DNA of 64,000 nucleotides. Origin: Winslowiella toletana (GTDB taxonomy: Bacteria > Pseudomonadota > Gammaproteobacteria > Enterobacterales > Enterobacteriaceae). The stretch covers positions 3,410,001 to 3,474,000 of the forward strand of contig NZ_CP134152.1 of NCBI RefSeq assembly GCF_032164335.1. Reading direction: 5' to 3'. Under the pieces are notes generated by a model. That model was given only the letters and a program-made list of their open reading frames with translations, had not been told where the DNA came from and made no database searches. The translations under genes and the position numbers were made by a program. This document shows positions 1 to 64,000 of this stretch, in pieces. Position 1 is the stretch's first letter. Each line of letters begins with the position of its first letter.

Positions 1-1144
1 AGGCCAGCGTCTGCTCCCAGGCCATCCCGACGCGGCGCCCACGCACCCGCGTGCAGTCGTCGATCACTCCCTGCCAGCTGGCGGAATACGTCAAAGCATG
101 TTGATGGGATAACCCAGCAGCAATTTCGCTGAACGCGTCATCCCGTTGCGCTGTTCTATCCTGCAGGCTGAACATCAGCCCACGCAGCGGCACGCGTTGC
201 TGTGCGCTGTACAGCCAGGGTGTCAGGCGCGTTTTCCAGCGCTCGCTCCCACCCTGCTCCAGTTGCTGCGCCAGGCGCAGCAGGAAATCATGCGCGCGAT
301 TCTCCGATACCTGTGAAAGCCCCTGTTCACGAAGCTGCGGTAGCAGTTTGTTAAGCTGTGCCGCCACATCCTCTGGCATGGCGCGGGCTGGTAACGAAAT
401 CCCAACCGCCTGGTCTGGTCTGTCAGACTGAGACCAGTCACTTTCGCACAACTGCCACAGCCAGACGGGTGGCAGATAGCGCAACACTTCTCCAATCTTT
501 TCCAGACCGCGCAGATCATTATCGCTCATCTGTGGCGTCAGAGGCTGATCCTGAGCAATGACGCGCACCACACCATCCAGCGGACGGCCGCGGCGCAGTT
601 TACGCAGTGCGCTATATTTTTCTGTATCGATATCCGCCGCCAGGCTACCGCCGTAAATCAGTACGGTACGGTTGCCTTCAAGCCACTGGCTTTCCTGCAA
701 GCCCGGCAGGAGCAGACTAATAGCCGCTTCGTCTCCGGTTACCAATAGAATACGAACTTTTTGGCGCCAGAAGAGAGTGTAGCGCTTACGCAAATGCACT
801 TTTAATTTCCAAACGGTACCGACTACAGGAGATTCATTTTTTGCCTGCGTCTGTCCGGAAAAGGAATTATTGTCACCCGCAAGCGCTTTAGCTTTCAGAT
901 AGGCTTTTTTACCAAAGAGATAGGTGGCGATAAAAAAAAGCAGAATAAAAATTAGCAATCCGCCGGTCATAATCAAACAAGCAAAGAATAAGATTGTTTG
1001 CGGGGTTGAATCTGGCGTAACGCCCAGTTGGGCCGGATCATTTTTAAGTATAAAACAAGCCGCGATCCCCAGAAATAAAAATACAAACAAGATCAACCAC
1101 AACTGAAATGTGGTGTTTTTTAATCCCTGTGATATGCGTTTCAC
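1..1144 (-). CDS. TssM/VasK-like (ImcF-related) T6SS inner-membrane protein, partial
   Basis: The reading frame is open from a GTG at 1144 (GGGAG six bases upstream) to the window edge, so only the N-terminal ~381 residues are seen. Two hydrophobic segments near residues 14-32 and 50-73 are followed by a basic cytoplasmic region. This layout and the position beside T6SS genes fit TssM/VasK, the inner-membrane core that spans to the TssJ lipoprotein in the periplasm. Where canonical TssM has a Walker A loop, this protein reads LLVTGDEAAISLLL, with no GKS/GKT, so nucleotide binding looks lost or the protein is an ImcF-related variant. The C-terminal periplasmic part lies outside the window. Family assignment is from sequence feel and context; the class is fairly sure, the exact subtype is not. 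Confidence 0.7.
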   Translation of the reverse strand, partial: MKRISQGLKNTTFQLWLILFVFLFLGIAACFILKNDPAQLGVTPDSTPQTILFFACLIMTGGLLIFILLFFIATYLFGKKAYLKAKALAGDNNSFSGQTQAKNESPVVGTVWKLKVHLRKRYTLFWRQKVRILLVTGDEAAISLLLPGLQESQWLEGNRTVLIYGGSLAADIDTEKYSALRKLRRGRPLDGVVRVIAQDQPLTPQMSDNDLRGLEKIGEVLRYLPPVWLWQLCESDWSQSDRPDQAVGISLPARAMPEDVAAQLNKLLPQLREQGLSQVSENRAHDFLLRLAQQLEQGGSERWKTRLTPWLYSAQQRVPLRGLMFSLQDRTAQRDDAFSEIAAGLSHQHALTYSASWQGVIDDCTRVRGRRVGMAWEQTLA

Positions 1145-1230
1145 CTTTTTCTCCCAACACGAAACGACCGTATTTAATGTTTTCCATAACGAACTATTAA
1201 TTCAAGATCATGTGATAAAGATCGTTGTAA

Positions 1231-2454
1231 CTATTTTCCTATTAGAGGATGAACAACCATCCACCATGGAAGCCCGTCTTCCGGCATGCTCATAATCAAT
1301 TGAGGAAATGGATATGGTCTCGAATTTCCTGCCGCCAGAGCAATAGCAAGCCAGGGAGATGTTGCCCCTGTACGCCCACTCTTCATATCAATATCAGTAA
1401 GCTGCCCATGAGTTTCAGCAAGCTGAAATTTAAGATTGTTACTTGCAAGCAGGCTTTGTGTCTCATTATTGGTTCCCATCCCTGCTACCCAGACAGAAGC
1501 AATTTCTTCTGTGCAGGTTTTTCCCCAAAGTAAAGACTGCATTGCTGAAATTTGTAATGCTGTGATGTTTAACGAGTGCTCAGGTCGATGAATGCGAGCA
1601 AGTCCACCGTGTTCATCATCATAATTTTCACACTCCTGATGCAGAAGTAATGCCACAGCGGCCTCTCCATCACCATCTGATAGCGTATTACGCAAGCTAA
1701 CTGAAAGAAGGAGCAGCGTACTCATGACCTTAGGTTCATCCAGCCAGCTGTCGATTTCAGACAAACCAAAGTAAGGTAAGAACTGGATCCTGGCAGGGAC
1801 AGATAACAGTGAGGTAATACATTTCCGAATATCTGCAATTTCATCCGAAGATAGCGTGACTTCACTGTCTATTTGTATGATTACAGTTGGCATTCCTGTG
1901 GGCTTTACTTTCAATAATGCCGCCCTTAGCATCGCATCTTCCAGAAGTTCGCGTAATTGCCTTTCTATCCGTACAGGTGCTGGTTGCCCGACATCGCTAA
2001 ATTGAGCGATGTAACTCACTGTCTGTGCTGTTTCATCAATCACAGGCGGTAACACGACTCCCTGTGGCAACAGAAACTGTTCAGTGAGTGCACCAGAAGT
2101 CACCAGATGCGGTAAATGTACGCACATAGAATCCAGAATCAGAGCGCGCTGTCCGCGTTGAACTTCATCGGCAATATCACGCTCTCGCTCATCATCCCAG
2201 CCACCTGCGGGCCACTCAGAAGCCAGCCAGACAAGCCAGCGGCTACCCGCAAGAAATATCCAGATAACCAACGGCGCACTGATAAAACAGTGCCAGAATA
2301 ATGCCCCTCGAACCGTACTTACTGGCCACAACCAGGAGGTAAAAAAACCGCCGAAAATCATAAAAATGAGTAAAACAACCAGCCAGCGTTTTAACGATGG
2401 TGGTCGTTTACGTTTTGCATTATCAGGAATGGCTGAGAGATTAACAGGCATCAT
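1231..2454 (-). CDS. T6SS-cluster membrane protein of unknown function
   Basis: A 407-aa protein with a basic N-terminus and two closely spaced transmembrane helices (about residues 24-42 and 50-76), then a soluble domain of about 330 residues with no motif I can name. The first codons overlap the last four bases of the PAAR gene (2451-2454), so the two are probably translationally coupled, and the TssM-like gene follows 86 bp downstream. The same kind of two-helix protein between PAAR and VasK-like genes is my recollection of enterobacterial T6SS clusters, but no biochemical role is known to me. It could be a membrane-complex accessory or belong with the effector cargo. Confidence 0.6.
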   Translation of the reverse strand: MMPVNLSAIPDNAKRKRPPSLKRWLVVLLIFMIFGGFFTSWLWPVSTVRGALFWHCFISAPLVIWIFLAGSRWLVWLASEWPAGGWDDERERDIADEVQRGQRALILDSMCVHLPHLVTSGALTEQFLLPQGVVLPPVIDETAQTVSYIAQFSDVGQPAPVRIERQLRELLEDAMLRAALLKVKPTGMPTVIIQIDSEVTLSSDEIADIRKCITSLLSVPARIQFLPYFGLSEIDSWLDEPKVMSTLLLLSVSLRNTLSDGDGEAAVALLLHQECENYDDEHGGLARIHRPEHSLNITALQISAMQSLLWGKTCTEEIASVWVAGMGTNNETQSLLASNNLKFQLAETHGQLTDIDMKSGRTGATSPWLAIALAAGNSRPYPFPQLIMSMPEDGLPWWMVVHPLIGK

Positions 2455-2717
2455 TTACTCGTAGTGGCATTCGACAGGGAAGTAATAAGAGAGCAGCCAC
2501 AGGAACATTTATAGCCATGGAAGGCGACTGGAACACCATTATCTTTCATCGTTGGATGTCCTTCCGCAATATATGACGAACTGTGACCTTCAACTGGACA
2601 GTTAATCGGATCATTCAATCGGGCAACACCGATCCCATCGAATTTCATTTTTGTTGAACCTGACTGGACCTGACCACCACCGGTCGTTTTATCTCCAATA
2701 CGAACAACACCCTTCAT
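2451..2717 (-). CDS. PAAR-domain T6SS spike-tip protein
   Basis: An 88-aa protein that is essentially one PAAR domain. It opens with the typical VVRIGDKTTGGG stretch, contains a central HxxxY/I-EGHPT region, and has a late CSCGC cluster together with His residues likely to bind the structural zinc. PAAR proteins cap the VgrG trimer and sharpen or diversify the spike. There is no C-terminal toxin extension, so this is a bare tip. It sits downstream of the immunity-like array and overlaps the next gene by four bases. Confidence 0.88.
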   Translation of the reverse strand: MKGVVRIGDKTTGGGQVQSGSTKMKFDGIGVARLNDPINCPVEGHSSSYIAEGHPTMKDNGVPVAFHGYKCSCGCSLITSLSNATTSK

Positions 2718-2810
2718 TTAATTTTTCCCATAACGTTTTACCAATAGTGAATGGATCCTGTTGGTTGCGGCATCCATACAGTCGTATTTTTCTTTCCATA
2801 TATGGTAGGG

Positions 2811-3496
2811 TTAATAAGCAAATATCAGTCGCATATGTTCAGGATGATTAGCTGCACTGATATTTATCGGATCATCGTCTTCTGGCTTACAGACATTCAG
2901 TACGTTGTGCGGCCAGTGGGAAATTTTACTGGCCTGGCTGCCGATATAGCGAAATATTGAAGATATAGAATAATAAAGTAGTGTAACCATCTTTATCCAG
3001 AATATGACCGCGAATACACCAGTCTCGCAATGAGACCGAATCTACATCCAGAGTAAAGTCAACACAGATCCATCCGTTCATAAAAAACATGATTTTTTTA
3101 ATTTTTACGATTAAATCGAATCGGATAATAAGTCAATCTTAGCCATTCCTTTAATAAAGGATAGCCGCCACAGAGTATAAATGGAACAGGTATAAGGCTA
3201 ACAACTATCACCTTTCCAACCCCATGAAAAAATAAATCTGTAAAACCTCTCAGAATTACAATAAGTGACATTCTGAAAAGCCAAAGAAAAGCATAACTAC
3301 CAGCCAGGTATTGGTCCCAGCCTGCTTGTAGAATTTATCTATTATCTCCATATAGATAGAGTTGACTCTGATAACAGATTCACCACAGTTAACGTTTTTT
3401 TTCATCAAATTCTTCCCTGATGTAACTTAATTTTTTTTCAGCTCGCGTTAGAACTCGATTAATCTTATAGGATTGATAGAGTCCATACATAGCCAT
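2811..3496 (-). pseudogene. Divergent, decayed DUF6708-like immunity paralogue
   Basis: Read on the minus strand, the segment preserves family landmarks in three frames. An N-terminus MAMYGLYQSYKINRVL matches MDYYGLFPKFKFNRPL of the intact copies. VIRVNSIYMEIIDKFY matches VIAMNSHCLELVDKYY. LRLTYYPIRFNRKN matches AWTHYPIRFDRxN, then IRGHILDKDG matches ISGHILADDN. The end FRYIGSQASKISHWP...DDDP matches PRYIAMVTSKVPVWP...DDPY. Stops and frame changes interrupt it, and roughly 100 codons are missing between the GHIL and RYI blocks. It is much more diverged than the seven intact copies, so it is probably an older member of the array. Confidence 0.72.
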
Positions 3497-3559
3497 GGCC
3501 AGTAATCCTCTGCCTTAATTGCCTCGTTAGAGACAGACACTTCAATTTCACCAGGTTCA

Positions 3560-3817
3560 AAAAATCAAACAGAGCCAGAGTAGCAAGCGTGAGCATAATT
3601 ACTGCTTGCGACGCCAGCAGACTCATTAACCCTTTTGCAGCAAAATATTTATCAACCAGCTCCAGAAAATGAGAGTTCATGGCGATTACTTTTAAATCCG
3701 GCACCAATGACTGACCGTCAAGATCAATTTTTTCATTCTGCTTTAGTTGTTTTTTTTCTCATCAGCTTTAAGTAGTCGATTAAATTTAAACTTGGGAAAT
3801 AGTCCGTAGTAGTCCAT
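3560..3817 (-). pseudogene. Truncated DUF6708-like copy with N-terminal frameshift
   Basis: The segment begins with the same MDYYGLFPKFKFNR start as the intact units, exactly one 1,035-bp period downstream of the neighbouring copy's start (4852). One base is missing in the run that encodes EKKNQLK in the other copies (GAAAAAAAACAAC instead of ...ACCAAC), which shifts the frame after about 22 codons. In the shifted frame VPDLKVIAMNSHFLELVDKY and the first transmembrane helix remain readable, then homology ends near 3560 where the diverged pseudogene begins. The rest of the unit is absent, so this is a remnant produced by deletion at the end of the array. Confidence 0.8.
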
Positions 3818-3880
3818 ATTGTTCTCTTGCTCCCTGCTCCAGATTCCACACTCACCCAGTCCGCTTATGCCCAACAGTAC

Positions 3881-4852
3881 CTACTTTTCCTCGGGCGTTT
3901 TGCGGAACAGATCGCGAAGCGGATGTTTAGGATTGCTCGAGGCATCAATCGCGTAAGGATCATCCACCGCCGCGGCACACTGTGCCTCGATGTTTTCTGG
4001 CCAGACCGGAACCTTACTGGTAACCATCGCGATATAGCGTGGAATACTGTAGATGAAACTCAATGCAAACAGCAACGGGAAAAGAAACATCGGCGCACCG
4101 TTAAAGCCGGATAGTAAATACAGCAGCCCAAACTGGTAACCCTCTCTCTTGCCGGCTATCGGCAGGCAGAAATTCACCACCGGCGCCACCGACGCGGGCC
4201 CCTCTTCCATATAACGGCGGACAAACTCCCAGTGCCGCTCAAGCTGCTTGCGGTCTGAGTGTGTCGATGGCAGGCAGAAAGAATCGATTACCGTCTCGTT
4301 ATCGTCCGCCATGATATGGCCGCTGATATAGTAGTCTTTATTAAACTCTTTTCGATGGCTCAGGCCGGAGGTAAAGAACACCTTTTCCCAGGGTACGCTG
4401 CGGATGGTACCGTCAGGCCGGAAAAAATGAACCTGACGATTTATTCTGTCAAAACGAATGGGATAATGCGTCCAGGCAAACCATTCTGCTTTTAACATTT
4501 TAAACATAAATATATCCATTGAGATAAATATAATAATGAGTAAACAAATCCCACTTAAAGCACGCCAGTTACTCCAGCTATAATCAAAAATGATTGAATA
4601 AAAAAGAGTCAGAGTAGCAAGCGTGAGCATAATTACTGCTTGCGACGCCAGCAGACTCATTAACCCTTTTGCAGAATAATATTTATCAACCAGTTCCAGA
4701 CAGTGAGAGTTCATGGCGATTACTTTCAAATCCGGCACCAATGACTGACCGTCAAGATCAATTTTTTTATTCTGCTTTAGTTGGTTTTTTTTCTCATCAG
4801 GTTTAAGTGGTCGATTAAATTTGAACTTGGGAAATAGTCCGTAGTAGTCCAT
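3881..4852 (-). CDS. DUF6708-like membrane protein, array copy 7 (class I), probable immunity protein
   Basis: 323 aa from the ATG at 4852, which has AGGAG nine bases upstream; an in-frame ATG 57 bases earlier is ignored because it lies in the spacer and the array's first copy has no such extension. Predicted helices lie near residues 63-89 and 98-118, and a further hydrophobic stretch at 242-272. Conserved central motif: FAWTHYPIRFDR followed by VHFFRPDGTIRSVPWEKVFF. The helix region (SQAVIMLTLATLTLF...YSWSNW) groups it with copy 1. Last intact unit in transcription order. Role as protection against the upstream VasX-like effector is inferred from linkage and membrane topology. Confidence 0.72.
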   Translation of the reverse strand: MDYYGLFPKFKFNRPLKPDEKKNQLKQNKKIDLDGQSLVPDLKVIAMNSHCLELVDKYYSAKGLMSLLASQAVIMLTLATLTLFYSIIFDYSWSNWRALSGICLLIIIFISMDIFMFKMLKAEWFAWTHYPIRFDRINRQVHFFRPDGTIRSVPWEKVFFTSGLSHRKEFNKDYYISGHIMADDNETVIDSFCLPSTHSDRKQLERHWEFVRRYMEEGPASVAPVVNFCLPIAGKREGYQFGLLYLLSGFNGAPMFLFPLLFALSFIYSIPRYIAMVTSKVPVWPENIEAQCAAAVDDPYAIDASSNPKHPLRDLFRKTPEEK

Positions 4853-4915
4853 ATTGGTCTCCTGCTCCCTGCTCCAGATTCCACACTCACCCAGTCCGCT
4901 TATGCCCAACAGTAC

Positions 4916-5887
4916 CTACTTTTCCTCGGGCGTTTTGCGGAACAGATCGCGAAGCGGATGTTTAGGATTGCTCGAGGCATCAATCGCGTAAGGGTCATCC
5001 ACCGCCGCGGCACACTGCGCCTCGATGTTTTCTGGCCAGACCGGAACCTTACTGGTAACCATCGCGATATAGCGTGGGATACTTAAGATAAAACTCAATG
5101 CAAACAGCAACGGGAAAAGAAACATCGGCGCGCCGTTGAACAAGTAAAGCGAGTACAACAGCCCAAACTGATAGCCCTCTCTCTTACCGGCTATCGGCAG
5201 GCAAAAATTCACCGCCGGCGCCACCGACGCCGGCCCCTCTTCCATATAACGGCGGACAAACTCCCAGTGCCTCTCAAGCTGCTTACGATCTGAGTCTGTC
5301 GATGGCAGGCAGAAAGTATCGATCACCGTCTCGTTATCGTCCGCCAGGATATGACCGCTGATATAGTAGTCTTTATTAAAGTCTTTTCGATGGCTCAGGC
5401 CGGAGGTAAAGAACACCTTTTCCCAGGGTACGCTGCGGATGGTACCGTCCAGCCGGAAAAAATGAACCTGACGATTTATTCTGTCAAAACGAATGGGATA
5501 ATGCGTCCAGGCAAACCATTCTGCTTTTAAAACTTTAAACATAAAAATATCCATTGATATTATTACCAGAAGGCTTAAAAAATTTAAAACTACGCCACTA
5601 AGTCGCCCCCAGCCATACACAAAAAAAAAGGAGTACGATGTAGCCAAGAAAGTAGCTGTAAGCATAATTACTACTGGCGCCGCCAGAAGACTCATAAATC
5701 CTTTTGCAGAATAGTATTTATCAACCAGTTCCAGACAGTGAGAGTTCATGGCGATTACTTTCACATCCGGCATCACTGACTGACCGTCAAGATCAATTTT
5801 TTCATTCTGCTTTAGTTGGTTTTTTTTCTCATCAGGTTTAAGTGGTCGATTAAATTTAAACTTGGGAAATAGTCCGTAGTAGTCCAT
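4916..5887 (-). CDS. DUF6708-like membrane protein, array copy 6 (class II), probable immunity protein
   Basis: 323 aa from the ATG at 5887. The helix-1/2 region reads APVVIMLTATFLATSYSFFFVYGWGR, the class II type shared with copies 4 and 5. Its leader contains an extra 7-bp GGAGCAG repeat just upstream of the ribosome-binding site, which makes this unit 1,042 bp instead of 1,035. The C-terminal 200 residues are nearly identical to those of the other copies, including the PENIEAQCAAAVDDPYAID tail. Same inferred immunity role as its neighbours. Confidence 0.72.
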   Translation of the reverse strand: MDYYGLFPKFKFNRPLKPDEKKNQLKQNEKIDLDGQSVMPDVKVIAMNSHCLELVDKYYSAKGFMSLLAAPVVIMLTATFLATSYSFFFVYGWGRLSGVVLNFLSLLVIISMDIFMFKVLKAEWFAWTHYPIRFDRINRQVHFFRLDGTIRSVPWEKVFFTSGLSHRKDFNKDYYISGHILADDNETVIDTFCLPSTDSDRKQLERHWEFVRRYMEEGPASVAPAVNFCLPIAGKREGYQFGLLYSLYLFNGAPMFLFPLLFALSFILSIPRYIAMVTSKVPVWPENIEAQCAAAVDDPYAIDASSNPKHPLRDLFRKTPEEK

Positions 5888-5957
5888 ATTGGTCTCCTGC
5901 TCCCTGCTCCCTGCTCCAGATTCCACACTCACCCAGTCCGCTTATGCCCAACAGTAC

Positions 5958-6929
5958 CTACTTTTCCTCGGGCGTTTTGCGGAACAGATCGCGAAGCGGA
6001 TGTTTAGGGTTGCTCGAGGCATCAATCGCGTAAGGGTCATCCACCGCCGCGGCACATTGTGCCTCGATGTTTTCCGGCCAGACCGGAACCTTACTGGTAA
6101 CCATCGCGATATAGCGTGGAATACTGAAGATAAAGCTCAATGCAAACAGCAACGGTAAAAGAAACATCGGCGCGCCGTTATATGCGGATAGTAAATACAG
6201 CAGCCCAAACCAATATCCTTCTCTCTTGCCGGCTATCGGCAGGCAGAAATTCACCACCGGTGCCACCGACGCCGGCCCCGCTTCCATATAACGACGGACA
6301 AATTCCCAGTGGCGCTCAAGCTGCTTGCGATCTGAGTGTGTTGCTGGCAGGCAGAAAGTATCGATTACCGTCTCGTTATCGTCCGCCAGGATATGACCGC
6401 TAATATAATAGTCTTGATTGAAACTTTTTCGATGGCTCAGGCCGGAGGTAAAGAACACCTTTTCCCAGGGTACGCTGCGGATGGTACCGTCCGGCCGGAA
6501 AAAATGAACCTGCCGATTTTTTCTGTCAAATCGAATCGGATAATGAGTCCAGGCAAACCATTCAGTTTTAAGAAGATAAATCATCCAAAGTGCCATAGGC
6601 AATGCAATTAAGGCAATAAAAAAAATAAAACGCAAATTATAAAATGAACCCCACCCACCATTAGGAAAAGTATAAATAACAATCAATGAAAATGAAATTA
6701 AATATGATGAGAAAAAAATAAATCCTATTAGACTTACAAATCCCTTTGCTGAATAGTACTTATCAACAAGCTCCATGCAATAAGAGTTCATGGAGATCAA
6801 TTTTAAGTCCGGCACCATTGATTGACTGTTAAGATCGATCCGTTGATCATACTTTAGTTGATTATTTTTCTCATCCGCGTTAAGCGGGCGATTAAATTTA
6901 AATTTGGGAATTAGTCCGTAGTAGTCCAT
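5958..6929 (-). CDS. DUF6708-like membrane protein, array copy 5 (class III), probable immunity protein
   Basis: 323 aa from the ATG at 6929. Class III: the N-terminus is MDYYGLIPKFKFNRPLNADE with KYDQRIDLNSQ, and the first two helices (about 64-118) are unlike classes I and II, being F/I/Y-rich (IFFSSYLISFSLIVIYTF). Almost identical to copy 2 over its whole length, differing at roughly ten positions. The coding DNA for the helix region is strikingly AT-rich compared with the C-terminal half. Its spacer lacks two bases found in the others, giving a 1,033-bp interval to the previous copy. Confidence 0.72.
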   Translation of the reverse strand: MDYYGLIPKFKFNRPLNADEKNNQLKYDQRIDLNSQSMVPDLKLISMNSYCMELVDKYYSAKGFVSLIGFIFFSSYLISFSLIVIYTFPNGGWGSFYNLRFIFFIALIALPMALWMIYLLKTEWFAWTHYPIRFDRKNRQVHFFRPDGTIRSVPWEKVFFTSGLSHRKSFNQDYYISGHILADDNETVIDTFCLPATHSDRKQLERHWEFVRRYMEAGPASVAPVVNFCLPIAGKREGYWFGLLYLLSAYNGAPMFLLPLLFALSFIFSIPRYIAMVTSKVPVWPENIEAQCAAAVDDPYAIDASSNPKHPLRDLFRKTPEEK

Positions 6930-6990
6930 ATTGGTCTCCTGCTCCCTGCTCCAGATTCAACTCACCCAGTCCGCTTATGCCCAACAGTAC

Positions 6991-7962
6991 CTACTTTTCC
7001 TCGGGCGTTTTGCGGAACAGATCGCGAAGCGGATGTTTAGGGTTGCTCGAGGCATCAATCGCGTAAGGGTCATCCACCGCCGCGGCACACTGCGCCTCGA
7101 TGTTTTCCGGCCAGACCGGAACCTTACTGGTAACCATCGCGATATAGCGTGGGATACTTAAGATAAAGCTCAATGCAAATAGCAACGGAAAAAGAAACAT
7201 CGGCGCGCCGTTGAACAAATAAAGCGAGTACAACAGCCCAAACTGATAGCCCTCTCTCTTACCGGCTATCGGCAGGCAGACATTCACCTCCGACGCCACC
7301 GACGCCGGCCCCTCTTCCATATAACGGCGGACAAACTCCCAGTGCCGCTCAAGCTGCTTGCGATCTGAGTGTGTTGCTGGCAGGCAGAAAGTATCGATCA
7401 CCGTCTCGTTATCGTCCGCCAGGATATGACCGCTGATGTAGTAGTCTTTATTAAAGTCTTTTCGATGGCTCAGGCCGGAGGTAAAGAACACCTTTTCCCA
7501 GGGTACGCTGCAAATGGTACCGTCCAGCCGGAAAAAATGAACCTGACGATTTATTCTGTCAAAACGAATGGGATAATGCGTCCAGGCAAACCATTCTGCT
7601 TTTAAAACTTTAAACATAAAAATATCCATTGATATTAGTACCAGAAGGCTTAAGAAACTTAAAACTACGCCACTAAATCGCCCCCAGCCATACACAAAAA
7701 AAAAGGAGTACGATGTAGCCAAGAAAGTAGCTGTGAGCATAATAACTACTGGCGCCGCCAGCAGACTCATTAACCCTTTTGCAGAATAGTATTTATCAAC
7801 CAGTTCCAGACAGTGAGAGTTCATGGCGATTACTTTCAAATCCGGCACCACTGACTGATCGTCAAGATCAATTTTTTTATTCTGCTTTAGTTGGTTTTTT
7901 TTCTCATCAGATTTAAGTGGTCGATTAAATTTAAACTTAGGAAATAGTCCGTAGTAGTCCAT
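6991..7962 (-). CDS. DUF6708-like membrane protein, array copy 4 (class II), probable immunity protein
   Basis: 323 aa from the ATG at 7962 with the standard GCAGGAG/CAAGAG leader. Class II helix region (AAPVVIMLTATFLATSYSFFF) nearly identical to copy 6. It carries a DGTICSVPWEK variant of the central motif and EVNVCLP in place of AVNFCLP, both also seen in one or another sibling, which fits patchwise exchange among copies. Membrane helices and immunity inference as for the other units. Confidence 0.72.
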   Translation of the reverse strand: MDYYGLFPKFKFNRPLKSDEKKNQLKQNKKIDLDDQSVVPDLKVIAMNSHCLELVDKYYSAKGLMSLLAAPVVIMLTATFLATSYSFFFVYGWGRFSGVVLSFLSLLVLISMDIFMFKVLKAEWFAWTHYPIRFDRINRQVHFFRLDGTICSVPWEKVFFTSGLSHRKDFNKDYYISGHILADDNETVIDTFCLPATHSDRKQLERHWEFVRRYMEEGPASVASEVNVCLPIAGKREGYQFGLLYSLYLFNGAPMFLFPLLFALSFILSIPRYIAMVTSKVPVWPENIEAQCAAAVDDPYAIDASSNPKHPLRDLFRKTPEEK

Positions 7963-8025
7963 ATTGGTCTCTTGCTCCCTGCTCCAGATTCCACACTCAC
8001 CCAGTCCGCTTATGCCCAACAGTAC

Positions 8026-8997
8026 CTACTTTTCCTCGGGCGTTTTGCGGAACAGATCGCGAAGCGGATGTTTAGGGTTGCTCGAGGCATCAATCGCGTA
8101 AGGGTCATCCACCGCCGCGGCACAATGTGCCTCGATGTTTTCCGGCCAGACCGGAACCTTACTGGTAACCATCGCGATATAGCGTGGAATACTGTAGATG
8201 AAACTCAATGCAAACAGCAACGGTAAAAGAAACATCGGCGCGCCGTTAAAGCCGGATAGTAAATACAGCAGCCCAAACTGGTAACCCTCTCTCTTGCCGG
8301 CTATCGGCAGGCAGAAATTCACCGCCGGCGCCACCGACGCGGACCCCTCTTCCATATAACGGCGGACAAACTCCCAGTGGCGCTCAAGCTGCTTGCGATC
8401 TGAGTCTGTCGATGGCAGGCAGAAAGTATCGATTACAGTCTCGTTATCGTCCGCCAGGATATGACCGCTGATATAGTAGTCTTTATTAAAGTCTTTTCGA
8501 TGGCTCAGGCCGGAGGTAAAGAACACCTTTTCCCAGGGTACGCTGCAAATGGTACCGTCCAGCCGGAAAAAATGAACCTGACGATTTATTCTGTCAAAAC
8601 GAATGGGATAATGCGTCCAGGCAAACCATTCTTTTTTTAAAACTTTAAACATACAAATATCCATTGATATTAGTAAAAGAAGGCTTAAAAAATTTAAAAC
8701 TATGCCACTAAGTCGCCCCCAGCCATACTCAAAAAAAAAGGAGTACGATATAGCCAAGAAAGTAGCTGTGAGCATAATTACTAATGACGCCGCCAGCAGA
8801 CTTATTAACCCTTTTGCGGAATAGTATTTATCAACCAGTTCCAGACAGTGAGAGTTCATGGCGATTACTTTCAAATCCGGCACCAATGACTGACCGTCAA
8901 GATCAATTTTTTCATTCTGCTTTAGTTGGTTTTTTTTCTCATCAGGTTTAAGTGGTCGATTAAATTTAAACTTAGGTAATAGTCCGTAGTAGTCCAT
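8026..8997 (-). CDS. DUF6708-like membrane protein, array copy 3 (class II), probable immunity protein
   Basis: 323 aa from the ATG at 8997. Class II in the helix region, with own substitutions (AASLVIMLTATFLAISYSFFFEYGWGR; MFKVLKKEW instead of KAEW). Its C-terminal hydrophobic block reads LLYLLSGFNGAPMFLLP, like copy 7 of class I and unlike the other class II copies (LLYSLYLFNG). The front and back halves therefore have different affinities, a mosaic signature. Confidence 0.72.
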   Translation of the reverse strand: MDYYGLLPKFKFNRPLKPDEKKNQLKQNEKIDLDGQSLVPDLKVIAMNSHCLELVDKYYSAKGLISLLAASLVIMLTATFLAISYSFFFEYGWGRLSGIVLNFLSLLLLISMDICMFKVLKKEWFAWTHYPIRFDRINRQVHFFRLDGTICSVPWEKVFFTSGLSHRKDFNKDYYISGHILADDNETVIDTFCLPSTDSDRKQLERHWEFVRRYMEEGSASVAPAVNFCLPIAGKREGYQFGLLYLLSGFNGAPMFLLPLLFALSFIYSIPRYIAMVTSKVPVWPENIEAHCAAAVDDPYAIDASSNPKHPLRDLFRKTPEEK

Positions 8998-9060
8998 ATT
9001 GGTCTCCTGCTCCCTGCTACAGATTCCACACTCACCCAGTCCGCTTATGCCCAACAGTAC

Positions 9061-10032
9061 CTACTTTTCCCCGGGCGTTTTGCGGAACAGATCGCGAAGC
9101 GGATGTTTAGGGTTGCTCGAGGCATCAATCGCGTAAGGGTCATCCACCGCCGCAGCACACTGCGCCTCGATGTTTTCCGGCCAGACCGGAACCTTACTGG
9201 TAACCATCGCGATATAGCGTGGGATACTGAAGATGAAACTCAATGCAAACAGCAACGGGAAAAGAAACATCGGCGCGCCGTTATATGCGGATAGTAAATA
9301 CAGCAGCCCAAACCAATATCCTTCTCTCTTGCCGGCTATCGGCAGGCAGAAATTCACCGCCGGCGCCACCGACGCCGGCCCCGCTTCCATATAACGACGG
9401 ACAAACTCCCAGTGGCGCTCAAGCTGCTTACGATCTGAGTGTGTTGCTGGCAGGCAGAAAGTATCGATTACCGTCTCGTTATCGTCCGCCAGGATATGAC
9501 CGCTAATATAATAGTCTTGATTGAAACTTTTTCGATGGCTCAGGCCGGAGGTAAAGAACACCTTTTCCCACGGCACGCTGCAGGTGGTGCCATCCAGCCG
9601 GAAAAAATGAATCTGCCGATTTTTTCTGTCAAATCGAATCGGATAATGAGTCCAGGCAAACCATTCAGTTTTAAGAAGATAAATCATCCAAAGTGCCATA
9701 GGAAATGCAATTAGGGCAATAAAAAAAATAAAACGCAAATTATAAAATGAACCCCACCCACCATTAGGAATGGTATAAATAACAATCAATGAAAATGAAA
9801 TTAAATATGATGAGAAAAAAACAAATCCTATTAGACTTACAAATCCCTTTGCTGAATAGTACTTATCAACAAGCTCCATGCAATAAGAGTTCATGGAGAT
9901 CAACTTTAAGTCCGGCACCATTGATTGACTGTTAAGATCGATCCGTTGATCATACTTTAGTTGATTATTTTTCTCATCCGCGTTAAGCGGGCGATTAAAT
10001 TTAAATTTGGGAATTAGTCCGTAGTAGTCCAT
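9061..10032 (-). CDS. DUF6708-like membrane protein, array copy 2 (class III), probable immunity protein
   Basis: 323 aa from the ATG at 10032. Class III twin of copy 5: same NADEKNNQLKYDQRIDL N-terminal segment and same AT-rich helix region. It differs by a DGTTCSVPWEK motif, QIHFF for QVHFF, and a final TPGEK instead of TPEEK. Placed between class I copy 1 and class II copy 3 in transcription order. Confidence 0.72.
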   Translation of the reverse strand: MDYYGLIPKFKFNRPLNADEKNNQLKYDQRIDLNSQSMVPDLKLISMNSYCMELVDKYYSAKGFVSLIGFVFFSSYLISFSLIVIYTIPNGGWGSFYNLRFIFFIALIAFPMALWMIYLLKTEWFAWTHYPIRFDRKNRQIHFFRLDGTTCSVPWEKVFFTSGLSHRKSFNQDYYISGHILADDNETVIDTFCLPATHSDRKQLERHWEFVRRYMEAGPASVAPAVNFCLPIAGKREGYWFGLLYLLSAYNGAPMFLFPLLFALSFIFSIPRYIAMVTSKVPVWPENIEAQCAAAVDDPYAIDASSNPKHPLRDLFRKTPGEK

Positions 10033-10095
10033 ATTGGTCTCCTGCTCCCTGCTCCAGATTCCACACTCACCCAGTCCGCTTATGCCCAACAGTAC

Positions 10096-11067
10096 CTACT
10101 TTTCCTCGGGCGTTTTGCGGAACAGATCGCGAAGCGGATGTTTAGGGTTGCTCGAGGCATCAATCGCGTAAGGGTCATCCACCGCCGCGGCACACTGCGC
10201 CTCGATGTTTTCCGGCCAGACCGGAACCTTACTGGTAACCATCGCGATATAGCGTGGGATACTGAAGATGAAACTCAATGCAAACAGCAACGGTAAAAGA
10301 AACATCGGCGCGCCGTTATATGCGGATAGTAAATACAGCAGCCCAAACCAATATCCTTCTCTCTTGCCGGCTATCGGCAGGCAGACATTCACCGCCGGCG
10401 CCACCGACGCCGGCCCCTCCTCCATATAACGGCGGACAAACTCCCAGTGGCGCTCAAGCTGCTTGCGATCTGAGTGTGTTGCTGGCAGGCAGAAAGAATC
10501 TATCACCGTCTCGGTATCGTCCGCCAGGATATGACCGCTGATGTAGTAGTATTTATTAAACTCTTTTCGATGGCTCAGGCCGGAGGTAAAGAACACCTTT
10601 TCCCAGGGTACGCTACGGATCGTACCGTCCGGCCGGAAAAAATGAACCTGACGATTTATTCTGTCAAAACGAATGGGATAATGCGTCCAGGCAAACCATT
10701 CTGCTTTTAAAATTTTAAACATAAATATATCCATTGATATAAATATAATAATAAGCAAACCATATAAACTTACAGCACGCCAATTACTCCAACCATAATC
10801 AAAAACTATAGAACAACACAAAACCAGAGCACCAAATGAGAACATAATTACTGCAGACGCCGCCGGCAGGCTTATCAAGCCTTTTGCAGAATAATATTTA
10901 TCAACCAGTTCCAGACAGTGAGAGTTCATGGCGATTACTTTCAAATCCGGCACCAATGACTGACCGTCAAGATCAATTTTTTTATTCTGCTTTAGTTGGT
11001 ATTTTTTCTCATCAGCTTTAAGTGGTCGATTAAATTTAAACTTAGGAAATAATCCATAGTAGTCCAT
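10096..11067 (-). CDS. DUF6708-like membrane protein, array copy 1 (class I), probable immunity protein
   Basis: 323 aa; the first unit after the effector. Its ATG (11067) lies one base after the effector stop codon (TAA, 11071-11069), and its ribosome-binding sequence AGAGGA is inside the last codons of the effector, so the two are almost certainly translationally coupled. This copy starts directly at MDYYGL with no upstream in-frame ATG, which fixes the start for the whole family. Helix region is class I-like (ASAVIMFSFGALVLCCSIVFDYGWSNWRA). Direct coupling to the toxin makes it the best candidate for the cognate immunity protein. Confidence 0.76.
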   Translation of the reverse strand: MDYYGLFPKFKFNRPLKADEKKYQLKQNKKIDLDGQSLVPDLKVIAMNSHCLELVDKYYSAKGLISLPAASAVIMFSFGALVLCCSIVFDYGWSNWRAVSLYGLLIIIFISMDIFMFKILKAEWFAWTHYPIRFDRINRQVHFFRPDGTIRSVPWEKVFFTSGLSHRKEFNKYYYISGHILADDTETVIDSFCLPATHSDRKQLERHWEFVRRYMEEGPASVAPAVNVCLPIAGKREGYWFGLLYLLSAYNGAPMFLLPLLFALSFIFSIPRYIAMVTSKVPVWPENIEAQCAAAVDDPYAIDASSNPKHPLRDLFRKTPEEK

Positions 11068-11068
11068 A

Positions 11069-13657
11069 TTAGTCCTCTACTCCCAGAGCCAGTTTTAGCT
11101 CATTCATTTCCATCGTGATATCTGGCCAGATGGGAAGATCTGCGGTTTCCCTCTCCCTAAAGAGCACCTGATTTTCTTTGGTATCATCCGTATTCACGGG
11201 TATCCTGCGCCATAAACATTGAACCAACCACTTTTGAATATTGTCGCGGCTATAAAACGCCAAATAAATAGCGGTAAATACAAGCAGTACTACCGCAATA
11301 ATACTACCAATTACTGGTAGCGCATTCGCCATTAAGGCTATAACTAACCATGCTCCTGCGGTTCCTGATAAACCGTAAGCTATGGCAAGGCCTAAATGGC
11401 CTTTACTATTTTCGTCATACATATGATTAAAATCCCACCAGGTGGCAACCACACCTGCCACTATCCCCAACACTTTCCCTATGATCTCTATCCATTTCAT
11501 AAATGGCTCTGATCGTAACAATCGCACTCTGGAAGAGGCGTCGGCAAACAGATTGAACTGCTTGATGCCGGTTTCAACTACGCTGAGACTTGCACTTGCA
11601 AGGCCAGCTACACCGGCCCAGAATTTGGCATGTGCTTCGCCCTGGTCAGCGGTAAGCGTTTTTTTATTTTTTATATCAGCCGTTGTAAGCAGCGCAGCGG
11701 TCTGCAGAACGGCTGAAATTACGCCGAGGGCAAACGGCATCGCTTCTCCAATCTGGCTGGCGCCGCGCCTCACTGCACCCTGCCACTGACTGAACTGCTG
11801 GGCCTCAACGTCCGCTGAAAGACGCAGCAGCTTCACCAGTGCGGCAGGGCGCTCTTTCGGCGGCAGCGCCTGCAGCTCATTAACCTTGTCGATATCGATC
11901 ATTACAAGGAACCGTTTAACTTCCACGCCCTCCATCGGCACTCCGTTAATTCTCAGTCGCCTGATTTCCTGTCGGACATAATGCCGCAATCTGTCGCTAT
12001 TCGCCCTGCTGCTCAGCCCGCTCTCTTTCGCCAGTTGAGTGACTACTTCAGAAAGAAACTGTTTGTAGGTGCCGGTTTTTTCGATGGTTACATAAGCTTT
12101 ATTGGTTAGTGCTCCCATTGCCACCAGGCAGGCAAAGACCTGTTTTGATTCCATTGCCTGAGTAATTTTTCGGGCGACAATTCCTGTAAGCATGCCAATG
12201 AATATTGAAACCGCGCCGGCAGCGCCCTCATTTGTTTTCTCAATTACGGTCTTATAGATGTCCGCCAGACCACTCCAGGGAATCGTCAACCACTCGGAAA
12301 ACCCTTCGACAGCTTTGGTTATTTTATCTGCCAGAACATCCTGATTCAGCACCAGCGCCCTTGCCAAAATATTATTGGGGTCGGTTGGCAAACCTGACAA
12401 TAAATCTGAAAAATGGCGGATGACGCCGGTTTTGTCCTGCATACCGACGATGCAATAATTGAGGGTTTGAACATAGTCGATGCCGCTACTCAGCTCAGTG
12501 GTATCAAAGTTTTGCCGGAAGTAATTCAGCAGCCCCTCGCTTTTCATCCATTCGAGATACATGTCGGTGCGTGGACTGACGATACGGTCATTGTATTGTG
12601 CTAATGCCTGGCTGAAGGTACGCTGAAAGGCCGCCATTTTTTCAGGATCGTAATACTGTTCATACTGCGCCCATTTCTTGGCTACCGTGCTATTCATCTT
12701 CCTGTCGGCGAGCGGTGTGTACATATTATCAGGCACGTCACTGTTGGCACTGTAGCCGAACGGACCATAAAGCGCTTGGCGCTCTTCACTCTCGCTTTTT
12801 TCGATATAGTCTCGCTCAAACTGACGCGTTATCGCCTCTTTCAAACCACCGATCGCCGAAGCCAACGCCAGCTCGCGCTTATAAAGCGAATTATTGTAGA
12901 TCTGATCCTGTAAGTCATAATCAATCAGCGCAGAAAGATCCTGAAGGATAGCGGGTGGATCCTGCAGCAGCAGAATTGCTCCTTTATCTGCGTACAGTGA
13001 ATCCGCTGCCAGCCTGATATTTTCTGCCGCCATGGGATTCGCGTTCTTCCACGGTGCCGGAGACCATTTTTTTACCTTACCGTTAGCGGCCTTTGCACTG
13101 TACTCCGCTATGGTGTCACTTAATCCGGCGATCGAAACCGCCTGGTCTGCCTGACCACTGTTGATCCACGCATCCATATCAAAACACTGCATAGACAGGC
13201 TGCGCCGGGCGGGATCTTCATGCTGTTTGCGTACAGCATCTGTCCACTCCACCTCAGACCAGGCAAACCAGAACAGGCCGTTTTTCATGCCCGCTGGCTT
13301 TATCGGCAGGGTAATCAGTGAGGCAGTCGCCAGTTCAGAAGGCTCGGTAATGCAGGGCTTTACTTTGCCACTGATAATATCTGGTGGAACGTCGCCATAT
13401 TCAGGCAAGGGATAATAGAAGCCGTCAGCGGTAGCGAAATAACTTATCCAGCGCTTACCGGACTCAGCCCAGATATAGAGGAAACCTTCGCGTAACAGGC
13501 GCGCTGTCCATGCAGTCTCACCTTTGGCCTCCAGCGGCGCAGTCAGAGATGAGGATAGCTTAGGTAAAACGTCGTCCTGTGACATCACTGCCGGACGTGC
13601 GGGCAGGATGGGTAACCCGTACCGGATACAAAATTTACAGCCTTGTTTGGTGCTCAT
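11069..13657 (-). CDS. VasX-like T6SS membrane-active effector
   Basis: 862 aa. The N-terminal ~200 residues (GCKFCIRYGLPILPARPA..., then LLREGFLYIWAESGKRW and a FWFAWSEVEWT block) match my memory of the toxin VasX N-terminal region found in T6SS effectors of the BTH_I2691 type. The C-terminal half has several hydrophobic segments, about residues 478-515, 636-658, 678-696, 722-741 and 753-802, as expected for a colicin-like pore former acting in the target inner membrane. A CxxC pair sits at residues 7-10. Upstream are vgrG and a DUF4123 adaptor, the usual loading partners; downstream is the immunity-like array. Pore formation is inferred from family and topology. Confidence 0.82.
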   Translation of the reverse strand: MSTKQGCKFCIRYGLPILPARPAVMSQDDVLPKLSSSLTAPLEAKGETAWTARLLREGFLYIWAESGKRWISYFATADGFYYPLPEYGDVPPDIISGKVKPCITEPSELATASLITLPIKPAGMKNGLFWFAWSEVEWTDAVRKQHEDPARRSLSMQCFDMDAWINSGQADQAVSIAGLSDTIAEYSAKAANGKVKKWSPAPWKNANPMAAENIRLAADSLYADKGAILLLQDPPAILQDLSALIDYDLQDQIYNNSLYKRELALASAIGGLKEAITRQFERDYIEKSESEERQALYGPFGYSANSDVPDNMYTPLADRKMNSTVAKKWAQYEQYYDPEKMAAFQRTFSQALAQYNDRIVSPRTDMYLEWMKSEGLLNYFRQNFDTTELSSGIDYVQTLNYCIVGMQDKTGVIRHFSDLLSGLPTDPNNILARALVLNQDVLADKITKAVEGFSEWLTIPWSGLADIYKTVIEKTNEGAAGAVSIFIGMLTGIVARKITQAMESKQVFACLVAMGALTNKAYVTIEKTGTYKQFLSEVVTQLAKESGLSSRANSDRLRHYVRQEIRRLRINGVPMEGVEVKRFLVMIDIDKVNELQALPPKERPAALVKLLRLSADVEAQQFSQWQGAVRRGASQIGEAMPFALGVISAVLQTAALLTTADIKNKKTLTADQGEAHAKFWAGVAGLASASLSVVETGIKQFNLFADASSRVRLLRSEPFMKWIEIIGKVLGIVAGVVATWWDFNHMYDENSKGHLGLAIAYGLSGTAGAWLVIALMANALPVIGSIIAVVLLVFTAIYLAFYSRDNIQKWLVQCLWRRIPVNTDDTKENQVLFRERETADLPIWPDITMEMNELKLALGVED

Positions 13658-13685
13658 GTCAGAAGTTGCTCCCTGCGTTGTAAGG

Positions 13686-14522
13686 CTAGCTACTGGTCAT
13701 AGTCCGCCAGCGGTTTTCGTCCCACCCACTGGTTTCATCACGATATAAGTTCGGGCAGTGGCTCGCCTGCTGTAAAAATGCAGACATCTTAGGCGCAGCC
13801 CAGAATCTTTCACGCTGTACCAGGCCATGCACCGCAAACGCAATACGATCGTTCTCGGTGGGAAGCTCACACTGCATCGCCTGCATCAATAACATTTCCA
13901 ACCGACGACTGGTCTGTTGGCGCTGGTTGATATCCGCACACGCTGGCAGCTGTTGTAACGCCTGGTTTATCAGCCCACAATGCGCCAACTGATGCAGGTT
14001 AATGCCAGCCTCTTCTGCCGGCCTGCCAGCAGCATGTTCAGAAAATTCAAGGGTATGCCAGCTGCCATCAAGCCAGAATGTCCAGCTCGGTATCTCTTTT
14101 ATTGAAAGCAGGTTACATAACTGCCGCGAACTGAGCTTCCAGTGCAGATAAAACAGCACCCTGGGGTCGTAAAAGCGCAGAATATGGCCGTTCTGCTGGG
14201 TATCCTTAAAATAAAGAGTATTGAGCAGCGCGCTTCGAACCTGCTGAGGTGAACAGACGCTGGATAACAGCAGGCTGCATTTCTCCGGTGCACGAGATCC
14301 ACTATGCCGCGACAGCGTTGTCATCAAACTATCCCACTCCTGCGAAGGCAGTTCACGCAGTGGTACCAACCAGGGATAAAGATGAGCCTGGGGAGCCAGC
14401 ATCGGCAATACTAATTCAATAACCGGCCACGAGTCAGGTAGCTCAGGGACGAGCAGACGGTCAATCACCGCATATTGATGTGCCCCTATAGCCCGGTGTG
14501 GAGTGATGTATTCAATAGTCAT
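13686..14522 (-). CDS. DUF4123 effector-loading adaptor
   Basis: 278 aa. Contains the DUF4123 hallmark HILRFYDPRVLFYL near residues 113-126, with a hydrophobic, Trp-rich surround and an all-alpha C-terminal part. Proteins of this family are cytosolic chaperone/adaptors (Tap/TEC) that bind a specific effector and place it on the VgrG spike; they do not travel as toxins. The gene starts nine bases after the vgrG stop and ends 28 bases before the effector start, so vgrG, adaptor and effector form one cargo module. The match to the DUF4123 motif is clear; the partner is inferred from order. Confidence 0.85.
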   Translation of the reverse strand: MTIEYITPHRAIGAHQYAVIDRLLVPELPDSWPVIELVLPMLAPQAHLYPWLVPLRELPSQEWDSLMTTLSRHSGSRAPEKCSLLLSSVCSPQQVRSALLNTLYFKDTQQNGHILRFYDPRVLFYLHWKLSSRQLCNLLSIKEIPSWTFWLDGSWHTLEFSEHAAGRPAEEAGINLHQLAHCGLINQALQQLPACADINQRQQTSRRLEMLLMQAMQCELPTENDRIAFAVHGLVQRERFWAAPKMSAFLQQASHCPNLYRDETSGWDENRWRTMTSS

Positions 14523-14531
14523 TACCGCTCC

Positions 14532-16907
14532 TTATTTGAGTGGCACAGTGGCGTCACCCTGACTCGCTGCTTCCGCTGAGATAGATTCACATGCGGTAAA
14601 TTTAGGGAAAGGCGCCTCCTTTTTTGCCGGTCCGGCATAATCAAAATCAGCACTTTTAACAGAAAAGCTTCCGCCGGTGTTGTGCTCAATTTTTGTCGGG
14701 TCGATCGTCAGACAGGAACCTCCACACTGCAGAGTAATTTTTTTCTTTGCCGAAATGATAATTTCGTCATCGGTGCTGGTGACAGAGAGTGCTTTGCTGG
14801 CGGTAATATCCATCGCATCAGTTTGTGCCTGAATTTCCACCTTGCCTGAGGCGGCTACCAGCTTCATGCCCAGTTCATGAACAAATGCAACAAAGCCTTT
14901 TTTCGATGCCAGTACCATACGTTTTAACGCGCTGATTTCCGTATTCCCACCGGCTGTTATCATCTGATTCTGGTTTGCACTTAACTGAAGATGCTGAGGG
15001 GTCGACAGGGCTATACCCCCGGGGGCTCCGGCAACAATGGCAGGTTGCTGTAACTGATCCAGGTTTTGATGTAAAAACTGTTGCTGGGTACTGTTATCCA
15101 TTGGATCAATACGCGCTGTCTGCAATAAATCAGAGAAAGATTGCGCCAATGACAATGCATCTGACAACTGACGTTTAATTTCATCCATGCTCAGTTGCTG
15201 GGCCATCGCTTTCGGTTGCAGTTGGGTGGTAAGCAGCAGCCCCTTACCACCGCGAACTGAAACCCAGTCATCGCTGCGCAGTTCAACACCTTCCCCGCGC
15301 TTCTGCTTCTCCCCATCCACCAGATGCCCGAGGTTCAGCTGGCTTTTGCCACCGTATTCGGTCGAAACTTTGATGTGTTCCTGACCACGGCTGTCGTCCA
15401 GTCGAATCTTATTGTTGGCGGGTGTGCGCAGTACGTTGCGCTTAAAGTTGCGGATGCTGACGTGGTCGGTATGCGCCGAGTCGTGCAGTACGCCAACAAT
15501 ATACGGACGATCCGGATTACCACCTTCAAAACCAATCGCCACTTCGGTGCCTGCCAGCAGCGGCAGGTGCAAGCCGTAGGCGCCCCCGGCGTAAGGGCGC
15601 GACTGGCGTACCCACAGGCTCTCAAAGCCGGTCTCCCGGCTGTCGCGGTCAAACAAAACACTGACGCGGTAGCGACCATCTTTGTCGATATGACCGTAGG
15701 TATCGTTTTCGGTGGTGCTGGTCACGCGCGCCGGTAGCGTGCCTGCCATTACCGGGCGAGCGCCTGGCTCCGGGCGAAAGCCGTAGTCGCTGCTGTCCGG
15801 AATGGCGTTAAAATGAACCTCAAAGCTTCTGTCGCGCTGCGCGTGGCTGGTCATCGCGGTGATAACCACCCCTTTGGTAAAGGTCTCAGTGACCTCATAA
15901 CCTCCGGTCACTTGCAGTAGCTGGCCCGGCGACAGCGTCGCGCAGTTGGTGATGCCAGCCAGCCGGGTCTGACCGTTCAGATAGCGCTCATGACGAATCC
16001 GGGCATAAAACGCACCGGACTCCGGTGACGGATTGCGGTCATGCATACTGCCCCGGGTCAGATAGTTATCCGCATAGTGATAGGCATCGCCGTAGGTGGT
16101 AGTGTCGCCACGGGACACATCCACCAGGGTGTTCATATCTTCCATCGCCTGGCGATAGTTATAGTCACGGGTGCTGACCTGTTTCTGCACCACATTGTGA
16201 CGACTTTCCATACCCCAGACAGATTCCACCCCCTGGTCATGCTGACCGGAGGGCGGCACTGACGGCAAGGTCATGCCCTGCTCGTAGCCCTGTTGGCTGT
16301 CGTAAAACTCCACCACATCAATATTCAGACGTGTGTCGGTGGTGAAGCGGAACCAGATTCCCACCTCGCCGAGCAGGCGGCGAATAAAGTGCAGGTCGTC
16401 CTCGCCATACTGCATTACCTGCTCGCGTCGCGGATACTCGCGGGTGAGGGAGAACAGAAAATCCTGACCGCGCAGGTTGTGGCGCTCACGCAGAATTTTT
16501 TCCACAATCTGCGGCACCGACAAATCCTGGTAAATAGCGTTCTGGTGCGAGCGGTCGAGCAACGCCAGCCGCGGCTGCAGCGTCAGGGCGTAGTGGGTTT
16601 CATCCTTTGAGGTGCTGAGTCGCTCAAATCCGGTCACTACCCCCTGCATTACCCGCACCGGCTGCTGAATTTTAATGCCGTAACCCTGGTCGACCGGTGC
16701 CTGTAATGTCAGGGAGGCGGATTTCATCAGCATCGCTTCGCGGCTGATGGTATGGTCTGGACTGGTAAACTCAACCCGATATTTAAACGGCTGGCTGAGA
16801 GCATCTTCACCATCAAAAACCAGCACATCCAGCGGCGACTGGCAGTCACGTACCGCCAGCACATGGTGGCTGTGGCTGAAGATGAGTGATAACGGATTAT
16901 TACTCAT
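14532..16907 (-). CDS. vgrG: VgrG/TssI spike protein
   Basis: 791 aa. The first ~450 residues are the gp27/gp5-like VgrG core (PLDVLVFDGEDALSQPFKYRVEF; ERHNLRGQDFLFSLTREYPRREQVMQYGEDDLHFIRRLLGE), then an OB-fold region (TYGHIDKDGRYRVSVLFDRD) and the WVRQSRPYAGGAYGLHLPLLAGTEVAIGFEGGNPDRPYIVGVLHDS block typical of the family's needle base. A DUF2345-type beta region follows, ending in a short tail with no recognisable toxin domain. The start overlaps the end of clpV by four bases (16904-16907). Trimeric spike at the tip of the Hcp tube, carrying the adaptor-loaded effector and the PAAR tip. Confidence 0.93.
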   Translation of the reverse strand: MSNNPLSLIFSHSHHVLAVRDCQSPLDVLVFDGEDALSQPFKYRVEFTSPDHTISREAMLMKSASLTLQAPVDQGYGIKIQQPVRVMQGVVTGFERLSTSKDETHYALTLQPRLALLDRSHQNAIYQDLSVPQIVEKILRERHNLRGQDFLFSLTREYPRREQVMQYGEDDLHFIRRLLGEVGIWFRFTTDTRLNIDVVEFYDSQQGYEQGMTLPSVPPSGQHDQGVESVWGMESRHNVVQKQVSTRDYNYRQAMEDMNTLVDVSRGDTTTYGDAYHYADNYLTRGSMHDRNPSPESGAFYARIRHERYLNGQTRLAGITNCATLSPGQLLQVTGGYEVTETFTKGVVITAMTSHAQRDRSFEVHFNAIPDSSDYGFRPEPGARPVMAGTLPARVTSTTENDTYGHIDKDGRYRVSVLFDRDSRETGFESLWVRQSRPYAGGAYGLHLPLLAGTEVAIGFEGGNPDRPYIVGVLHDSAHTDHVSIRNFKRNVLRTPANNKIRLDDSRGQEHIKVSTEYGGKSQLNLGHLVDGEKQKRGEGVELRSDDWVSVRGGKGLLLTTQLQPKAMAQQLSMDEIKRQLSDALSLAQSFSDLLQTARIDPMDNSTQQQFLHQNLDQLQQPAIVAGAPGGIALSTPQHLQLSANQNQMITAGGNTEISALKRMVLASKKGFVAFVHELGMKLVAASGKVEIQAQTDAMDITASKALSVTSTDDEIIISAKKKITLQCGGSCLTIDPTKIEHNTGGSFSVKSADFDYAGPAKKEAPFPKFTACESISAEAASQGDATVPLK

Positions 16908-19570
16908 TCCTTGTATCCCTCTGTCAGGGCAACATCCATATTAAACTCAAGCGCAATACCTTCATTTTCATCCCAGCCGAAGGTCAGTGATTGAGGTTTC
17001 TGCTGCGCGGCGATGTGTGTGAGCAGTTGCTGACTCAGTACCGGCAATATTTGCTGATTAAGCAGGCTGTCGACATTACGTGCGCCGGTATCCGGCAGCA
17101 GGCAGGCGGCGGTCAGTGCGTCGTACAGGCTGTCTTCGATATGGGTAGTCAGGCCGTAATGTCGATGTAAGCGCTTGCTGACCTGGCCGAGCTTCATCTC
17201 AACGATAGTGCGCATCGCGGCTGGCGCCAGCGGGCGGTAGATAACCGTCTGGAAACGCGCCAGCAGTGCGGGCTGGAAATGGTCGCGCAATATTGGCCGC
17301 AGCAGTTCTTGCAGCGCGCCGTCAGTGGCCTCCGGCTGTTCGTCCAGCAGCTGCATAATAGAATCGCTGCCAAGATTGGAGGTCATCAGAATCACCGTGT
17401 TGCGAAAATCGATTTCACGCCCTTCACCGTCACGCATAAATCCACGGTCAAATACCTGGTAGAACAGGTTCATGACGTCGCGGTGCGCCTTTTCCACCTC
17501 ATCCAGCAGCACCACGCTATACGGACGTTTGCGTACCGCTTCGGTGAGAATCCCACCCTGGCCGTAACCGACATAGCCCGGCGGAGAACCCTTCAGCTGC
17601 GAAACGGTATGCGGCTCCTGGTATTCTGAAAGGTTGATAGTAATCAGTGATTTTTCACCGCCATACAGCACGTCGGCCAGCGCCAGCGCGGTTTCGGTTT
17701 TACCCACTCCGCTTGGCCCTACCAACAGAAATACTCCCTGCGGCCCGTTTTCAGAAGTGAGCCCGGTTTTGGCGGCGCGCAGGCGCTGCGCAACGGCGAC
17801 CAGCGCCACATCCTGCCCTACCACGCGTTTACCGATTTCATTTTCCAGCGTCAGCAGTTCGCTTTGCTCATCTTTCATCAGCGAAGACAGCGGCACGCCG
17901 GTCCAGTCGGCAATCACGTTCGCCACGGTGCGGGTATCGACATCAATCTGAATCAGAGCGCTGTGTTGTTGCAGAGTATCGAGTTGCTGCTGCAGAGAGT
18001 GGATTTCCACCTGACGACTGATATCCTGGCGACACGCCATCAGCTGCTGCGCAAGCCGCTGTTCCTCAGCAAAGTGGGCGTGCTGCTGTTGCAGGGTCTC
18101 TTCCAGCTGTGCACGCTGTGTTTCAATCGCGCACAGGCGGTCACCATGTTTATTTCCGCCGACGGCGATATCTTCCAGCAGCGCCTGCGCCTCCAGTTCC
18201 AGCGCCGTCAGCTGTGCTTTAAGCTGGGTAATCGCTTCCGGCACGGTATCCAGGCTCATGCGCACTCGCGCCGCCGCGGTATCCAGCAGATCAACCGCTT
18301 TGTCCGGCAGCTGGCGTCCGGTAAGGTAGCGACGGGAAAGCGTGACGGCGGCGCGCACCGCGTCGTCGGTGATATGTACGCCATGATGTTCGGCGTAGCG
18401 GGATTTCAGGCCGCGCAACATCAGGCAGGCGGTATCGTCGTCCGGCTCATCGACTTTCACCATCTGGAAGCGGCGCTCCAGCGCAGCATCGCGCTCAAAA
18501 TATTGCTTGTATTCGCTCCAGGTGGTGGCCGCGATAGTGCGCAGTTCACCGCGCGCCAGTGCCGGTTTCAGCAGGTTGGCGGCATCTGCCCCACCGGCCT
18601 GGTTACCCGCGCCAATAATGGTGTGGGCTTCATCGATAAACAGTAAAATGGGCGTCGGTGATTGCTGGACTGCGTCGATCACGTTTTTTAGCCGTTGTTC
18701 AAATTCGCCTTTTACGCCAGCTCCTGCCTGCAACAGCCCGAGATCGAGAGTGCGCAGTGAGACAGTTTTCAGACTTTCCGGCACATTACCTTCGGCAATA
18801 CGCAGCGCCAGCCCTTCCACCAGTGCGGTTTTACCCACTCCCGGCTCGCCGACCAGAATCGGATTATTTTTGCGACGGCGAGAGAGAATATCCACCATCT
18901 GACGGATTTCACTGTCACGGCCAAATACCGGGTCGATGTTGCCCTGCTGCGCTTTAGCGGTGACATCGAGGGTAAACTTGTCCAGCGCGTTCTGCAGCGC
19001 CGGTGACAGCTCACCTTCCTGTAGCCCGGCCTCAGCCGGAAGACCGACAAATTCGACTTCCCCGCCGTGATGCTGCGCCAGTTCCGCCTGCTGCTGAACT
19101 TCCGGGCGCTCATCAGACTGCGCATCAAGCAGCGGGCGTAACCGTACCAGCTGGCTCTGACCGAGGGTCAGCAGTGGCCACAGGCCATCACAACCGATCA
19201 GCGCCGGTTTATCGACCAGCGCCATCAGCAGATGCACGCCGCGAATGCTCTCTTCACCCGCCAGCGACGCCAGCAGCCAGGCCTCCTGCATCAGAGACTG
19301 AATGCTGGCGGAAAGCTGAGGGCGACCGCGCACCGAACGCGGCAGTTTATCCAGCCAGCCCAGCAGATCCTGCCAGATTGCATCCATGTCCCATTCGTAG
19401 CGACGCGCCAGCACCGTCAGGTCACCTTCACCCTGCTCCAGCAGTTTCAGCAGCCAGTGTTCCGGCAGGATTTCCGCATGCGCACGGGTCTGGCACAGTG
19501 AAGCAGCGCCTTCCATAGCACGGGCACAGTAAGGATTCAGACGACGCAATAGGATAGCCGGGTTTTCCAT
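16904..19570 (-). CDS. clpV: TssH/ClpV AAA+ ATPase of T6SS
   Basis: 888 aa from the ATG at 19570 (MENPAILLRRLNPYC), chosen over an ATG two codons earlier because the GAG element is better spaced. An N-terminal Clp domain is followed by AAA-1 with Walker A GEPGVGKT and FIDEAHT, a middle coiled-coil domain (about 410-530), and AAA-2 with Walker A GPSGVGKTET and Walker B LLDEVEKAH. ClpV disassembles the contracted TssB/TssC sheath for reuse. Length and motifs are complete, so it should be functional. It follows hcp after a 160-bp gap that contains a strong hairpin and overlaps vgrG downstream. Confidence 0.95.
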   Translation of the reverse strand: MENPAILLRRLNPYCARAMEGAASLCQTRAHAEILPEHWLLKLLEQGEGDLTVLARRYEWDMDAIWQDLLGWLDKLPRSVRGRPQLSASIQSLMQEAWLLASLAGEESIRGVHLLMALVDKPALIGCDGLWPLLTLGQSQLVRLRPLLDAQSDERPEVQQQAELAQHHGGEVEFVGLPAEAGLQEGELSPALQNALDKFTLDVTAKAQQGNIDPVFGRDSEIRQMVDILSRRRKNNPILVGEPGVGKTALVEGLALRIAEGNVPESLKTVSLRTLDLGLLQAGAGVKGEFEQRLKNVIDAVQQSPTPILLFIDEAHTIIGAGNQAGGADAANLLKPALARGELRTIAATTWSEYKQYFERDAALERRFQMVKVDEPDDDTACLMLRGLKSRYAEHHGVHITDDAVRAAVTLSRRYLTGRQLPDKAVDLLDTAAARVRMSLDTVPEAITQLKAQLTALELEAQALLEDIAVGGNKHGDRLCAIETQRAQLEETLQQQHAHFAEEQRLAQQLMACRQDISRQVEIHSLQQQLDTLQQHSALIQIDVDTRTVANVIADWTGVPLSSLMKDEQSELLTLENEIGKRVVGQDVALVAVAQRLRAAKTGLTSENGPQGVFLLVGPSGVGKTETALALADVLYGGEKSLITINLSEYQEPHTVSQLKGSPPGYVGYGQGGILTEAVRKRPYSVVLLDEVEKAHRDVMNLFYQVFDRGFMRDGEGREIDFRNTVILMTSNLGSDSIMQLLDEQPEATDGALQELLRPILRDHFQPALLARFQTVIYRPLAPAAMRTIVEMKLGQVSKRLHRHYGLTTHIEDSLYDALTAACLLPDTGARNVDSLLNQQILPVLSQQLLTHIAAQQKPQSLTFGWDENEGIALEFNMDVALTEGYKE

Positions 19571-19695
19571 GTTCATTAACTCGCTGTCAGAGACCTTCAG
19601 GCACGCTACCGCCCATCGCTGTAACCAAAGCGCATCAGGTCAGATTTCCAAATTGAGGGATGCTTTGCTCAGTACCCGAGAGGCCGGGCACTCAG

Positions 19696-19727
19696 GAAAG
19701 AAATGGCGGACAGAAACCTGTCCGCCA
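19696..19727 (-). terminator. Hairpin after hcp
   Basis: A perfect 10-bp inverted repeat (TGGCGGACAG at 19704-19713 and its complement at 19718-19727, loop of 4) lies just after the hcp stop and is followed on the minus strand by TTTCTTTCC. It can act as a partial terminator that leaves more hcp transcript than clpV transcript, or as a 3'-end stabiliser. Confidence 0.65.
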
Positions 19728-19732
19728 GCGAC

Positions 19733-20224
19733 TTACGCGGTGGCGCGTTCGTTCCAGGAATCGGAATGAATGATGTTGCCGTCTTTGTAGGTCCAGGTGA
19801 TTTTTTCGTAACGCAGCTCGATCTGCTCGAGGTGGTTATGCTTCTCAAAGGACGGATCCTTGATGTCGTGCATCACCGGATTGACCTTCACTACCTTCAC
19901 GTTTTCCAGTTTGGTGTTGAAATACTCAACTTCCTGACCGGCGTCGTTGATTTTGAACCACTTAAACTCAGCCGATTTCAGGGTCTGGCCGGTGGTCACC
20001 GCTTTGTACAGATACGGGCTGGCAGAGTCGATTTCCTTGGTGAACAGGAACGGCGTGTGGATGCGGGTACCGGTCAGTTTGCCGGTGTTGTTATCGGTCG
20101 GGATGTACAGGTTGTGTTCCTGAGCAACGATCTCGATGCTGCCTTCACGATCCTGAACGTCCACTGATCCTTTAATGTCCGCGCCGCCGTCGTCTTTCAG
20201 CCAAAGATAAACAGGAATTGCCAT
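19733..20224 (-). CDS. hcp: Hcp/TssD tube protein
   Basis: 163 aa, the usual Hcp length. Begins MAIPVYLWLKDDGGADIKGSV and ends with the ELRYEKITWTYKDGNIIHSDSW block characteristic of the family. Forms hexameric rings stacked into the secreted inner tube. It starts five bases downstream of the OmpA-domain gene and is followed by a strong hairpin, which probably sets Hcp apart as the most abundant product of the operon. Confidence 0.96.
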   Translation of the reverse strand: MAIPVYLWLKDDGGADIKGSVDVQDREGSIEIVAQEHNLYIPTDNNTGKLTGTRIHTPFLFTKEIDSASPYLYKAVTTGQTLKSAEFKWFKINDAGQEVEYFNTKLENVKVVKVNPVMHDIKDPSFEKHNHLEQIELRYEKITWTYKDGNIIHSDSWNERATA

Positions 20225-20229
20225 GAGAT

Positions 20230-21948
20230 TTACTCCATTAGATTGTTATCAACGTCATCATCCTGAGATGACGTGGGGGTATTACCTGGTAGCTGACAGG
20301 CGTCCGCCTGCGGTACCAGACTGATTTCGACACGCCGGTTAAGCGCACGGCCTTCCGGCGTGTCGTTCGTTGCGATCGGACGGCTTTCGCCATAGCCCTG
20401 CACCGCAAAACAGCTTTCCGGCACGTCACCGGTGTCTCGCATCCAGTTACGTACCGCTTCAGCACGCTTTAGCGACAACGTCTGATTAAGCTGCGAGTTG
20501 CCGGTGATGTCGGTATGCCCGGCTATCACAATCAGCCAGCCCGGTTTGGCCTTGATGCCGACCAGCGAGTTCACCAGCATTTTGGTCGAGCCGGTTTTGA
20601 GTAAGGCTTTACCGGAGTCGAACAGCGACATGCTGTCGAGGCGGATGATTTTCGGCACCGGCTTTGGCTCTGGTTTTGGTGGCGGCGGCGGCGGTGGAGG
20701 TGGCGGCACGTAAGAGCGGACTGCATTCAGTACTGGCAGGCGCAGGCGCTCGCCCTGATACAAACCAAGGCTCATGCGTAATGGTTCACCGTTGCGTGCC
20801 CATTGATCCAGCTGAGCCGCATCCTGGCGAAGTACGTTCACCGCAGCCGCTTTCGGACCGTAATCATCCATTGAGATACGATCGTAATGCTGAATGTCGA
20901 AGCTCAGACGCTGCAGTAACTGGCGGTTATTCCAGCCGCTGCTGCACAGAGCAGCGGCTGCAGCGAGGGTGAAAATCACCAGCCCGCAGCGCCAGGCTTT
21001 TTGCAGGCCAGTCAGTCCCTGACCTTCCGGCAATATTGGCAGCACAAAATCTGGCATCAGCGACATCGCCGAAGTTTCAGCACAGGCAGGATGCCAGCCA
21101 GCCACGTTCTGCATCGCGGTATGGCGCGTTAACCAGGCCGTCCAGAGCGATAAAGTTTTTACACCTCTTAAAGCCGGGCCAATTCCCCACAGCACAGCGG
21201 TCGGCGCAATGGCCGGAATGTCCGGGTTCTCGTCCATAAACACCGTCTTGACGTGTTGCTTATACCAGCTCATCAGACTGTTCATCAGCACCTGCTGCTG
21301 CATTGCCATCGCACCGCCGGTGGTGACCCAGGCCGCAATCGAACAGGGTGCGGAGGATTCACGCCATACGCTGATGCCTTCCCCCGGAATCGCGGCCTGC
21401 CAGAGCATATCGCTCATTACGGCGCTGCCCACCTGACCGTTAAGTACCAGCGGCACCGTATGACCCGTTTCACGACGCAGCTGGCTGATTTGCCAGCGCA
21501 GGACCAGTAAACGGCTGGTAAGCGCTTCGGTGTCGGTGTGCTTCTGCGGACAGACGCTGACCATCACCGACAGCTGACGTCCCCAGTCCGGACGCAGTTC
21601 CAGCACCTGTCGCGCCACCTGATCCACATCCTGATGATCTTCGACCCGAATCCAACAGCCCTGAGTGACCGTCAGTACCTGTGATACTTCCGGCCAGTCC
21701 TGCGGCAGGTCGCCGCAAACCAGCACGATTGGCTGGCGATATGCCACCTCCGGCAAATTATCAAGACGAGCCACTGCGGTATGATCAGCCCGGCGGCGGG
21801 TGATAAACCAAACCACCGAAATCAGGCCCCAAATAGCGAGCATCAGTAAAACAGCCACCAGTCGTGACGCCGGCAGAAACCCCAGACAGACGACGCCGCT
21901 CAGCAGCACCGCCCACAACACCAGCAGGCGCTGTTGAGCAGGACTCAT
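20230..21948 (-). CDS. T6SS OmpA-domain membrane-anchoring protein (TagL/TssL-associated)
   Basis: 572 aa. Two N-terminal transmembrane helices (about 7-26 and 29-48), a large cytosolic region, a third helix near 323-341, a run of ten prolines followed by KPEPKP (about 425), then a C-terminal OmpA-like peptidoglycan-binding domain (IVIAGHTDITGNSQLNQTLSLKRAEAVRNWM). This arrangement anchors the T6SS membrane complex to the cell wall, the role TagL or extended TssL proteins play elsewhere. It overlaps tssL by four bases and precedes hcp by five. The name varies between clusters; the anchoring role is well supported by the domain. Confidence 0.86.
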   Translation of the reverse strand: MSPAQQRLLVLWAVLLSGVVCLGFLPASRLVAVLLMLAIWGLISVVWFITRRRADHTAVARLDNLPEVAYRQPIVLVCGDLPQDWPEVSQVLTVTQGCWIRVEDHQDVDQVARQVLELRPDWGRQLSVMVSVCPQKHTDTEALTSRLLVLRWQISQLRRETGHTVPLVLNGQVGSAVMSDMLWQAAIPGEGISVWRESSAPCSIAAWVTTGGAMAMQQQVLMNSLMSWYKQHVKTVFMDENPDIPAIAPTAVLWGIGPALRGVKTLSLWTAWLTRHTAMQNVAGWHPACAETSAMSLMPDFVLPILPEGQGLTGLQKAWRCGLVIFTLAAAAALCSSGWNNRQLLQRLSFDIQHYDRISMDDYGPKAAAVNVLRQDAAQLDQWARNGEPLRMSLGLYQGERLRLPVLNAVRSYVPPPPPPPPPPKPEPKPVPKIIRLDSMSLFDSGKALLKTGSTKMLVNSLVGIKAKPGWLIVIAGHTDITGNSQLNQTLSLKRAEAVRNWMRDTGDVPESCFAVQGYGESRPIATNDTPEGRALNRRVEISLVPQADACQLPGNTPTSSQDDDVDNNLME

Positions 21949-22634
21949 TTCACCGCCTCAGGCAACAGGGTTGTCAGCAACTGATCCAGCCAATGGCTGA
22001 GGCCCCACCACAATGCGGCAAGGATAAGTATGCTCAGGCCAATTCGCACAGGCCAACTGGAAAGCCAACCACTCATCCCACGTCCGGCGCGGCTCTCGGC
22101 CAGTATCGGATGGCTCTGTGGAAAACTGAATGGCGCAACCTGCTCACTCAGCGCGGCGACCAGTTTTTGCCGTTGCGGATCGTGTATTGAGCGAAAGCTG
22201 CCGAGGAAGCCCAGCATCATCACTCGCTGGAAGCAGGTCAGCACTGTCTCGTCCGGTGAGGATTCGCGCAGAACGTCACGCATACGGTCACACAGGGTAT
22301 CGCCCGCTTCCATAGTGCCGAGAAAATGCCCCTGCAGAGGGATGTCATACCACTGCACGCAGGCATCATCCTGTACACCCCGACTTTTTACCGCCTCATC
22401 CAATAGCGCACATTGAGCGGTGAGGATATGCTGGCAGCTCGCTTCATCCACACCAGCGTCTTTGAGAGCCTGCTGCACGCGCTCCACGTCCGCCACGCAG
22501 CGATCCCACAGCATCCGGCCTTCACCATCTTTGAACTCCGGACCATGACGCAGGCTGATTACCTGCAACCAGGTATCCTGCAACAGCGCATCGATATTGC
22601 AGGACGCGGCTATCCCGCGTTTGTTGTCACTCAT
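21945..22634 (-). CDS. tssL: TssL (DotU/IcmH family) T6SS membrane protein
   Basis: 229 aa with a cytosolic helical domain and a single C-terminal transmembrane helix near residues 194-215 (VRIGLSILILAALWWGLSHWL). The motifs ALLDEAV and HFLGTMEAGDTLCDRM match the DotU family, where the cytosolic domain contacts TssK/TssE and the helix dimerises in the inner membrane. It lacks its own peptidoglycan-binding domain, which here is supplied by the separate downstream OmpA-domain protein. Start and stop overlap both neighbours by four bases. Confidence 0.93.
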   Translation of the reverse strand: MSDNKRGIAASCNIDALLQDTWLQVISLRHGPEFKDGEGRMLWDRCVADVERVQQALKDAGVDEASCQHILTAQCALLDEAVKSRGVQDDACVQWYDIPLQGHFLGTMEAGDTLCDRMRDVLRESSPDETVLTCFQRVMMLGFLGSFRSIHDPQRQKLVAALSEQVAPFSFPQSHPILAESRAGRGMSGWLSSWPVRIGLSILILAALWWGLSHWLDQLLTTLLPEAVK

Positions 22635-23971
22635 GTTCTCAGTACCGCATAGAGTTCAAGATCAGGCTCGCCGAGCGTACCTGGGGTATAGAACATACAG
22701 CTGCCGCTCTCCAGCATCTCCCGTGCTGCCGGATGGGACAGATCGAGGGAGAAATACTGATTTTCCAGACGCAGTGGAATCGCGGCCGGCACATGACGCA
22801 GAGGATTCAGTGGAATTCCCTGACGAGAGGCATTCACCAGACTGGTGACGTAATCCGGACTGCCCACCTTGCACTGGCGCGCGAACTGCTCCTGCAGCTG
22901 CGCCGCCGGAAGTGGAGAGCGAACAGACAGATAATAATCAGCGCCTTCGCGCAGTCGTGGATCCTGCAGACGTGCCAACCACTGGCGCAGTCGTTTGTCA
23001 TGAGTAAGCTCAATAGCTACTACTCGCGAAGGCAGGCTGGCTTCCAGCAGGTCACTCAGCAAGTCAAACAGCGGCGGGAATACCGTATTCAGTTGCTCGT
23101 GTTGCCAGACAGGGATGGCGCTGACCTGATGCTCCAGCGAAAAAGTCAGCAGACTACCCGCCAAACGTGCCAGTTCCGGATACAGACGCTCCGGTGCGCT
23201 CTGAGGAAAACGCTGAAACTGCCCCAATACCGGCTCAGCACTATTCAGGGCATTCAGCAACCAGAACAACGAGACATCAGCTACGGCAAAATCCGCCATT
23301 CGTTCATTGCTTTCACGGCGCATCGCCATCAGACGCGTTAAACGGGCGCGGAGCTGACTCATCAGTTGTTCCAGCTGAATCATCAGCCAGCTGCTGCTCT
23401 GTATCGTCAGTAACGGCGGCAGAAAAGCCTCATCAAGCGTCCAGAGCCCCTGAGAATCCTGCTGCAGGCGCGCCACCGGACAGGTCAGATAGTCGCTGTT
23501 ATTCTGATGGGCAAAACGCAGGGTCAGCTCTGGCTGCATTACGGCAATCTGGCGGGTATCGTCACCAAACTGGTTACGAACATCATGCCAGCGTTGGCGA
23601 TAGCGCACAGGCCGCTCTGCCACCTCATCAGGCTTCAGACAGTTGCCACCATTGGCGCGCAGCAGCGGCAGTGCCAATACCACCACGGTTTCATGTGACT
23701 CACCGTCAAGAGACAGCACTGGCGGCAACGCATCAGCATTGCCGGTATCGACAAGCGTTCCGTCCTGAAAACGAACGTGCAGATGACGAGCCTGCAAGCG
23801 ACCGAGCTTAAGTGCCGCCGGCTCAAATAGGGCCTCAATAATTCCCCAGGGATGGCTGAGGCCCATTCGTGCAATACACTCTGCTGACCAGGCCGCGTAT
23901 GCGGCCTGTTGCTGGAAATGTTGGGGCGAGACCATGATCCCCCTGCCCCATAACGGTTGTTCCGTTTTCAC
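22631..23971 (-). CDS. tssK: TssK baseplate protein
   Basis: 446 aa, the normal length. Opens with the family signature PLWGRGIMVSPQHFQQQ and continues with PWGIIEALFEPAALKLGRL. TssK trimers connect the baseplate (TssEFG) to the TssJLM membrane complex. Located between tssC and tssL as in many enterobacterial clusters, overlapping tssL by four bases. Confidence 0.95.
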   Translation of the reverse strand: MKTEQPLWGRGIMVSPQHFQQQAAYAAWSAECIARMGLSHPWGIIEALFEPAALKLGRLQARHLHVRFQDGTLVDTGNADALPPVLSLDGESHETVVVLALPLLRANGGNCLKPDEVAERPVRYRQRWHDVRNQFGDDTRQIAVMQPELTLRFAHQNNSDYLTCPVARLQQDSQGLWTLDEAFLPPLLTIQSSSWLMIQLEQLMSQLRARLTRLMAMRRESNERMADFAVADVSLFWLLNALNSAEPVLGQFQRFPQSAPERLYPELARLAGSLLTFSLEHQVSAIPVWQHEQLNTVFPPLFDLLSDLLEASLPSRVVAIELTHDKRLRQWLARLQDPRLREGADYYLSVRSPLPAAQLQEQFARQCKVGSPDYVTSLVNASRQGIPLNPLRHVPAAIPLRLENQYFSLDLSHPAAREMLESGSCMFYTPGTLGEPDLELYAVLRT

Positions 23972-23983
23972 AGATTACCCGCC

Positions 23984-25525
23984 TTACGATTTAGCTTTAG
24001 GCATCTGGGAAACCAGTGACAGATTCACGTCCATTCCTTCCACCTGGAAGTGCGGCACCGCGTACAGCTTCACGCGGAAGAAACCAGGATTATCCTCGAT
24101 ATCTTCCACCACCACTTTTGCATCACGCAGTGGGTGTGAGGCCTGCAGTTCATCGCCCGGATCGGTCATTTCAGTAACCAGCCCACGAATCCAGGTATTG
24201 AGTTCCAGTTCCAGCAGGCGACGATCCTTGGTGGTGCCGATATTTTCACGCTGAATCAGCTTCAGGTAGTGAGCAATACGCGACAGCAGGAAGATATACG
24301 GCAGGCGTGCATTGATGCGGCTGTTGGCGGTCGCATCAGCGGTGTCGTACAGCGCCGGTTTCTGCGTGGAGTTGGCCGAAAAGAAGCAGGCGTAATCACG
24401 GTTTTTGTAATACGACAGCGGAATAAAACCGAGGTTGGCGAATTCAAACTCGCGGGTTTCCGGGATCATCACCTCTGACGGGATTTTCACCTGATTACCG
24501 GTGCCCAGGTCGTAAAGATGGATTGGCAGATCCTGCACCGCACCACCGGCCTGCGGGCCGCGAATTTGTACGCACCAGCCGTTGTTAATAAAGCTGCGCA
24601 CCATATTGGCGGCAAAGGCAAAAGAGGCGTTGGTCCACAGATATTTACCGTGATCCGGGCCTTTCACCTCTTCCACGTAGTTAAAACTGCGCACCGGAAC
24701 GGTATCCGGGCCGTACGGCAGGCGGCCAAGCACGCGCGGCATCACCAGACCGATGTAGCGGGAGTCGTCGGTTTCGCGGAAAGATTTCCATTTGATATAT
24801 TCGGCACGGTCAAAGTAGTTACCGATATCTTTAATCGCAGCCACCTCTTCCATCGAGTCTTTCAGGAAGAATTTCGGGCCAGCGGAACCGATAAATGGCA
24901 TGTGTGCCGCTGCGGCAACTTTAGAGATATTACGCAGCAGCGCCACGTCCTGAGCAGACGCGTCAAACTCGTAACCGGAAATCAGTGCCCCAATTGGCTC
25001 ACCGCCCGGGGTGTCGTATTCAGCAATGTAGGTGTGGTTATACAGGCCACTCTGAATAATTTCCGGCGCATCTTCAAAATCCTGGCGCAGGTCATCTTTA
25101 GACAGGTCCAGCAATTCAATTTTTACGTTCTGACGGAAATCGGTTTTATCCACCAGCGATTTCACACCGCGCCACAGTGACTCAACGCGTTGGAATTCTT
25201 CGTGGTGCATGACCGCATCCAGCTGGCGGCTAATCTGAAAATCCAGCTCGGCGATGTGGTGGTCAATCAGCGTTTTGTCCAGCTTGTCGACCTTTGAACC
25301 GGCTTTACTCAGGCACTCCAGGAACACCTGCATACCGGCCGTCAGGCGCTCATCCGCCGAAGCATCAGACATAGCCTGAGCATCCTGCCAGATATCCAGG
25401 TCGCTTAGCTGCGCAACCGGGCTGAGATTAATTTTTTCAAACAGTGAAGCGTAAACGCCGCCCACAACCGGGCGATCCAGCACGATGGTTTCACCGGCAG
25501 AGGTGGTTTCATTTTGAACAGACAT
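23984..25525 (-). CDS. tssC: TssC sheath large subunit
   Basis: 513 aa from the second ATG (25525), which has GAGAG seven bases upstream; another ATG lies two codons earlier. Contains the conserved sheath motifs ALISGYEFDASAQDV, LLRNISKVAAAAHMPF, FRETDDSRYIGLVMPRVLGRLPYG and the C-terminal LREAKVVVEDIEDNPG-like strand. With TssB it forms the contractile sheath around the Hcp tube. Thirty-nine bases separate it from tssB. Confidence 0.95.
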   Translation of the reverse strand: MSVQNETTSAGETIVLDRPVVGGVYASLFEKINLSPVAQLSDLDIWQDAQAMSDASADERLTAGMQVFLECLSKAGSKVDKLDKTLIDHHIAELDFQISRQLDAVMHHEEFQRVESLWRGVKSLVDKTDFRQNVKIELLDLSKDDLRQDFEDAPEIIQSGLYNHTYIAEYDTPGGEPIGALISGYEFDASAQDVALLRNISKVAAAAHMPFIGSAGPKFFLKDSMEEVAAIKDIGNYFDRAEYIKWKSFRETDDSRYIGLVMPRVLGRLPYGPDTVPVRSFNYVEEVKGPDHGKYLWTNASFAFAANMVRSFINNGWCVQIRGPQAGGAVQDLPIHLYDLGTGNQVKIPSEVMIPETREFEFANLGFIPLSYYKNRDYACFFSANSTQKPALYDTADATANSRINARLPYIFLLSRIAHYLKLIQRENIGTTKDRRLLELELNTWIRGLVTEMTDPGDELQASHPLRDAKVVVEDIEDNPGFFRVKLYAVPHFQVEGMDVNLSLVSQMPKAKS

Positions 25526-25564
25526 CAGCATTCTCTCGTATTAATCCGTTAATAACGTCAGCGA

Positions 25565-26062
25565 TCAGGCTTTTTCCGGCGCCAGTGCAGACAGTTCACG
25601 ACGTAATTCGTCACTCAGGGCAGGATTTTTCAGGATGGACTCAAGCTCTTTGCGGAAAGTGACGTTATCCAGCAGGTTTGATTTGAGGTCACGCAGCAGG
25701 TTGCGCATGGCGAGCATCGCTTTCAGCTGAGGGATCTGGCGGGCGACCTGCTCCGGCGTGAAATCTTTCATATCGCGGAAGGTCAGGCGGACGTTCTCAT
25801 CACTGCCGTCGCCGGCCAGCGTGTTTTCAACGGAGAGATTTACAGCAGGAGAAAATTCCGCCAGCACGCTGTCGAAATTATTTTTATTAACGTTGACCTT
25901 TTCGCGCTCGGACAGCACACGCTGCTCCTGGCCATTGCTGAAATCACCGGTCACCAGCAGTTTCAGCGGCAGTTCGGTCTTAAGCGCAGCGTTACCCGTA
26001 TGCAGGTCTAATTTAATATTAACACGCGCTTTCGGGATTTCATTCTGATAAGAATTGCTCAT
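25565..26062 (-). CDS. tssB: TssB sheath small subunit
   Basis: 165 aa from the ATG at 26062, which has a clear AGGA eight bases upstream and yields the usual TssB length; an open frame extends 58 codons further upstream but through promoter-like DNA. Family motifs: IPKARVNIKLDLHTGN, LPLKLLVTGDFSNGQE, and FRDMKDFTPEQVARQIPQLKAMLAMRNLLRDLK. First gene of the T6SS transcription unit, so sheath production leads the operon. Confidence 0.94.
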   Translation of the reverse strand: MSNSYQNEIPKARVNIKLDLHTGNAALKTELPLKLLVTGDFSNGQEQRVLSEREKVNVNKNNFDSVLAEFSPAVNLSVENTLAGDGSDENVRLTFRDMKDFTPEQVARQIPQLKAMLAMRNLLRDLKSNLLDNVTFRKELESILKNPALSDELRRELSALAPEKA

Positions 26063-26130
26063 ATTAATTCCTGTAATATTGCCCCGGAAAGCGAGAGTAA
26101 GCACACTTTCCATATGTGATTCCAGGCGAC

Positions 26131-26158
26131 TATATAGCAAAACTTTTACAGGTAGCAA
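26131..26158 (-). promoter_or_regulatory. Candidate sigma-70 promoter of the T6SS operon
   Basis: On the minus strand TTGCTA (26158-26153), a 16-bp spacer and TATATA (26136-26131) stand 69-96 bases upstream of the tssB ATG. This predicts a leader of about 60 nt. No other candidate of similar quality was seen closer to tssB; activator sites cannot be recognised by eye. Confidence 0.5.
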
Positions 26159-26650
26159 GTGAGCAATTTCGATCCTTGTTACTGATTTAACTAAGAATTT
26201 TCCAACAATTTGAGATAAGTTATTGATAAAAATCACTTAAGAATACCAGGATTTATCCGAAAGACAGGGAAAATTTATTGTGAAAGCTGTGATGTAATCG
26301 ATGGTTTTTTGAGCGAAATAATCACTCATATTTAACTATTAGTGGTTATGTAAGTTACAAATAATGACAACCGATGCTTGCGCTGCGATTGATTGCCGGG
26401 GAAATGGGGCTGGAGAGGGGCTAAGACGGTTATGGTAGCGTGACCGATTAACTTTACGTAATTATAATCTCTGCTCTGAGAAAATAATAAGTTTGATAAC
26501 GAATAAGATAACTCGCTATAACATTGATATTACAACCTGTGCGGCTAATTTGCGACTTCAGTCTCGCCGAAATTCACTTAGCGGGATATTAATGAGGTTT
26601 ATTAAATAACCGCATCGTACAAAATATCGTCATTGTTATTTATTTATTCT
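26159..26650. other. AT-rich intergenic region upstream of the T6SS operon
   Basis: About 490 bases without any credible reading frame on either strand. I looked for a sigma-54 GG/GC element facing tssB and did not find one. The region probably holds regulatory sites for tssB, but I cannot assign specific ones. Confidence 0.5.
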
Positions 26651-26651
26651 C

Positions 26652-26680
26652 TTGCTCAATCTGTAAAAACCGTATACGAT
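26652..26680 (+). promoter_or_regulatory. Promoter of the ArcZ-like small RNA
   Basis: TTGCTC at 26652-26657, a 17-bp spacer, and TACGAT at 26675-26680 give a good sigma-70 promoter whose expected start is near 26687, directly before the 5' stem-loop of the predicted RNA. Confidence 0.6.
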
Positions 26681-26686
26681 GTTTTA

Positions 26687-26781
26687 AAACCTATACCAAA
26701 GGATAGGTTCACCTACAAAAACGATTTCCCTGGTGTTGGCCAAAGTGGCAACCCCTTACCCACGGTAAGGGGCTTTTTTTT
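26687..26781 (+). ncRNA. ArcZ-like Hfq-type small RNA (predicted)
   Basis: A transcript of about 95 nt is predicted. It has a 5' stem-loop (AACCTAT 26688-26694 with ATAGGTT 26703-26709), then GATTTCCCTGGTGTTGGC at 26723-26740, then a small imperfect hairpin, then a textbook terminator (CCCCTTACC/GGTAAGGGG, 26752-26772, followed by eight T). The 18-nt block equals the 5' end of processed E. coli ArcZ, the seed that pairs with rpoS and other mRNAs; flanking bases and terminator sequence differ. Canonical arcZ lies beside arcB, not beside a T6SS operon, so this looks like a second, ArcZ-like RNA. It could regulate tssB or distant targets; targets are unknown. Confidence 0.75.
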
Positions 26782-26985
26782 GCCTGAGACTGGTTAATTT
26801 TCGAGCTAATTATTGCAACGAATAAAATTGCACTAACAATTATATAAATGCTTTGAGATATTGTAATCATTGAAAATTCTACCGCTAAAAACGCTACTTT
26901 TAAGTGTAATCACTACCCGGCAAATTGAGTAATTGATACTCTCTCTAACCCTCACCTGCTGGCATCAGAATCGACGACAACGCCG

Positions 26986-27015
26986 GTTAAAATGAGACTA
27001 CTGCCTCATTTTAAC
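26986..27015. repeat. Perfect 11-bp inverted repeat
   Basis: GTTAAAATGAG (26986-26996) and its exact complement (27005-27015) enclose an 8-base loop. No T-run follows on either strand, so it may be an operator or RNA structure, not a terminator. Confidence 0.55.
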
Positions 27016-27063
27016 AGCGTGACGTTTACTCTGATCGATCGGCTAAAATACCACCAATAGCTA

Positions 27064-27103
27064 AAGCAGAGCGTTTTTTGGTTGGCGACTAAACACTCTG
27101 CTT
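27064..27103 (-). terminator. Probable terminator of the PAS-LuxR gene
   Basis: AAGCAGAGCGTTT (27064-27076) pairs with AAACACTCTGCTT (27091-27103) except for one C/A mismatch, 28 bases beyond the stop of the minus-strand regulator gene. The T-run is weak, so terminator function is tentative. Confidence 0.4.
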
Positions 27104-27130
27104 ATCGCTATTAAATTTAATAATTAACTA

Positions 27131-27868
27131 TTAAATAATAAAATTATTATCCTTCTTGAATACATTTCCTTTCTGCTGAATGAAGCTCTCAGGAAGATAG
27201 CGATGATAGTTACGCCGTTCACAAAATTCGATAAAATCATCCGTATGCGTGACGTCGCATTTTTCATAGATTTTTCCAATCTGTTCATCAACCGCCGCAT
27301 AAGAGAGCTGCAAAACAGTGGCGATTTCCTTATTACTCATCCTTTGAAGCTTCAGAAACACAAACTCGCACTCTGGTTCGTTAAAAAACTCATCGGGTTT
27401 ATTAAGCAATAGGGAACTGGGTGCATTTATTTTTATATATTTGTTTAGGTTGAAATTTTCTATGCTTTTGGAATGCAGTACCACCCCAACACAATGCCCA
27501 CCATCGTCATAAAAAGGTAGTTTTCTGATGATGTACGGATGATTCAATTGTTGTAAATGTATTTCCAGCATAGTAATCGACTTATGATTCTGCACGACTA
27601 TTCTATCCTGATGCTGCCATTCATCAACAATATACTGACTCTCTGTCAGCCTTGACTCCAACTCACTCTCCTGTTTTGTAAGCATATAGTCGGGCGAACT
27701 TAATCCCACTAATTTCGCAATCGCTCTATTAGCATAGATATAACGAGAGTTTATATCCTTTATTGCATATGGTTCATGCATCTGATCGAGTGTATTTGTA
27801 AGCATTTTAGGTAAGGACATATGATTTGAGATTGATTTTTTCTTCTCGGAAAATGCATCACTAGACAT
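27131..27868 (-). CDS. PAS-LuxR-type transcriptional regulator (copy B)
   Basis: 245 aa from the ATG at 27868 (AAAGGA seven bases upstream); a 12-codon upstream extension is rejected. An N-terminal PAS-like domain (LDQMHEPYAIKDINSRYIYANRAIAKLVGL, about 25-60) is followed by HPYIIRKLPFYDDGGHCVGV and a C-terminal LuxR-type helix-turn-helix near residues 175-230 (LKLQRMSNKEIATVLQLSYAAVDEQIGKIYEK). No phosphoacceptor receiver domain is present. It is clearly paralogous to the gene 83 bp upstream. The ligand and targets are unknown. Its position beside the T6SS promoter region makes a local regulatory role possible. Low GC content compared with flanking core genes suggests acquisition. Confidence 0.75.
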   Translation of the reverse strand: MSSDAFSEKKKSISNHMSLPKMLTNTLDQMHEPYAIKDINSRYIYANRAIAKLVGLSSPDYMLTKQESELESRLTESQYIVDEWQHQDRIVVQNHKSITMLEIHLQQLNHPYIIRKLPFYDDGGHCVGVVLHSKSIENFNLNKYIKINAPSSLLLNKPDEFFNEPECEFVFLKLQRMSNKEIATVLQLSYAAVDEQIGKIYEKCDVTHTDDFIEFCERRNYHRYLPESFIQQKGNVFKKDNNFII

Positions 27869-27950
27869 AATAGTTCCTTTATATTTATCTATAATAATTT
27901 TCAATCTTAAGGCATGCCAATATTTTTAATTTCTCATAAATTAATTGAAG

Positions 27951-28685
27951 TTATAGCTGATTTAACTTCTTTTCAAAGGTTATTTTTTGCTGCAGAATAA
28001 ACTTTTTAGGCAGATATCGATTATAATCTCGCCTTTCGCAAAAATCACTAAAATCATCAAAGTGATTCACTCCTACCTTGTCGTACAAACACTTCAAACG
28101 ATTATCAATAGTCCTTGATGAAAGATGTAATCTATTTCCTACCTCTTTGCTAGTCATTCCTTGAAGTTTTAGGAATATAATTTCGCATTCTTTTTCAGTA
28201 AAAAAATCATCAGGTTTACTTAATAGTAAGGATCCAGGGGTATTACCTTTAACAAAATCTTTAAGAGTGAAAACCTCAAGGTTTCTGCAATATGTAATCA
28301 CTCCTACGCACTGATTATCATCATCATAAAAAGGTAATTTCCTAACAATATAAGGAAAATCAACAGCCTTAGGATGAATTTCAAGCAAAATTAATGCCTT
28401 TCTGCTTTGCGATATCTTTTTATCCTGCGCTTGCCATTCTGAAACAATAACCTCATTTTCCGTAAGGCGAGAATGAAAATCATTTTCTCGCTTGTAAAGC
28501 ATCTCATCGGGTGAGCGAAGACCAGTAAGTTTCGCAGTTGCAAAATTGGCATAAATGAATCTTGAATCAAGATCCTTTATAAAATAAGGCTCTTGAAATT
28601 GATCAAGAGTACGTATTAACATTCCAGGTAATATTAATTGTGAAGCCTTTCTGTTTAACTGATTCTTTTCTACGAGCTCAGTCAT
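27951..28685 (-). CDS. PAS-LuxR-type transcriptional regulator (copy A)
   Basis: 244 aa from the ATG at 28685, preceded by a strong AAGGAG. Same plan as its downstream paralogue: PAS-like segment LDQFQEPYFIKDLDSRFIYANFATAKLTGL, then FPYIVRKLPFYDDDNQCVGV, then a helix-turn-helix LKLQGMTSKEVGNRLHLSSRTIDNRLKCLYDK, which fits the LuxR consensus better than that of copy B. Both end in an RRxYxRYLPxxFI-Q block. Likely a DNA-binding sensor of a small molecule or redox state. A single promoter upstream could transcribe both copies. Confidence 0.77.
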   Translation of the reverse strand: MTELVEKNQLNRKASQLILPGMLIRTLDQFQEPYFIKDLDSRFIYANFATAKLTGLRSPDEMLYKRENDFHSRLTENEVIVSEWQAQDKKISQSRKALILLEIHPKAVDFPYIVRKLPFYDDDNQCVGVITYCRNLEVFTLKDFVKGNTPGSLLLSKPDDFFTEKECEIIFLKLQGMTSKEVGNRLHLSSRTIDNRLKCLYDKVGVNHFDDFSDFCERRDYNRYLPKKFILQQKITFEKKLNQL

Positions 28686-28934
28686 ATTAACTCCTTGTAT
28701 AAAATACTCCATTAGAAGCCCACCATGGCTCCATACCAAACCTGTATCTAAGTACAGGCATTACGCTATCGTATACTTTTCGAACAGTCACCACAAGATA
28801 GCGCTTTATCCGTTGTTACACTGATTGGCTATCTGCAGGATGGCTGATTACTTAGGATGAAAATTATCAGGGGGGTTACGCTCGGGTAAATTGAGCGCTA
28901 CGCTTTTCGGCAAGCATCCCTGCTTGCCATTCAG

Positions 28935-29183
28935 CTACTGGGTATTTGCCCAGCGCGTGACACCAATATTGAACTTATGGGGTTGAGTGATGGCCTTTCT
29001 GGCAATCCAGTAAAGAATCACTTTATCATCATCACTGTCCCTGTCAGCCATCGACAATAACTTAAGCGATAGCGTGGATTTATTGACAGGTTGGTTTGCA
29101 TCACTCAGTTCAATTACAGCCTGACCGATTAAACAGCAGACCTCGTCCTCGTTTGATGCGGATTCATATGCTCGGTCTTTCAT
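28935..29183 (-). CDS. YmgB/AriR-family small regulator
   Basis: 82 aa, starting at an ATG with CAGGAGG six bases upstream. The central IGQAVIELSDANQPVNKSTLSLKLLS and KVILYWIARKAI resemble E. coli YmgB/AriR (GQAVTNL...VNNKNIILSLIHSL), small helical dimers linked to biofilm formation, acid resistance and connector signalling. The C-terminal NIGVTRWANTQ is not part of the E. coli protein as I recall it. A GGCAAGC/GCTTGCC hairpin follows at about 28909-28929. Family match is moderate. Confidence 0.65.
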   Translation of the reverse strand: MKDRAYESASNEDEVCCLIGQAVIELSDANQPVNKSTLSLKLLSMADRDSDDDKVILYWIARKAITQPHKFNIGVTRWANTQ

Positions 29184-29392
29184 ATAGCCTCCTGTTGTTG
29201 GGACTTTAAGCCTGGCAAAAAAATCGGTTACAGGTCGAAATAATCGGCACTGAGCAACATTTTGAAACGCTATTCAGAATTATCTGGCTGTTTCAGAAAC
29301 ATCAATAAACCCGGAAGATATTTAATTATTCCATCACTATTTGTTCCGCGTTTAACCGCTTATCTTCCTGATTAACATCACGGGAGGCCATT

Positions 29393-29551
29393 ATGCACTC
29401 TACAACTGCTTTTTTAAAACAGCTCGAGCGCCTCTGGCGCAATGAACCCCAGCGCAGAAAAATGCCGGGTATTTTCTATCTGACGCCAGAACAACGCATC
29501 GCCATCGTTAAAGATCTGCTGTATCCGCTTAATGACAGACCGTCGCGATAA
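29393..29551 (+). CDS. 52-aa basic small protein, unknown
   Basis: ATG at 29393 with GGGAGG six bases upstream and a good terminator 19 bases after the stop, so it has the parts of a real one-gene unit. The product is basic and helical-looking (FLKQLERLWRNEPQRRKMPGIF, then LTPEQRIAIVKDLLYPLNDRPSR), with no signal peptide or membrane segment. I do not recognise the family. It lies in the 670-bp gap between the AriR-like gene and yhjX, which otherwise holds only regulatory sequence. Confidence 0.6.
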   Translation: MHSTTAFLKQLERLWRNEPQRRKMPGIFYLTPEQRIAIVKDLLYPLNDRPSR

Positions 29552-29569
29552 TCGCTGACGGTTTTCTCA

Positions 29570-29610
29570 GGCTGAGTAACCGGATAGCAAGTTACTCAGC
29601 CGTTGTTTTT
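29570..29610 (+). terminator. Rho-independent terminator after the small ORF
   Basis: GGCTGAGTAAC (29570-29580) pairs perfectly with GTTACTCAGCC (29591-29601) and is followed by GTTGTTTTT. Confidence 0.75.
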
Positions 29611-29751
29611 CCGCTGAAAAGGTAAGCAGAATGCTGCTTCAGCGCAAAAACCGTTTACATTAAATTTCCGTACCGATAACCTATTTAACGCCTTCCCCGC
29701 CCACTTCTAAGGGCAGAAAAGCGTAATCAATGCCGTTTATGCTGTTTTCAA

Positions 29752-29782
29752 TGCATTTCATTCCGCGCCTGCGTCAGTTCAT
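29752..29782 (+). promoter_or_regulatory. YpdB (PyrR)-type operator upstream of yhjX
   Basis: TGCATTTCAT (29752-29761), exactly 11 bases, then GTCAGTTCAT (29773-29782). E. coli YpdB binds two tandem GGCATTTCAT boxes 11 bp apart in the yhjX promoter; these match 9/10 and 8/10 with the same spacing. They lie about 75-105 bp before the yhjX ATG, as expected for activation. Confidence 0.75.
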
Positions 29783-29857
29783 GCCGGATTCCCCCGTTCC
29801 CCGCTGCGGCAACTTACTATTACTGTAATTTCAGCATTCCCCACCGGGAGAATACCT

Positions 29858-31093
29858 ATGAGTACGCAGACGGCAGTGAATCCCAATAATCGCACGCGCT
29901 GGCTTACCTTGTTTGGCACCATTATTACTCAGTTTGCGCTGGGTTCGGTATATACCTGGAGCCTGTTTAACAGTCAGCTTTCCCAAAAGCTGGACGCCCC
30001 CATCAGTCAGGTCGCCTTCTCTTTCGGTCTGCTTAGCCTCGGGCTGGCGCTTGCCTCTTCGGTTGCCGGCAAATTGCAGGAACGCTTTGGCGTGCGTAAC
30101 GTCACTATCGGTGCCGGTTTGCTGATGGCGGTCGGCTTCTTCCTTACCGCTCATGCCAACAGCCTGTTTATGTTATACCTCAGTGCAGGCCTGCTGGTCG
30201 GCCTGGCGGACGGTGCTGGTTATCTGATTACCCTATCCAATTGTGTAAAATGGTTCCCGGAGCGCAAAGGGCTGATCTCTGCCTGCGCAATCGGTGCCTA
30301 CGGCTTAGGCAGCCTGGGGTTCAAATTTATCTGTAGTTATCTGTTAAGCGTAAATAGCCTGGAAACCACCTTTATTATCTGGGGCGGCATGGCGATGGTG
30401 ATGATTATTACCGGTGCATTACTGATGAAAGATGCGCCAAAACAGCAGCCGAATACCACCACCAGCAGCGGAGAGAGCGTGCGTGATTTCTCGCTGGCTG
30501 AATCCATGCGTCTGCCGCAATACTGGCTGCTGGCTTTAATGTTTCTGACTGCCTGTATGAGTGGCCTGTATGTTATCGGCGTGGCAAAAGACATTGGCGA
30601 AGGGCTGGTGAATCTCAGTACGCAAACTGCGGCCAATGCGGTCACGATTATCGCCATCGCCAACCTCAGCGGACGCCTGATTCTTGGGGTATTGTCGGAT
30701 AAGATTGCGCGTATCCGGGTCATTACGCTGGCACAGGTGGTTTCTCTGGTCGGCATGAGCATTCTGCTGTTTACCAGTATGAATCAAACCACCTTCTTTA
30801 TTTCTATTGCCTGTGTGGCCTTTAGTTTTGGCGGCACCATTACCGTTTATCCGTCGCTGGTGAGTGACTTCTTTGGCCTGAATAACCTGACGAAAAACTA
30901 CGGTGTACTTTATCTCGGCTTTGGTATCGGCAGCGTGATGGGCTCACTGATTGCTTCATTGTTTGGCGGCTTCACCGTGACCTTTAGCCTGATTATGACG
31001 CTGTTGGTGATTTCGCTGATTATCTCCACCACCATTCGCCTGCCGCATCAGCCGGCGAAAGTAAAAACGGCTTATCAACAAAGTAAAGCCTGA
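29858..31093 (+). CDS. yhjX: YhjX MFS transporter (pyruvate-responsive, OFA family)
   Basis: 411 aa, about 12 transmembrane helices, and closely similar in reading to E. coli YhjX: RTRWLTLFGTIITQFALGSVYTWSLFN at the N-terminus, KLDAPISQVAFSFGLLSLGLA, and LSNCVKWFPERKGLISA. It belongs to the oxalate/formate antiporter family. In E. coli it is induced by the YpdAB pyruvate-sensing system and has been linked to pyruvate transport. Start chosen at the ATG with GGGAG eight bases upstream. The YpdB-type tandem operator in front of the gene and the ypdAB genes 11 kb away in this window suggest the same control here. Confidence 0.93.
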   Translation: MSTQTAVNPNNRTRWLTLFGTIITQFALGSVYTWSLFNSQLSQKLDAPISQVAFSFGLLSLGLALASSVAGKLQERFGVRNVTIGAGLLMAVGFFLTAHANSLFMLYLSAGLLVGLADGAGYLITLSNCVKWFPERKGLISACAIGAYGLGSLGFKFICSYLLSVNSLETTFIIWGGMAMVMIITGALLMKDAPKQQPNTTTSSGESVRDFSLAESMRLPQYWLLALMFLTACMSGLYVIGVAKDIGEGLVNLSTQTAANAVTIIAIANLSGRLILGVLSDKIARIRVITLAQVVSLVGMSILLFTSMNQTTFFISIACVAFSFGGTITVYPSLVSDFFGLNNLTKNYGVLYLGFGIGSVMGSLIASLFGGFTVTFSLIMTLLVISLIISTTIRLPHQPAKVKTAYQQSKA

Positions 31094-31098
31094 TTCAA

Positions 31099-31125
31099 CG
31101 GGCCGGAGAATCTCCGGCCCGTGCT
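31099..31125. terminator. Terminator between convergent yhjX and SMP-30 genes
   Basis: CGGGCCGGAG (31099-31108) and its complement (31112-31121) form a 10-bp GC-rich stem followed by TGCTTTT; the hairpin can serve both converging transcripts. Confidence 0.7.
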
Positions 31126-31126
31126 T

Positions 31127-32017
31127 TTAACGCTGATGATAACGAAACAGCGGTTCAACCATTCCAGCTACCTCTACCCGCACGGCGAACACATTGCCGG
31201 AAAGTGGATAACGCTCCAGCTCTTCTTCGGTACGATCCTCACGAGAACTGGTGATATACAGGGTTTTCAAATCTTCCCCGCCAAAAGCCACCATTGTCGG
31301 CCAACGTACCGGCAATATGATTTCATCAACAATTTCAGCGCTTTCAGGATGAATTCGCACCACGCGTCCCCCATCAAACATTGCCGACCAGTAGTAGCCT
31401 TCGCTGTCGATTGCCGCGCCATCCGGTAAACCACCCTGCTGAGAGTCAAAGCGTTTAAACGCCTTACGCGCGCCCACTTCACCGCTGGTTGGGTCAACGG
31501 GATAGCGCCAGAGCACCTCATTCGGCGTATCGCTGTGATACATCCAGCGGCGGTCTGGTGAGAAAGCCAGCCCGTTGGAAATTTTCACATCGTCATTCAC
31601 GACCGTCAGGTTGAGCTGAGAATCCAGGCAGCATAACTTGCCGCCGTTGCGATCCTGCGGCTCCCACAGGCTGCCACACCAGAAGCGCCCAAAGGGATCA
31701 ACCCGGCCGTCGTTAAAGCGGCTTTTGCTGGCCTCGCCTGGGTTATCGGCAATTTTCCGTTCGATTTTTCCCTGCTCATCGAGGAACCATACGCCGCTAC
31801 GCAGCGCAGCGACGATACCGCCACCGGCACGCAGACCGATGCAGCCCACCTCTTCAGTCAGTGGAAAGCTTTGGCACTCACCACTTTGCGGATGAAAACG
31901 ATGAATCGCCGGTGCCAGAATATCCACCAACCACAGCACCTGATGTTCCGGCGACCATAGCGGACACTCCCCCAGTTCAGCCTGCAACGGCAGCACACAT
32001 TCAACCTGATAAGCCAT
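31127..32017 (-). CDS. SMP-30/gluconolactonase/LRE family protein
   Basis: 296 aa from the ATG at 32017 (MAYQVECVL), which has AAGAGGG upstream; nine extra codons further upstream are rejected. Six-bladed beta-propeller motifs are visible: LGECPLWSP with the metal-binding Glu, SRFNDGRVDPFGRFWCGS, ISNGLAFSPDRRWMYHSDT and LPDGAAIDSEGYYWSAMFDGG, with the expected Asn/Asp metal ligands. Such enzymes hydrolyse sugar lactones (gluconolactone, arabinolactone and others); the substrate cannot be told from sequence. It stands alone, convergent with yhjX, and a Fur-box-like site lies 60 bp upstream of its start. Confidence 0.88.
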   Translation of the reverse strand: MAYQVECVLPLQAELGECPLWSPEHQVLWLVDILAPAIHRFHPQSGECQSFPLTEEVGCIGLRAGGGIVAALRSGVWFLDEQGKIERKIADNPGEASKSRFNDGRVDPFGRFWCGSLWEPQDRNGGKLCCLDSQLNLTVVNDDVKISNGLAFSPDRRWMYHSDTPNEVLWRYPVDPTSGEVGARKAFKRFDSQQGGLPDGAAIDSEGYYWSAMFDGGRVVRIHPESAEIVDEIILPVRWPTMVAFGGEDLKTLYITSSREDRTEEELERYPLSGNVFAVRVEVAGMVEPLFRYHQR

Positions 32018-32076
32018 CTTTCCCTCTTTATGTCCTGATTCCACAATGGTGCCACTTATTGTAGCTGGATTTCAGA

Positions 32077-32091
32077 TGAGAATGATTATCT
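32077..32091. promoter_or_regulatory. Fur-box-like site
   Basis: TGAGAATGATTATCT matches the 7-1-7 Fur consensus TGATAATNATTATCA at 12 of the 14 specified positions. It lies 60 bp upstream of the SMP-30 gene and about 200 bp upstream of the divergent His-rich lipoprotein gene, so either could be iron-regulated. Confidence 0.55.
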
Positions 32092-32293
32092 AATTCTTTT
32101 TGCTTTTCGGAATACGCCTTATATTATGATATCTTATTCAGTTAATTCTTATTCCAATCCGCTTACTGCCCTGTCAAAAACTCCAACTGAAATATTTTTA
32201 AATATCTTATTAAATAACTCTACAAAGCAGGCATTATTCCTCCACTTTTGTTTCGTAAAGTTGTAGTCATTGAAAAGAGGAAGGATTTACACC

Positions 32294-32452
32294 GTGAAAA
32301 AAATAATTAAAGCGGTCTCAGTCGTCGCACTGATGACAATGTTAAGTGGGTGTATCGTCGCACCAGGGCATCATCACAATAGTGGCTGGCATGGCGGCGG
32401 CGGCGGCTGGCACGGTGGTGGACATGGTCACGGACACCATCGCGGCAGATAA
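32294..32452 (+). CDS. His/Gly-rich small lipoprotein
   Basis: 52 aa from the GTG at 32294, which has GAGGAAGGA upstream and gives a compact signal peptide (KKIIKAVSVVALMTMLSGC). The lipobox is LSGC, so the mature protein is a lipid-anchored 33-residue tail made almost entirely of Gly, His and Trp (HHHNSGWHGGGGGWHGG...HGHGHHRGR). Such a tail could bind transition metals, but no function is known to me. A TTG at 32270 would add eight codons and has no better ribosome site. Stands alone, followed by a strong terminator. Confidence 0.72.
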   Translation: MKKIIKAVSVVALMTMLSGCIVAPGHHHNSGWHGGGGGWHGGGHGHGHHRGR

Positions 32453-32547
32453 GTGAAGAATTCAGTAAAAATATGAGCCACACCAGGGTCTCATATCCGT
32501 GGGCAAAGCCTGCACACAGCAATATAAGAAAATAAAGCAGTAAACTT

Positions 32548-32571
32548 GGGCGGGAATTTTTCCCGCCCTTA
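32548..32571. terminator. Rho-independent terminator
   Basis: GGGCGGGAA (32548-32556) pairs with TTCCCGCCC (32560-32568), loop TTT, about 95 bases after the lipoprotein stop. Confidence 0.7.
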
Positions 32572-32607
32572 TTATTTGTAGCGACGAAAAAGAACAGAAT
32601 CCAGATA

Positions 32608-32672
32608 AGCTGACTCAAGTCAGTGATTCGGGTGAGCGACCGCAGCCAACGCCGCTGCGGCTTTAATTACGC
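32608..32672. repeat. 65-bp intergenic repeat, copy 1
   Basis: Identical over 65 bases to 32732-32796. Contains the internal palindrome GCTGACTCAAGTCAG and a GC-rich CCGCAGC...GCTGCGG hairpin, giving it the look of a dispersed enterobacterial intergenic element; I recall similar sequences from Erwinia/Pantoea genomes. Confidence 0.75.
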
Positions 32673-32731
32673 CGCGGAAATCCTCAAAGTAATTAGAGTT
32701 GCAGCAAGGCGGCAAGGAGAGAATCCCGATG

Positions 32732-32796
32732 AGCTGACTCAAGTCAGTGATTCGGGTGAGCGACCGCAGCCAACGCCGCTGCGGCTTTAATTACGC
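32732..32796. repeat. 65-bp intergenic repeat, copy 2
   Basis: Exact duplicate of the element at 32608-32672, 124 bp away in direct orientation; similarity continues imperfectly about 15 bases further upstream. It ends six bases before the stop codon of the next minus-strand lipoprotein gene. Confidence 0.75.
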
Positions 32797-32802
32797 AGAG
32801 GA

Positions 32803-33084
32803 TTAGCCTTTAATGCTGTAATTACACTGATACCACACCTTCTTCAATCCCGGAACATGACTCTTTTGCTCTGGTAACGGTTCTGCGATATCAAAACCCT
32901 TGTTGACACAATAGTTTGTCAGATCGCTGAGCATCGCATCACGGTTAACCGTTTCTGGATTAAAGCGATATTGCACGGTATTTGACAGCGGGTCTTCGTC
33001 TACTCTCTCGAAGGCACCGGGTTTGCTGGAGGTACATCCCGCTAATAAAAGCAGCGCCATTGCGCTAATAATTTTGATTTTCAT
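32803..33084 (-). CDS. Small lipoprotein, unknown function
   Basis: 93 aa from the ATG at 33084 (AGAGGAAAA eight bases upstream); a 37-codon upstream extension is rejected because it lacks a ribosome site and would bury the signal peptide. Signal peptide KIKIISAMALLLLAGC with lipobox LAGC at residues 14-17. The mature part (YRFNPETVNRDAMLSDLTNYCVNKGF ... VWYQCNY) has two Cys that could form a disulfide. Looks like a conserved enterobacterial periplasmic lipoprotein; I cannot name it. Confidence 0.75.
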   Translation of the reverse strand: MKIKIISAMALLLLAGCTSSKPGAFERVDEDPLSNTVQYRFNPETVNRDAMLSDLTNYCVNKGFDIAEPLPEQKSHVPGLKKVWYQCNYSIKG

Positions 33085-33304
33085 CACTTTTCCTCTTTTT
33101 GATGCGGCATGATAGCAATCCGGCAGCAGGCAACAATCGGACAGAAGCTTAATTGTCAGAAAAATTGGAAATTTTTGCCGATTGAATCGATTCAATTAAC
33201 CGAATGGCGCTATCCTGGCACTGGTGAGATTATGCTGTCAGACAGCGAAAGCCAGTCTGTGCCACACCAGGTTTTTTAACCATAATGACAATGAATTGAC
33301 CTTT

Positions 33305-33332
33305 AAGCCCGCAGCGAGCGGGCTTTTTTTTA
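33305..33332 (+). terminator. Strong plus-strand terminator without an obvious gene
   Basis: AAGCCCGC (33305-33312) and GCGGGCTT (33318-33325) with an eight-T tract. No plus-strand gene precedes it within 2 kb other than the lipoprotein, which has its own terminator, so an untracked transcript from 33.1-33.3 kb may end here. On the minus strand no T-run follows. Confidence 0.7.
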
Positions 33333-33336
33333 TCTG

Positions 33337-34188
33337 TTATCCGGCGTTAGTGCTCAGCATCATACGCAGAACATTGGCGGATTGTTTGGTCGGAAGTGCC
33401 AACACCGCGCTGTAGAGATCGATGGTCATATCGCACATTTTTTCAGGTTCGACACGGCTGTCAGTGGGAGAATTCAGCAATTGCAGATCGCTGCCCCATT
33501 TGGCATATAGCTTCCGCACAATGCTTTGCAGACTCCGGCGCGCCTGCGCAATATCGATCGGCTTCTCTGCCCCCTGACTGGCGCGTAGCAGCGCATCCAT
33601 CTGTTGCCGATCCTGTTGCAGTAACGTTTGCGGCAACAGCTCTTCGCTGTTCACACCGCCGCGGATTTGCGGGAACAAAAACTTAAAGCACAGCTCCCCA
33701 TTCTGCTGCCGCAGGTTTTCCATCTGGCTGACCGAGAGGCGCATATAGTTGATGATGCTGTCGTCATCTGCGCGACCTACCCGCTGATTAAGCAGTTCAG
33801 CCACCATTGGGCGTAGCTGGCCTATTGCTTTGTCCGGGTCAGTTCCGGCGCGTACCGCAGCGACTAATTGCTCATTTATCTGCTTATACAGCGCTGGCTG
33901 CTGCTGCCTGATGGTGCTGTACGGCGGCGTCGCGGCCAGCTGCTGCTGTGCATCAGCAATTTTATCCGCCTGCCGTTGTTGCTGTTGTTGTAGCTGCTGT
34001 TGCTGTTGATGCTGTTTTTGCTGCGGATAAATCCAGCCGAGCCAGACCCCATTGCCCACCACCAGCGGAATAATTACCAATAATAGCGCGCTCAGGCGAC
34101 CAATTTTACCTTTTTTAACCAGCAACAATGCCAGCAGTGACAGCACCAACAGCGCGATAACCGAAGGGATCAGGGTTGGGTTATTCAA
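33337..34188 (-). CDS. Q-rich two-helix membrane protein, unknown function
   Basis: 283 aa starting at TTG 34188; no better start was seen. Two N-terminal transmembrane helices (about 7-25 and 30-52) precede a Gln-rich stretch (QQKQHQQQQQLQQQQQRQ, about 56-75) likely to be coiled-coil or flexible, then a soluble helical domain of about 200 residues with two Cys (GELCFKF, EKMCDM). Predicted to sit in the inner membrane with its domain outside. I do not recognise the family. It stands alone upstream of a gap, next to a universal stress gene on the same strand. Confidence 0.6.
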   Translation of the reverse strand: MNNPTLIPSVIALLVLSLLALLLVKKGKIGRLSALLLVIIPLVVGNGVWLGWIYPQQKQHQQQQQLQQQQQRQADKIADAQQQLAATPPYSTIRQQQPALYKQINEQLVAAVRAGTDPDKAIGQLRPMVAELLNQRVGRADDDSIINYMRLSVSQMENLRQQNGELCFKFLFPQIRGGVNSEELLPQTLLQQDRQQMDALLRASQGAEKPIDIAQARRSLQSIVRKLYAKWGSDLQLLNSPTDSRVEPEKMCDMTIDLYSAVLALPTKQSANVLRMMLSTNAG

Positions 34189-34251
34189 AACAGGTTTCCC
34201 GAGTCAGACTGAGATTTCAGGCGGCGCGTGGCGCACCGCCCAGGCAGAGGG

Positions 34252-34704
34252 TTATTCTGCGCGCACATCCACCAGCACCGGGCAATGCGCACGTTCGATG
34301 ACCGCAGCACTGACCGAGCCTTTCAGCAGACGGTTGAATGGCGACAGATGACGACGTCCCATGATAATCATCGCGGCTTGCAGCTCATTTGCCTGTGCCA
34401 CAATGGTTTCTGCCGACTCACCCGCCACGACCCGGCCACGCGCATTGATGCCGGCACGCAATAGTTGCGCCAGCGCGTGTCGCACTGCTGCTTCGGCGGT
34501 GTTTTGCTCATCCTGGGCAGCACCAAAATCTGCCGGATCTTCCCCGGCGGTAATGTCCAGCGGGCCAGCCGGAGTTGAGTAGCTGGGATCAACACAACAT
34601 ATCACCACCACTTCAGCCTGCATCGCCAGCGCCTGTTCGGTTGCCAGCGAAACCACTTTCCGGGCTACATCTGAATTATCGACTGCCACTAACAGCGTTT
34701 TCAT
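34252..34704 (-). CDS. UspA-family universal stress protein
   Basis: 150 aa. Starts KTLLVAVDNSDVARKVVSLA and has the ATP-binding-type GRRHLSPFNRLLKGSVSAAVIERAHCPVLVDV end (G-2X-G-9X-GS/T pattern, here slightly altered as G-RR-H), as in nucleotide-binding UspFG-like members. Cytosolic stress protein; a specific role is not evident. Gap of 11 bases from the upstream IclR gene, so the two may be co-transcribed. Confidence 0.88.
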   Translation of the reverse strand: MKTLLVAVDNSDVARKVVSLATEQALAMQAEVVVICCVDPSYSTPAGPLDITAGEDPADFGAAQDEQNTAEAAVRHALAQLLRAGINARGRVVAGESAETIVAQANELQAAMIIMGRRHLSPFNRLLKGSVSAAVIERAHCPVLVDVRAE

Positions 34705-34715
34705 CTCTCTCTCCC

Positions 34716-35504
34716 TTAATCGCGAGCGGTAATTTTACCAATCTCACGCGTCATTGCCTCTTTGCACTTGAGAATTTCAGCACGGTACAGTGCTTCATTC
34801 AGCTGAAAACGTGCGCAGGGCACCAGTAATGAAATGCTGAAACGCCCAAGCACGGTATCAATCGCCACCGCCATGGTGGAGATGCCCTCCAGCGTTTCAC
34901 CGCGATCGTAAGAGACGCCGGTCTGGCGCACCTCTTTCAAGTGTGCCAGCAGCTCTGGCAGCGTTTTAATCGTATTTTGCGTTATCGCCATATACGCCTC
35001 ACCCACCAGCGTGCGCGCATCGTCATCACACTCCAGCGCCAGCAGCGCGCGGCCACCCGAGGTGCTGTACAGTGGCAGATTAAGGCCGATACGCGGCACC
35101 ACCCGCAGCTCGCGATCGGCGACCACGTAATGCAAAATTGCCAGCTGCGTGCCGCTGGCGCGCGACAACGATACGGTTTCTCCGGTCGCATCACACAGCG
35201 TCTGTAAATAGGGTTTGGCGATTTCAACCACATCGGTATGCACTCCGGACAGCAGTCGCAGCAGCGCAGGCCCGAGGCGCACGCCGCCCGCCCCCTGAAT
35301 TCGCACCATCTGGACAGAATCAAGCGCAGCGACAATACGCTGCACGGTCGAGCGCGGTAAATCCACCGCCTGGGCAATTTCCCCCAGGCTCATGCCATTT
35401 GATTGTTCACCTAAGGCATTGAGAATTTTCGCGGCGCGAGCGATGACCTGAATGCCACCCGCTTTTTCATCGTCGCGGCGTTGAGGGTTTTCAGATACAG
35501 ACAT
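34716..35504 (-). CDS. IclR-family transcriptional regulator
   Basis: 262 aa from the ATG at 35504 (AAGAGA upstream); the 67-codon open extension is rejected because it runs through the operator region. N-terminal winged helix (IQVIARAAKILNALGEQSNGMSLGEIAQAVDLPRSTVQRIVAAL), then the IclR effector-binding domain (ASGTQLAILHYVVADRELRVVPRIG ... LYSTSGGRALLALE ... GETLEGISTMAVAI). Divergent from a drug-efflux-type operon with repeated operator-like sequences between them, so it probably controls that operon and itself. Inducer unknown. Confidence 0.87.
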   Translation of the reverse strand: MSVSENPQRRDDEKAGGIQVIARAAKILNALGEQSNGMSLGEIAQAVDLPRSTVQRIVAALDSVQMVRIQGAGGVRLGPALLRLLSGVHTDVVEIAKPYLQTLCDATGETVSLSRASGTQLAILHYVVADRELRVVPRIGLNLPLYSTSGGRALLALECDDDARTLVGEAYMAITQNTIKTLPELLAHLKEVRQTGVSYDRGETLEGISTMAVAIDTVLGRFSISLLVPCARFQLNEALYRAEILKCKEAMTREIGKITARD

Positions 35505-35570
35505 GATGTTCTCTTTATTATCAGGGCAAAGATACTTTAGCGCTTCTTGCGCACTTTTTACAGCATGTAC

Positions 35571-35633
35571 CACATTGCAATACAGCAAACCACGATGTAA
35601 TATGCAGCCCGCTGTATCACATCGCAATACAGT
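35571..35633. promoter_or_regulatory. Operator-like repeats between iclR-type gene and efflux operon
   Basis: CACATTGCAATACAGC (35571-35586) and CACATCGCAATACAGT (35618-35633) are near-identical direct repeats 47 bp apart. The second also forms an inverted repeat CTGTAT...ATACAG (35612-35632). A TATAAT at 35642-35647 faces the efflux genes but lacks a good -35, which fits regulator-controlled transcription. Confidence 0.55.
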
Positions 35634-35669
35634 GCACCGAATATAATAATTTCTTATGGAGCATCTGCT

Positions 35670-37274
35670 ATGAACGGCCAGCCCGCTGCGGCACCGGTCC
35701 CCCATCCTTTTACCCTGCGTCTGGCGCTCGGTTTAGTGGGAGTACTGATCGCTGCGCTCACCTCGGGTTTAAACGATCGCGTCAGTGATATTGCACTGGC
35801 TGACGTGCGCGCGGCACTCGGCATCAGCTATGACCAGGGTAGCTGGATTACGACGGTTTATCAGGCGGCTGAAGTCGCCACCATGATGATCGCACCGTGG
35901 TTTGCCGTCACTCTTTCACTGCGCCGCTTTGCCATTGGCGTGTCGATCGGTTTTGCCGTGACCGGCGCACTGCTGCCCTTCGCGCCGGATATTACGCTGT
36001 TTATCGCCCTGCGCGTTTTACAGGGTATTTTTGGCGGGGCGCTGCCGCCACTGTTAATGACCGTCGCCCTGCGCTTTTTGCCGCCGCCAATAAAATTGTT
36101 TGGTTTGAGCGCCTATGCGTTAACCGCAACTTTCGGACCCAATATGGCCGCTTCACTGGCGGCATTCTGGACCGACTCGGTAGGCTGGCAGTTTGTTTTC
36201 TGGCAGGTGATCCCGCCAATGATAGTGGCCGGATTATTGATCGCCTGGGGCCTGCCGCAGGATCCCACCCGTTTCGAACGCTTTAAGCAAATCGATCTGT
36301 TCGGCATGCTGACCGGCTGTAGCGGAATGGCGCTGCTGGTGATGACGCTGACGCAAGGTGAACGGCTGGACTGGCTGAACTCGCCGCTAATTTGCGCGAT
36401 GCTGCTCAGTTCGCTGGCCCTGCTGCTGGTGTTCTTTATTAACGAGTGGTTTCATCCGCTGCCGCTGTTCAAACTGCAGATTCTGGGGCGCACCAATCTC
36501 GCACATGGCTTGCTGGTGCTGGCCATCGTGCTGACCATTGCGCTATCCGGCTCGGCGCTGCCTTCTGCCTATTTTGCTCAGGTTGAGGGTTTTCGCACCG
36601 CGCAGTTTGCGCCGCTGGCGCTGGCGATTGGCTTGCCGCAGCTGATTATTGCGCCGCTGGTGGCGGCACTGCTTAATCTACGCTGGATAGACAGCCGCTG
36701 GATGCTGTCGCTGGGCGCGGCGCTGATGGCGGCCTCTTGCCTGATGGGGTCGCAGCTGACCAGCGACTGGGCGCGGGAAAATTTCTGGATGATTCAGGCT
36801 ATGCAGGCGTTTGGTCAGCCGATGATGATCGTCTCGGTGCTGATGAGTGCCACCAGCGTCGTTCTGCCGCCGGAAGGACCGTTTGCTTCGGCGATGTTTA
36901 ATACCGTACGCGGTTTTTCCAGCGTCGCCGCGGGCGCATTAGTTGAATGGTTTCTCAGCCATCGCCAGCAGTTTCATTCACATAACCTGCTCGATCAGGC
37001 GGCAAACCGCTCGTGGCTGATGACGGCTGATTCAGCCGCCAGCGCCAGCAGCTCCGCTCCGCTGCTGCCAGACGGCAGCATCAGTTCGGCGGAAAATATT
37101 GGCCACTTCGCCACGCTGGTAAAACATCAGAGTGTGGTTTTGAGCATCAGTGACAGCTACCTGATGCTGATTGGCTTCGCAATACTGCTGGTCCTGCTTA
37201 CCGTCTGGCTGCCAAAACGCGTCTGGCCGCCGCAAACTCTTATTCAATCTGTCACGCACACCCCGGGAAAATGA
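35670..37274 (+). CDS. EmrB/QacA-type DHA2 MFS efflux protein
   Basis: 534 aa with about 14 hydrophobic helices, the DHA2 plan. Motif A/C-like regions include RVLQGIFGGALPPLLMTVALRFLP and ALTATFGPNMAASLAAFWTDSVGWQFVFWQVIP. A loop near residue 430-470 is Ser/Ala-rich. Start is the ATG with GGAG ten bases upstream. It overlaps the next gene, an HlyD/EmrA-like adaptor, by four bases, so the pair makes a tripartite pump with an outer-membrane channel encoded elsewhere. Substrate unknown. Confidence 0.88.
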   Translation: MNGQPAAAPVPHPFTLRLALGLVGVLIAALTSGLNDRVSDIALADVRAALGISYDQGSWITTVYQAAEVATMMIAPWFAVTLSLRRFAIGVSIGFAVTGALLPFAPDITLFIALRVLQGIFGGALPPLLMTVALRFLPPPIKLFGLSAYALTATFGPNMAASLAAFWTDSVGWQFVFWQVIPPMIVAGLLIAWGLPQDPTRFERFKQIDLFGMLTGCSGMALLVMTLTQGERLDWLNSPLICAMLLSSLALLLVFFINEWFHPLPLFKLQILGRTNLAHGLLVLAIVLTIALSGSALPSAYFAQVEGFRTAQFAPLALAIGLPQLIIAPLVAALLNLRWIDSRWMLSLGAALMAASCLMGSQLTSDWARENFWMIQAMQAFGQPMMIVSVLMSATSVVLPPEGPFASAMFNTVRGFSSVAAGALVEWFLSHRQQFHSHNLLDQAANRSWLMTADSAASASSSAPLLPDGSISSAENIGHFATLVKHQSVVLSISDSYLMLIGFAILLVLLTVWLPKRVWPPQTLIQSVTHTPGK

Positions 37275-38305
37275 TTATGCGTTTCACTCCTGCAAAACGA
37301 ACTCTTCTGCTGACGCTGCTGCTGGTTATGCTGCTGGCGATAGCGCTGTTTATCTGGTCGACGATGACGCAAAAAAATTATCGCACCGAAGATGCTTATA
37401 TTACCGCCGACTACACGCTGGTCGCGCCGAAGATCTCTGGCTATATCGCCAACGTGAATGTCACCGATAACCAGCAGGTTAAGGCTGGCGATTTGCTGGC
37501 AACGCTGGACGACCGCGACTATCGCGTGGCGCTGGAAACCGCCAATGCCAATCTGCAGATCAGTCAGGCCAAGCTCATCAGCATTGAAGCTCAGCTGGAT
37601 CAGCAACAAGCGGTGATTAACCAATCCCGTGCCGCCGTTAGCTCCAGCCAGGCAACGCTCAGCTACGCCGGGCAAAATGCCGACCGCTATCGTCAGCTGT
37701 TGAAATCCGGTACCGCTACCGCCGACGAACAGCAAAAGGCCAGCTCGACCATGCGCTCCGCCGCCGCGCAGGTGCAGCAGGATCAGGCCGCGCTGCTGGC
37801 ATCAACCAAGCAGGTGGGGATTTTGCAGGCCAGCCTGAAGCAGGCGAAAGCGGATATTGCCGCCTCGCAGGCCAGCGTCGATCAGGCTCAGTTAAACCTC
37901 TCTTATACCCGCATTACCGCACCGGTTGACGGCGTGATTGGTCAGCGCTCACTGCGTCAGGGGGCTTTTGTCTCGGCGGGTACGCGTTTACTGGCAGTGG
38001 TGCCGCTACAGCAAAGCTATGTGGTGGCGAACTTCCTTGAAACGCAGCTGGCTAATGTGCAGCCGGGTCAGGCGGTTTCTATTGAAGTCGATGCCCTTCC
38101 CGGTAGCCATTTTAGCGGGCACGTTGACAGCGTTGCGCCAGCTACCGGCAGCACTTTCTCCGCTATCGCGGCGGATAATGCCACCGGTAATTTCACCAAA
38201 GTGGTACAGCGTTTGCCGGTTAAAATCGTGCTGGATGCCGACCAGCCGGACCTTTCCCGCCTGCGCGTCGGAATGTCAGTGGTGCCGCAGATTATGGTTA
38301 AATAA
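37271..38305 (+). CDS. EmrA/HlyD-family membrane-fusion adaptor
   Basis: 344 aa. One N-terminal signal-anchor helix (about 11-30), then the barrel/lipoyl region (YRTEDAYITADYTLVAPKISGYIANVNVTDNQQVKAGDLLATLDDRDYRVAL), a long Gln/Ala-rich coiled-coil hairpin (about 75-200) and the second lipoyl half ITAPVDGVIGQRSLRQGAFV. Translationally coupled to the EmrB-like gene through the ATGA overlap. Acts in the periplasm to link pump and TolC-type channel. Confidence 0.9.
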   Translation: MIMRFTPAKRTLLLTLLLVMLLAIALFIWSTMTQKNYRTEDAYITADYTLVAPKISGYIANVNVTDNQQVKAGDLLATLDDRDYRVALETANANLQISQAKLISIEAQLDQQQAVINQSRAAVSSSQATLSYAGQNADRYRQLLKSGTATADEQQKASSTMRSAAAQVQQDQAALLASTKQVGILQASLKQAKADIAASQASVDQAQLNLSYTRITAPVDGVIGQRSLRQGAFVSAGTRLLAVVPLQQSYVVANFLETQLANVQPGQAVSIEVDALPGSHFSGHVDSVAPATGSTFSAIAADNATGNFTKVVQRLPVKIVLDADQPDLSRLRVGMSVVPQIMVK

Positions 38306-38503
38306 TTGTGAAGAACGTCTCAGAACAAGACTATTTATTTTACAGATATTTCAGCGTAGATTAGTCCCGATCCTGCTCCGGGTTTCCCGGGGCAACCTGA
38401 GATGAAAGCGTGATGCACCTTAATAAGCACATCTTTCTCTCAATCTGTTGCGTTACGTGGGCCTGGGATCACCACTGTCGTAACTGCTCAGAGGAGTTAT
38501 CTG

Positions 38504-38575
38504 GTGAAATACGCTTTGATGGGAATCTCTTTCTTCCTGTGCATCTGGGTCGGCACTTTTATGTTAATGGTTTAA
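38504..38575 (+). CDS. ypdK: YpdK-like 23-aa membrane peptide
   Basis: GTG at 38504 with GAGGAG eight bases upstream; product KYALMGISFFLCIWVGTFML plus MV (initiator Met before). It is one transmembrane helix and aligns without gaps to my recollection of E. coli YpdK (KYFFMGISFMVIVWAGTFALMI), which is also encoded beside alaC. A longer overlapping frame from 38410 is not credible. Small inner-membrane protein of unknown function. Confidence 0.78.
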   Translation: MKYALMGISFFLCIWVGTFMLMV

Positions 38576-38595
38576 TACAGCGCAGGCATTCTGTC

Positions 38596-38620
38596 AGGGC
38601 GGCGAAAATCGCCGCCCCTT
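38596..38620. terminator. Hairpin between ypdK and alaC
   Basis: GGGCGGCGA and TCGCCGCCC flank a short AAA loop, 20 bases after ypdK and just before the convergent alaC stop; a shared terminator is likely. Confidence 0.6.
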
Positions 38621-38633
38621 CATAACGTTTTCA

Positions 38634-39845
38634 TTACTCAGACGTGATAACACCGTCAGCACGAAACATCGCTTTAATTCCCCTGACCGCCTGACGAATA
38701 CGATCGCTGTTCTCAATCAGCGCAAAGCGCACGTGGGTATCGCCGTAATCGCCAAAACCGATACCTGGTGACACGCAGACTTTCGCTTCCTGCAACATAT
38801 GCTTGGCGAACTCCAGCGAACCTAAATGTGCGTAGTGCTCGGGAATCTTCGCCCAGACGTACATTGACGCTTTTGGCACTTCAACCATCCAGCCCGCTTC
38901 ATGCAAACCTTTTACCAGCACATCGCGACGGCGTTTATACTGCGCGGCGATATCAAGCACGCACTGCTGATCGCCTTCCAGCGCGGCAATTGCGGCCACC
39001 TGCAACGGCGTAAACGTGCCGTAATCGTGATAGCTTTTAATGCGCGCCAGCGCGCTGACCAGCTCTTTGTTGCCTACCATAAAACCGATGCGCCAGCCGG
39101 CCATATTGTAACTTTTTGACAGGGTAAAGAATTCAACCGCCACATCACGCGCACCCGGCACCTGCATAATTGAGGGCGCTTTCCAGCCGTCATACACGAT
39201 ATCGGCGTAGGCAAGATCGTGGATCACCAGTACGTTATACTGTTTTGCCAGCGCGATAACCCGCTCGAAGAAATCCAGCTCGACGCACTGCGCGGTCGGG
39301 TTAGACGGAAAGCCGAGGATCATCATCTTCGGTTTCGGATAGCTTTCGCGTATCGCCCGCTCCAGCTCATTAAAGAAGTCGACGCCGGCTACCAGCGGCA
39401 CCGAGCGCACCTGAGCACCAGCAATGACTGCGCCATAAATATGAATCGGATAGCTGGGATTCGGCACCAGTACGGTATCGCCATGATCAAGCGTTGCCAG
39501 CATCAGATGCGCCAGCCCCTCTTTCGATCCAATGGTAACGATAGCTTCCGACTCTGGATCGATATCTACCTGATAGCGATCGGCATACCAGCGGGAGATC
39601 GCCCGGCGCAAGCGCGGGATTCCGCGCGAAGTCGAGTAACCGTGAGTATCTTCGCGCTGGGCAACGGTACAGAGTTTTTCGACAATGTGGGGTGGCGTGG
39701 GGCCATCCGGGTTACCCATGCTGAAATCAATAATATCTTCGCCGCGCCGACGCGCAGCCATTTTCAGCTCAGCAGTGATGTTGAACACATAAGGGGGGAG
39801 ACGTTCAATACGAGAAAAACGACGAGTTGAGCCGTTGTCAGCCAT
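38634..39845 (-). CDS. alaC: AlaC glutamate-pyruvate aminotransferase
   Basis: 403 aa from the ATG at 39845 (AGAGG upstream). A class I PLP aminotransferase: [42 protein letters not shown], then the PLP-lysine region [16 protein letters not shown]. Closely matches the E. coli YfdZ/AlaC reading. Converts pyruvate and glutamate to alanine and 2-oxoglutarate in the cytosol. Neighbouring ypdK and ypdAB are the same as in E. coli. Confidence 0.94.
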
Positions 39846-39965
39846 AGCATCCTCTGATTTACGTAAGCGCCCGGACCGTCCGAGCGACGCTGACCACTGC
39901 GGTGGTCGAGGAATGAACATATCGCACTGTTTGCCAGGCTGTCGAGGGGGCAGGATAAAATTTTT

Positions 39966-40493
39966 TCAATTGGCATTATTCAGCCGACCAAACACCCAAT
40001 CGTTTACCCACTGCCCACGCAGCAGATAATTATCCCGCAGTGTCCCCTCCAGCTCAAAACCACTGTGCTCCAGTACCCGCCGTGACGCCCAGTTCCCTTC
40101 CACAACCGAGGCTTTCAGTTTGTGGAATTCGCACTGAACGGTTAAAAACTGACACATCAATTGTAAGGCCTCACTGACGTAGCCTTTTCCCCAATGTTGC
40201 GGCAGCAATGAATAACCGACTTCAACCTGACGCCAGGGAATCCAGTCGGCATTAGCGCCCAGCATTCCCAGCGCTTCACCCGTTTCACGCAGCCGCAGCA
40301 CCATACACAACATGTGATAACTGCTGGTTTGCCACGGGGCCAGACGCTCGTTAAATCGCTGAAGAATATCTGCGTGCGAAGGGATCTCACTGATCCAGCG
40401 CATGACCTGTTTATCGTTGTGCAGCGCGTTAAATAACTGCCAGTCTTCCGGTTGCAGCTTGCTTAATACCAACCGTTCCGTCGTCAAATGCAT
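39966..40493 (-). CDS. GNAT acetyltransferase (RimJ/RimL type)
   Basis: 175 aa. HLTTERLVLSKLQPEDW start and the GNAT core VGYSLLPQHWGKGYVSEALQLM followed by KLKASVVEGNWASRRVLEHSGFELEGTLRD are typical of RimJ/RimL-like N-acetyltransferases with acetyl-CoA bound at the QHWGKGY loop. The acceptor is unknown. Lone gene between alaC and ybiU, all on different transcription units. Confidence 0.87.
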   Translation of the reverse strand: MHLTTERLVLSKLQPEDWQLFNALHNDKQVMRWISEIPSHADILQRFNERLAPWQTSSYHMLCMVLRLRETGEALGMLGANADWIPWRQVEVGYSLLPQHWGKGYVSEALQLMCQFLTVQCEFHKLKASVVEGNWASRRVLEHSGFELEGTLRDNYLLRGQWVNDWVFGRLNNAN

Positions 40494-40627
40494 AGCACAC
40501 TCCCTGATAAGGGGAAATTTAGTTATAAACTCAACCCTGTTTAATTCCGCTTTTTTGCGTTCTGATGGCTACGAACCTACCAATAGAAAAATATTCTGAG
40601 CTGTAAAACAGACCCGGAGAACATCTT

Positions 40628-41869
40628 ATGCCATCACTACATATCGACGATATACCCACCGCCATTCGTGAGATCAAGATCAAGTTACGCGCTGAGCTGC
40701 CTGATTACCGTGACGTATTTCAACAAGTTGAAGCGGATATGCGCCGGCAGATCGATCAACTGCATAGCGCGCAGGCTGCGGGCGAACATCCGGTGCCGCA
40801 ACTGGACGCGGAAGACATTATCCAGGGGCGGATTAGCGAACAACAGAAACAGCGGGTCAGGCAACGCGGCTGCTGCACCATTCGTGGCGTATTCCCGCAG
40901 GAGACCGCGCGCCAGTGGAATCAGGAAGTGGGTGACTACCTTGAGCGGAATAATTTTGTCGAACGACTCAAACATGCGGCGGAAGATAATTATTTTGGCG
41001 ATCTGAAAGCCAGTAAGCCACAAATCTATGGCATTTACTGGTCTGCGCCACAGGTGGAAGCGCGCCAGCATGCGCGCATGACCGCAGTTCAGGTGTTTCT
41101 TAACAGCCTGTGGCAAAGCGAAAGCCACGGTCAGCAGCATTTTGATCCGCAGCGCGTGGTGACTTATGCCGATCGCACCCGTCGCCGCCCGCCAAACTCC
41201 ACGTCACTGGGGCTGTCGCCACATGTGGATGGCGGTTCGATTGAGCGCTGGCTGGATGAGAACTTCCGTCATGTATACCGCGCGGTATTCAGCGGTAACT
41301 GGCAGCAATATAATCCGTTTGATGCGGAAAAACGTACCGAAGTGCGCGAATGCCCGTCACCGGCGGTCTGTTCGATGTTTCGTACTTTTCAGGGCTGGAC
41401 GGCGCTGACGCCGCAACGCCAGCATGGCGGTACGCTGCGGTTACTGCCGGTAGCCAACGCCATGGCCTATATTTTGCTGCGTGCGCTACAGGATGACGTG
41501 CCGGAAGACGATCTGTGTGGTGCGGCCCCTGGCCGGGCATTATCGGTCAGTGAAAGCTGGCATCCTCTTTTACTGGAAGGGATTTCCTCAATTCCGGATA
41601 TGGAGCCGGGTGACACGGTTTTCTGGCACTGCGATGTGATTCATGCGGTGGAAAACGAGCATCATGGCGAGTTTGACAGTAACGTGATGTATATCGCTGC
41701 CGCGCCCTGGTGTGAGAAAAACGCCGCTTATCTGCACCGCCAGTGGCCGGCGTTTGTTGAGGGAAGGTCGCCGCCGGACTTTGCCGCCGATGACTTCGAG
41801 GTCGATTTTACTGGCCGCGCTGGTGAACAGAGCCTGACAGCATTAGGAAAAGTGCAACTTAAAGGCTGA
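40628..41869 (+). CDS. ybiU: YbiU-family (DUF1479) protein
   Basis: 413 aa matching E. coli YbiU in my reading: [17 protein letters not shown] start, [76 protein letters not shown] and [15 protein letters not shown]. The HxD...H arrangement (HVDGG and later DVIHAVE) suggests a 2-oxoglutarate/Fe(II)-type double-stranded beta-helix enzyme, a structural guess. In E. coli the gene lies elsewhere, so its placement here differs. Followed by a strong hairpin. Confidence 0.87.
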
Positions 41870-41875
41870 CGTTGA

Positions 41876-41900
41876 CGGGGCGAAGGCTTTCGCCCCGCTA
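41876..41900 (+). terminator. Terminator after ybiU
   Basis: CGGGGCGAA (41876-41884) pairs with TTCGCCCCG (41889-41897), followed by CTATTTATT. Confidence 0.65.
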
Positions 41901-42018
41901 TTTATTGCAGCAAAATTGATCTTAAGCCGCGATGCGGCAATCTTCCGCGCAGTTGCCTGGCACATTACCATGAGTTTCCTTATTATTGTGGCTTCAACTT
42001 TAGCCTTGCGGGATGCCT

Positions 42019-43719
42019 GTGCAATCCATCTTTGACATGCTGCTGGCGGTGTTTGACCGCGCGGCGCTGATGTTAATCAGCTTATTCTTTATGACGCGCA
42101 CGCGTCACTTTCGCCAGTTACTGCAAAAAGATCAGCATTCGCGTCAGGAGCTGGTTGCCGTTACCGCTATCTTTTCACTGTTTGCGCTGTTTGGCACCTG
42201 GACCGGCATTAACGTCGACGGATCGCTGGTTAACGTCAGAGTGATTGCGGTGATGTCCGGCGGGATTCTGTTTGGCCCGTGGGTTGGCATTGCTACCGGC
42301 GTCATTGCCGGGGTTCACCGTTTTCTGATCGATATTCACGGCGTGACGTCGGTTCCCTGTTTAGTCACCAGTATTGCCGCCGGATTTATCGCTGGCTGGA
42401 TCAACCTGAAAGTGGCGAAGGACAAACAGTGGAGCGTCGGTATTATTGGCGGCATGCTGTGTGAGTCACTGACCATGCTGCTGATTGTGCTGTGGGCCGA
42501 ACCTAAATCACTCGGTCTGGCTATCGTATCGGAAATTGCCCTGCCGATGATTCTTGGCGCGGTGTGCATTGGCTTAATTGTATTACTGGTGCAGAGCGTC
42601 GAGGGCGAAAAAGAGGCGATTGCCGCGCGGCAGGCCAAGCTGGCGCTGGATATCGCCAATAAAACCCTGCCGCTGTTTCGCCAGGTCAACAGCCAGTCGC
42701 TACGCAAGGTCTGCGATATTATCCGCTGCGATATTAATGCCGATGCCGTGGCAATTACCAATAAACATCAGATTCTTGCCTATGTTGGCTTTGGCGAGCA
42801 CAACTATCATAACGGCGATGATGGCATCAGCCCGACTACTGCGCAGGCAATTGCCAGCGGGAAAATTATCATTAAGAACAATGATGAAGCGCACCGCACG
42901 CCAGATATTCACTCTATGATTGTGATTCCGCTGCGGGAAAAAGGCGAAGTGACCGGCACGCTGAAAATTTATTACCGCCACGCGCACCGAATTACCTGGT
43001 CGCTGAAGGAGATGGCTATCGGGCTGTCGCAGATTATCTCGACCCAGCTGGAAGTCTCGCGCGCCGAGCAGCTGCGTGAAATGGCGAATAAAGCTGAATT
43101 GCGCGCGCTGCAAAGCAAGATTAATCCACACTTTCTGTTTAATGCGCTGAATGCCATCTCCTCTTCGATTCGGCTGAATCCGGATACTGCACGTCAGTTA
43201 ATTATCAATCTGTCACGCTATCTGCGCTATAACCTGGAGTTCAGCGATGATGACGCTATCGATATCAAGAAAGAGCTGTATCAAGTTAAAGATTATATCG
43301 CGATTGAGCAGGCACGCTTCGGTGACAAACTGACGGTAATTTATGAAGTCGATGAAGATGTCGCCTGTAAAGTGCCGAGTTTGTTAATCCAGCCGCTGGT
43401 GGAAAATGCCATCGTGCACGGCATTCAGCCCTGCCGGGGCAAAGGCGTGGTGGTGCTGGCAGTACAGGATCAGGGTAACCGGGTGCGTATTTCGGTACGC
43501 GACACCGGGAATGGCATCAGTGACGAAGTAATAGCACGCGTCGAAAATAACGAAATGCCGGGCAATAAAATTGGTTTACTCAACGTGCATCATCGCGTGA
43601 AGTTACTGTACGGTGAAGGGTTACAGATTTACCGGCTTAATCCCGGGACAGAAATCGCTTTCTACGTCAGTAAAAATGGCAGTTCGCTGACAGAAAATAA
43701 TGGTTCACTTTCGGTGTGA
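42019..43719 (+). CDS. ypdA: YpdA (PyrS) LytS-family pyruvate sensor kinase
   Basis: 566 aa if started at the GTG at 42019, which aligns with the E. coli start ([19 protein letters not shown] against [19 protein letters not shown]); an ATG two codons earlier is the alternative. N-terminal 5TM receptor domain (about 1-195), a GAF-like domain (about 220-360), then the LytS-type His kinase box [27 protein letters not shown] and ATPase motifs [17 protein letters not shown] and GNGI. Sensor for external pyruvate in E. coli, phosphorylating YpdB, encoded 25 bases downstream. The domain match is strong. Confidence 0.95.
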
Positions 43720-43744
43720 TGCACCGTTTTTTGGGGAATAACTT

Positions 43745-44482
43745 GTGAATGCGATTATTGTTGAAGATGAGTTTCTGGCTCAGCAAGAGCTAAGCTGGCT
43801 GATTCAGCAACATAGCCAGATTAAGATTGAAGGCCGTTTTGATGACGGTCTCGACGTGCTGAAATATCTGCAAAATCATCAGGTCGACGTGATCTTTCTC
43901 GATATCAACATTCCATCACTGGATGGGGTATTGCTGGCGCAAAACATCAGCAAATTCACCCATAAGCCGCTGATTGTATTTATCACCGCTTATAAAGAAC
44001 ATGCGGTAGAAGCCTTTGAGCTGGAAGCCTTCGACTATATTCTCAAGCCATACCATGAGTCGCGGATTGTCACCATGTTGCGCAAGCTGGAACTGACCCA
44101 CCAGCAGAATCAGCAGGCGCAAACCGCTGGCACCCCGCAGGCGCGTCACACACCGATGACCATCAATTTAGAGAAAGATGATCGGATTATCGTCACCGAT
44201 ATTAACGATATTTATTATGCTGAAGCGCATGAAAAAATGACGTTTGTTTATACACGGCGTGAAGAGTACGTGATGTCGATGAATATCACCGAGTTTTGCA
44301 GCCGCCTGCCGGAAGAGTATTTCTTCCGCTGCCACCGCTCCTGGTGCGTTAATCTGAGTAAAATTCGCGAAATCGAGCCTTGGTTCAACAATACCTATAT
44401 TCTGAAGCTGCGCGATCTGGATTTTCAGGTGCCGGTCAGCAGAAGTAAGGTTAAGGCATTCCGCCAGCTAATGCGGTTGTAA
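43745..44482 (+). CDS. ypdB: YpdB (PyrR) LytTR-type response regulator
   Basis: 245 aa from a GTG. Receiver domain with acidic pair ED at 7-8, phosphoacceptor Asp53 in VIFLDINIP and Lys in FDYILKPY; C-terminal LytTR DNA-binding domain (about 140-245; FFRCHRSWCVNLSKIREIEPWFNNTYILKLRD). Partner of YpdA. In E. coli it activates yhjX through a tandem operator that is also visible in this window. The E. coli neighbour ypdC is not present downstream; glk follows instead, convergently. Confidence 0.95.
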   Translation: MNAIIVEDEFLAQQELSWLIQQHSQIKIEGRFDDGLDVLKYLQNHQVDVIFLDINIPSLDGVLLAQNISKFTHKPLIVFITAYKEHAVEAFELEAFDYILKPYHESRIVTMLRKLELTHQQNQQAQTAGTPQARHTPMTINLEKDDRIIVTDINDIYYAEAHEKMTFVYTRREEYVMSMNITEFCSRLPEEYFFRCHRSWCVNLSKIREIEPWFNNTYILKLRDLDFQVPVSRSKVKAFRQLMRL

Positions 44483-44533
44483 TCACCGCGGGCTTAGGCG
44501 GCGAGAACGCCGCCCCGGCGGGAAAATCAGCGG

Positions 44534-45499
44534 TTACAGCACGCGCCCCAGCGTCTGACGCAGATGCGCTCCGGCACCCAGCAGGCCCGGTTGATCGTGG
44601 GTGATCATATACACCGGAATATCGGTAACGTAGTCGCGAAAACGCCCTTTATCTTCAAAAGCCGCGCGGAAACCCGAGGATTTAAAGAATTCGAGGAAGC
44701 GCGGCACAATACCCCCGGCGATATACACGCCGCCAAAAGTGCCAAGCGTCAGCGCCAGGTTGCCACCAAAACGCCCCATAATCACGCAGAACAGTGACAG
44801 CGCCCGACGGCAGTCGATACAGCTGTCTTCCAGCGCACGCGCAGAAACATCCTTCGGCGACAGGTTTTCTGGTACACGGTCATCTGATTTAACAATCGCC
44901 CGATACAGATTGACCAGCCCCATCCCGGACAGCACGCGTTCGGCGGATACATGGCCGATTTCCGCACGCAGCACTTCCAGAATCAGGTCTTCTTCTTCAC
45001 TGTTAGGCGCAAAATCTACGTGACCGCCCTCGCCCGGCAGACTCACCCAGCGCTTATCGACGTGCACCAGGTGCGCCACGCCGAGGCCGGTTCCGGCACC
45101 GTAAACCGCAATCGGACGGTCTTTAACTGCATCTTTACCACCAAACTGGATGACATCCGCCGCCGACAGCATCGGGATTGCCATTGATACCGCAGTAAAG
45201 TCGTTGATAATTTCCAGATGCTCAAAACCAAGATTTGCTTTCAGCTGACGGGTGGAAAACGCCCAGTCGTGATTGGTCATCTCGACCCAGTCTTCGGTTA
45301 TTGGGCAGGCGATAGCGATACAGCCGTCTTTAATATCCTGCTGTTGCTCTTCAAGATAGACGCGAATCACGGCTTCAAGACTGTCATATTCTGATGTCGG
45401 GAAAGTTTTGACCTGCGACAGGTTGCCCGTTTCCACCTCGCACAGGGCGAGGCGTGCGTTGGTGCCGCCAACATCGCCTGTCAAAGCATATTTTGTCAT
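44534..45499 (-). CDS. glk: Glucokinase
   Basis: 321 aa, full length for the E. coli-type Glk. [15 protein letters not shown] phosphate-binding start, [24 protein letters not shown] and [13 protein letters not shown] motifs, with catalytic Asp in NDF. Phosphorylates glucose with ATP in the cytosol. Own transcription unit, convergent with ypdB, with a GGCGGCG/CGCCGCC hairpin at 44497-44514 between them. Confidence 0.96.
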
Positions 45500-45656
45500 T
45501 ATTCTGCTGCTCCGTTAACGTCAATGAGTACCACTATAAATTTCCCCCGATAAAACAACAACGCTCACCGGGAAGAAAGGCGAGCGTCTGACTGAAAAAA
45601 GCGCGTTCTACATTATATGCCAGCGGGCGGGCTGCCCACTGGCATCTTTCTGAAAA

Positions 45657-47312
45657 TCAGCATGAATTGCGCTGATTTAAGGCCGCGCTGACCGCCTGCA
45701 ACAACGGCGGAACATCCATCTGTGGCAATACCACTTCTACCAGCGATAAACGCGGGCTGGCGTCAATGACCTTCATCACTTCAGTCAGCTGAACGTTCTC
45801 GACCACCCGCCAGCTTTGTGCCGGACAATGCAGGCTCAGCGCCTGCGGGAGTTGGGTCCAGTTCCAGGCTGCAATATCATTATAGCGCTGCTCAGCACCA
45901 TGGATGGCCCGTTCTACCGTGTAGCCATCATTATTCAGCAGGAAAATAATCGGTTTCAGGCCATCACGCATCATCGAACTCAGCTCCTGAATGGTCAGCT
46001 GCGCCGAACCGTCGCCGATAATCAGGATCACCCGCCGTTCGGTATCGGCGGTTTGCGCGCCAAATGTTGCCGGTAAACTGTAACCAATCGATCCCCATAA
46101 TGGCTGTACCAGCAGCTGGCAATTTTGCGGCAGGCGCAGCGCGGCGGCACCAAACGCGGCAGTACCCTGATCGGCCACCAGCAGGTCACCCGGCTGGATA
46201 AAATTCTGCATAGCCTGCCAGAACGCATTCTGACTCAGTTTCGCCCCTGACGCCGGCGGCAGCGCCGGTGGGGCGGGCGCGGTGTGGGTCCACTGTTGCT
46301 GATAATGTAAACTTAGCTGGTGCAGTGCCGCAACGGCCGCCTGCATTGGCAGGTTATCAAACTGACGGTCGCCAATCCGGCTGAAAAACGGCTGAATATC
46401 GATAAACCGTTGCGGATCGATTTGCTGGGTAAAGCCGGCGGTAATGGTATCGCTGAAGCGCACGCCGACGGCAATTATCACCTCCGCCTCTTCAATGGCG
46501 CGGCGCGTGGACTCAATACTGGCGGCACCGGCATAGGTCCCGACAAAACCCGGCAGCTGTTCCGGCAGCACGCCTTTGCCCATTAATAAGGTGGCATACG
46601 GCAAATTAACCTGTTGCAGCCAGCTCGCCAGCTCGGGTGTCACTTTAAAACGATCGGCGAGAAAATCGGCCAGCAGCGAAACGCTTTTCGCCTGTGCCAA
46701 CATCTGTTCTGCCGCGTCGCTGAACGCCGCCAGCGCGGCGCGGTAATCCGCAGCCGCTGGCAAGCTTAGCGCTGACTGCGGCAAGTCCGCCGGAGATGCC
46801 GCCACGTCAGTCGACAGCAACAGATAGCCGGGGCGGCGCTGCACCAGCACTTCAGCCAGCACGCGATCAATCTCTTCGCAGGCATTAGCCGGGGTTAACG
46901 CCGCCTGCGCAACGCTGACCGGCTGCGACATGCGCAGAAACGGCGTAAAATCTCCTTCCCCCAGCGAATGGTGAATCAAATCACCCTGCTGCTGGGCGCT
47001 CAGTGAAGGCGCCCCCACAATATGTATTACCGGTACATACTCGGCATAGCTGCCGGCAATGCCGTTAATCGCACTTAATTCGCCAACGCCAAAGGTGGTA
47101 AGCAGCGCAGCGGCAGGTTTGCAGCGGGCGTAACCGTCGGCGGCATAGGCAGCATTCAGCTCATTGGTACAACCGACCCAGGCGAGCCGCGGATGGTCAA
47201 TCACATGATCGAGAAATTGCAGATTATAGTCGCCGGGAACGCCAAAAAGATGATCGATACCGATTTCATTAAGTCGATGCAGCAGATAATCGCCAACCGT
47301 GGTAATGCTCAT
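45657..47312 (-). CDS. ipdC: Indolepyruvate decarboxylase
   Basis: 551 aa from the ATG at 47312 (AAGGAG seven bases upstream); a 113-codon upstream extension is spurious. Thiamine-diphosphate enzyme: TVGDYLLHRLNEIGIDHLFGVPGDYN, catalytic Glu in CTNELNAAYAADGYAR, double His in DLIHHSLGEGDF, and the cofactor motif IIGDGSAQLT...LNNDGYT. Fits indole-3-pyruvate decarboxylases of plant-associated Enterobacterales, the key step to indole-3-acetic acid from tryptophan; a phenylpyruvate or pyruvate decarboxylase cannot be excluded by sequence alone. Stands between glk and an oppositely oriented aldo/keto reductase gene. Confidence 0.87.
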   Translation of the reverse strand: MSITTVGDYLLHRLNEIGIDHLFGVPGDYNLQFLDHVIDHPRLAWVGCTNELNAAYAADGYARCKPAAALLTTFGVGELSAINGIAGSYAEYVPVIHIVGAPSLSAQQQGDLIHHSLGEGDFTPFLRMSQPVSVAQAALTPANACEEIDRVLAEVLVQRRPGYLLLSTDVAASPADLPQSALSLPAAADYRAALAAFSDAAEQMLAQAKSVSLLADFLADRFKVTPELASWLQQVNLPYATLLMGKGVLPEQLPGFVGTYAGAASIESTRRAIEEAEVIIAVGVRFSDTITAGFTQQIDPQRFIDIQPFFSRIGDRQFDNLPMQAAVAALHQLSLHYQQQWTHTAPAPPALPPASGAKLSQNAFWQAMQNFIQPGDLLVADQGTAAFGAAALRLPQNCQLLVQPLWGSIGYSLPATFGAQTADTERRVILIIGDGSAQLTIQELSSMMRDGLKPIIFLLNNDGYTVERAIHGAEQRYNDIAAWNWTQLPQALSLHCPAQSWRVVENVQLTEVMKVIDASPRLSLVEVVLPQMDVPPLLQAVSAALNQRNSC

Positions 47313-47467
47313 TATCGGACTCCTTACGAGCGGACTGAGCTTTAAGTATTGGATAAATAGCCATAACAGCGACCTGCCGATCGATGCTGAAACAACAGAT
47401 GCTGGAAACTGAACGTTACGCGTGCGGAATTTTCTGTAAGTTGCGATGCAGGGCGCGGAACCGATTA

Positions 47468-47483
47468 GTGTAAACGCATACAC
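47468..47483. promoter_or_regulatory. Palindrome between ipdC and the aldo/keto reductase gene
   Basis: GTGTA-AACGCA-TACAC is a perfect inverted repeat in the divergent control region, followed by a second palindrome GTAAGGCTTAC (47493-47503). It partly resembles a TyrR box (TGTAAA-N6-TTTACA), relevant because ipdC is TyrR-controlled in some relatives. Assignment to TyrR is weak. Confidence 0.35.
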
Positions 47484-47530
47484 TGCTATGCTGTAAGGCT
47501 TACCGACCCTCAATATTGCAGGATAAAAAC

Positions 47531-48520
47531 ATGCACTATCTTCCCGATGCCGGGCGCTACCAACAGATGGAATATCGCCGCTGCGGACGTAGCGGCCTGA
47601 AACTTCCAGCGATTTCGCTGGGTTTATGGCATAACTTCGGCGATAACACACTGCTGGAGAACAGCCGTAATCTGCTGCGTCATGCTTTTGATCGTGGCAT
47701 TACCCATTTTGATCTGGCTAATAACTATGGCCCACCGCCAGGTTCGGCTGAGGAGAATTTCGGGCGTATCCTGCGCGAGGATTTTCGCCCCTTCCGCGAC
47801 GAACTGATTATCTCGTCCAAAGCGGGTTATACCATGTGGGACGGGCCTTACGGCGACTGGGGATCGCGTAAGTATCTGGTTTCCAGCCTTGATCAAAGCC
47901 TGAAGCGCATGGGGCTGGAGTATGTTGATATCTTCTATCACCATCGTCCGGACCCGGAAACCCCACTGGAAGAAACCATGGGCGCGCTGGATCATCTGGT
48001 ACGCCAGGGCAAGGCGCTGTATGCCGCGATCTCAAATTATCCGGCGGATCTGGCGCAACAGGCGATCGCAATCCTGCGCGATCTCGGTACGCCATGCCTG
48101 ATCCATCAGCCAAAATACTCCATGTTTGAACGCGCCCCAGAAGACGGATTGCTGGATGTGCTGGAACAAGGCGGCGTCGGCAGTATCGCTTTCTCACCGC
48201 TGGCTGGCGGCATGCTGACCGATCGTTATTTGCAGGGAGTGCCGCAAGATTCACGCGCCGCCAGCGGCAGTCGTTTCCTGAGCAGCGAGCAACTGACAGA
48301 AGAGAAGATGGCAAAAGTGCGTCAGCTTAATCAGCTGGCGACAGATCGCGGTCAGAAGCTGTCGCAAATGGCGCTGGCATGGGTGCTGCGCGGCGATCGC
48401 GTCACCTCGGTATTGATCGGTGCCAGTAAAACCAGCCAGATTGATGATGCAGTTGGCATGCTGGCCAATCGTCACTTCAGCGCACAACAGCTGGAACAGA
48501 TTGAAGCCATTTTAGTGTAA
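47531..48520 (+). CDS. yghZ: Aldo/keto reductase, YghZ-like
   Basis: 329 aa from the ATG at 47531 (AGGA seven bases upstream); a TTG five codons earlier is rejected. YEYRRCGRSGLKLPAISLGLW, THFDLANNYGPPPGSAEENFG (catalytic Asp/Tyr), SSKAGYTMWDGPYGDWGSRKYL and the NADPH-binding LIGASKTSQI region all match the E. coli YghZ/Gpr type, which reduces methylglyoxal and L-glyceraldehyde-3-phosphate. E. coli yghZ lies elsewhere on the chromosome, so this is a different neighbourhood. Substrate inferred from family. Confidence 0.86.
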   Translation: MHYLPDAGRYQQMEYRRCGRSGLKLPAISLGLWHNFGDNTLLENSRNLLRHAFDRGITHFDLANNYGPPPGSAEENFGRILREDFRPFRDELIISSKAGYTMWDGPYGDWGSRKYLVSSLDQSLKRMGLEYVDIFYHHRPDPETPLEETMGALDHLVRQGKALYAAISNYPADLAQQAIAILRDLGTPCLIHQPKYSMFERAPEDGLLDVLEQGGVGSIAFSPLAGGMLTDRYLQGVPQDSRAASGSRFLSSEQLTEEKMAKVRQLNQLATDRGQKLSQMALAWVLRGDRVTSVLIGASKTSQIDDAVGMLANRHFSAQQLEQIEAILV

Positions 48521-48529
48521 GCGTTTACC

Positions 48530-48553
48530 CCGCCGTTTCGACGGCGGTTTTCC
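48530..48553 (+). terminator. Terminator after the aldo/keto reductase gene
   Basis: CCGCCGT/ACGGCGG stem (48530-48547), TTCG tetraloop, followed by TTTTCCCC. Confidence 0.75.
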
Positions 48554-48681
48554 CCGATGCAGATTTGTCTCAAATTCAATTTTGTCGCTATTTTTCAGAA
48601 ACTCCCCGAAAGATTACGTTGCGCACTCAGGATAATCTTGCCTGACCCAGCGGTGCAGCCTGCCGTTGATAAGGAGATAAT

Positions 48682-49050
48682 ATGAAACGTGCCATTATTT
48701 TTGCCGCCTTGCTGGCAAGCTTATCGCCTTTGGCTATCCACACAGCACAAGCCAATAGCGCAGAAATTACTTTATTACCCGGTGTGACGCTGCATCTGGG
48801 AGACCGTGACGACCGTGGCCAGTACTGGGACGGTGGCCGCTGGCGCGATGATCGCTGGTGGCGTGATAATTATCAGTGGGAAAAAGGACGCTGGTGGCGA
48901 CATGAAGAGTGGCGTCGTCATAAAGAGCGGGAGCGCGAGCACGCCTGGCATGAGCAGCAGCGCAAGCGCGAGTGGAAACATCATGAGCGCGAACGCCGCC
49001 ATCAGCAGCACGAATGGAAAAAACATCATCGCCATCATCACGATGACTGA
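48682..49050 (+). CDS. ypeC: YpeC-like DUF2502 periplasmic protein
   Basis: 122 aa with a Sec signal peptide ending near residue 25 (HTAQANS/AEITLLP). Mature part opens with EITLLPGVTLHLGDRDDRGQYWDGGRWRD, the DUF2502 signature, and continues with a Trp/Arg-rich segment and a very His/Arg/Glu-rich C-terminal half (about 75-122). Same neighbour (mntH) as in E. coli ypeC; the charged tail here is longer. Function unknown; metal binding by the His-rich tail is a guess. Confidence 0.86.
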   Translation: MKRAIIFAALLASLSPLAIHTAQANSAEITLLPGVTLHLGDRDDRGQYWDGGRWRDDRWWRDNYQWEKGRWWRHEEWRRHKEREREHAWHEQQRKREWKHHERERRHQQHEWKKHHRHHHDD

Positions 49051-49094
49051 TAGCTGAATCGGGGGGCCGTTTTCGGCTCCCCGACAGGACTAAG

Positions 49095-50333
49095 CTAAAG
49101 CCCCAGCGCCATTCCCACCAGCAGATAGAGATTTAACGCCACCACCAGCAGCACTATCACTTTGCCGGTATTTTGCATCAGGCGGGAATTAACCATATCG
49201 CCCATCAGTTCGCGATTGCCGGTGAATGCCAGCAGCGGCACCAGCGCCAGTGCAATACCGAAGCTCAGCAGCACCTGACTCATCACCAGAATTCGCGTCG
49301 GATCCCACCCCGCCATAATGACAATAAAGGAAGGCAGCATTGTCACTACCCGACGAATCCACAGCGGAATATGGAAACGGATGAAGCCCTGCATTACCAC
49401 TTGCCCCGCCAACGTACCCACCACCGTTGACGACAGCCCCGCCGCGACCAGACTCAGACCAAATACCGTGGCAGCCGCATGGCTGAGCAACGGCTCTAAA
49501 GTCAGGTAAGCCTGTTCAAGATCGGCAATACCGCTGTGGCCGCTAAAGTGGAATGCCGCCGCTGCCGTCGCCATCATCGCCAGGTTAACGAAACCGGCAA
49601 TCGTCATGGCTATCGCCACATCCAGTTTCGTGGCTGAATAGCGCTCAGCGCGCGAGTTACCATCACCGCGCTGCGTCAGCGATGAGTGCAAATAAATCAC
49701 ATGCGGCATAATGGTCGCCCCCAGCACACCGGCTGCCAGGAACACCGCATCGGCGGTCGGCAGTGAAGGGATCGCCATGCCCTGCAGCAGATCGACCACT
49801 TTAGGCTGTGAGAAAACCAGCTCGATGATATAGGCGGCCGCAACGAACAGCAGCAGACCGGCAATCACCAGTTCAAGTGGTTTCTGCCCTCGGCTTTGCA
49901 GCATCAGAATCAGGAAGGTCGCTACGCCGGTCAGTACCGCTCCCTGCAACAGAGTGACGCCAAGCAGCAGCTTAAAACCAATCGCCGCGCCGATAAACTC
50001 CGCCAGATCGGTTGCCATGGCGATAATTTCCGCCTGCACCCAATAGAACCATACCGCCGGACGTGGAAAACGATCGCGAATATGTTCCGCGAGATTTTTG
50101 CCGGTAGCGATACCCAGCTTGGCCGACATCAGCTGGATCAGCATCGCCATCACGTTGGCCCACACCACCACCCACAGCAGCTTATAGCCGTAGGATGCAC
50201 CCGCCTGGATATTGGTGGCAAAGTTGCCGGGATCGATATAACCAATCGCCGCAATAAAGGCTGGCCCCATCAGGGCTAATTTAACTTTGCGAACTCCGCG
50301 TGCAGCACGTTGCGCGGTGCGGCTCTCTGACAT
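49095..50333 (-). CDS. mntH: MntH Nramp-family manganese transporter
   Basis: 412 aa, 11 predicted helices. Nramp motifs: helix 1 [15 protein letters not shown] and helix 6 [11 protein letters not shown], with Asp, Asn, Met and His residues that form the metal site. Proton-coupled Mn(II)/Fe(II) uptake in the inner membrane. Tandem MntR-like palindromes lie about 90-120 bp upstream. Convergent with ypeC, a GGGGG-rich hairpin at 49060-49085 separates them. Confidence 0.96.
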
Positions 50334-50420
50334 TTTGCTGCCTCTTGCCTGAAATGCTTAACTATCCTTCAGGATAAGGATTCTCAAGCGGGTGTGAATG
50401 AGTTTATAGCGATTAGTGTA

Positions 50421-50453
50421 ATAGCCAGCGCTATAAAGTATAGCCTTTGCTAT
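50421..50453 (-). promoter_or_regulatory. Tandem MntR-like operators of mntH
   Basis: ATAGC-CAGC-GCTAT (50421-50434) and ATAGC-CTTT-GCTAT (50440-50453) share the MntR consensus core ATAGC-N4-GCTAT and are 19 bp apart centre to centre, about two helix turns. A further half-site ATAGC occurs at 50406. Confidence 0.65.
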
Positions 50454-50691
50454 AAATTGAAACACAATAATTGAGCGATAATTATCAGCTGTCGCCCCAC
50501 TGTAAGACAGAAACAGAAGGTTAACAACTCACCAGCCGCTTTTTCAAACCGCTTGCAGATGTGATCTGTCAGGCTTTTCTGACGCCTCAAGGTATAGCTA
50601 ATTGTTATAATGCGGTTTTGATCTCGTTTTTGCGCCTCGCGTTACATAGAATACACAGCGAAATATAACCTGCCTCATATTTGGAGCAATC

Positions 50692-51876
50692 ATGTCCCGC
50701 ATTCTGCACTTTGCTTTGGCGCTAGGGGTTGTGGCGTTACTGGCCTTACTGGTCAGCAGCGATCGCAAAAACATCCGCGTTCGTTTTGTCATACAGCTGC
50801 TGGTAATTGAGGTTCTGCTTGCCTGGTTCTTCCTGAACTCGGAAATCGGCCTCGGATTTGTACAAGGCTTTTCGGATTTCTTTGAGAAATTACTCAAATT
50901 TGCCGCAGAAGGGACAAATTTTGTCTTTGGCGGAATGTCGGATAAAGGGTTGGCGTTCTTCTTCCTGAATGTACTCTGCCCTATTGTCTTTATCTCTGCA
51001 CTGATCGGTATTTTGCAACACTTCCGTATCCTGCCGATAGTTATTCGCGCAATCGGGACCGTGCTGTCAAAAGTCAACGGCATGGGCAAGCTGGAATCCT
51101 TTAATGCGGTAAGCTCACTGATTTTGGGACAATCAGAAAACTTTATCGCCTATAAGGATATTCTTGGCAAAATGTCACAGCGTCGCATGTACACCATGGC
51201 CGCTACGGCGATGTCCACGGTGTCGATGTCGATTGTCGGTGCCTATATGACCATGCTTCAGCCGAAATATGTGGTAGCAGCACTGATCCTGAATATGTTC
51301 AGTACCTTTATTGTGCTGTCGTTGATCAACCCGTATCGGGTAGACGGTGAGGAAGATCTGCAACTGGCCAATACGCATAAAGGCCAGAGCTTCTTTGAAA
51401 TGCTGGGCGAGTATATTCTGGCCGGTTTCAAAGTGGCAATTATCGTTGCGGCGATGCTGATCGGCTTTATCGCGCTGATCTCGGCGGTCAATGCGCTGTT
51501 TGATGCCGTTTTTGGTATCAGCTTCCAGGCGATTCTCGGTTATGTCTTCTTCCCGTTTGCCTGGATGATGGGCGTGCCGACGCATGAAGCGTTACAGGTT
51601 GGCAGTATTATGGCGACGAAACTGGTGTCGAATGAGTTTGTTGCGATGATGGATCTGCAGAAAATCGCGGGTCAGCTGTCACCACGCGGTGAAGGCATCC
51701 TGTCAGTGTTCCTGGTCTCATTCGCTAACTTCTCATCCATCGGGATTGTTGCCGGTGCGATTAAAGGTTTGCATGAAGAACAGGGTAACGTGGTTTCGCG
51801 CTTTGGCCTGAAACTGCTGTACGGTTCAACGCTGGTCAGCGTGCTTTCGGCATCGATTGCCGGTCTGGTACTGTAA
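50692..51876 (+). CDS. nupC: NupC nucleoside/proton symporter
   Basis: 394 aa, concentrative nucleoside transporter family: [70 protein letters not shown] and [26 protein letters not shown]. Complete. Divergent from mntH. TATAAT at 50606-50611 with a poor -35, and a half CRP site (TGTGA at 50560), suggest activator-dependent expression as in E. coli, but this is weak evidence. Confidence 0.95.
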
Positions 51877-51881
51877 TCAGC

Positions 51882-51920
51882 CGCAGGGGTCAGCTATGGC
51901 TGGCTCCTGCGTTTCTTATC
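51882..51920 (+). terminator. Terminator after nupC
   Basis: CGCAGG...CAGC pairs with GCTG...CCTGCG over an imperfect stem, followed by TTTCTT. Confidence 0.6.
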
Positions 51921-52046
51921 TGCCGTCACACTCCCGCCAGTAAGCGCTTCCTACGTCTTCACTCCGCGAATAAAACGTAAAAAACAGCAACGAAAAAACA
52001 TCCGCCTGAGCAGATTATTATCACAATCGAGGAGTTTCAGATAATT

Positions 52047-52122
<76 letters not shown>

Positions 52123-52167
52123 ACTACAGAGATGCGTTTTTCAGTTCCAAATCTGCTGGAGTAGATT

Positions 52168-52243
<76 letters not shown>

Positions 52244-52276
52244 AAACCGAAAAACAGTGTCGTATCGACGGACGGC

Positions 52277-52305
52277 ATAATATGAAACCGTCAGAAGGGT
52301 GTCAA
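52277..52305 (-). promoter_or_regulatory. Promoter of the tRNA-Ala pair
   Basis: TTGACA (52305-52300), 17-bp spacer and TATTAT (52282-52277) on the minus strand, about 34 bp upstream of the first mature tRNA. Confidence 0.8.
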
Positions 52306-52640
52306 CGGCAAAATAGCTTTCTGAGTGCGATCGCTGAAAAAGGCGTCAACAGTGGCTGAAATAACTGATATTTGCTGATGCTTTGCCGGTTATTGCCCCT
52401 TCGGCTGGCCAAATGACAAACAGTTAAGATTTATCACTGCTTTAGCGCCGCTGGCCCGGCAGCTGTTAATGACAGGTTAACAATGACACAAAAAGTCACT
52501 TGTTTTTGTTAATTTCCCGTGCAAGACTTCGCGCGCTAATTATTAATCAAAATCCCCCGCTGCTGCGCCAGACCTGCTCAGCCAGCATTCCGCGGCAGAT
52601 TTTGGTCTTATTTTTATTTAACAAATACACCAGAGCTATT
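52306..52640. other. Intergenic region before the FNT gene
   Basis: About 335 bases that should contain the promoter of the downstream formate/nitrite transporter. I searched for an FNR box (TTGAT-N4-ATCAA) and saw no good match. No gene is evident. Confidence 0.5.
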
Positions 52641-53429
<789 letters not shown>

Positions 53430-53559
53430 TTCCCCCTGCCCTTTGCCGTCCGGCAGAGGGCAATTTATGCTCTGGCTCGCAATTTCCGATCCGTTAGTTA
53501 TTCCTTTAGCGAATTATTGTAATATGTTCCGCTAATACATTCGTTACAGGGACTGAAAC

Positions 53560-53913
53560 GTGAAAAAGGACTGGTTAACACCTGAAGAGCTGGCGAAGGT
53601 GACGGGATATAGTCGTCAAACCATCAACAAATGGATTAAACGTGAATGCTGGACCACTGCGCCTAAACCCGGAGTTCAGGGTGGTAAAGCGCGGATGATT
53701 CATATCGATGAGCGGGTAAAAGAGTTTCTGAAATCAACGCGTCATGCAGCTGAACCTTCTGCTGCCTATGTGGTGAATCAGAATCCTCTGCCAGGCCTGC
53801 TGATCACCTCTCTACAGCAGATGACGTCGGAAGAACAGGCGAAACTGTCGGCATTACTGGTGCGTGAAGGCATTCAGGGTATTTTGCAACGGTTGGGTAT
53901 CAGCGAAGAGTAA
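53560..53913 (+). CDS. yfeC: YfeC-like DNA-binding protein
   Basis: 117 aa from a GTG with AGGGA upstream. N-terminal helix-turn-helix LTPEELAKVTGYSRQTINKWIKRECWTTAPKPGVQGGKARMIHID, very close to E. coli YfeC, and a C-terminal EEQAKLSALLVREGIQGILQRLGI block shared with it. Putative regulator; target unknown. Conserved place next to gltX; the paralogue yfeD found in E. coli is absent. Confidence 0.88.
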   Translation: MKKDWLTPEELAKVTGYSRQTINKWIKRECWTTAPKPGVQGGKARMIHIDERVKEFLKSTRHAAEPSAAYVVNQNPLPGLLITSLQQMTSEEQAKLSALLVREGIQGILQRLGISEE

Positions 53914-53952
53914 AAAAAACCGGAAGCAGCCTGGCTGTTTCCGGTTTTTTGT
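53914..53952. terminator. Bidirectional terminator yfeC/gltX
   Basis: A-run, AACCGGAAGCAG stem with loop and complement CTGTTTCCGGTT, T-run. It can end both converging transcripts. Confidence 0.85.
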
Positions 53953-53966
53953 TGATGGCTTAAGGA

Positions 53967-55382
53967 TTAAGCCTGGGCTTCGCGCTCTGCAATAAAGCCC
54001 AGCGCTTTTTCAATCCGCGCCACTGAACGAGACTTACCGATCGCCTGAACGGTCACGTCCAGCGCTGGCGACTGACCAGCACCGGTCACCGCCACACGCA
54101 GCGGCATACCCACCTTGCCCATGCCCACTTCCAGCTCATCTGCCGTAGCCTGAATGGCATGGTGAACATTTTCGGCCGTCCAGTCAGTGATTGCTGACAG
54201 TTTGTCACGCACCACTTCTAATGGCTGACGTGCAACCGGACGCAGGTGTTTTTTCGCCGCATCCGCATCAAACTCGTCAAACTCCTCATAGAAGTAGCGG
54301 CAGGAAGCTGCCATCTCTTTCAGGGTTTTGCAACGCTCGCCCAGCAGTTTAACCAGCTGTGCCAGCTCCGGGCCGGTGCGCGTATCGATATTTTCCTGCT
54401 CAATGTGCCATTGCAGATGGGTAGCAACATATTCCGGCGCCAGCGAGTTGATGTAGTGATGGTTCAGCCACTGCAGCTTTTCGGTGTTAAACGCACTGGC
54501 AGATTTACTTACCGCATCGATATCGAACAGTTCTTTCATCTCATCAACACTGAAGATCTCCTGATCGCCGTGGGACCAGCCCAGACGTACCAGATAGTTC
54601 AGCAATGCTTCCGGTAAATAGCCGTCGTCACGATACTGCATTACGCCGACCGCGCCATGACGCTTGGAGAGCTTTTTACCGTCGTCGCCCAGAATCATCG
54701 ACACGTGAGCATACACCGGCACCTGTGCGCCAATGGCTTTCAGGATATTGATCTGGCGAGGCGTGTTATTGATATGGTCCTCACCACGAATAACGTGGGT
54801 GATTTCCATATCCCAGTCGTCAATTACCACACAGAAGTTATAGGTCGGAGAACCGTCGGTACGACGGATAATCAGATCGTCCAGCTCCTGATTACTGAAT
54901 TCAATCGGACCACGGATCTGGTCGTCAAAAATGACTGAGCCTTCCTGCGGGTTACGGAAACGTACCACGCAAGGTTCATCAGCAGCATGGTGCTCGTGGC
55001 TGTCACGGCAGTGGCCGTCATAGCGTGGCTTCTCATTATTCGCCATCTGGTTTTCGCGCAGCGCGTCCAGACGCTCTCTTGAGCAGTAGCACTTATAAGC
55101 GGTTCCCGCTTCCAGCATCTCGTCAATCACCGCGTTGTAGCGATCAAAACGTTTAGTCTGATAGTACGGGCCTTCATCCCAGTCGAGGCTCAGCCAGTTC
55201 ATACCGTCCATAATGGCGTCGATAGCCTGCTGCGTGGAGCGTTCCAGATCGGTATCTTCGATACGCAGTACAAACTCGCCACCCTGATGACGGGCAAACA
55301 GCCAGGAGTAAAGCGCGGTACGAGCGCCACCGACATGCAAATAGCCGGTTGGGCTTGGGGCGAAGCGGGTTTTGATTTTCAT
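53967..55382 (-). CDS. gltX: Glutamyl-tRNA synthetase
   Basis: 471 aa, complete class I synthetase. [19 protein letters not shown] carries the HIGH-like motif, and [11 protein letters not shown] the KMSKS-like loop. Zinc-site Cys residues are visible in [15 protein letters not shown]...DGHC. Charges tRNA-Glu in the cytosol. Start at 55382; divergent from the tRNA-Val operon across a 270-bp gap. Confidence 0.97.
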
Positions 55383-55608
55383 TAAACGGTGCCTTATTAC
55401 GCGGATGCGCTGACAAATTACCTGATGGACTAATTTGGCGCTGAGTTAATTGCCTTCATTCTACCACCTGACGGCGATTCCTCAACGACCTTCCCCCGGC
55501 CGCCCGCGGTGGATGGTGGAATAACGCACAGGAAAACAGCGGTTTTGCTTAAAACGACAACAGCCTGACTAAAATTAAGCCGAACGAACATTTTAATTTT
55601 AAAAAGCG

Positions 55609-55636
55609 TTGACTCATTTCGTCGGATCCCTATAAT
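55609..55636 (+). promoter_or_regulatory. Promoter of the tRNA-Val/Lys operon
   Basis: TTGACT (55609-55614), 16-bp spacer, TATAAT (55631-55636), followed by GCGACTCC, a GC-rich discriminator typical of stringently controlled stable-RNA promoters, 17 bp before the first tRNA. Confidence 0.85.
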
Positions 55637-55653
55637 GCGACTCCACACAGCGG

Positions 55654-55729
55654 GGGTGATTAGCTCAGTTGGTAGAGCATCTCCTTTACACGGAGGGGGT
55701 CGGCGGTTCGAGCCCGTCATCACCCACCA
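55654..55729 (+). tRNA. valU: tRNA-Val(TAC)
   Basis: 76 nt with encoded CCA; anticodon loop CTTTACACG gives anticodon TAC (UAC). First of three near-identical copies. Confidence 0.95.
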
Positions 55730-55770
55730 TCTCTAAGATGGCCGCAGTGGTAGCAAGAGAGTTGAGACAT

Positions 55771-55846
55771 GGGCGATTAGCTCAGTTGGTAGAGCATCTC
55801 CTTTACACGGAGGGGGTCGGCGGTTCGAGCCCGTCATCGCCCACCA
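55771..55846 (+). tRNA. valX: tRNA-Val(TAC)
   Basis: Second copy, 41 bp after the first; differs at one acceptor-stem pair (GGGCGAT against GGGTGAT, compensated at the 3' side). Confidence 0.95.
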
Positions 55847-55888
55847 TGACTCAACACACATAAGTGTCTTGCTAAGCAGTAACGAAAT

Positions 55889-55964
55889 GGGTGATTAGCT
55901 CAGTTGGTAGAGCATCTCCTTTACACGGAGGGGGTCGGCGGTTCGAGCCCGTCATCACCCACCA
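55889..55964 (+). tRNA. valY: tRNA-Val(TAC)
   Basis: Third copy, identical to the first; only four bases separate it from the tRNA-Lys gene. Confidence 0.95.
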
Positions 55965-55968
55965 TTTC

Positions 55969-56044
55969 GGGTCGTTAGCTCAGTTGGTAGAGCAGTTGAC
56001 TTTTAATCAATTGGTCGCAGGTTCGAATCCTGCACGACCCACCA
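55969..56044 (+). tRNA. lysV: tRNA-Lys(TTT)
   Basis: 76 nt with CCA; anticodon loop ACTTTTAAT gives TTT (UUU). Closes the conserved val-val-val-lys operon found beside gltX in E. coli. Confidence 0.95.
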
Positions 56045-56051
56045 AATTTAG

Positions 56052-56080
56052 AAAAAAGCACCCTCTGGGTGCTTTTTTTG
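56052..56080 (+). terminator. Terminator of the tRNA operon
   Basis: AGCACCC-TCT-GGGTGCT (56057-56073) followed by seven T. Confidence 0.9.
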
Positions 56081-56172
56081 TTTCTGACGCTGAAAACCGC
56101 TCACCTGTAATCACCTGACCCGCATCAGGCACACTCGCCGCTAAAGAAATCGACACAGATCACAAAATTACA

Positions 56173-56199
56173 TCAAGTTTTCGACACTGATGCCGATTT
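56173..56199 (+). promoter_or_regulatory. Sigma-28 (FliA)-type promoter of the chemoreceptor gene
   Basis: TCAAGTTT (56173-56180), exactly 11 bases, GCCGATTT (56192-56199), against the consensus TAAAGTTT-N11-GCCGATAA (7/8 and 6/8 matches). It lies about 60 bp before the GTG start of the chemoreceptor. Confidence 0.7.
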
Positions 56200-56258
56200 A
56201 CCCCTCTTCGACCAGCGCAACGATAAGCGCTAAGCGTATTTAATTCAGAGGGATATAA

Positions 56259-57812
56259 GTGAAAGCTTCAGTTAAAAATTTAAAAGTCGGCATTCGGCTG
56301 GGCGCGGCCTTTGGCCTGGTGATTCTACTATTGATCATCGTCAGCGCCACGGCGATTGTAAAAACCAGCAATATTAATCAGGCGATTGAAAATATCGTTA
56401 ACGACCGCTACGCCAAAGTACGGCTGGCATTTGAAGCGCGTGACGGTGTAAACGATCAGATTAAATTTTTGCGCGGGATGGTGATTGATACGGCAAAGAC
56501 CGATTATAACCAAAAACGCCTGGTGCAGCTCGAACGCTCGGTTCAGCAAACGGATACTGCCATTGCGCAAATAGCCAAACTGCAATCTACCGCCGTCGGC
56601 CAGAAAAAAATTCAGGCGGTTATCGAGGCCGGACAACAGTATGCCCGTGCCAGACAACAGCTGATTGCTCTGATTCAGGCGGGTAACGCCGAGGAAGCCG
56701 CAGAGTTTGCCCTGCGCAATATCACCGCCACGCAAAATGCATTTCTCGATATCGTGGTCAAATTTGCTGATTCACAATCCGGGCAGTTACAGGACGAAGG
56801 CAAGAAAGCCGTAGCGGATGCCACTACCGCGATCAATGTCACCTTAATTTTCTCCGCGCTGGCGATCATTGCCGCGATTATTCTTGGCCTGCTGCTGACG
56901 CGCTCGATTGTTCGTCCGTTACGCGAAGCGGTCAGTATTGCTGAAAACGTCGCCGCAGGCGATTTGCGCACCGACATTCAGATCAATTCTGGCGATGAGA
57001 CCGGCCAGCTGATGCAGGCGCTAAAGAATATGAATGATAACCTGCTGAAAATTGTGACTGAAGTACGCGCCGGCACCGATCTGATTGCCAACGCTTCCGG
57101 TGAAATTTCCGCCGGCAATATGGATCTCTCTGCACGTACCGAACAGCAGGCAAGCTCACTGGAAGAGACGGCTTCGGCGATGGAACAGATGACCTCCACC
57201 GTTAAGCAGAATGCCGATAACGCGCGCCAGGCTAACCAATTGGCCGCTCAGGCTTCAAAAGTGGCGCTACAGAGCGGCGATGCGGTGAAACAGGTGGTGA
57301 GCACCATGGAGATGATCAACAGTTCGTCGAAAAAGATTGTCGATATTATCAGCGTTATCGACGGCATTGCTTTCCAGACCAATATTCTGGCACTGAACGC
57401 CGCGGTGGAAGCCGCACGCGCCGGTGAACAAGGTCGTGGTTTTGCCGTCGTCGCCGCTGAAGTGCGTAGCCTGGCACAGCGCTCCGCTTCCGCTGCCAAA
57501 GAGATTGCACAGCTAATCGGCGATTCAGTAGCGAAAGTCGATGAAGGCGGCAAGCAGGTTGCCAGAGCCGGTACCACCATGGAAGAAGTGTTGAGCAGCG
57601 TGAAAAGCGTTAGCGAAATTATCGGGGAAATTTCTATCGCCAGCTCCGAGCAAAGCACCGGCATTGACGAAATTAATATGGCGATCACACAAATGGATCA
57701 GGTTACCCAGCAAAACGCCGCGCTGGTGAATGAATCAGCGGCGGCAGCACAGTCGATGCAGGAACAGGCCGACCAGCTCTCTCAGGCGATGCAGGTATTT
57801 AAAACCGCCTAA
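56259..57812 (+). CDS. Methyl-accepting chemotaxis protein (four-helix-bundle ligand domain)
   Basis: 517 aa from the GTG at 56259 (AGAGGG upstream). Transmembrane helix near 12-33, a periplasmic four-helix-bundle sensor (about 34-190), second helix near 191-213, a HAMP domain (TRSIVRPLREAVSIAENVAAGDLRTDI), then the signalling domain with methylation-helix Gln/Glu residues and the invariant hairpin IAFQTNILALNAAVEAARAGEQGRGFAVVAAEVR. It ends QAMQVFKTA, without the C-terminal NWETF-type CheR-binding pentapeptide, so it is a low-abundance-type receptor. The ligand is unknown. Confidence 0.93.
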   Translation: MKASVKNLKVGIRLGAAFGLVILLLIIVSATAIVKTSNINQAIENIVNDRYAKVRLAFEARDGVNDQIKFLRGMVIDTAKTDYNQKRLVQLERSVQQTDTAIAQIAKLQSTAVGQKKIQAVIEAGQQYARARQQLIALIQAGNAEEAAEFALRNITATQNAFLDIVVKFADSQSGQLQDEGKKAVADATTAINVTLIFSALAIIAAIILGLLLTRSIVRPLREAVSIAENVAAGDLRTDIQINSGDETGQLMQALKNMNDNLLKIVTEVRAGTDLIANASGEISAGNMDLSARTEQQASSLEETASAMEQMTSTVKQNADNARQANQLAAQASKVALQSGDAVKQVVSTMEMINSSSKKIVDIISVIDGIAFQTNILALNAAVEAARAGEQGRGFAVVAAEVRSLAQRSASAAKEIAQLIGDSVAKVDEGGKQVARAGTTMEEVLSSVKSVSEIIGEISIASSEQSTGIDEINMAITQMDQVTQQNAALVNESAAAAQSMQEQADQLSQAMQVFKTA

Positions 57813-57836
57813 ATCACCGCCCGGCATAACAACGGA

Positions 57837-58757
57837 TTAAAACGCCGGATTCGCTTCTCGCTGTTGCGTCAGCAGTATCGCCTGCTGACGCACTTCCTGC
57901 CAGATAGCTTCTGCTGCTGGCGATAACGAGCGATTTTTGCGCCGAATCAGCATCAGCGTACGGTTTATCTCCGGGAAAATACGCCGCACCATGAGGGGCC
58001 GCCCTTCTGGCAACGGCAATGCCAGCGCCGGTAAAATACTGATGCCAATCCCCGCTTCGACCATTGGATACAGCGTCGCCGGATGACCAATCTCCTGCAC
58101 TATCTCTGCCTGCACCTGCTGTTCGCGTAACGCTTCATCGATCAGCCAGCGGCTGCCCGAGGCATAATCCTGTAAAACCATCGTACGACCATTCAGTAGC
58201 GACCAGCTGATTTGTGGCGGGCTCGCCAGCGTGTCGTCACGCCGACACAACAGCAGGAACGGCTCATCCAGAATCGGCTCACAGGCAAAGTCCGGCGATT
58301 GTAACGGGCCAACCACGATGCCAAAATCCACTTCGGCATTACGCACGCTTTGCAATACCCACTGCTGCGGCCGGTCGCGCAACATGATTTTGATATCCGG
58401 GAAAGTCTGCTGACTGGCCGCCAGCGTTTGTGGCATCAGCTGCGCTGAAATGGTCTGGCTGGCGGCAACACGCACCGTCCCGCTCCGCTGCTGCCCATAG
58501 CTACGCACATCCAGCAAGGTGGTATTCAGCTCCTCCAGCAGGCGCTCCAGTCGCGTGGCCAGCTGCTGCCCGGCTTCGGTCAGCATCACTTCACGCGTGG
58601 TTCTGTCCAGTAAACGAATTCCCATTTCAGCTTCCAGCTCTTTAATGCTGTGGCTAACCGCCGACTGGCTCAGGCCAATATGCAGGCCCGCCTGACTGAA
58701 ACTGCCGTGCTGCGCGACGGCGACAAAAACTCTGAGCTGGCGAATACTGTAATTCAT
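57837..58757 (-). CDS. yfeR: YfeR LysR-type regulator
   Basis: 306 aa. N-terminal winged helix [50 protein letters not shown], followed by the type-2 periplasmic-binding-like effector domain. Divergent from yfeH with a palindromic AT-rich segment between them (TTAATTCATATATAAATT, about 58765-58782), likely its operator. In Salmonella YfeR responds to osmolarity and controls yfeH; the same arrangement is seen here. Confidence 0.9.
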
Positions 58758-58854
58758 CGATTTAATTCATATATAAATTCAATAAATCAATTTTATTTCT
58801 AAAACCAGTCATCGCACAATAGCCGAATGTTCTAAATTAACCAGGCATTAACAA

Positions 58855-59877
58855 ATGGGTATTTTCCGACTTGATCCAATGATGGTGAAACTGATTATCA
58901 CCGTATTGCTGGCCAGCTTCCTGCCAGCGCGCGGTGATTTCGTGGTGTTTTTCCACTGGCTCACTACCGCCGCAATTGCGCTGCTGTTTTTTATGCACGG
59001 TGCCAAGCTATCGCGCGATAAAATTATCGCCGGTAGCAGCCACTGGCGGTTGCATCTGTGGGTGATGTTCAGCACCTTTGTGCTGTTTCCGGCCATCGGC
59101 CTGCTGTTTGCCTGGTGGCATCCGCTAAAAGTCGGTGACGACATTTATACCGGCTTTATGTATATGTGTATTCTGCCCGCTACCGTGCAGTCCGCCATCG
59201 CCCTCACCTCGCTGGCCGGCGGTAACGTCGCCGCTGCCATCTGTAGCGCCTCAGCCTCCAGTCTGCTCGGGGTATTTATTTCGCCACTGCTGGTTAGCCT
59301 GGTGATGGATATTCACAGTGACGGCGCGGGCGGCAATTTCGAACAGATCGGCAGTATTATGCTGCAACTGCTGCTGCCGTTTGTTATCGGGCACCTCTCC
59401 CGCCGCTGGATTGCGGCCTGGGTAGAAAAACATCGCAGCCTGATTGGCAAAATCGATCAGACATCGATTCTGCTGGTGGTTTACACCGCCTTCAGTGAAG
59501 CGGTAGTTAATGGCATCTGGAACAGCGTTGGCATTACCACACTGCTGTTTATCCTCGTCGGCTGTATCGGCATTCTGTTTGTGGTGCTGGTTATCAACCT
59601 GCTGGCGGCTCGCCTGTTTGGCTTCAGCCGGGCGGATGAGATCACCATTCTGTTCTGTGGTTCGAAAAAGAGCCTGGCAAACGGCGTACCGATGGCCAAT
59701 ATTCTGTTCCCGGCCTCAGCGGTGGGGATTATCGTGCTGCCGCTGATGATTTTTCACCAGGTGCAGCTGATGGTCTGTTCGATGATTGCCCAGCACTATA
59801 AGAAAAAAGGCGAAGCAGAAGCGGCCAAAGAGCTGGCAAGTCATCAAAACAAAGCGGTGGTTGAATCGCAGAAATAA
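58855..59877 (+). CDS. yfeH: YfeH bile acid:sodium symporter family transporter
   Basis: 340 aa, about ten transmembrane helices, sodium-bile-acid symporter (BASS) family: FFMHGAKLSRDKI, LPATVQSAIALTSLAGGNVAAAICSASASSLLGVFISPLL and LFCGSKKSLANGVPMANILFP motifs. Inner-membrane transporter; substrate unknown. Controlled by yfeR in related bacteria. Starts 98 bp from yfeR on the opposite strand. Confidence 0.9.
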   Translation: MGIFRLDPMMVKLIITVLLASFLPARGDFVVFFHWLTTAAIALLFFMHGAKLSRDKIIAGSSHWRLHLWVMFSTFVLFPAIGLLFAWWHPLKVGDDIYTGFMYMCILPATVQSAIALTSLAGGNVAAAICSASASSLLGVFISPLLVSLVMDIHSDGAGGNFEQIGSIMLQLLLPFVIGHLSRRWIAAWVEKHRSLIGKIDQTSILLVVYTAFSEAVVNGIWNSVGITTLLFILVGCIGILFVVLVINLLAARLFGFSRADEITILFCGSKKSLANGVPMANILFPASAVGIIVLPLMIFHQVQLMVCSMIAQHYKKKGEAEAAKELASHQNKAVVESQK

Positions 59878-59881
59878 ACTG

Positions 59882-59911
59882 AAGCGGCTCGTGAACACGA
59901 GCCGCTTTTTT
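59882..59911. terminator. Bidirectional terminator yfeH/ypeB
   Basis: AAGCGGCTCGT...ACGAGCCGCTT stem (59882-59907) then a T-run on the plus strand; it reaches the last codon of the convergent ypeB gene. Confidence 0.85.
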
Positions 59912-60128
59912 AATCGTTACGCCGTAAAGGCTGAACCAGGCCTTCGAGCCCCTCAACTTTAATCGCCAGCGTTAACGCCATCAGCTCGCCTAAATGCCCT
60001 TCAGGAAACTCCCCCTTGCGGGCAAACCACAGCAGATAAGGTTCCGGCAGGTCGATCAACACTCTTCCACGGTACTTACCAAACGGCATGACGGTATTGG
60101 CGATCTCAATCAGGTGCTCTTTTTCCAT
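59910..60128 (-). CDS. ypeB: YpeB-like DUF3820 protein
   Basis: 72 aa from the ATG at 60128, matching the E. coli start MEKEQLIEIAN; a GTG three codons earlier overlaps ligA and is less likely. VMPFGKYRGRVLIDLPEPYLLWFARKGEFPEGHLGELM is the DUF3820 signature. It begins one base after the ligA stop codon and is surely co-transcribed with it. Function unknown. Confidence 0.9.
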   Translation of the reverse strand: MEKEHLIEIANTVMPFGKYRGRVLIDLPEPYLLWFARKGEFPEGHLGELMALTLAIKVEGLEGLVQPLRRND

Positions 60129-60129
60129 T

Positions 60130-62202
<2,073 letters not shown>

Positions 62203-62217
62203 TTAAAACGTCGTCGT

Positions 62218-63195
62218 TCAGGCGTTTGCGTCGATCACATCGCGTATACGCGCTTTATACGTTTCCAGCTTCTGCGGCGTCATCATACGACGCTCATCAT
62301 CCAGCACCACACCACCAACATCGTCAGCAATGCGCTGAGCCGATTGCAGCATCAGCTTAAAGTTCTGGTTGGCATCGCCATAGGACGGCACCATCATAAA
62401 GATCGAGACGCCAGGCGTGGAGAAATCAGACATCTCATCCGGGTTAAACGAACCGGGTTTCACCATATTCGCCAGGCTGAACAGCACCGGGCCGCTGCCC
62501 GCCGGGTTCAGATGACGATGGAAAATATTCATCTCGCCAAACTGGAAACCAGCCTGTAGCACACCCTGCAACAGCGCTTCACCGTTAATCACGCCACCGG
62601 CATGTGCGGCAACGTGCAGCACCAGTACGGTCTCTTTACTGCGCTCTTTTACTGGCTCAGCAACCGGCTGCGGCTGAAGCTCTTCAACGTCATCCTCGTC
62701 TTCATCCGGCTCATCGTCCAGTAGCGGATCAAACTGCGGTGCGGCTTTCACCGGCTGCGGTGCAGCAGCAGGTTCTGATCGACGCGCGGGTTCTGCCGCA
62801 CGTGGCGGCTGCGCTTTAGGCTCAGCGGCATACGGCGGTTCAGCATCGAACAGCGGGTCAAGTTCAGGCGATTCTTCAACCGCAGGCAGATGGCGCGCCG
62901 GCTCGGGCTGCTTGCGAGGCGCAGGCTGACGCGGCGGTTCATCATCATCAGCCGCATCGAAGCCGCCAAATGACGGTTCATCATGCTTAGACGGTGAACG
63001 ACGCACACGCACCTCACCAACGCCTTCATCGTCGTCGGTCTGGCTCTGTTGTTTATCGTGCTTTAAACGCTTGTGAGGGCGATCGCGAAAAACGGATGAA
63101 CGCTCTTTACGGCTAGTCCAGAGGCCGTGAAGCAAAAGCGCTATTATGGCGATCGCGCCAACAACGATTAATATCAGACGCAAATCCTGCATCAT
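62218..63195 (-). CDS. zipA: ZipA cell-division protein
   Basis: 325 aa from the first of two consecutive ATGs (63195; [26 protein letters not shown]), the start used in E. coli. N-terminal transmembrane anchor, a charged segment, a Pro/Glu/Ala-rich linker (about 75-190), then the C-terminal FtsZ-binding domain ([38 protein letters not shown]...[18 protein letters not shown]). Tethers FtsZ rings to the inner membrane. Divergent from cysZ. Confidence 0.96.
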
Positions 63196-63413
63196 TGTAT
63201 TCTCTGTTGTTCCAATACCTTGCCACCGCGGCAAACTTTATCCTCTAACTGTATTTGCCCAAGTACACAAGTGCAAGTCTGTGCAGTATTTTCTGACAAA
63301 TTAGATTGCGTCCGGACACTTATTTGCTGTTTTTTCGTCCAATTACCCGCTGGTCAGCGTAAAAAGCTGCGTTATGATAGCCTGCACCACCGCCAAATGG
63401 AGAAAAGCTGTCG

Positions 63414-64000
63414 ATGGTTAGTGAGAATAGTCTTAATAGACATAATGGAATTCATTACTTCAGCCAGGGGTGGAAACTGATTCGCCTGCCGGGCATTCGT
63501 CGTTTCGTCATCCTGCCGCTACTGGTCAATATCTTACTGATGGGCGGCGCATTTATCTGGCTGTTCTGGCGACTGGGTCAATGGATCCCGGCGTTGATGG
63601 CGCATATTCCTGACTGGCTACAGTGGCTGAGCTACCTGCTGTGGCCGCTGACCGTCATTTCGATTGTGCTGGTATTCAGTTATCTGTTTTCTACTATAGC
63701 CAACCTGATTGCCGCACCGTTTTGCGGCCTGCTGGCCGAACAGCTGGAGGCGCGTCTCACCGGCCAGCCGTTGCCGGATAGCGGCTGGATTGGCCTGATG
63801 AAAGATACTCCGCGCATTATGAAGCGCGAATGGCAGAAGCTGGCCTATTACCTGCCGCGCGCATTGGGGCTGCTGTTGCTCTACTTTATTCCCGGCTTCG
63901 GTCAGACGGTGGCGCCGGTGCTGTGGTTTCTGTTCAGCGCCTGGATGCTGTCGATCCAGTACTGTGACTATCCGTTTGATAACCATAAAGTCAGTTTTCA
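63414..64000 (+). CDS. cysZ: CysZ sulfate transporter, partial
   Basis: Open from the ATG at 63414 through the right edge, showing about 195 residues of the usual ~250. [32 protein letters not shown] at the start, then [36 protein letters not shown] and DNHKVSF match CysZ. Inner-membrane sulfate permease of the cysteine pathway. Divergent from zipA as in E. coli. Confidence 0.95.

Follow-up and report, generated by a model that had tools for sequence, protein, structure and literature searches.

A putative free-standing small RNA gene carrying the ArcZ seed in Winslowiella toletana, with probable kin dispersed across the family

Introduction

ArcZ has usually been studied as a single gene per species, and a word search of the available main text of the 2024 ArcZ review (PMC11331407) finds none of the terms 'paralog', 'duplicat' or 'second copy'. 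The 64,000-nt stretch of W. toletana DNA considered here (the window; the genome is designated G000) carries a copy of the ArcZ seed near a type VI secretion (T6SS) operon. The questions raised by this locus are whether it is a small RNA gene in its own right or simply arcZ in a new place, where it came from, and what it might regulate. Among the literature matches listed, which were largely without subscription papers, there is no report of ArcZ-seed RNAs outside arcZ; PMC7311995 contains the 15-mer seed core.

The small RNA gene and its parts

The features of the locus are collected in Table 1. The ArcZ seed seen by the first-pass annotation is indeed exact and does not differ from the one in the genome's own arcZ. 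No other match to GATTTCCCTGGTGTTGGC occurs in the window at up to 3 mismatches; at this threshold, any match at all was obtained in 6 of 100 shuffles, with a mean of 0.06. The longest open reading frame overlapping it has 66 codons. The 5' stem-loop and strong terminator (U8 in the RNA) that had been described around it were also borne out, by the predicted fold and the terminator scan respectively. The "good" sigma-70 promoter stands in part: its boxes and their 17-nt spacing recur in four related loci, as TTGCTC or TTGCCC and TACGAT or TAGGAT, but it has only 7 of the 12 consensus bases and is absent from the listing of the promoter scan. On these grounds, an sRNA of about 96 nt is predicted to be transcribed here.

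Table 1. Features of the ArcZ-seed locus and its neighbors, in window coordinates
Feature	Position	Strand	Basis or remarks
Putative sigma-70-type promoter, TTGCTC-17-TACGAT	26652-26680 (boxes 26652-26657, 26675-26680)	+	7/12 consensus bases
sRNA gene, ~96 nt	26686-26781	+	Start inferred from -10 box; end is the terminator T8
5' hairpin, AACCTATACC-AAA-GGATAGGTT	26688-26709	+	Predicted fold
ArcZ seed GATTTCCCTGGTGTTGGC with RNase E-like site GA|UUU	26723-26740	+	Exact match
Small hairpin GCCA-AAG-TGGC, 5' end inside seed	26739-26749	+	Predicted fold
Intrinsic terminator, CCCCTTACC-CAC-GGTAAGGGG, C, T8; 9-bp stem	26752-26781	+	Terminator scan
T6SS genes tssB (25565-26062), tssC (23984-25531), tssK (22631-23971)	22631-26062	-	Pfam VipA, VipB, VasE
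Two PAS regulators, convergent with the sRNA	27131-28739	-	GerE/LuxR domain in one (Pfam)
Conserved right flank: 82-aa protein, MFS transporter, SMP-30-like protein	28935-32044		Pfam

In the predicted folds UUUCCCU is mostly unpaired and, in G000, the GGUG that follows it in the seed is paired with the 5' arm. The pairing given to the 5' arm by a consensus fold of the four window-type RNAs alone was set aside. The equivalent of the small hairpin at 26739-26749 shows some compensatory changes among the luxI-linked relatives described below.

Comparison with canonical arcZ

The proposal of a second seed-sharing RNA away from arcB would fall if this were the genome's only arcZ, relocated. It is not: the canonical gene was located in the same 5.0-Mb genome at G000:C1:526021-526125, adjoining arcB (the latter read by eye), which rules out a relocated single arcZ and makes the window RNA a second ArcZ-seed RNA. 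Genome-wide, the 15-mer seed core has two matches at up to 1 mismatch, the window locus and canonical arcZ, with none for the reversed control. The former does not lie beside arcB; T6SS and PAS/LuxR-type genes adjoin it instead.

The two RNAs share their order of parts. As in ArcZ (RyhA/SraH, RF00081), the 18-nt seed is followed by a short hairpin and then by an intrinsic terminator, and CCCUGGUGUUGGC comes after an RN|WUU site in the same position, here as GA|UUUCCCUGGUGUUGGC at 26723-26740. RN|WUU is the RNase E consensus for ArcZ according to the available part of PMC11331407, where the conserved ArcZ stretch continues with GCA; the window RNA continues with CAA. The locus, promoter, 5' region, hairpin sequence and terminator sequence all differ. 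Canonical ArcZ is under ArcA control, bound by Hfq and processed by RNase E. That the rest of the RNA departs from ArcZ, as had been said at first sight, is evident from the Rfam covariance check, in which it reaches 12.9 bits (E 2.9) against RF00081, where the gathering cut-off is 66 -- a value that the genome's own canonical arcZ, at 65.2 bits, itself falls just under.

Conservation and genomic neighborhood

By DNA search the locus is present in 4 of 60 genomes, W. toletana included (G000, G023, G019 and G031). A 39-nt block, reaching from -3 to +36 relative to the seed core, is fully conserved (100% identity) in every comparison of G000 with the other three genomes, and also between G019 and G031. 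The flanks of this block are 66% (upstream) and 71% (downstream) identical between G000 and G023, and 25% and 37-39% identical between G000 and G019/G031; in the predicted folds the 5' arm of the latter two forms a different hairpin from that of G000, so that the two species pairs differ. Such complete retention of the seed block between species with flanks at 25-39% identity argues against a decaying, functionless relic of a mobile module, whether prophage or quorum-sensing cassette; similar modules do occur on prophages and plasmids, and phage genes adjoin the window-type RNA in G019 and G031, but we consider a relic very unlikely.

The 82-aa protein (for which Pfam gave no family) and the MFS transporter lie beside the sRNA in all three relatives, and the SMP-30-like protein in two of the three within the stretch fetched; the two PAS regulators are common to G000 and G023 only. 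On the left, G023 has genes that we take to be ccm and FNT. The left flanks of G019 and G031 hold phage genes, including a tail sheath, an endolysin and a repressor in G019 (PHROGs), those of G031 being assigned by likeness. With T6SS, phage or ccm/FNT genes at the same place (window 26062-26650; L062, L065, L066), this side of the sRNA resembles an insertion hotspot. Elsewhere in the window, tRNA gene clusters were seen at 55654-56041 and 52050-52243 (4 on the plus strand, 2 on the minus).

The position of the sRNA in G000, divergent from tssB and 590 nt from its start at 26062, had been read as a link to T6SS control, and an RNA that regulates the adjacent operon is one possible explanation of the locus. 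T6SS genes adjoin the sRNA in this one species of the four, however, and none lies within the approximately 6 kb fetched on each side in the other three, while the pairing of the tssB leader with the seed was equalled by 29 of 300 shuffles and is thus not clearly above chance. Given both results, the T6SS link is not supported, and a T6SS-linked regulator appears highly improbable.

The ArcZ seed elsewhere in the family

Within the genus, canonical arcZ was found in all 34 genomes looked at (of 37), and non-canonical seeds with a terminator, of several types, in 22 of the 34. The commonest type in the genus is an Erwinia mini-sRNA, a very short gene whose seed leads almost directly into the terminator (TTGGCCCG..CGGGC, T7 or more), with a -10-like box just upstream; by reading, it is present in 17 of the 34 genomes (L015, L020, L021, L038-L040, L051, L053, L054 and others). 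From the position of the box we infer a primary transcript of about the length of processed ArcZ. The mini-sRNAs have no synteny with the window gene: of the 40 loci L038-L077, its seven neighbors match L062, L065 and L066 only.

A search of 392 genomes of the family with the pattern TTTCCCTGGTGTTGGCH, which does not admit arcZ's own GGCG continuation, gave 87 sites in 58 of them, with none for the reversed control among the matches listed. An intrinsic terminator lies within 95 nt at 73 of the 87, in 48 genomes, one of these (in G401) being an arcZ variant; the remaining 14 include coding matches, probable other-strand 3'-UTR matches and a few likely sRNAs missed by the script. A wider contig scan gave 53 sites with a terminator among at least 120 scanned; two of the 53 are Citrobacter arcZ variants, and one, in Acidobacteria, is taken as chance. 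When 20 of the satellite loci were run against Rfam, there were five matches, none at a seed site, and the Enterobacter-type RNA had no match in the E. coli genomes searched. The ArcZ seed is not private to ArcZ within the family; the early reading was right about a second RNA and missed the recurrence of the seed in many other sRNA genes.

One genome, G385 (probably Arsenophonus, from its sequence), has 10 seed sites, nine of them short ArcZ-seed genes away from luxI (L354-L362), six of which sit on contigs 50-95 kb long. At L082, L085, L086 and L087, in four genomes from other genera, the seed complement lies on the other strand, 3' of what seems to be one shared ORF end, and is perhaps another 3'-UTR anti-seed.

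Quorum-sensing, plasmid and phage contexts

Many of the family sites lie close to a quorum-sensing synthase gene. The luxI search (PF00765) took in 53 of the 58 genomes with the pattern and 6 others, 59 in all. Counting strong luxI matches and omitting weak, fragmentary ones, we find luxI within 3 kb of 36 of the 87 sites, spread over 34 genomes (sites in the five remaining pattern genomes, G376, G401, G258, G395 and G326, being counted as unlinked), as against approximately 0.1 expected by area (87 sites, each with a 6.5-kb target in 5 Mb). At 25 of the 36, luxI is 0.96-1.08 kb 3' of the seed on the opposite strand, at 10 it is 1.2-1.5 kb 5' on the same strand, and one differs; 35 have a terminator. 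The eight loci that were read have the sRNA, then a luxR-like ORF on the same strand (by eye), then a convergent luxI. In Edwardsiella, Serratia, Yersinia ruckeri, Edaphovirga and others, the ArcZ-seed RNAs found upstream of luxR resemble the window RNA in their 3' half, with the seed, a GCCA..TGGC-type hairpin and a terminator, and a single covariance model recovers both. Unlike them, the window copy has no luxI/luxR pair adjoining it, the sRNA being at 3436725 and luxI at G000:C1:2530627, about 0.9 Mb apart.

The same arrangement occurs on plasmids. Y. hibernica p2_50K, where it is between IS91 genes, and the conjugative S. marcescens plasmid pSERAS01 each have an exact seed and terminator just before annotated LuxR and AHL synthase genes, with no annotated feature at the position of the seed RNA. 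Plasmid pEB170 of E. billingiae has the seed module too; for the stretch shown, its (incomplete) gene table lists neither luxI nor luxR. IMG/VR has 47 seed sites, 29 with a terminator; some of its short contigs resemble plain Erwinia DNA, and on five of the contigs with a terminator (L246, L232, L240, L236 and L254) an integrase, exonuclease, terminase, endolysin or primase was recognized (PHROGs). No match to phage records was obtained by BLAST with the window locus or with two phage-borne loci.

One member of the set appears to have been detected experimentally. For P. ananatis LMG 2665, the available part of PMC6749038 describes pPAR237 and pPAR238, two novel RNAs near eanIR that depend on Hfq and are abundant at low cell density but drastically reduced when density is high; in its main text, so far as available, 'similar to ArcZ', 'seed region', 'EsaS' and 'YenS' do not occur. 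Mapping of the published primers, 2 of 8 of which do not match exactly, assigns pPAR237 to the strand that carries the seed and pPAR238 to its complement. Like the window RNA, pPAR237, which is reported (PMC6749038, as above) to be Hfq-dependent, has the ArcZ seed and a terminator; unlike it, pPAR237 lies beside eanIR and has another 5' hairpin. At least one RNA of the set is therefore made and Hfq-dependent, if the primer mapping is right. The window RNA would probably bind Hfq as well.

Origin of the RNA

Covariance model R1 was built from 27 luxI-linked modules of genera other than that of the window (alignment A1, 27 of 30 distinct modules; two of those omitted are the same as an included one but for T-run length, and one is a near-duplicate). 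The window RNA is its top match in both the window and the genome, at 54.7 bits (E 2.4e-10 and 1.9e-8, respectively), part of which is not independent, as R1 shares the 16-nt seed by construction; the genome's own arcZ scores lower, 36.7 bits. Because the seed is common by construction, the non-seed part was scored separately. Against 54 modules its best score was 12.0, compared with a maximum of 9.0 in 1000 shuffles, which kept base composition only, so that hairpin likeness may contribute to the 12.0; against the genome's arcZ it was 6.0, a value reached or exceeded in 10 of 1000 shuffles. In the non-seed alignment, the best rows of satellite modules (the window's own type aside) score 23 to 12, and the 12 canonical modules listed 5.5-9.

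The R1 scores, together with a non-seed score above all shuffles, make it more likely that the window RNA derives from the dispersed satellite set, perhaps via a mobile element, than that it is a simple arcZ copy. A true paralogue, that is, a direct arcZ duplicate that has diverged outside the seed, would account for the same 18-nt seed and the same seed-hairpin-terminator order as in the genome's own arcZ; with the non-seed part closer to the best satellites than to the canonical modules, and with R1 favoring the window RNA over arcZ, we think this unlikely.

Proposed function and targets

The most likely reading of the locus, and one in which we have reasonable confidence, is that it encodes a free-standing sRNA of about 96 nt, probably Hfq-binding, that carries the ArcZ seed under its own promoter, would regulate some or all ArcZ targets, and is kin to the dispersed set. 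The RNA would bind Hfq through its U-tail with the seed exposed and pair with ArcZ targets; RNase E could cleave at GA|UUU, which would free the GGUG from the 5' arm. Since the seed is the same as in processed ArcZ, some or all of the ArcZ targets, among them the rpoS leader and RBS-type targets, should be regulated. The new element would be a promoter separate from the arcZ promoter beside arcB.

The first-pass annotation had suggested an overlap with the ArcZ regulon, and for rpoS this finds support, at the level of predicted pairing. The rpoS leaders of the four species have GGGGAAATCC approximately 100 nt before the start, with 9 pairs to GAUUUCCCU that are equal for ArcZ and the window RNA, and they hold the short conserved motif GGGAAATC, which could pair with the shared seed. 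This motif was used in place of RNAduplex predictions on the leaders, which gave long scattered pairings and were distrusted. At up to 3 mismatches there are 65 seed-complement sites in the four genomes. Five are exact seed genes, leaving 60, of which four (two with 1 mismatch and two with 3) immediately precede a start codon; none of the 12 in W. toletana itself does.

In G031 and G019 (L279, L281; G031:C42:9537 and G019:C1:1684991), a 1-mismatch anti-seed, ACCAACACCAGGGAAATC, ends just before an ATG. The gene that follows encodes a 339-aa, probably secreted protein in both species and is a strong candidate target of the ArcZ seed; the site was not among the matches in G000 or G023.

Complementary sequences near luxR

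A further alternative is that the functional RNA comes from the opposite strand and is an anti-seed decoy that titrates ArcZ. Anti-seeds do occur near luxR in relatives (pPAR238, YenS at L188, and the luxR region of the four species), and the minus strand of the window has a weak terminator-like site at 26745-26728, but it is the plus strand that has the strong terminator and the recurring promoter boxes, and a decoy here is highly improbable.

In all four species the luxI/luxR locus (G000:C1:2532860-2532877, L290 and L343; L317, L340, L341) has the anti-ArcZ-seed CACCAGGGAAA, on the strand read as divergent from luxR and within sequence that otherwise has partly diverged; it is a candidate ArcZ decoy, and L290 had no Rfam match. 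Another conserved anti-seed, GCCAACACCAGGGGA, is found 24-114 nt after a 276-aa ORF (L308, L285, L287; G000:C1:4026128 and relatives), followed by its own terminator-like hairpin, and is a possible 3'-UTR sponge for ArcZ. EsaS is a small RNA gene at a luxR locus. Its promoter is described in the available part of PMC13365800. YenS (RF02374; PMC3493969, available in part) is, like the luxI-linked relatives, a small RNA gene at a luxR locus; unlike the window RNA, in Yersinia aleksiciae (L188, 7696-7529, minus strand) it carries not the seed but its complement, GCCAATACCAGGGGA, with two G-U pairs. An ArcZ-seed gene with a terminator lies about 300 nt downstream of this YenS on the same strand (~7217-7160, minus). 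The strict anti-seed pattern was present at 1 of 6 Yersinia loci checked, and RF02374 had no match in the window at its gathering cut-off, with none listed for the sRNA locus up to E 10. The opposite strand at luxR loci, or YenS, may supply a matching anti-seed decoy.

Biological implications

If other RNAs share the ArcZ seed, the phenotypes of arcZ deletions may be masked or confounded in the hosts that carry them. The wider proposal, which we regard as evenly balanced, is that the ArcZ seed is a mobile regulatory word, carried by quorum-sensing cassettes, plasmids, prophages and free-standing genes, whose own promoters would place one regulon under several signals besides oxygen. Seed sharing of this kind would also give quorum sensing, and prophages as well, direct access through RNA to the ArcZ regulon.
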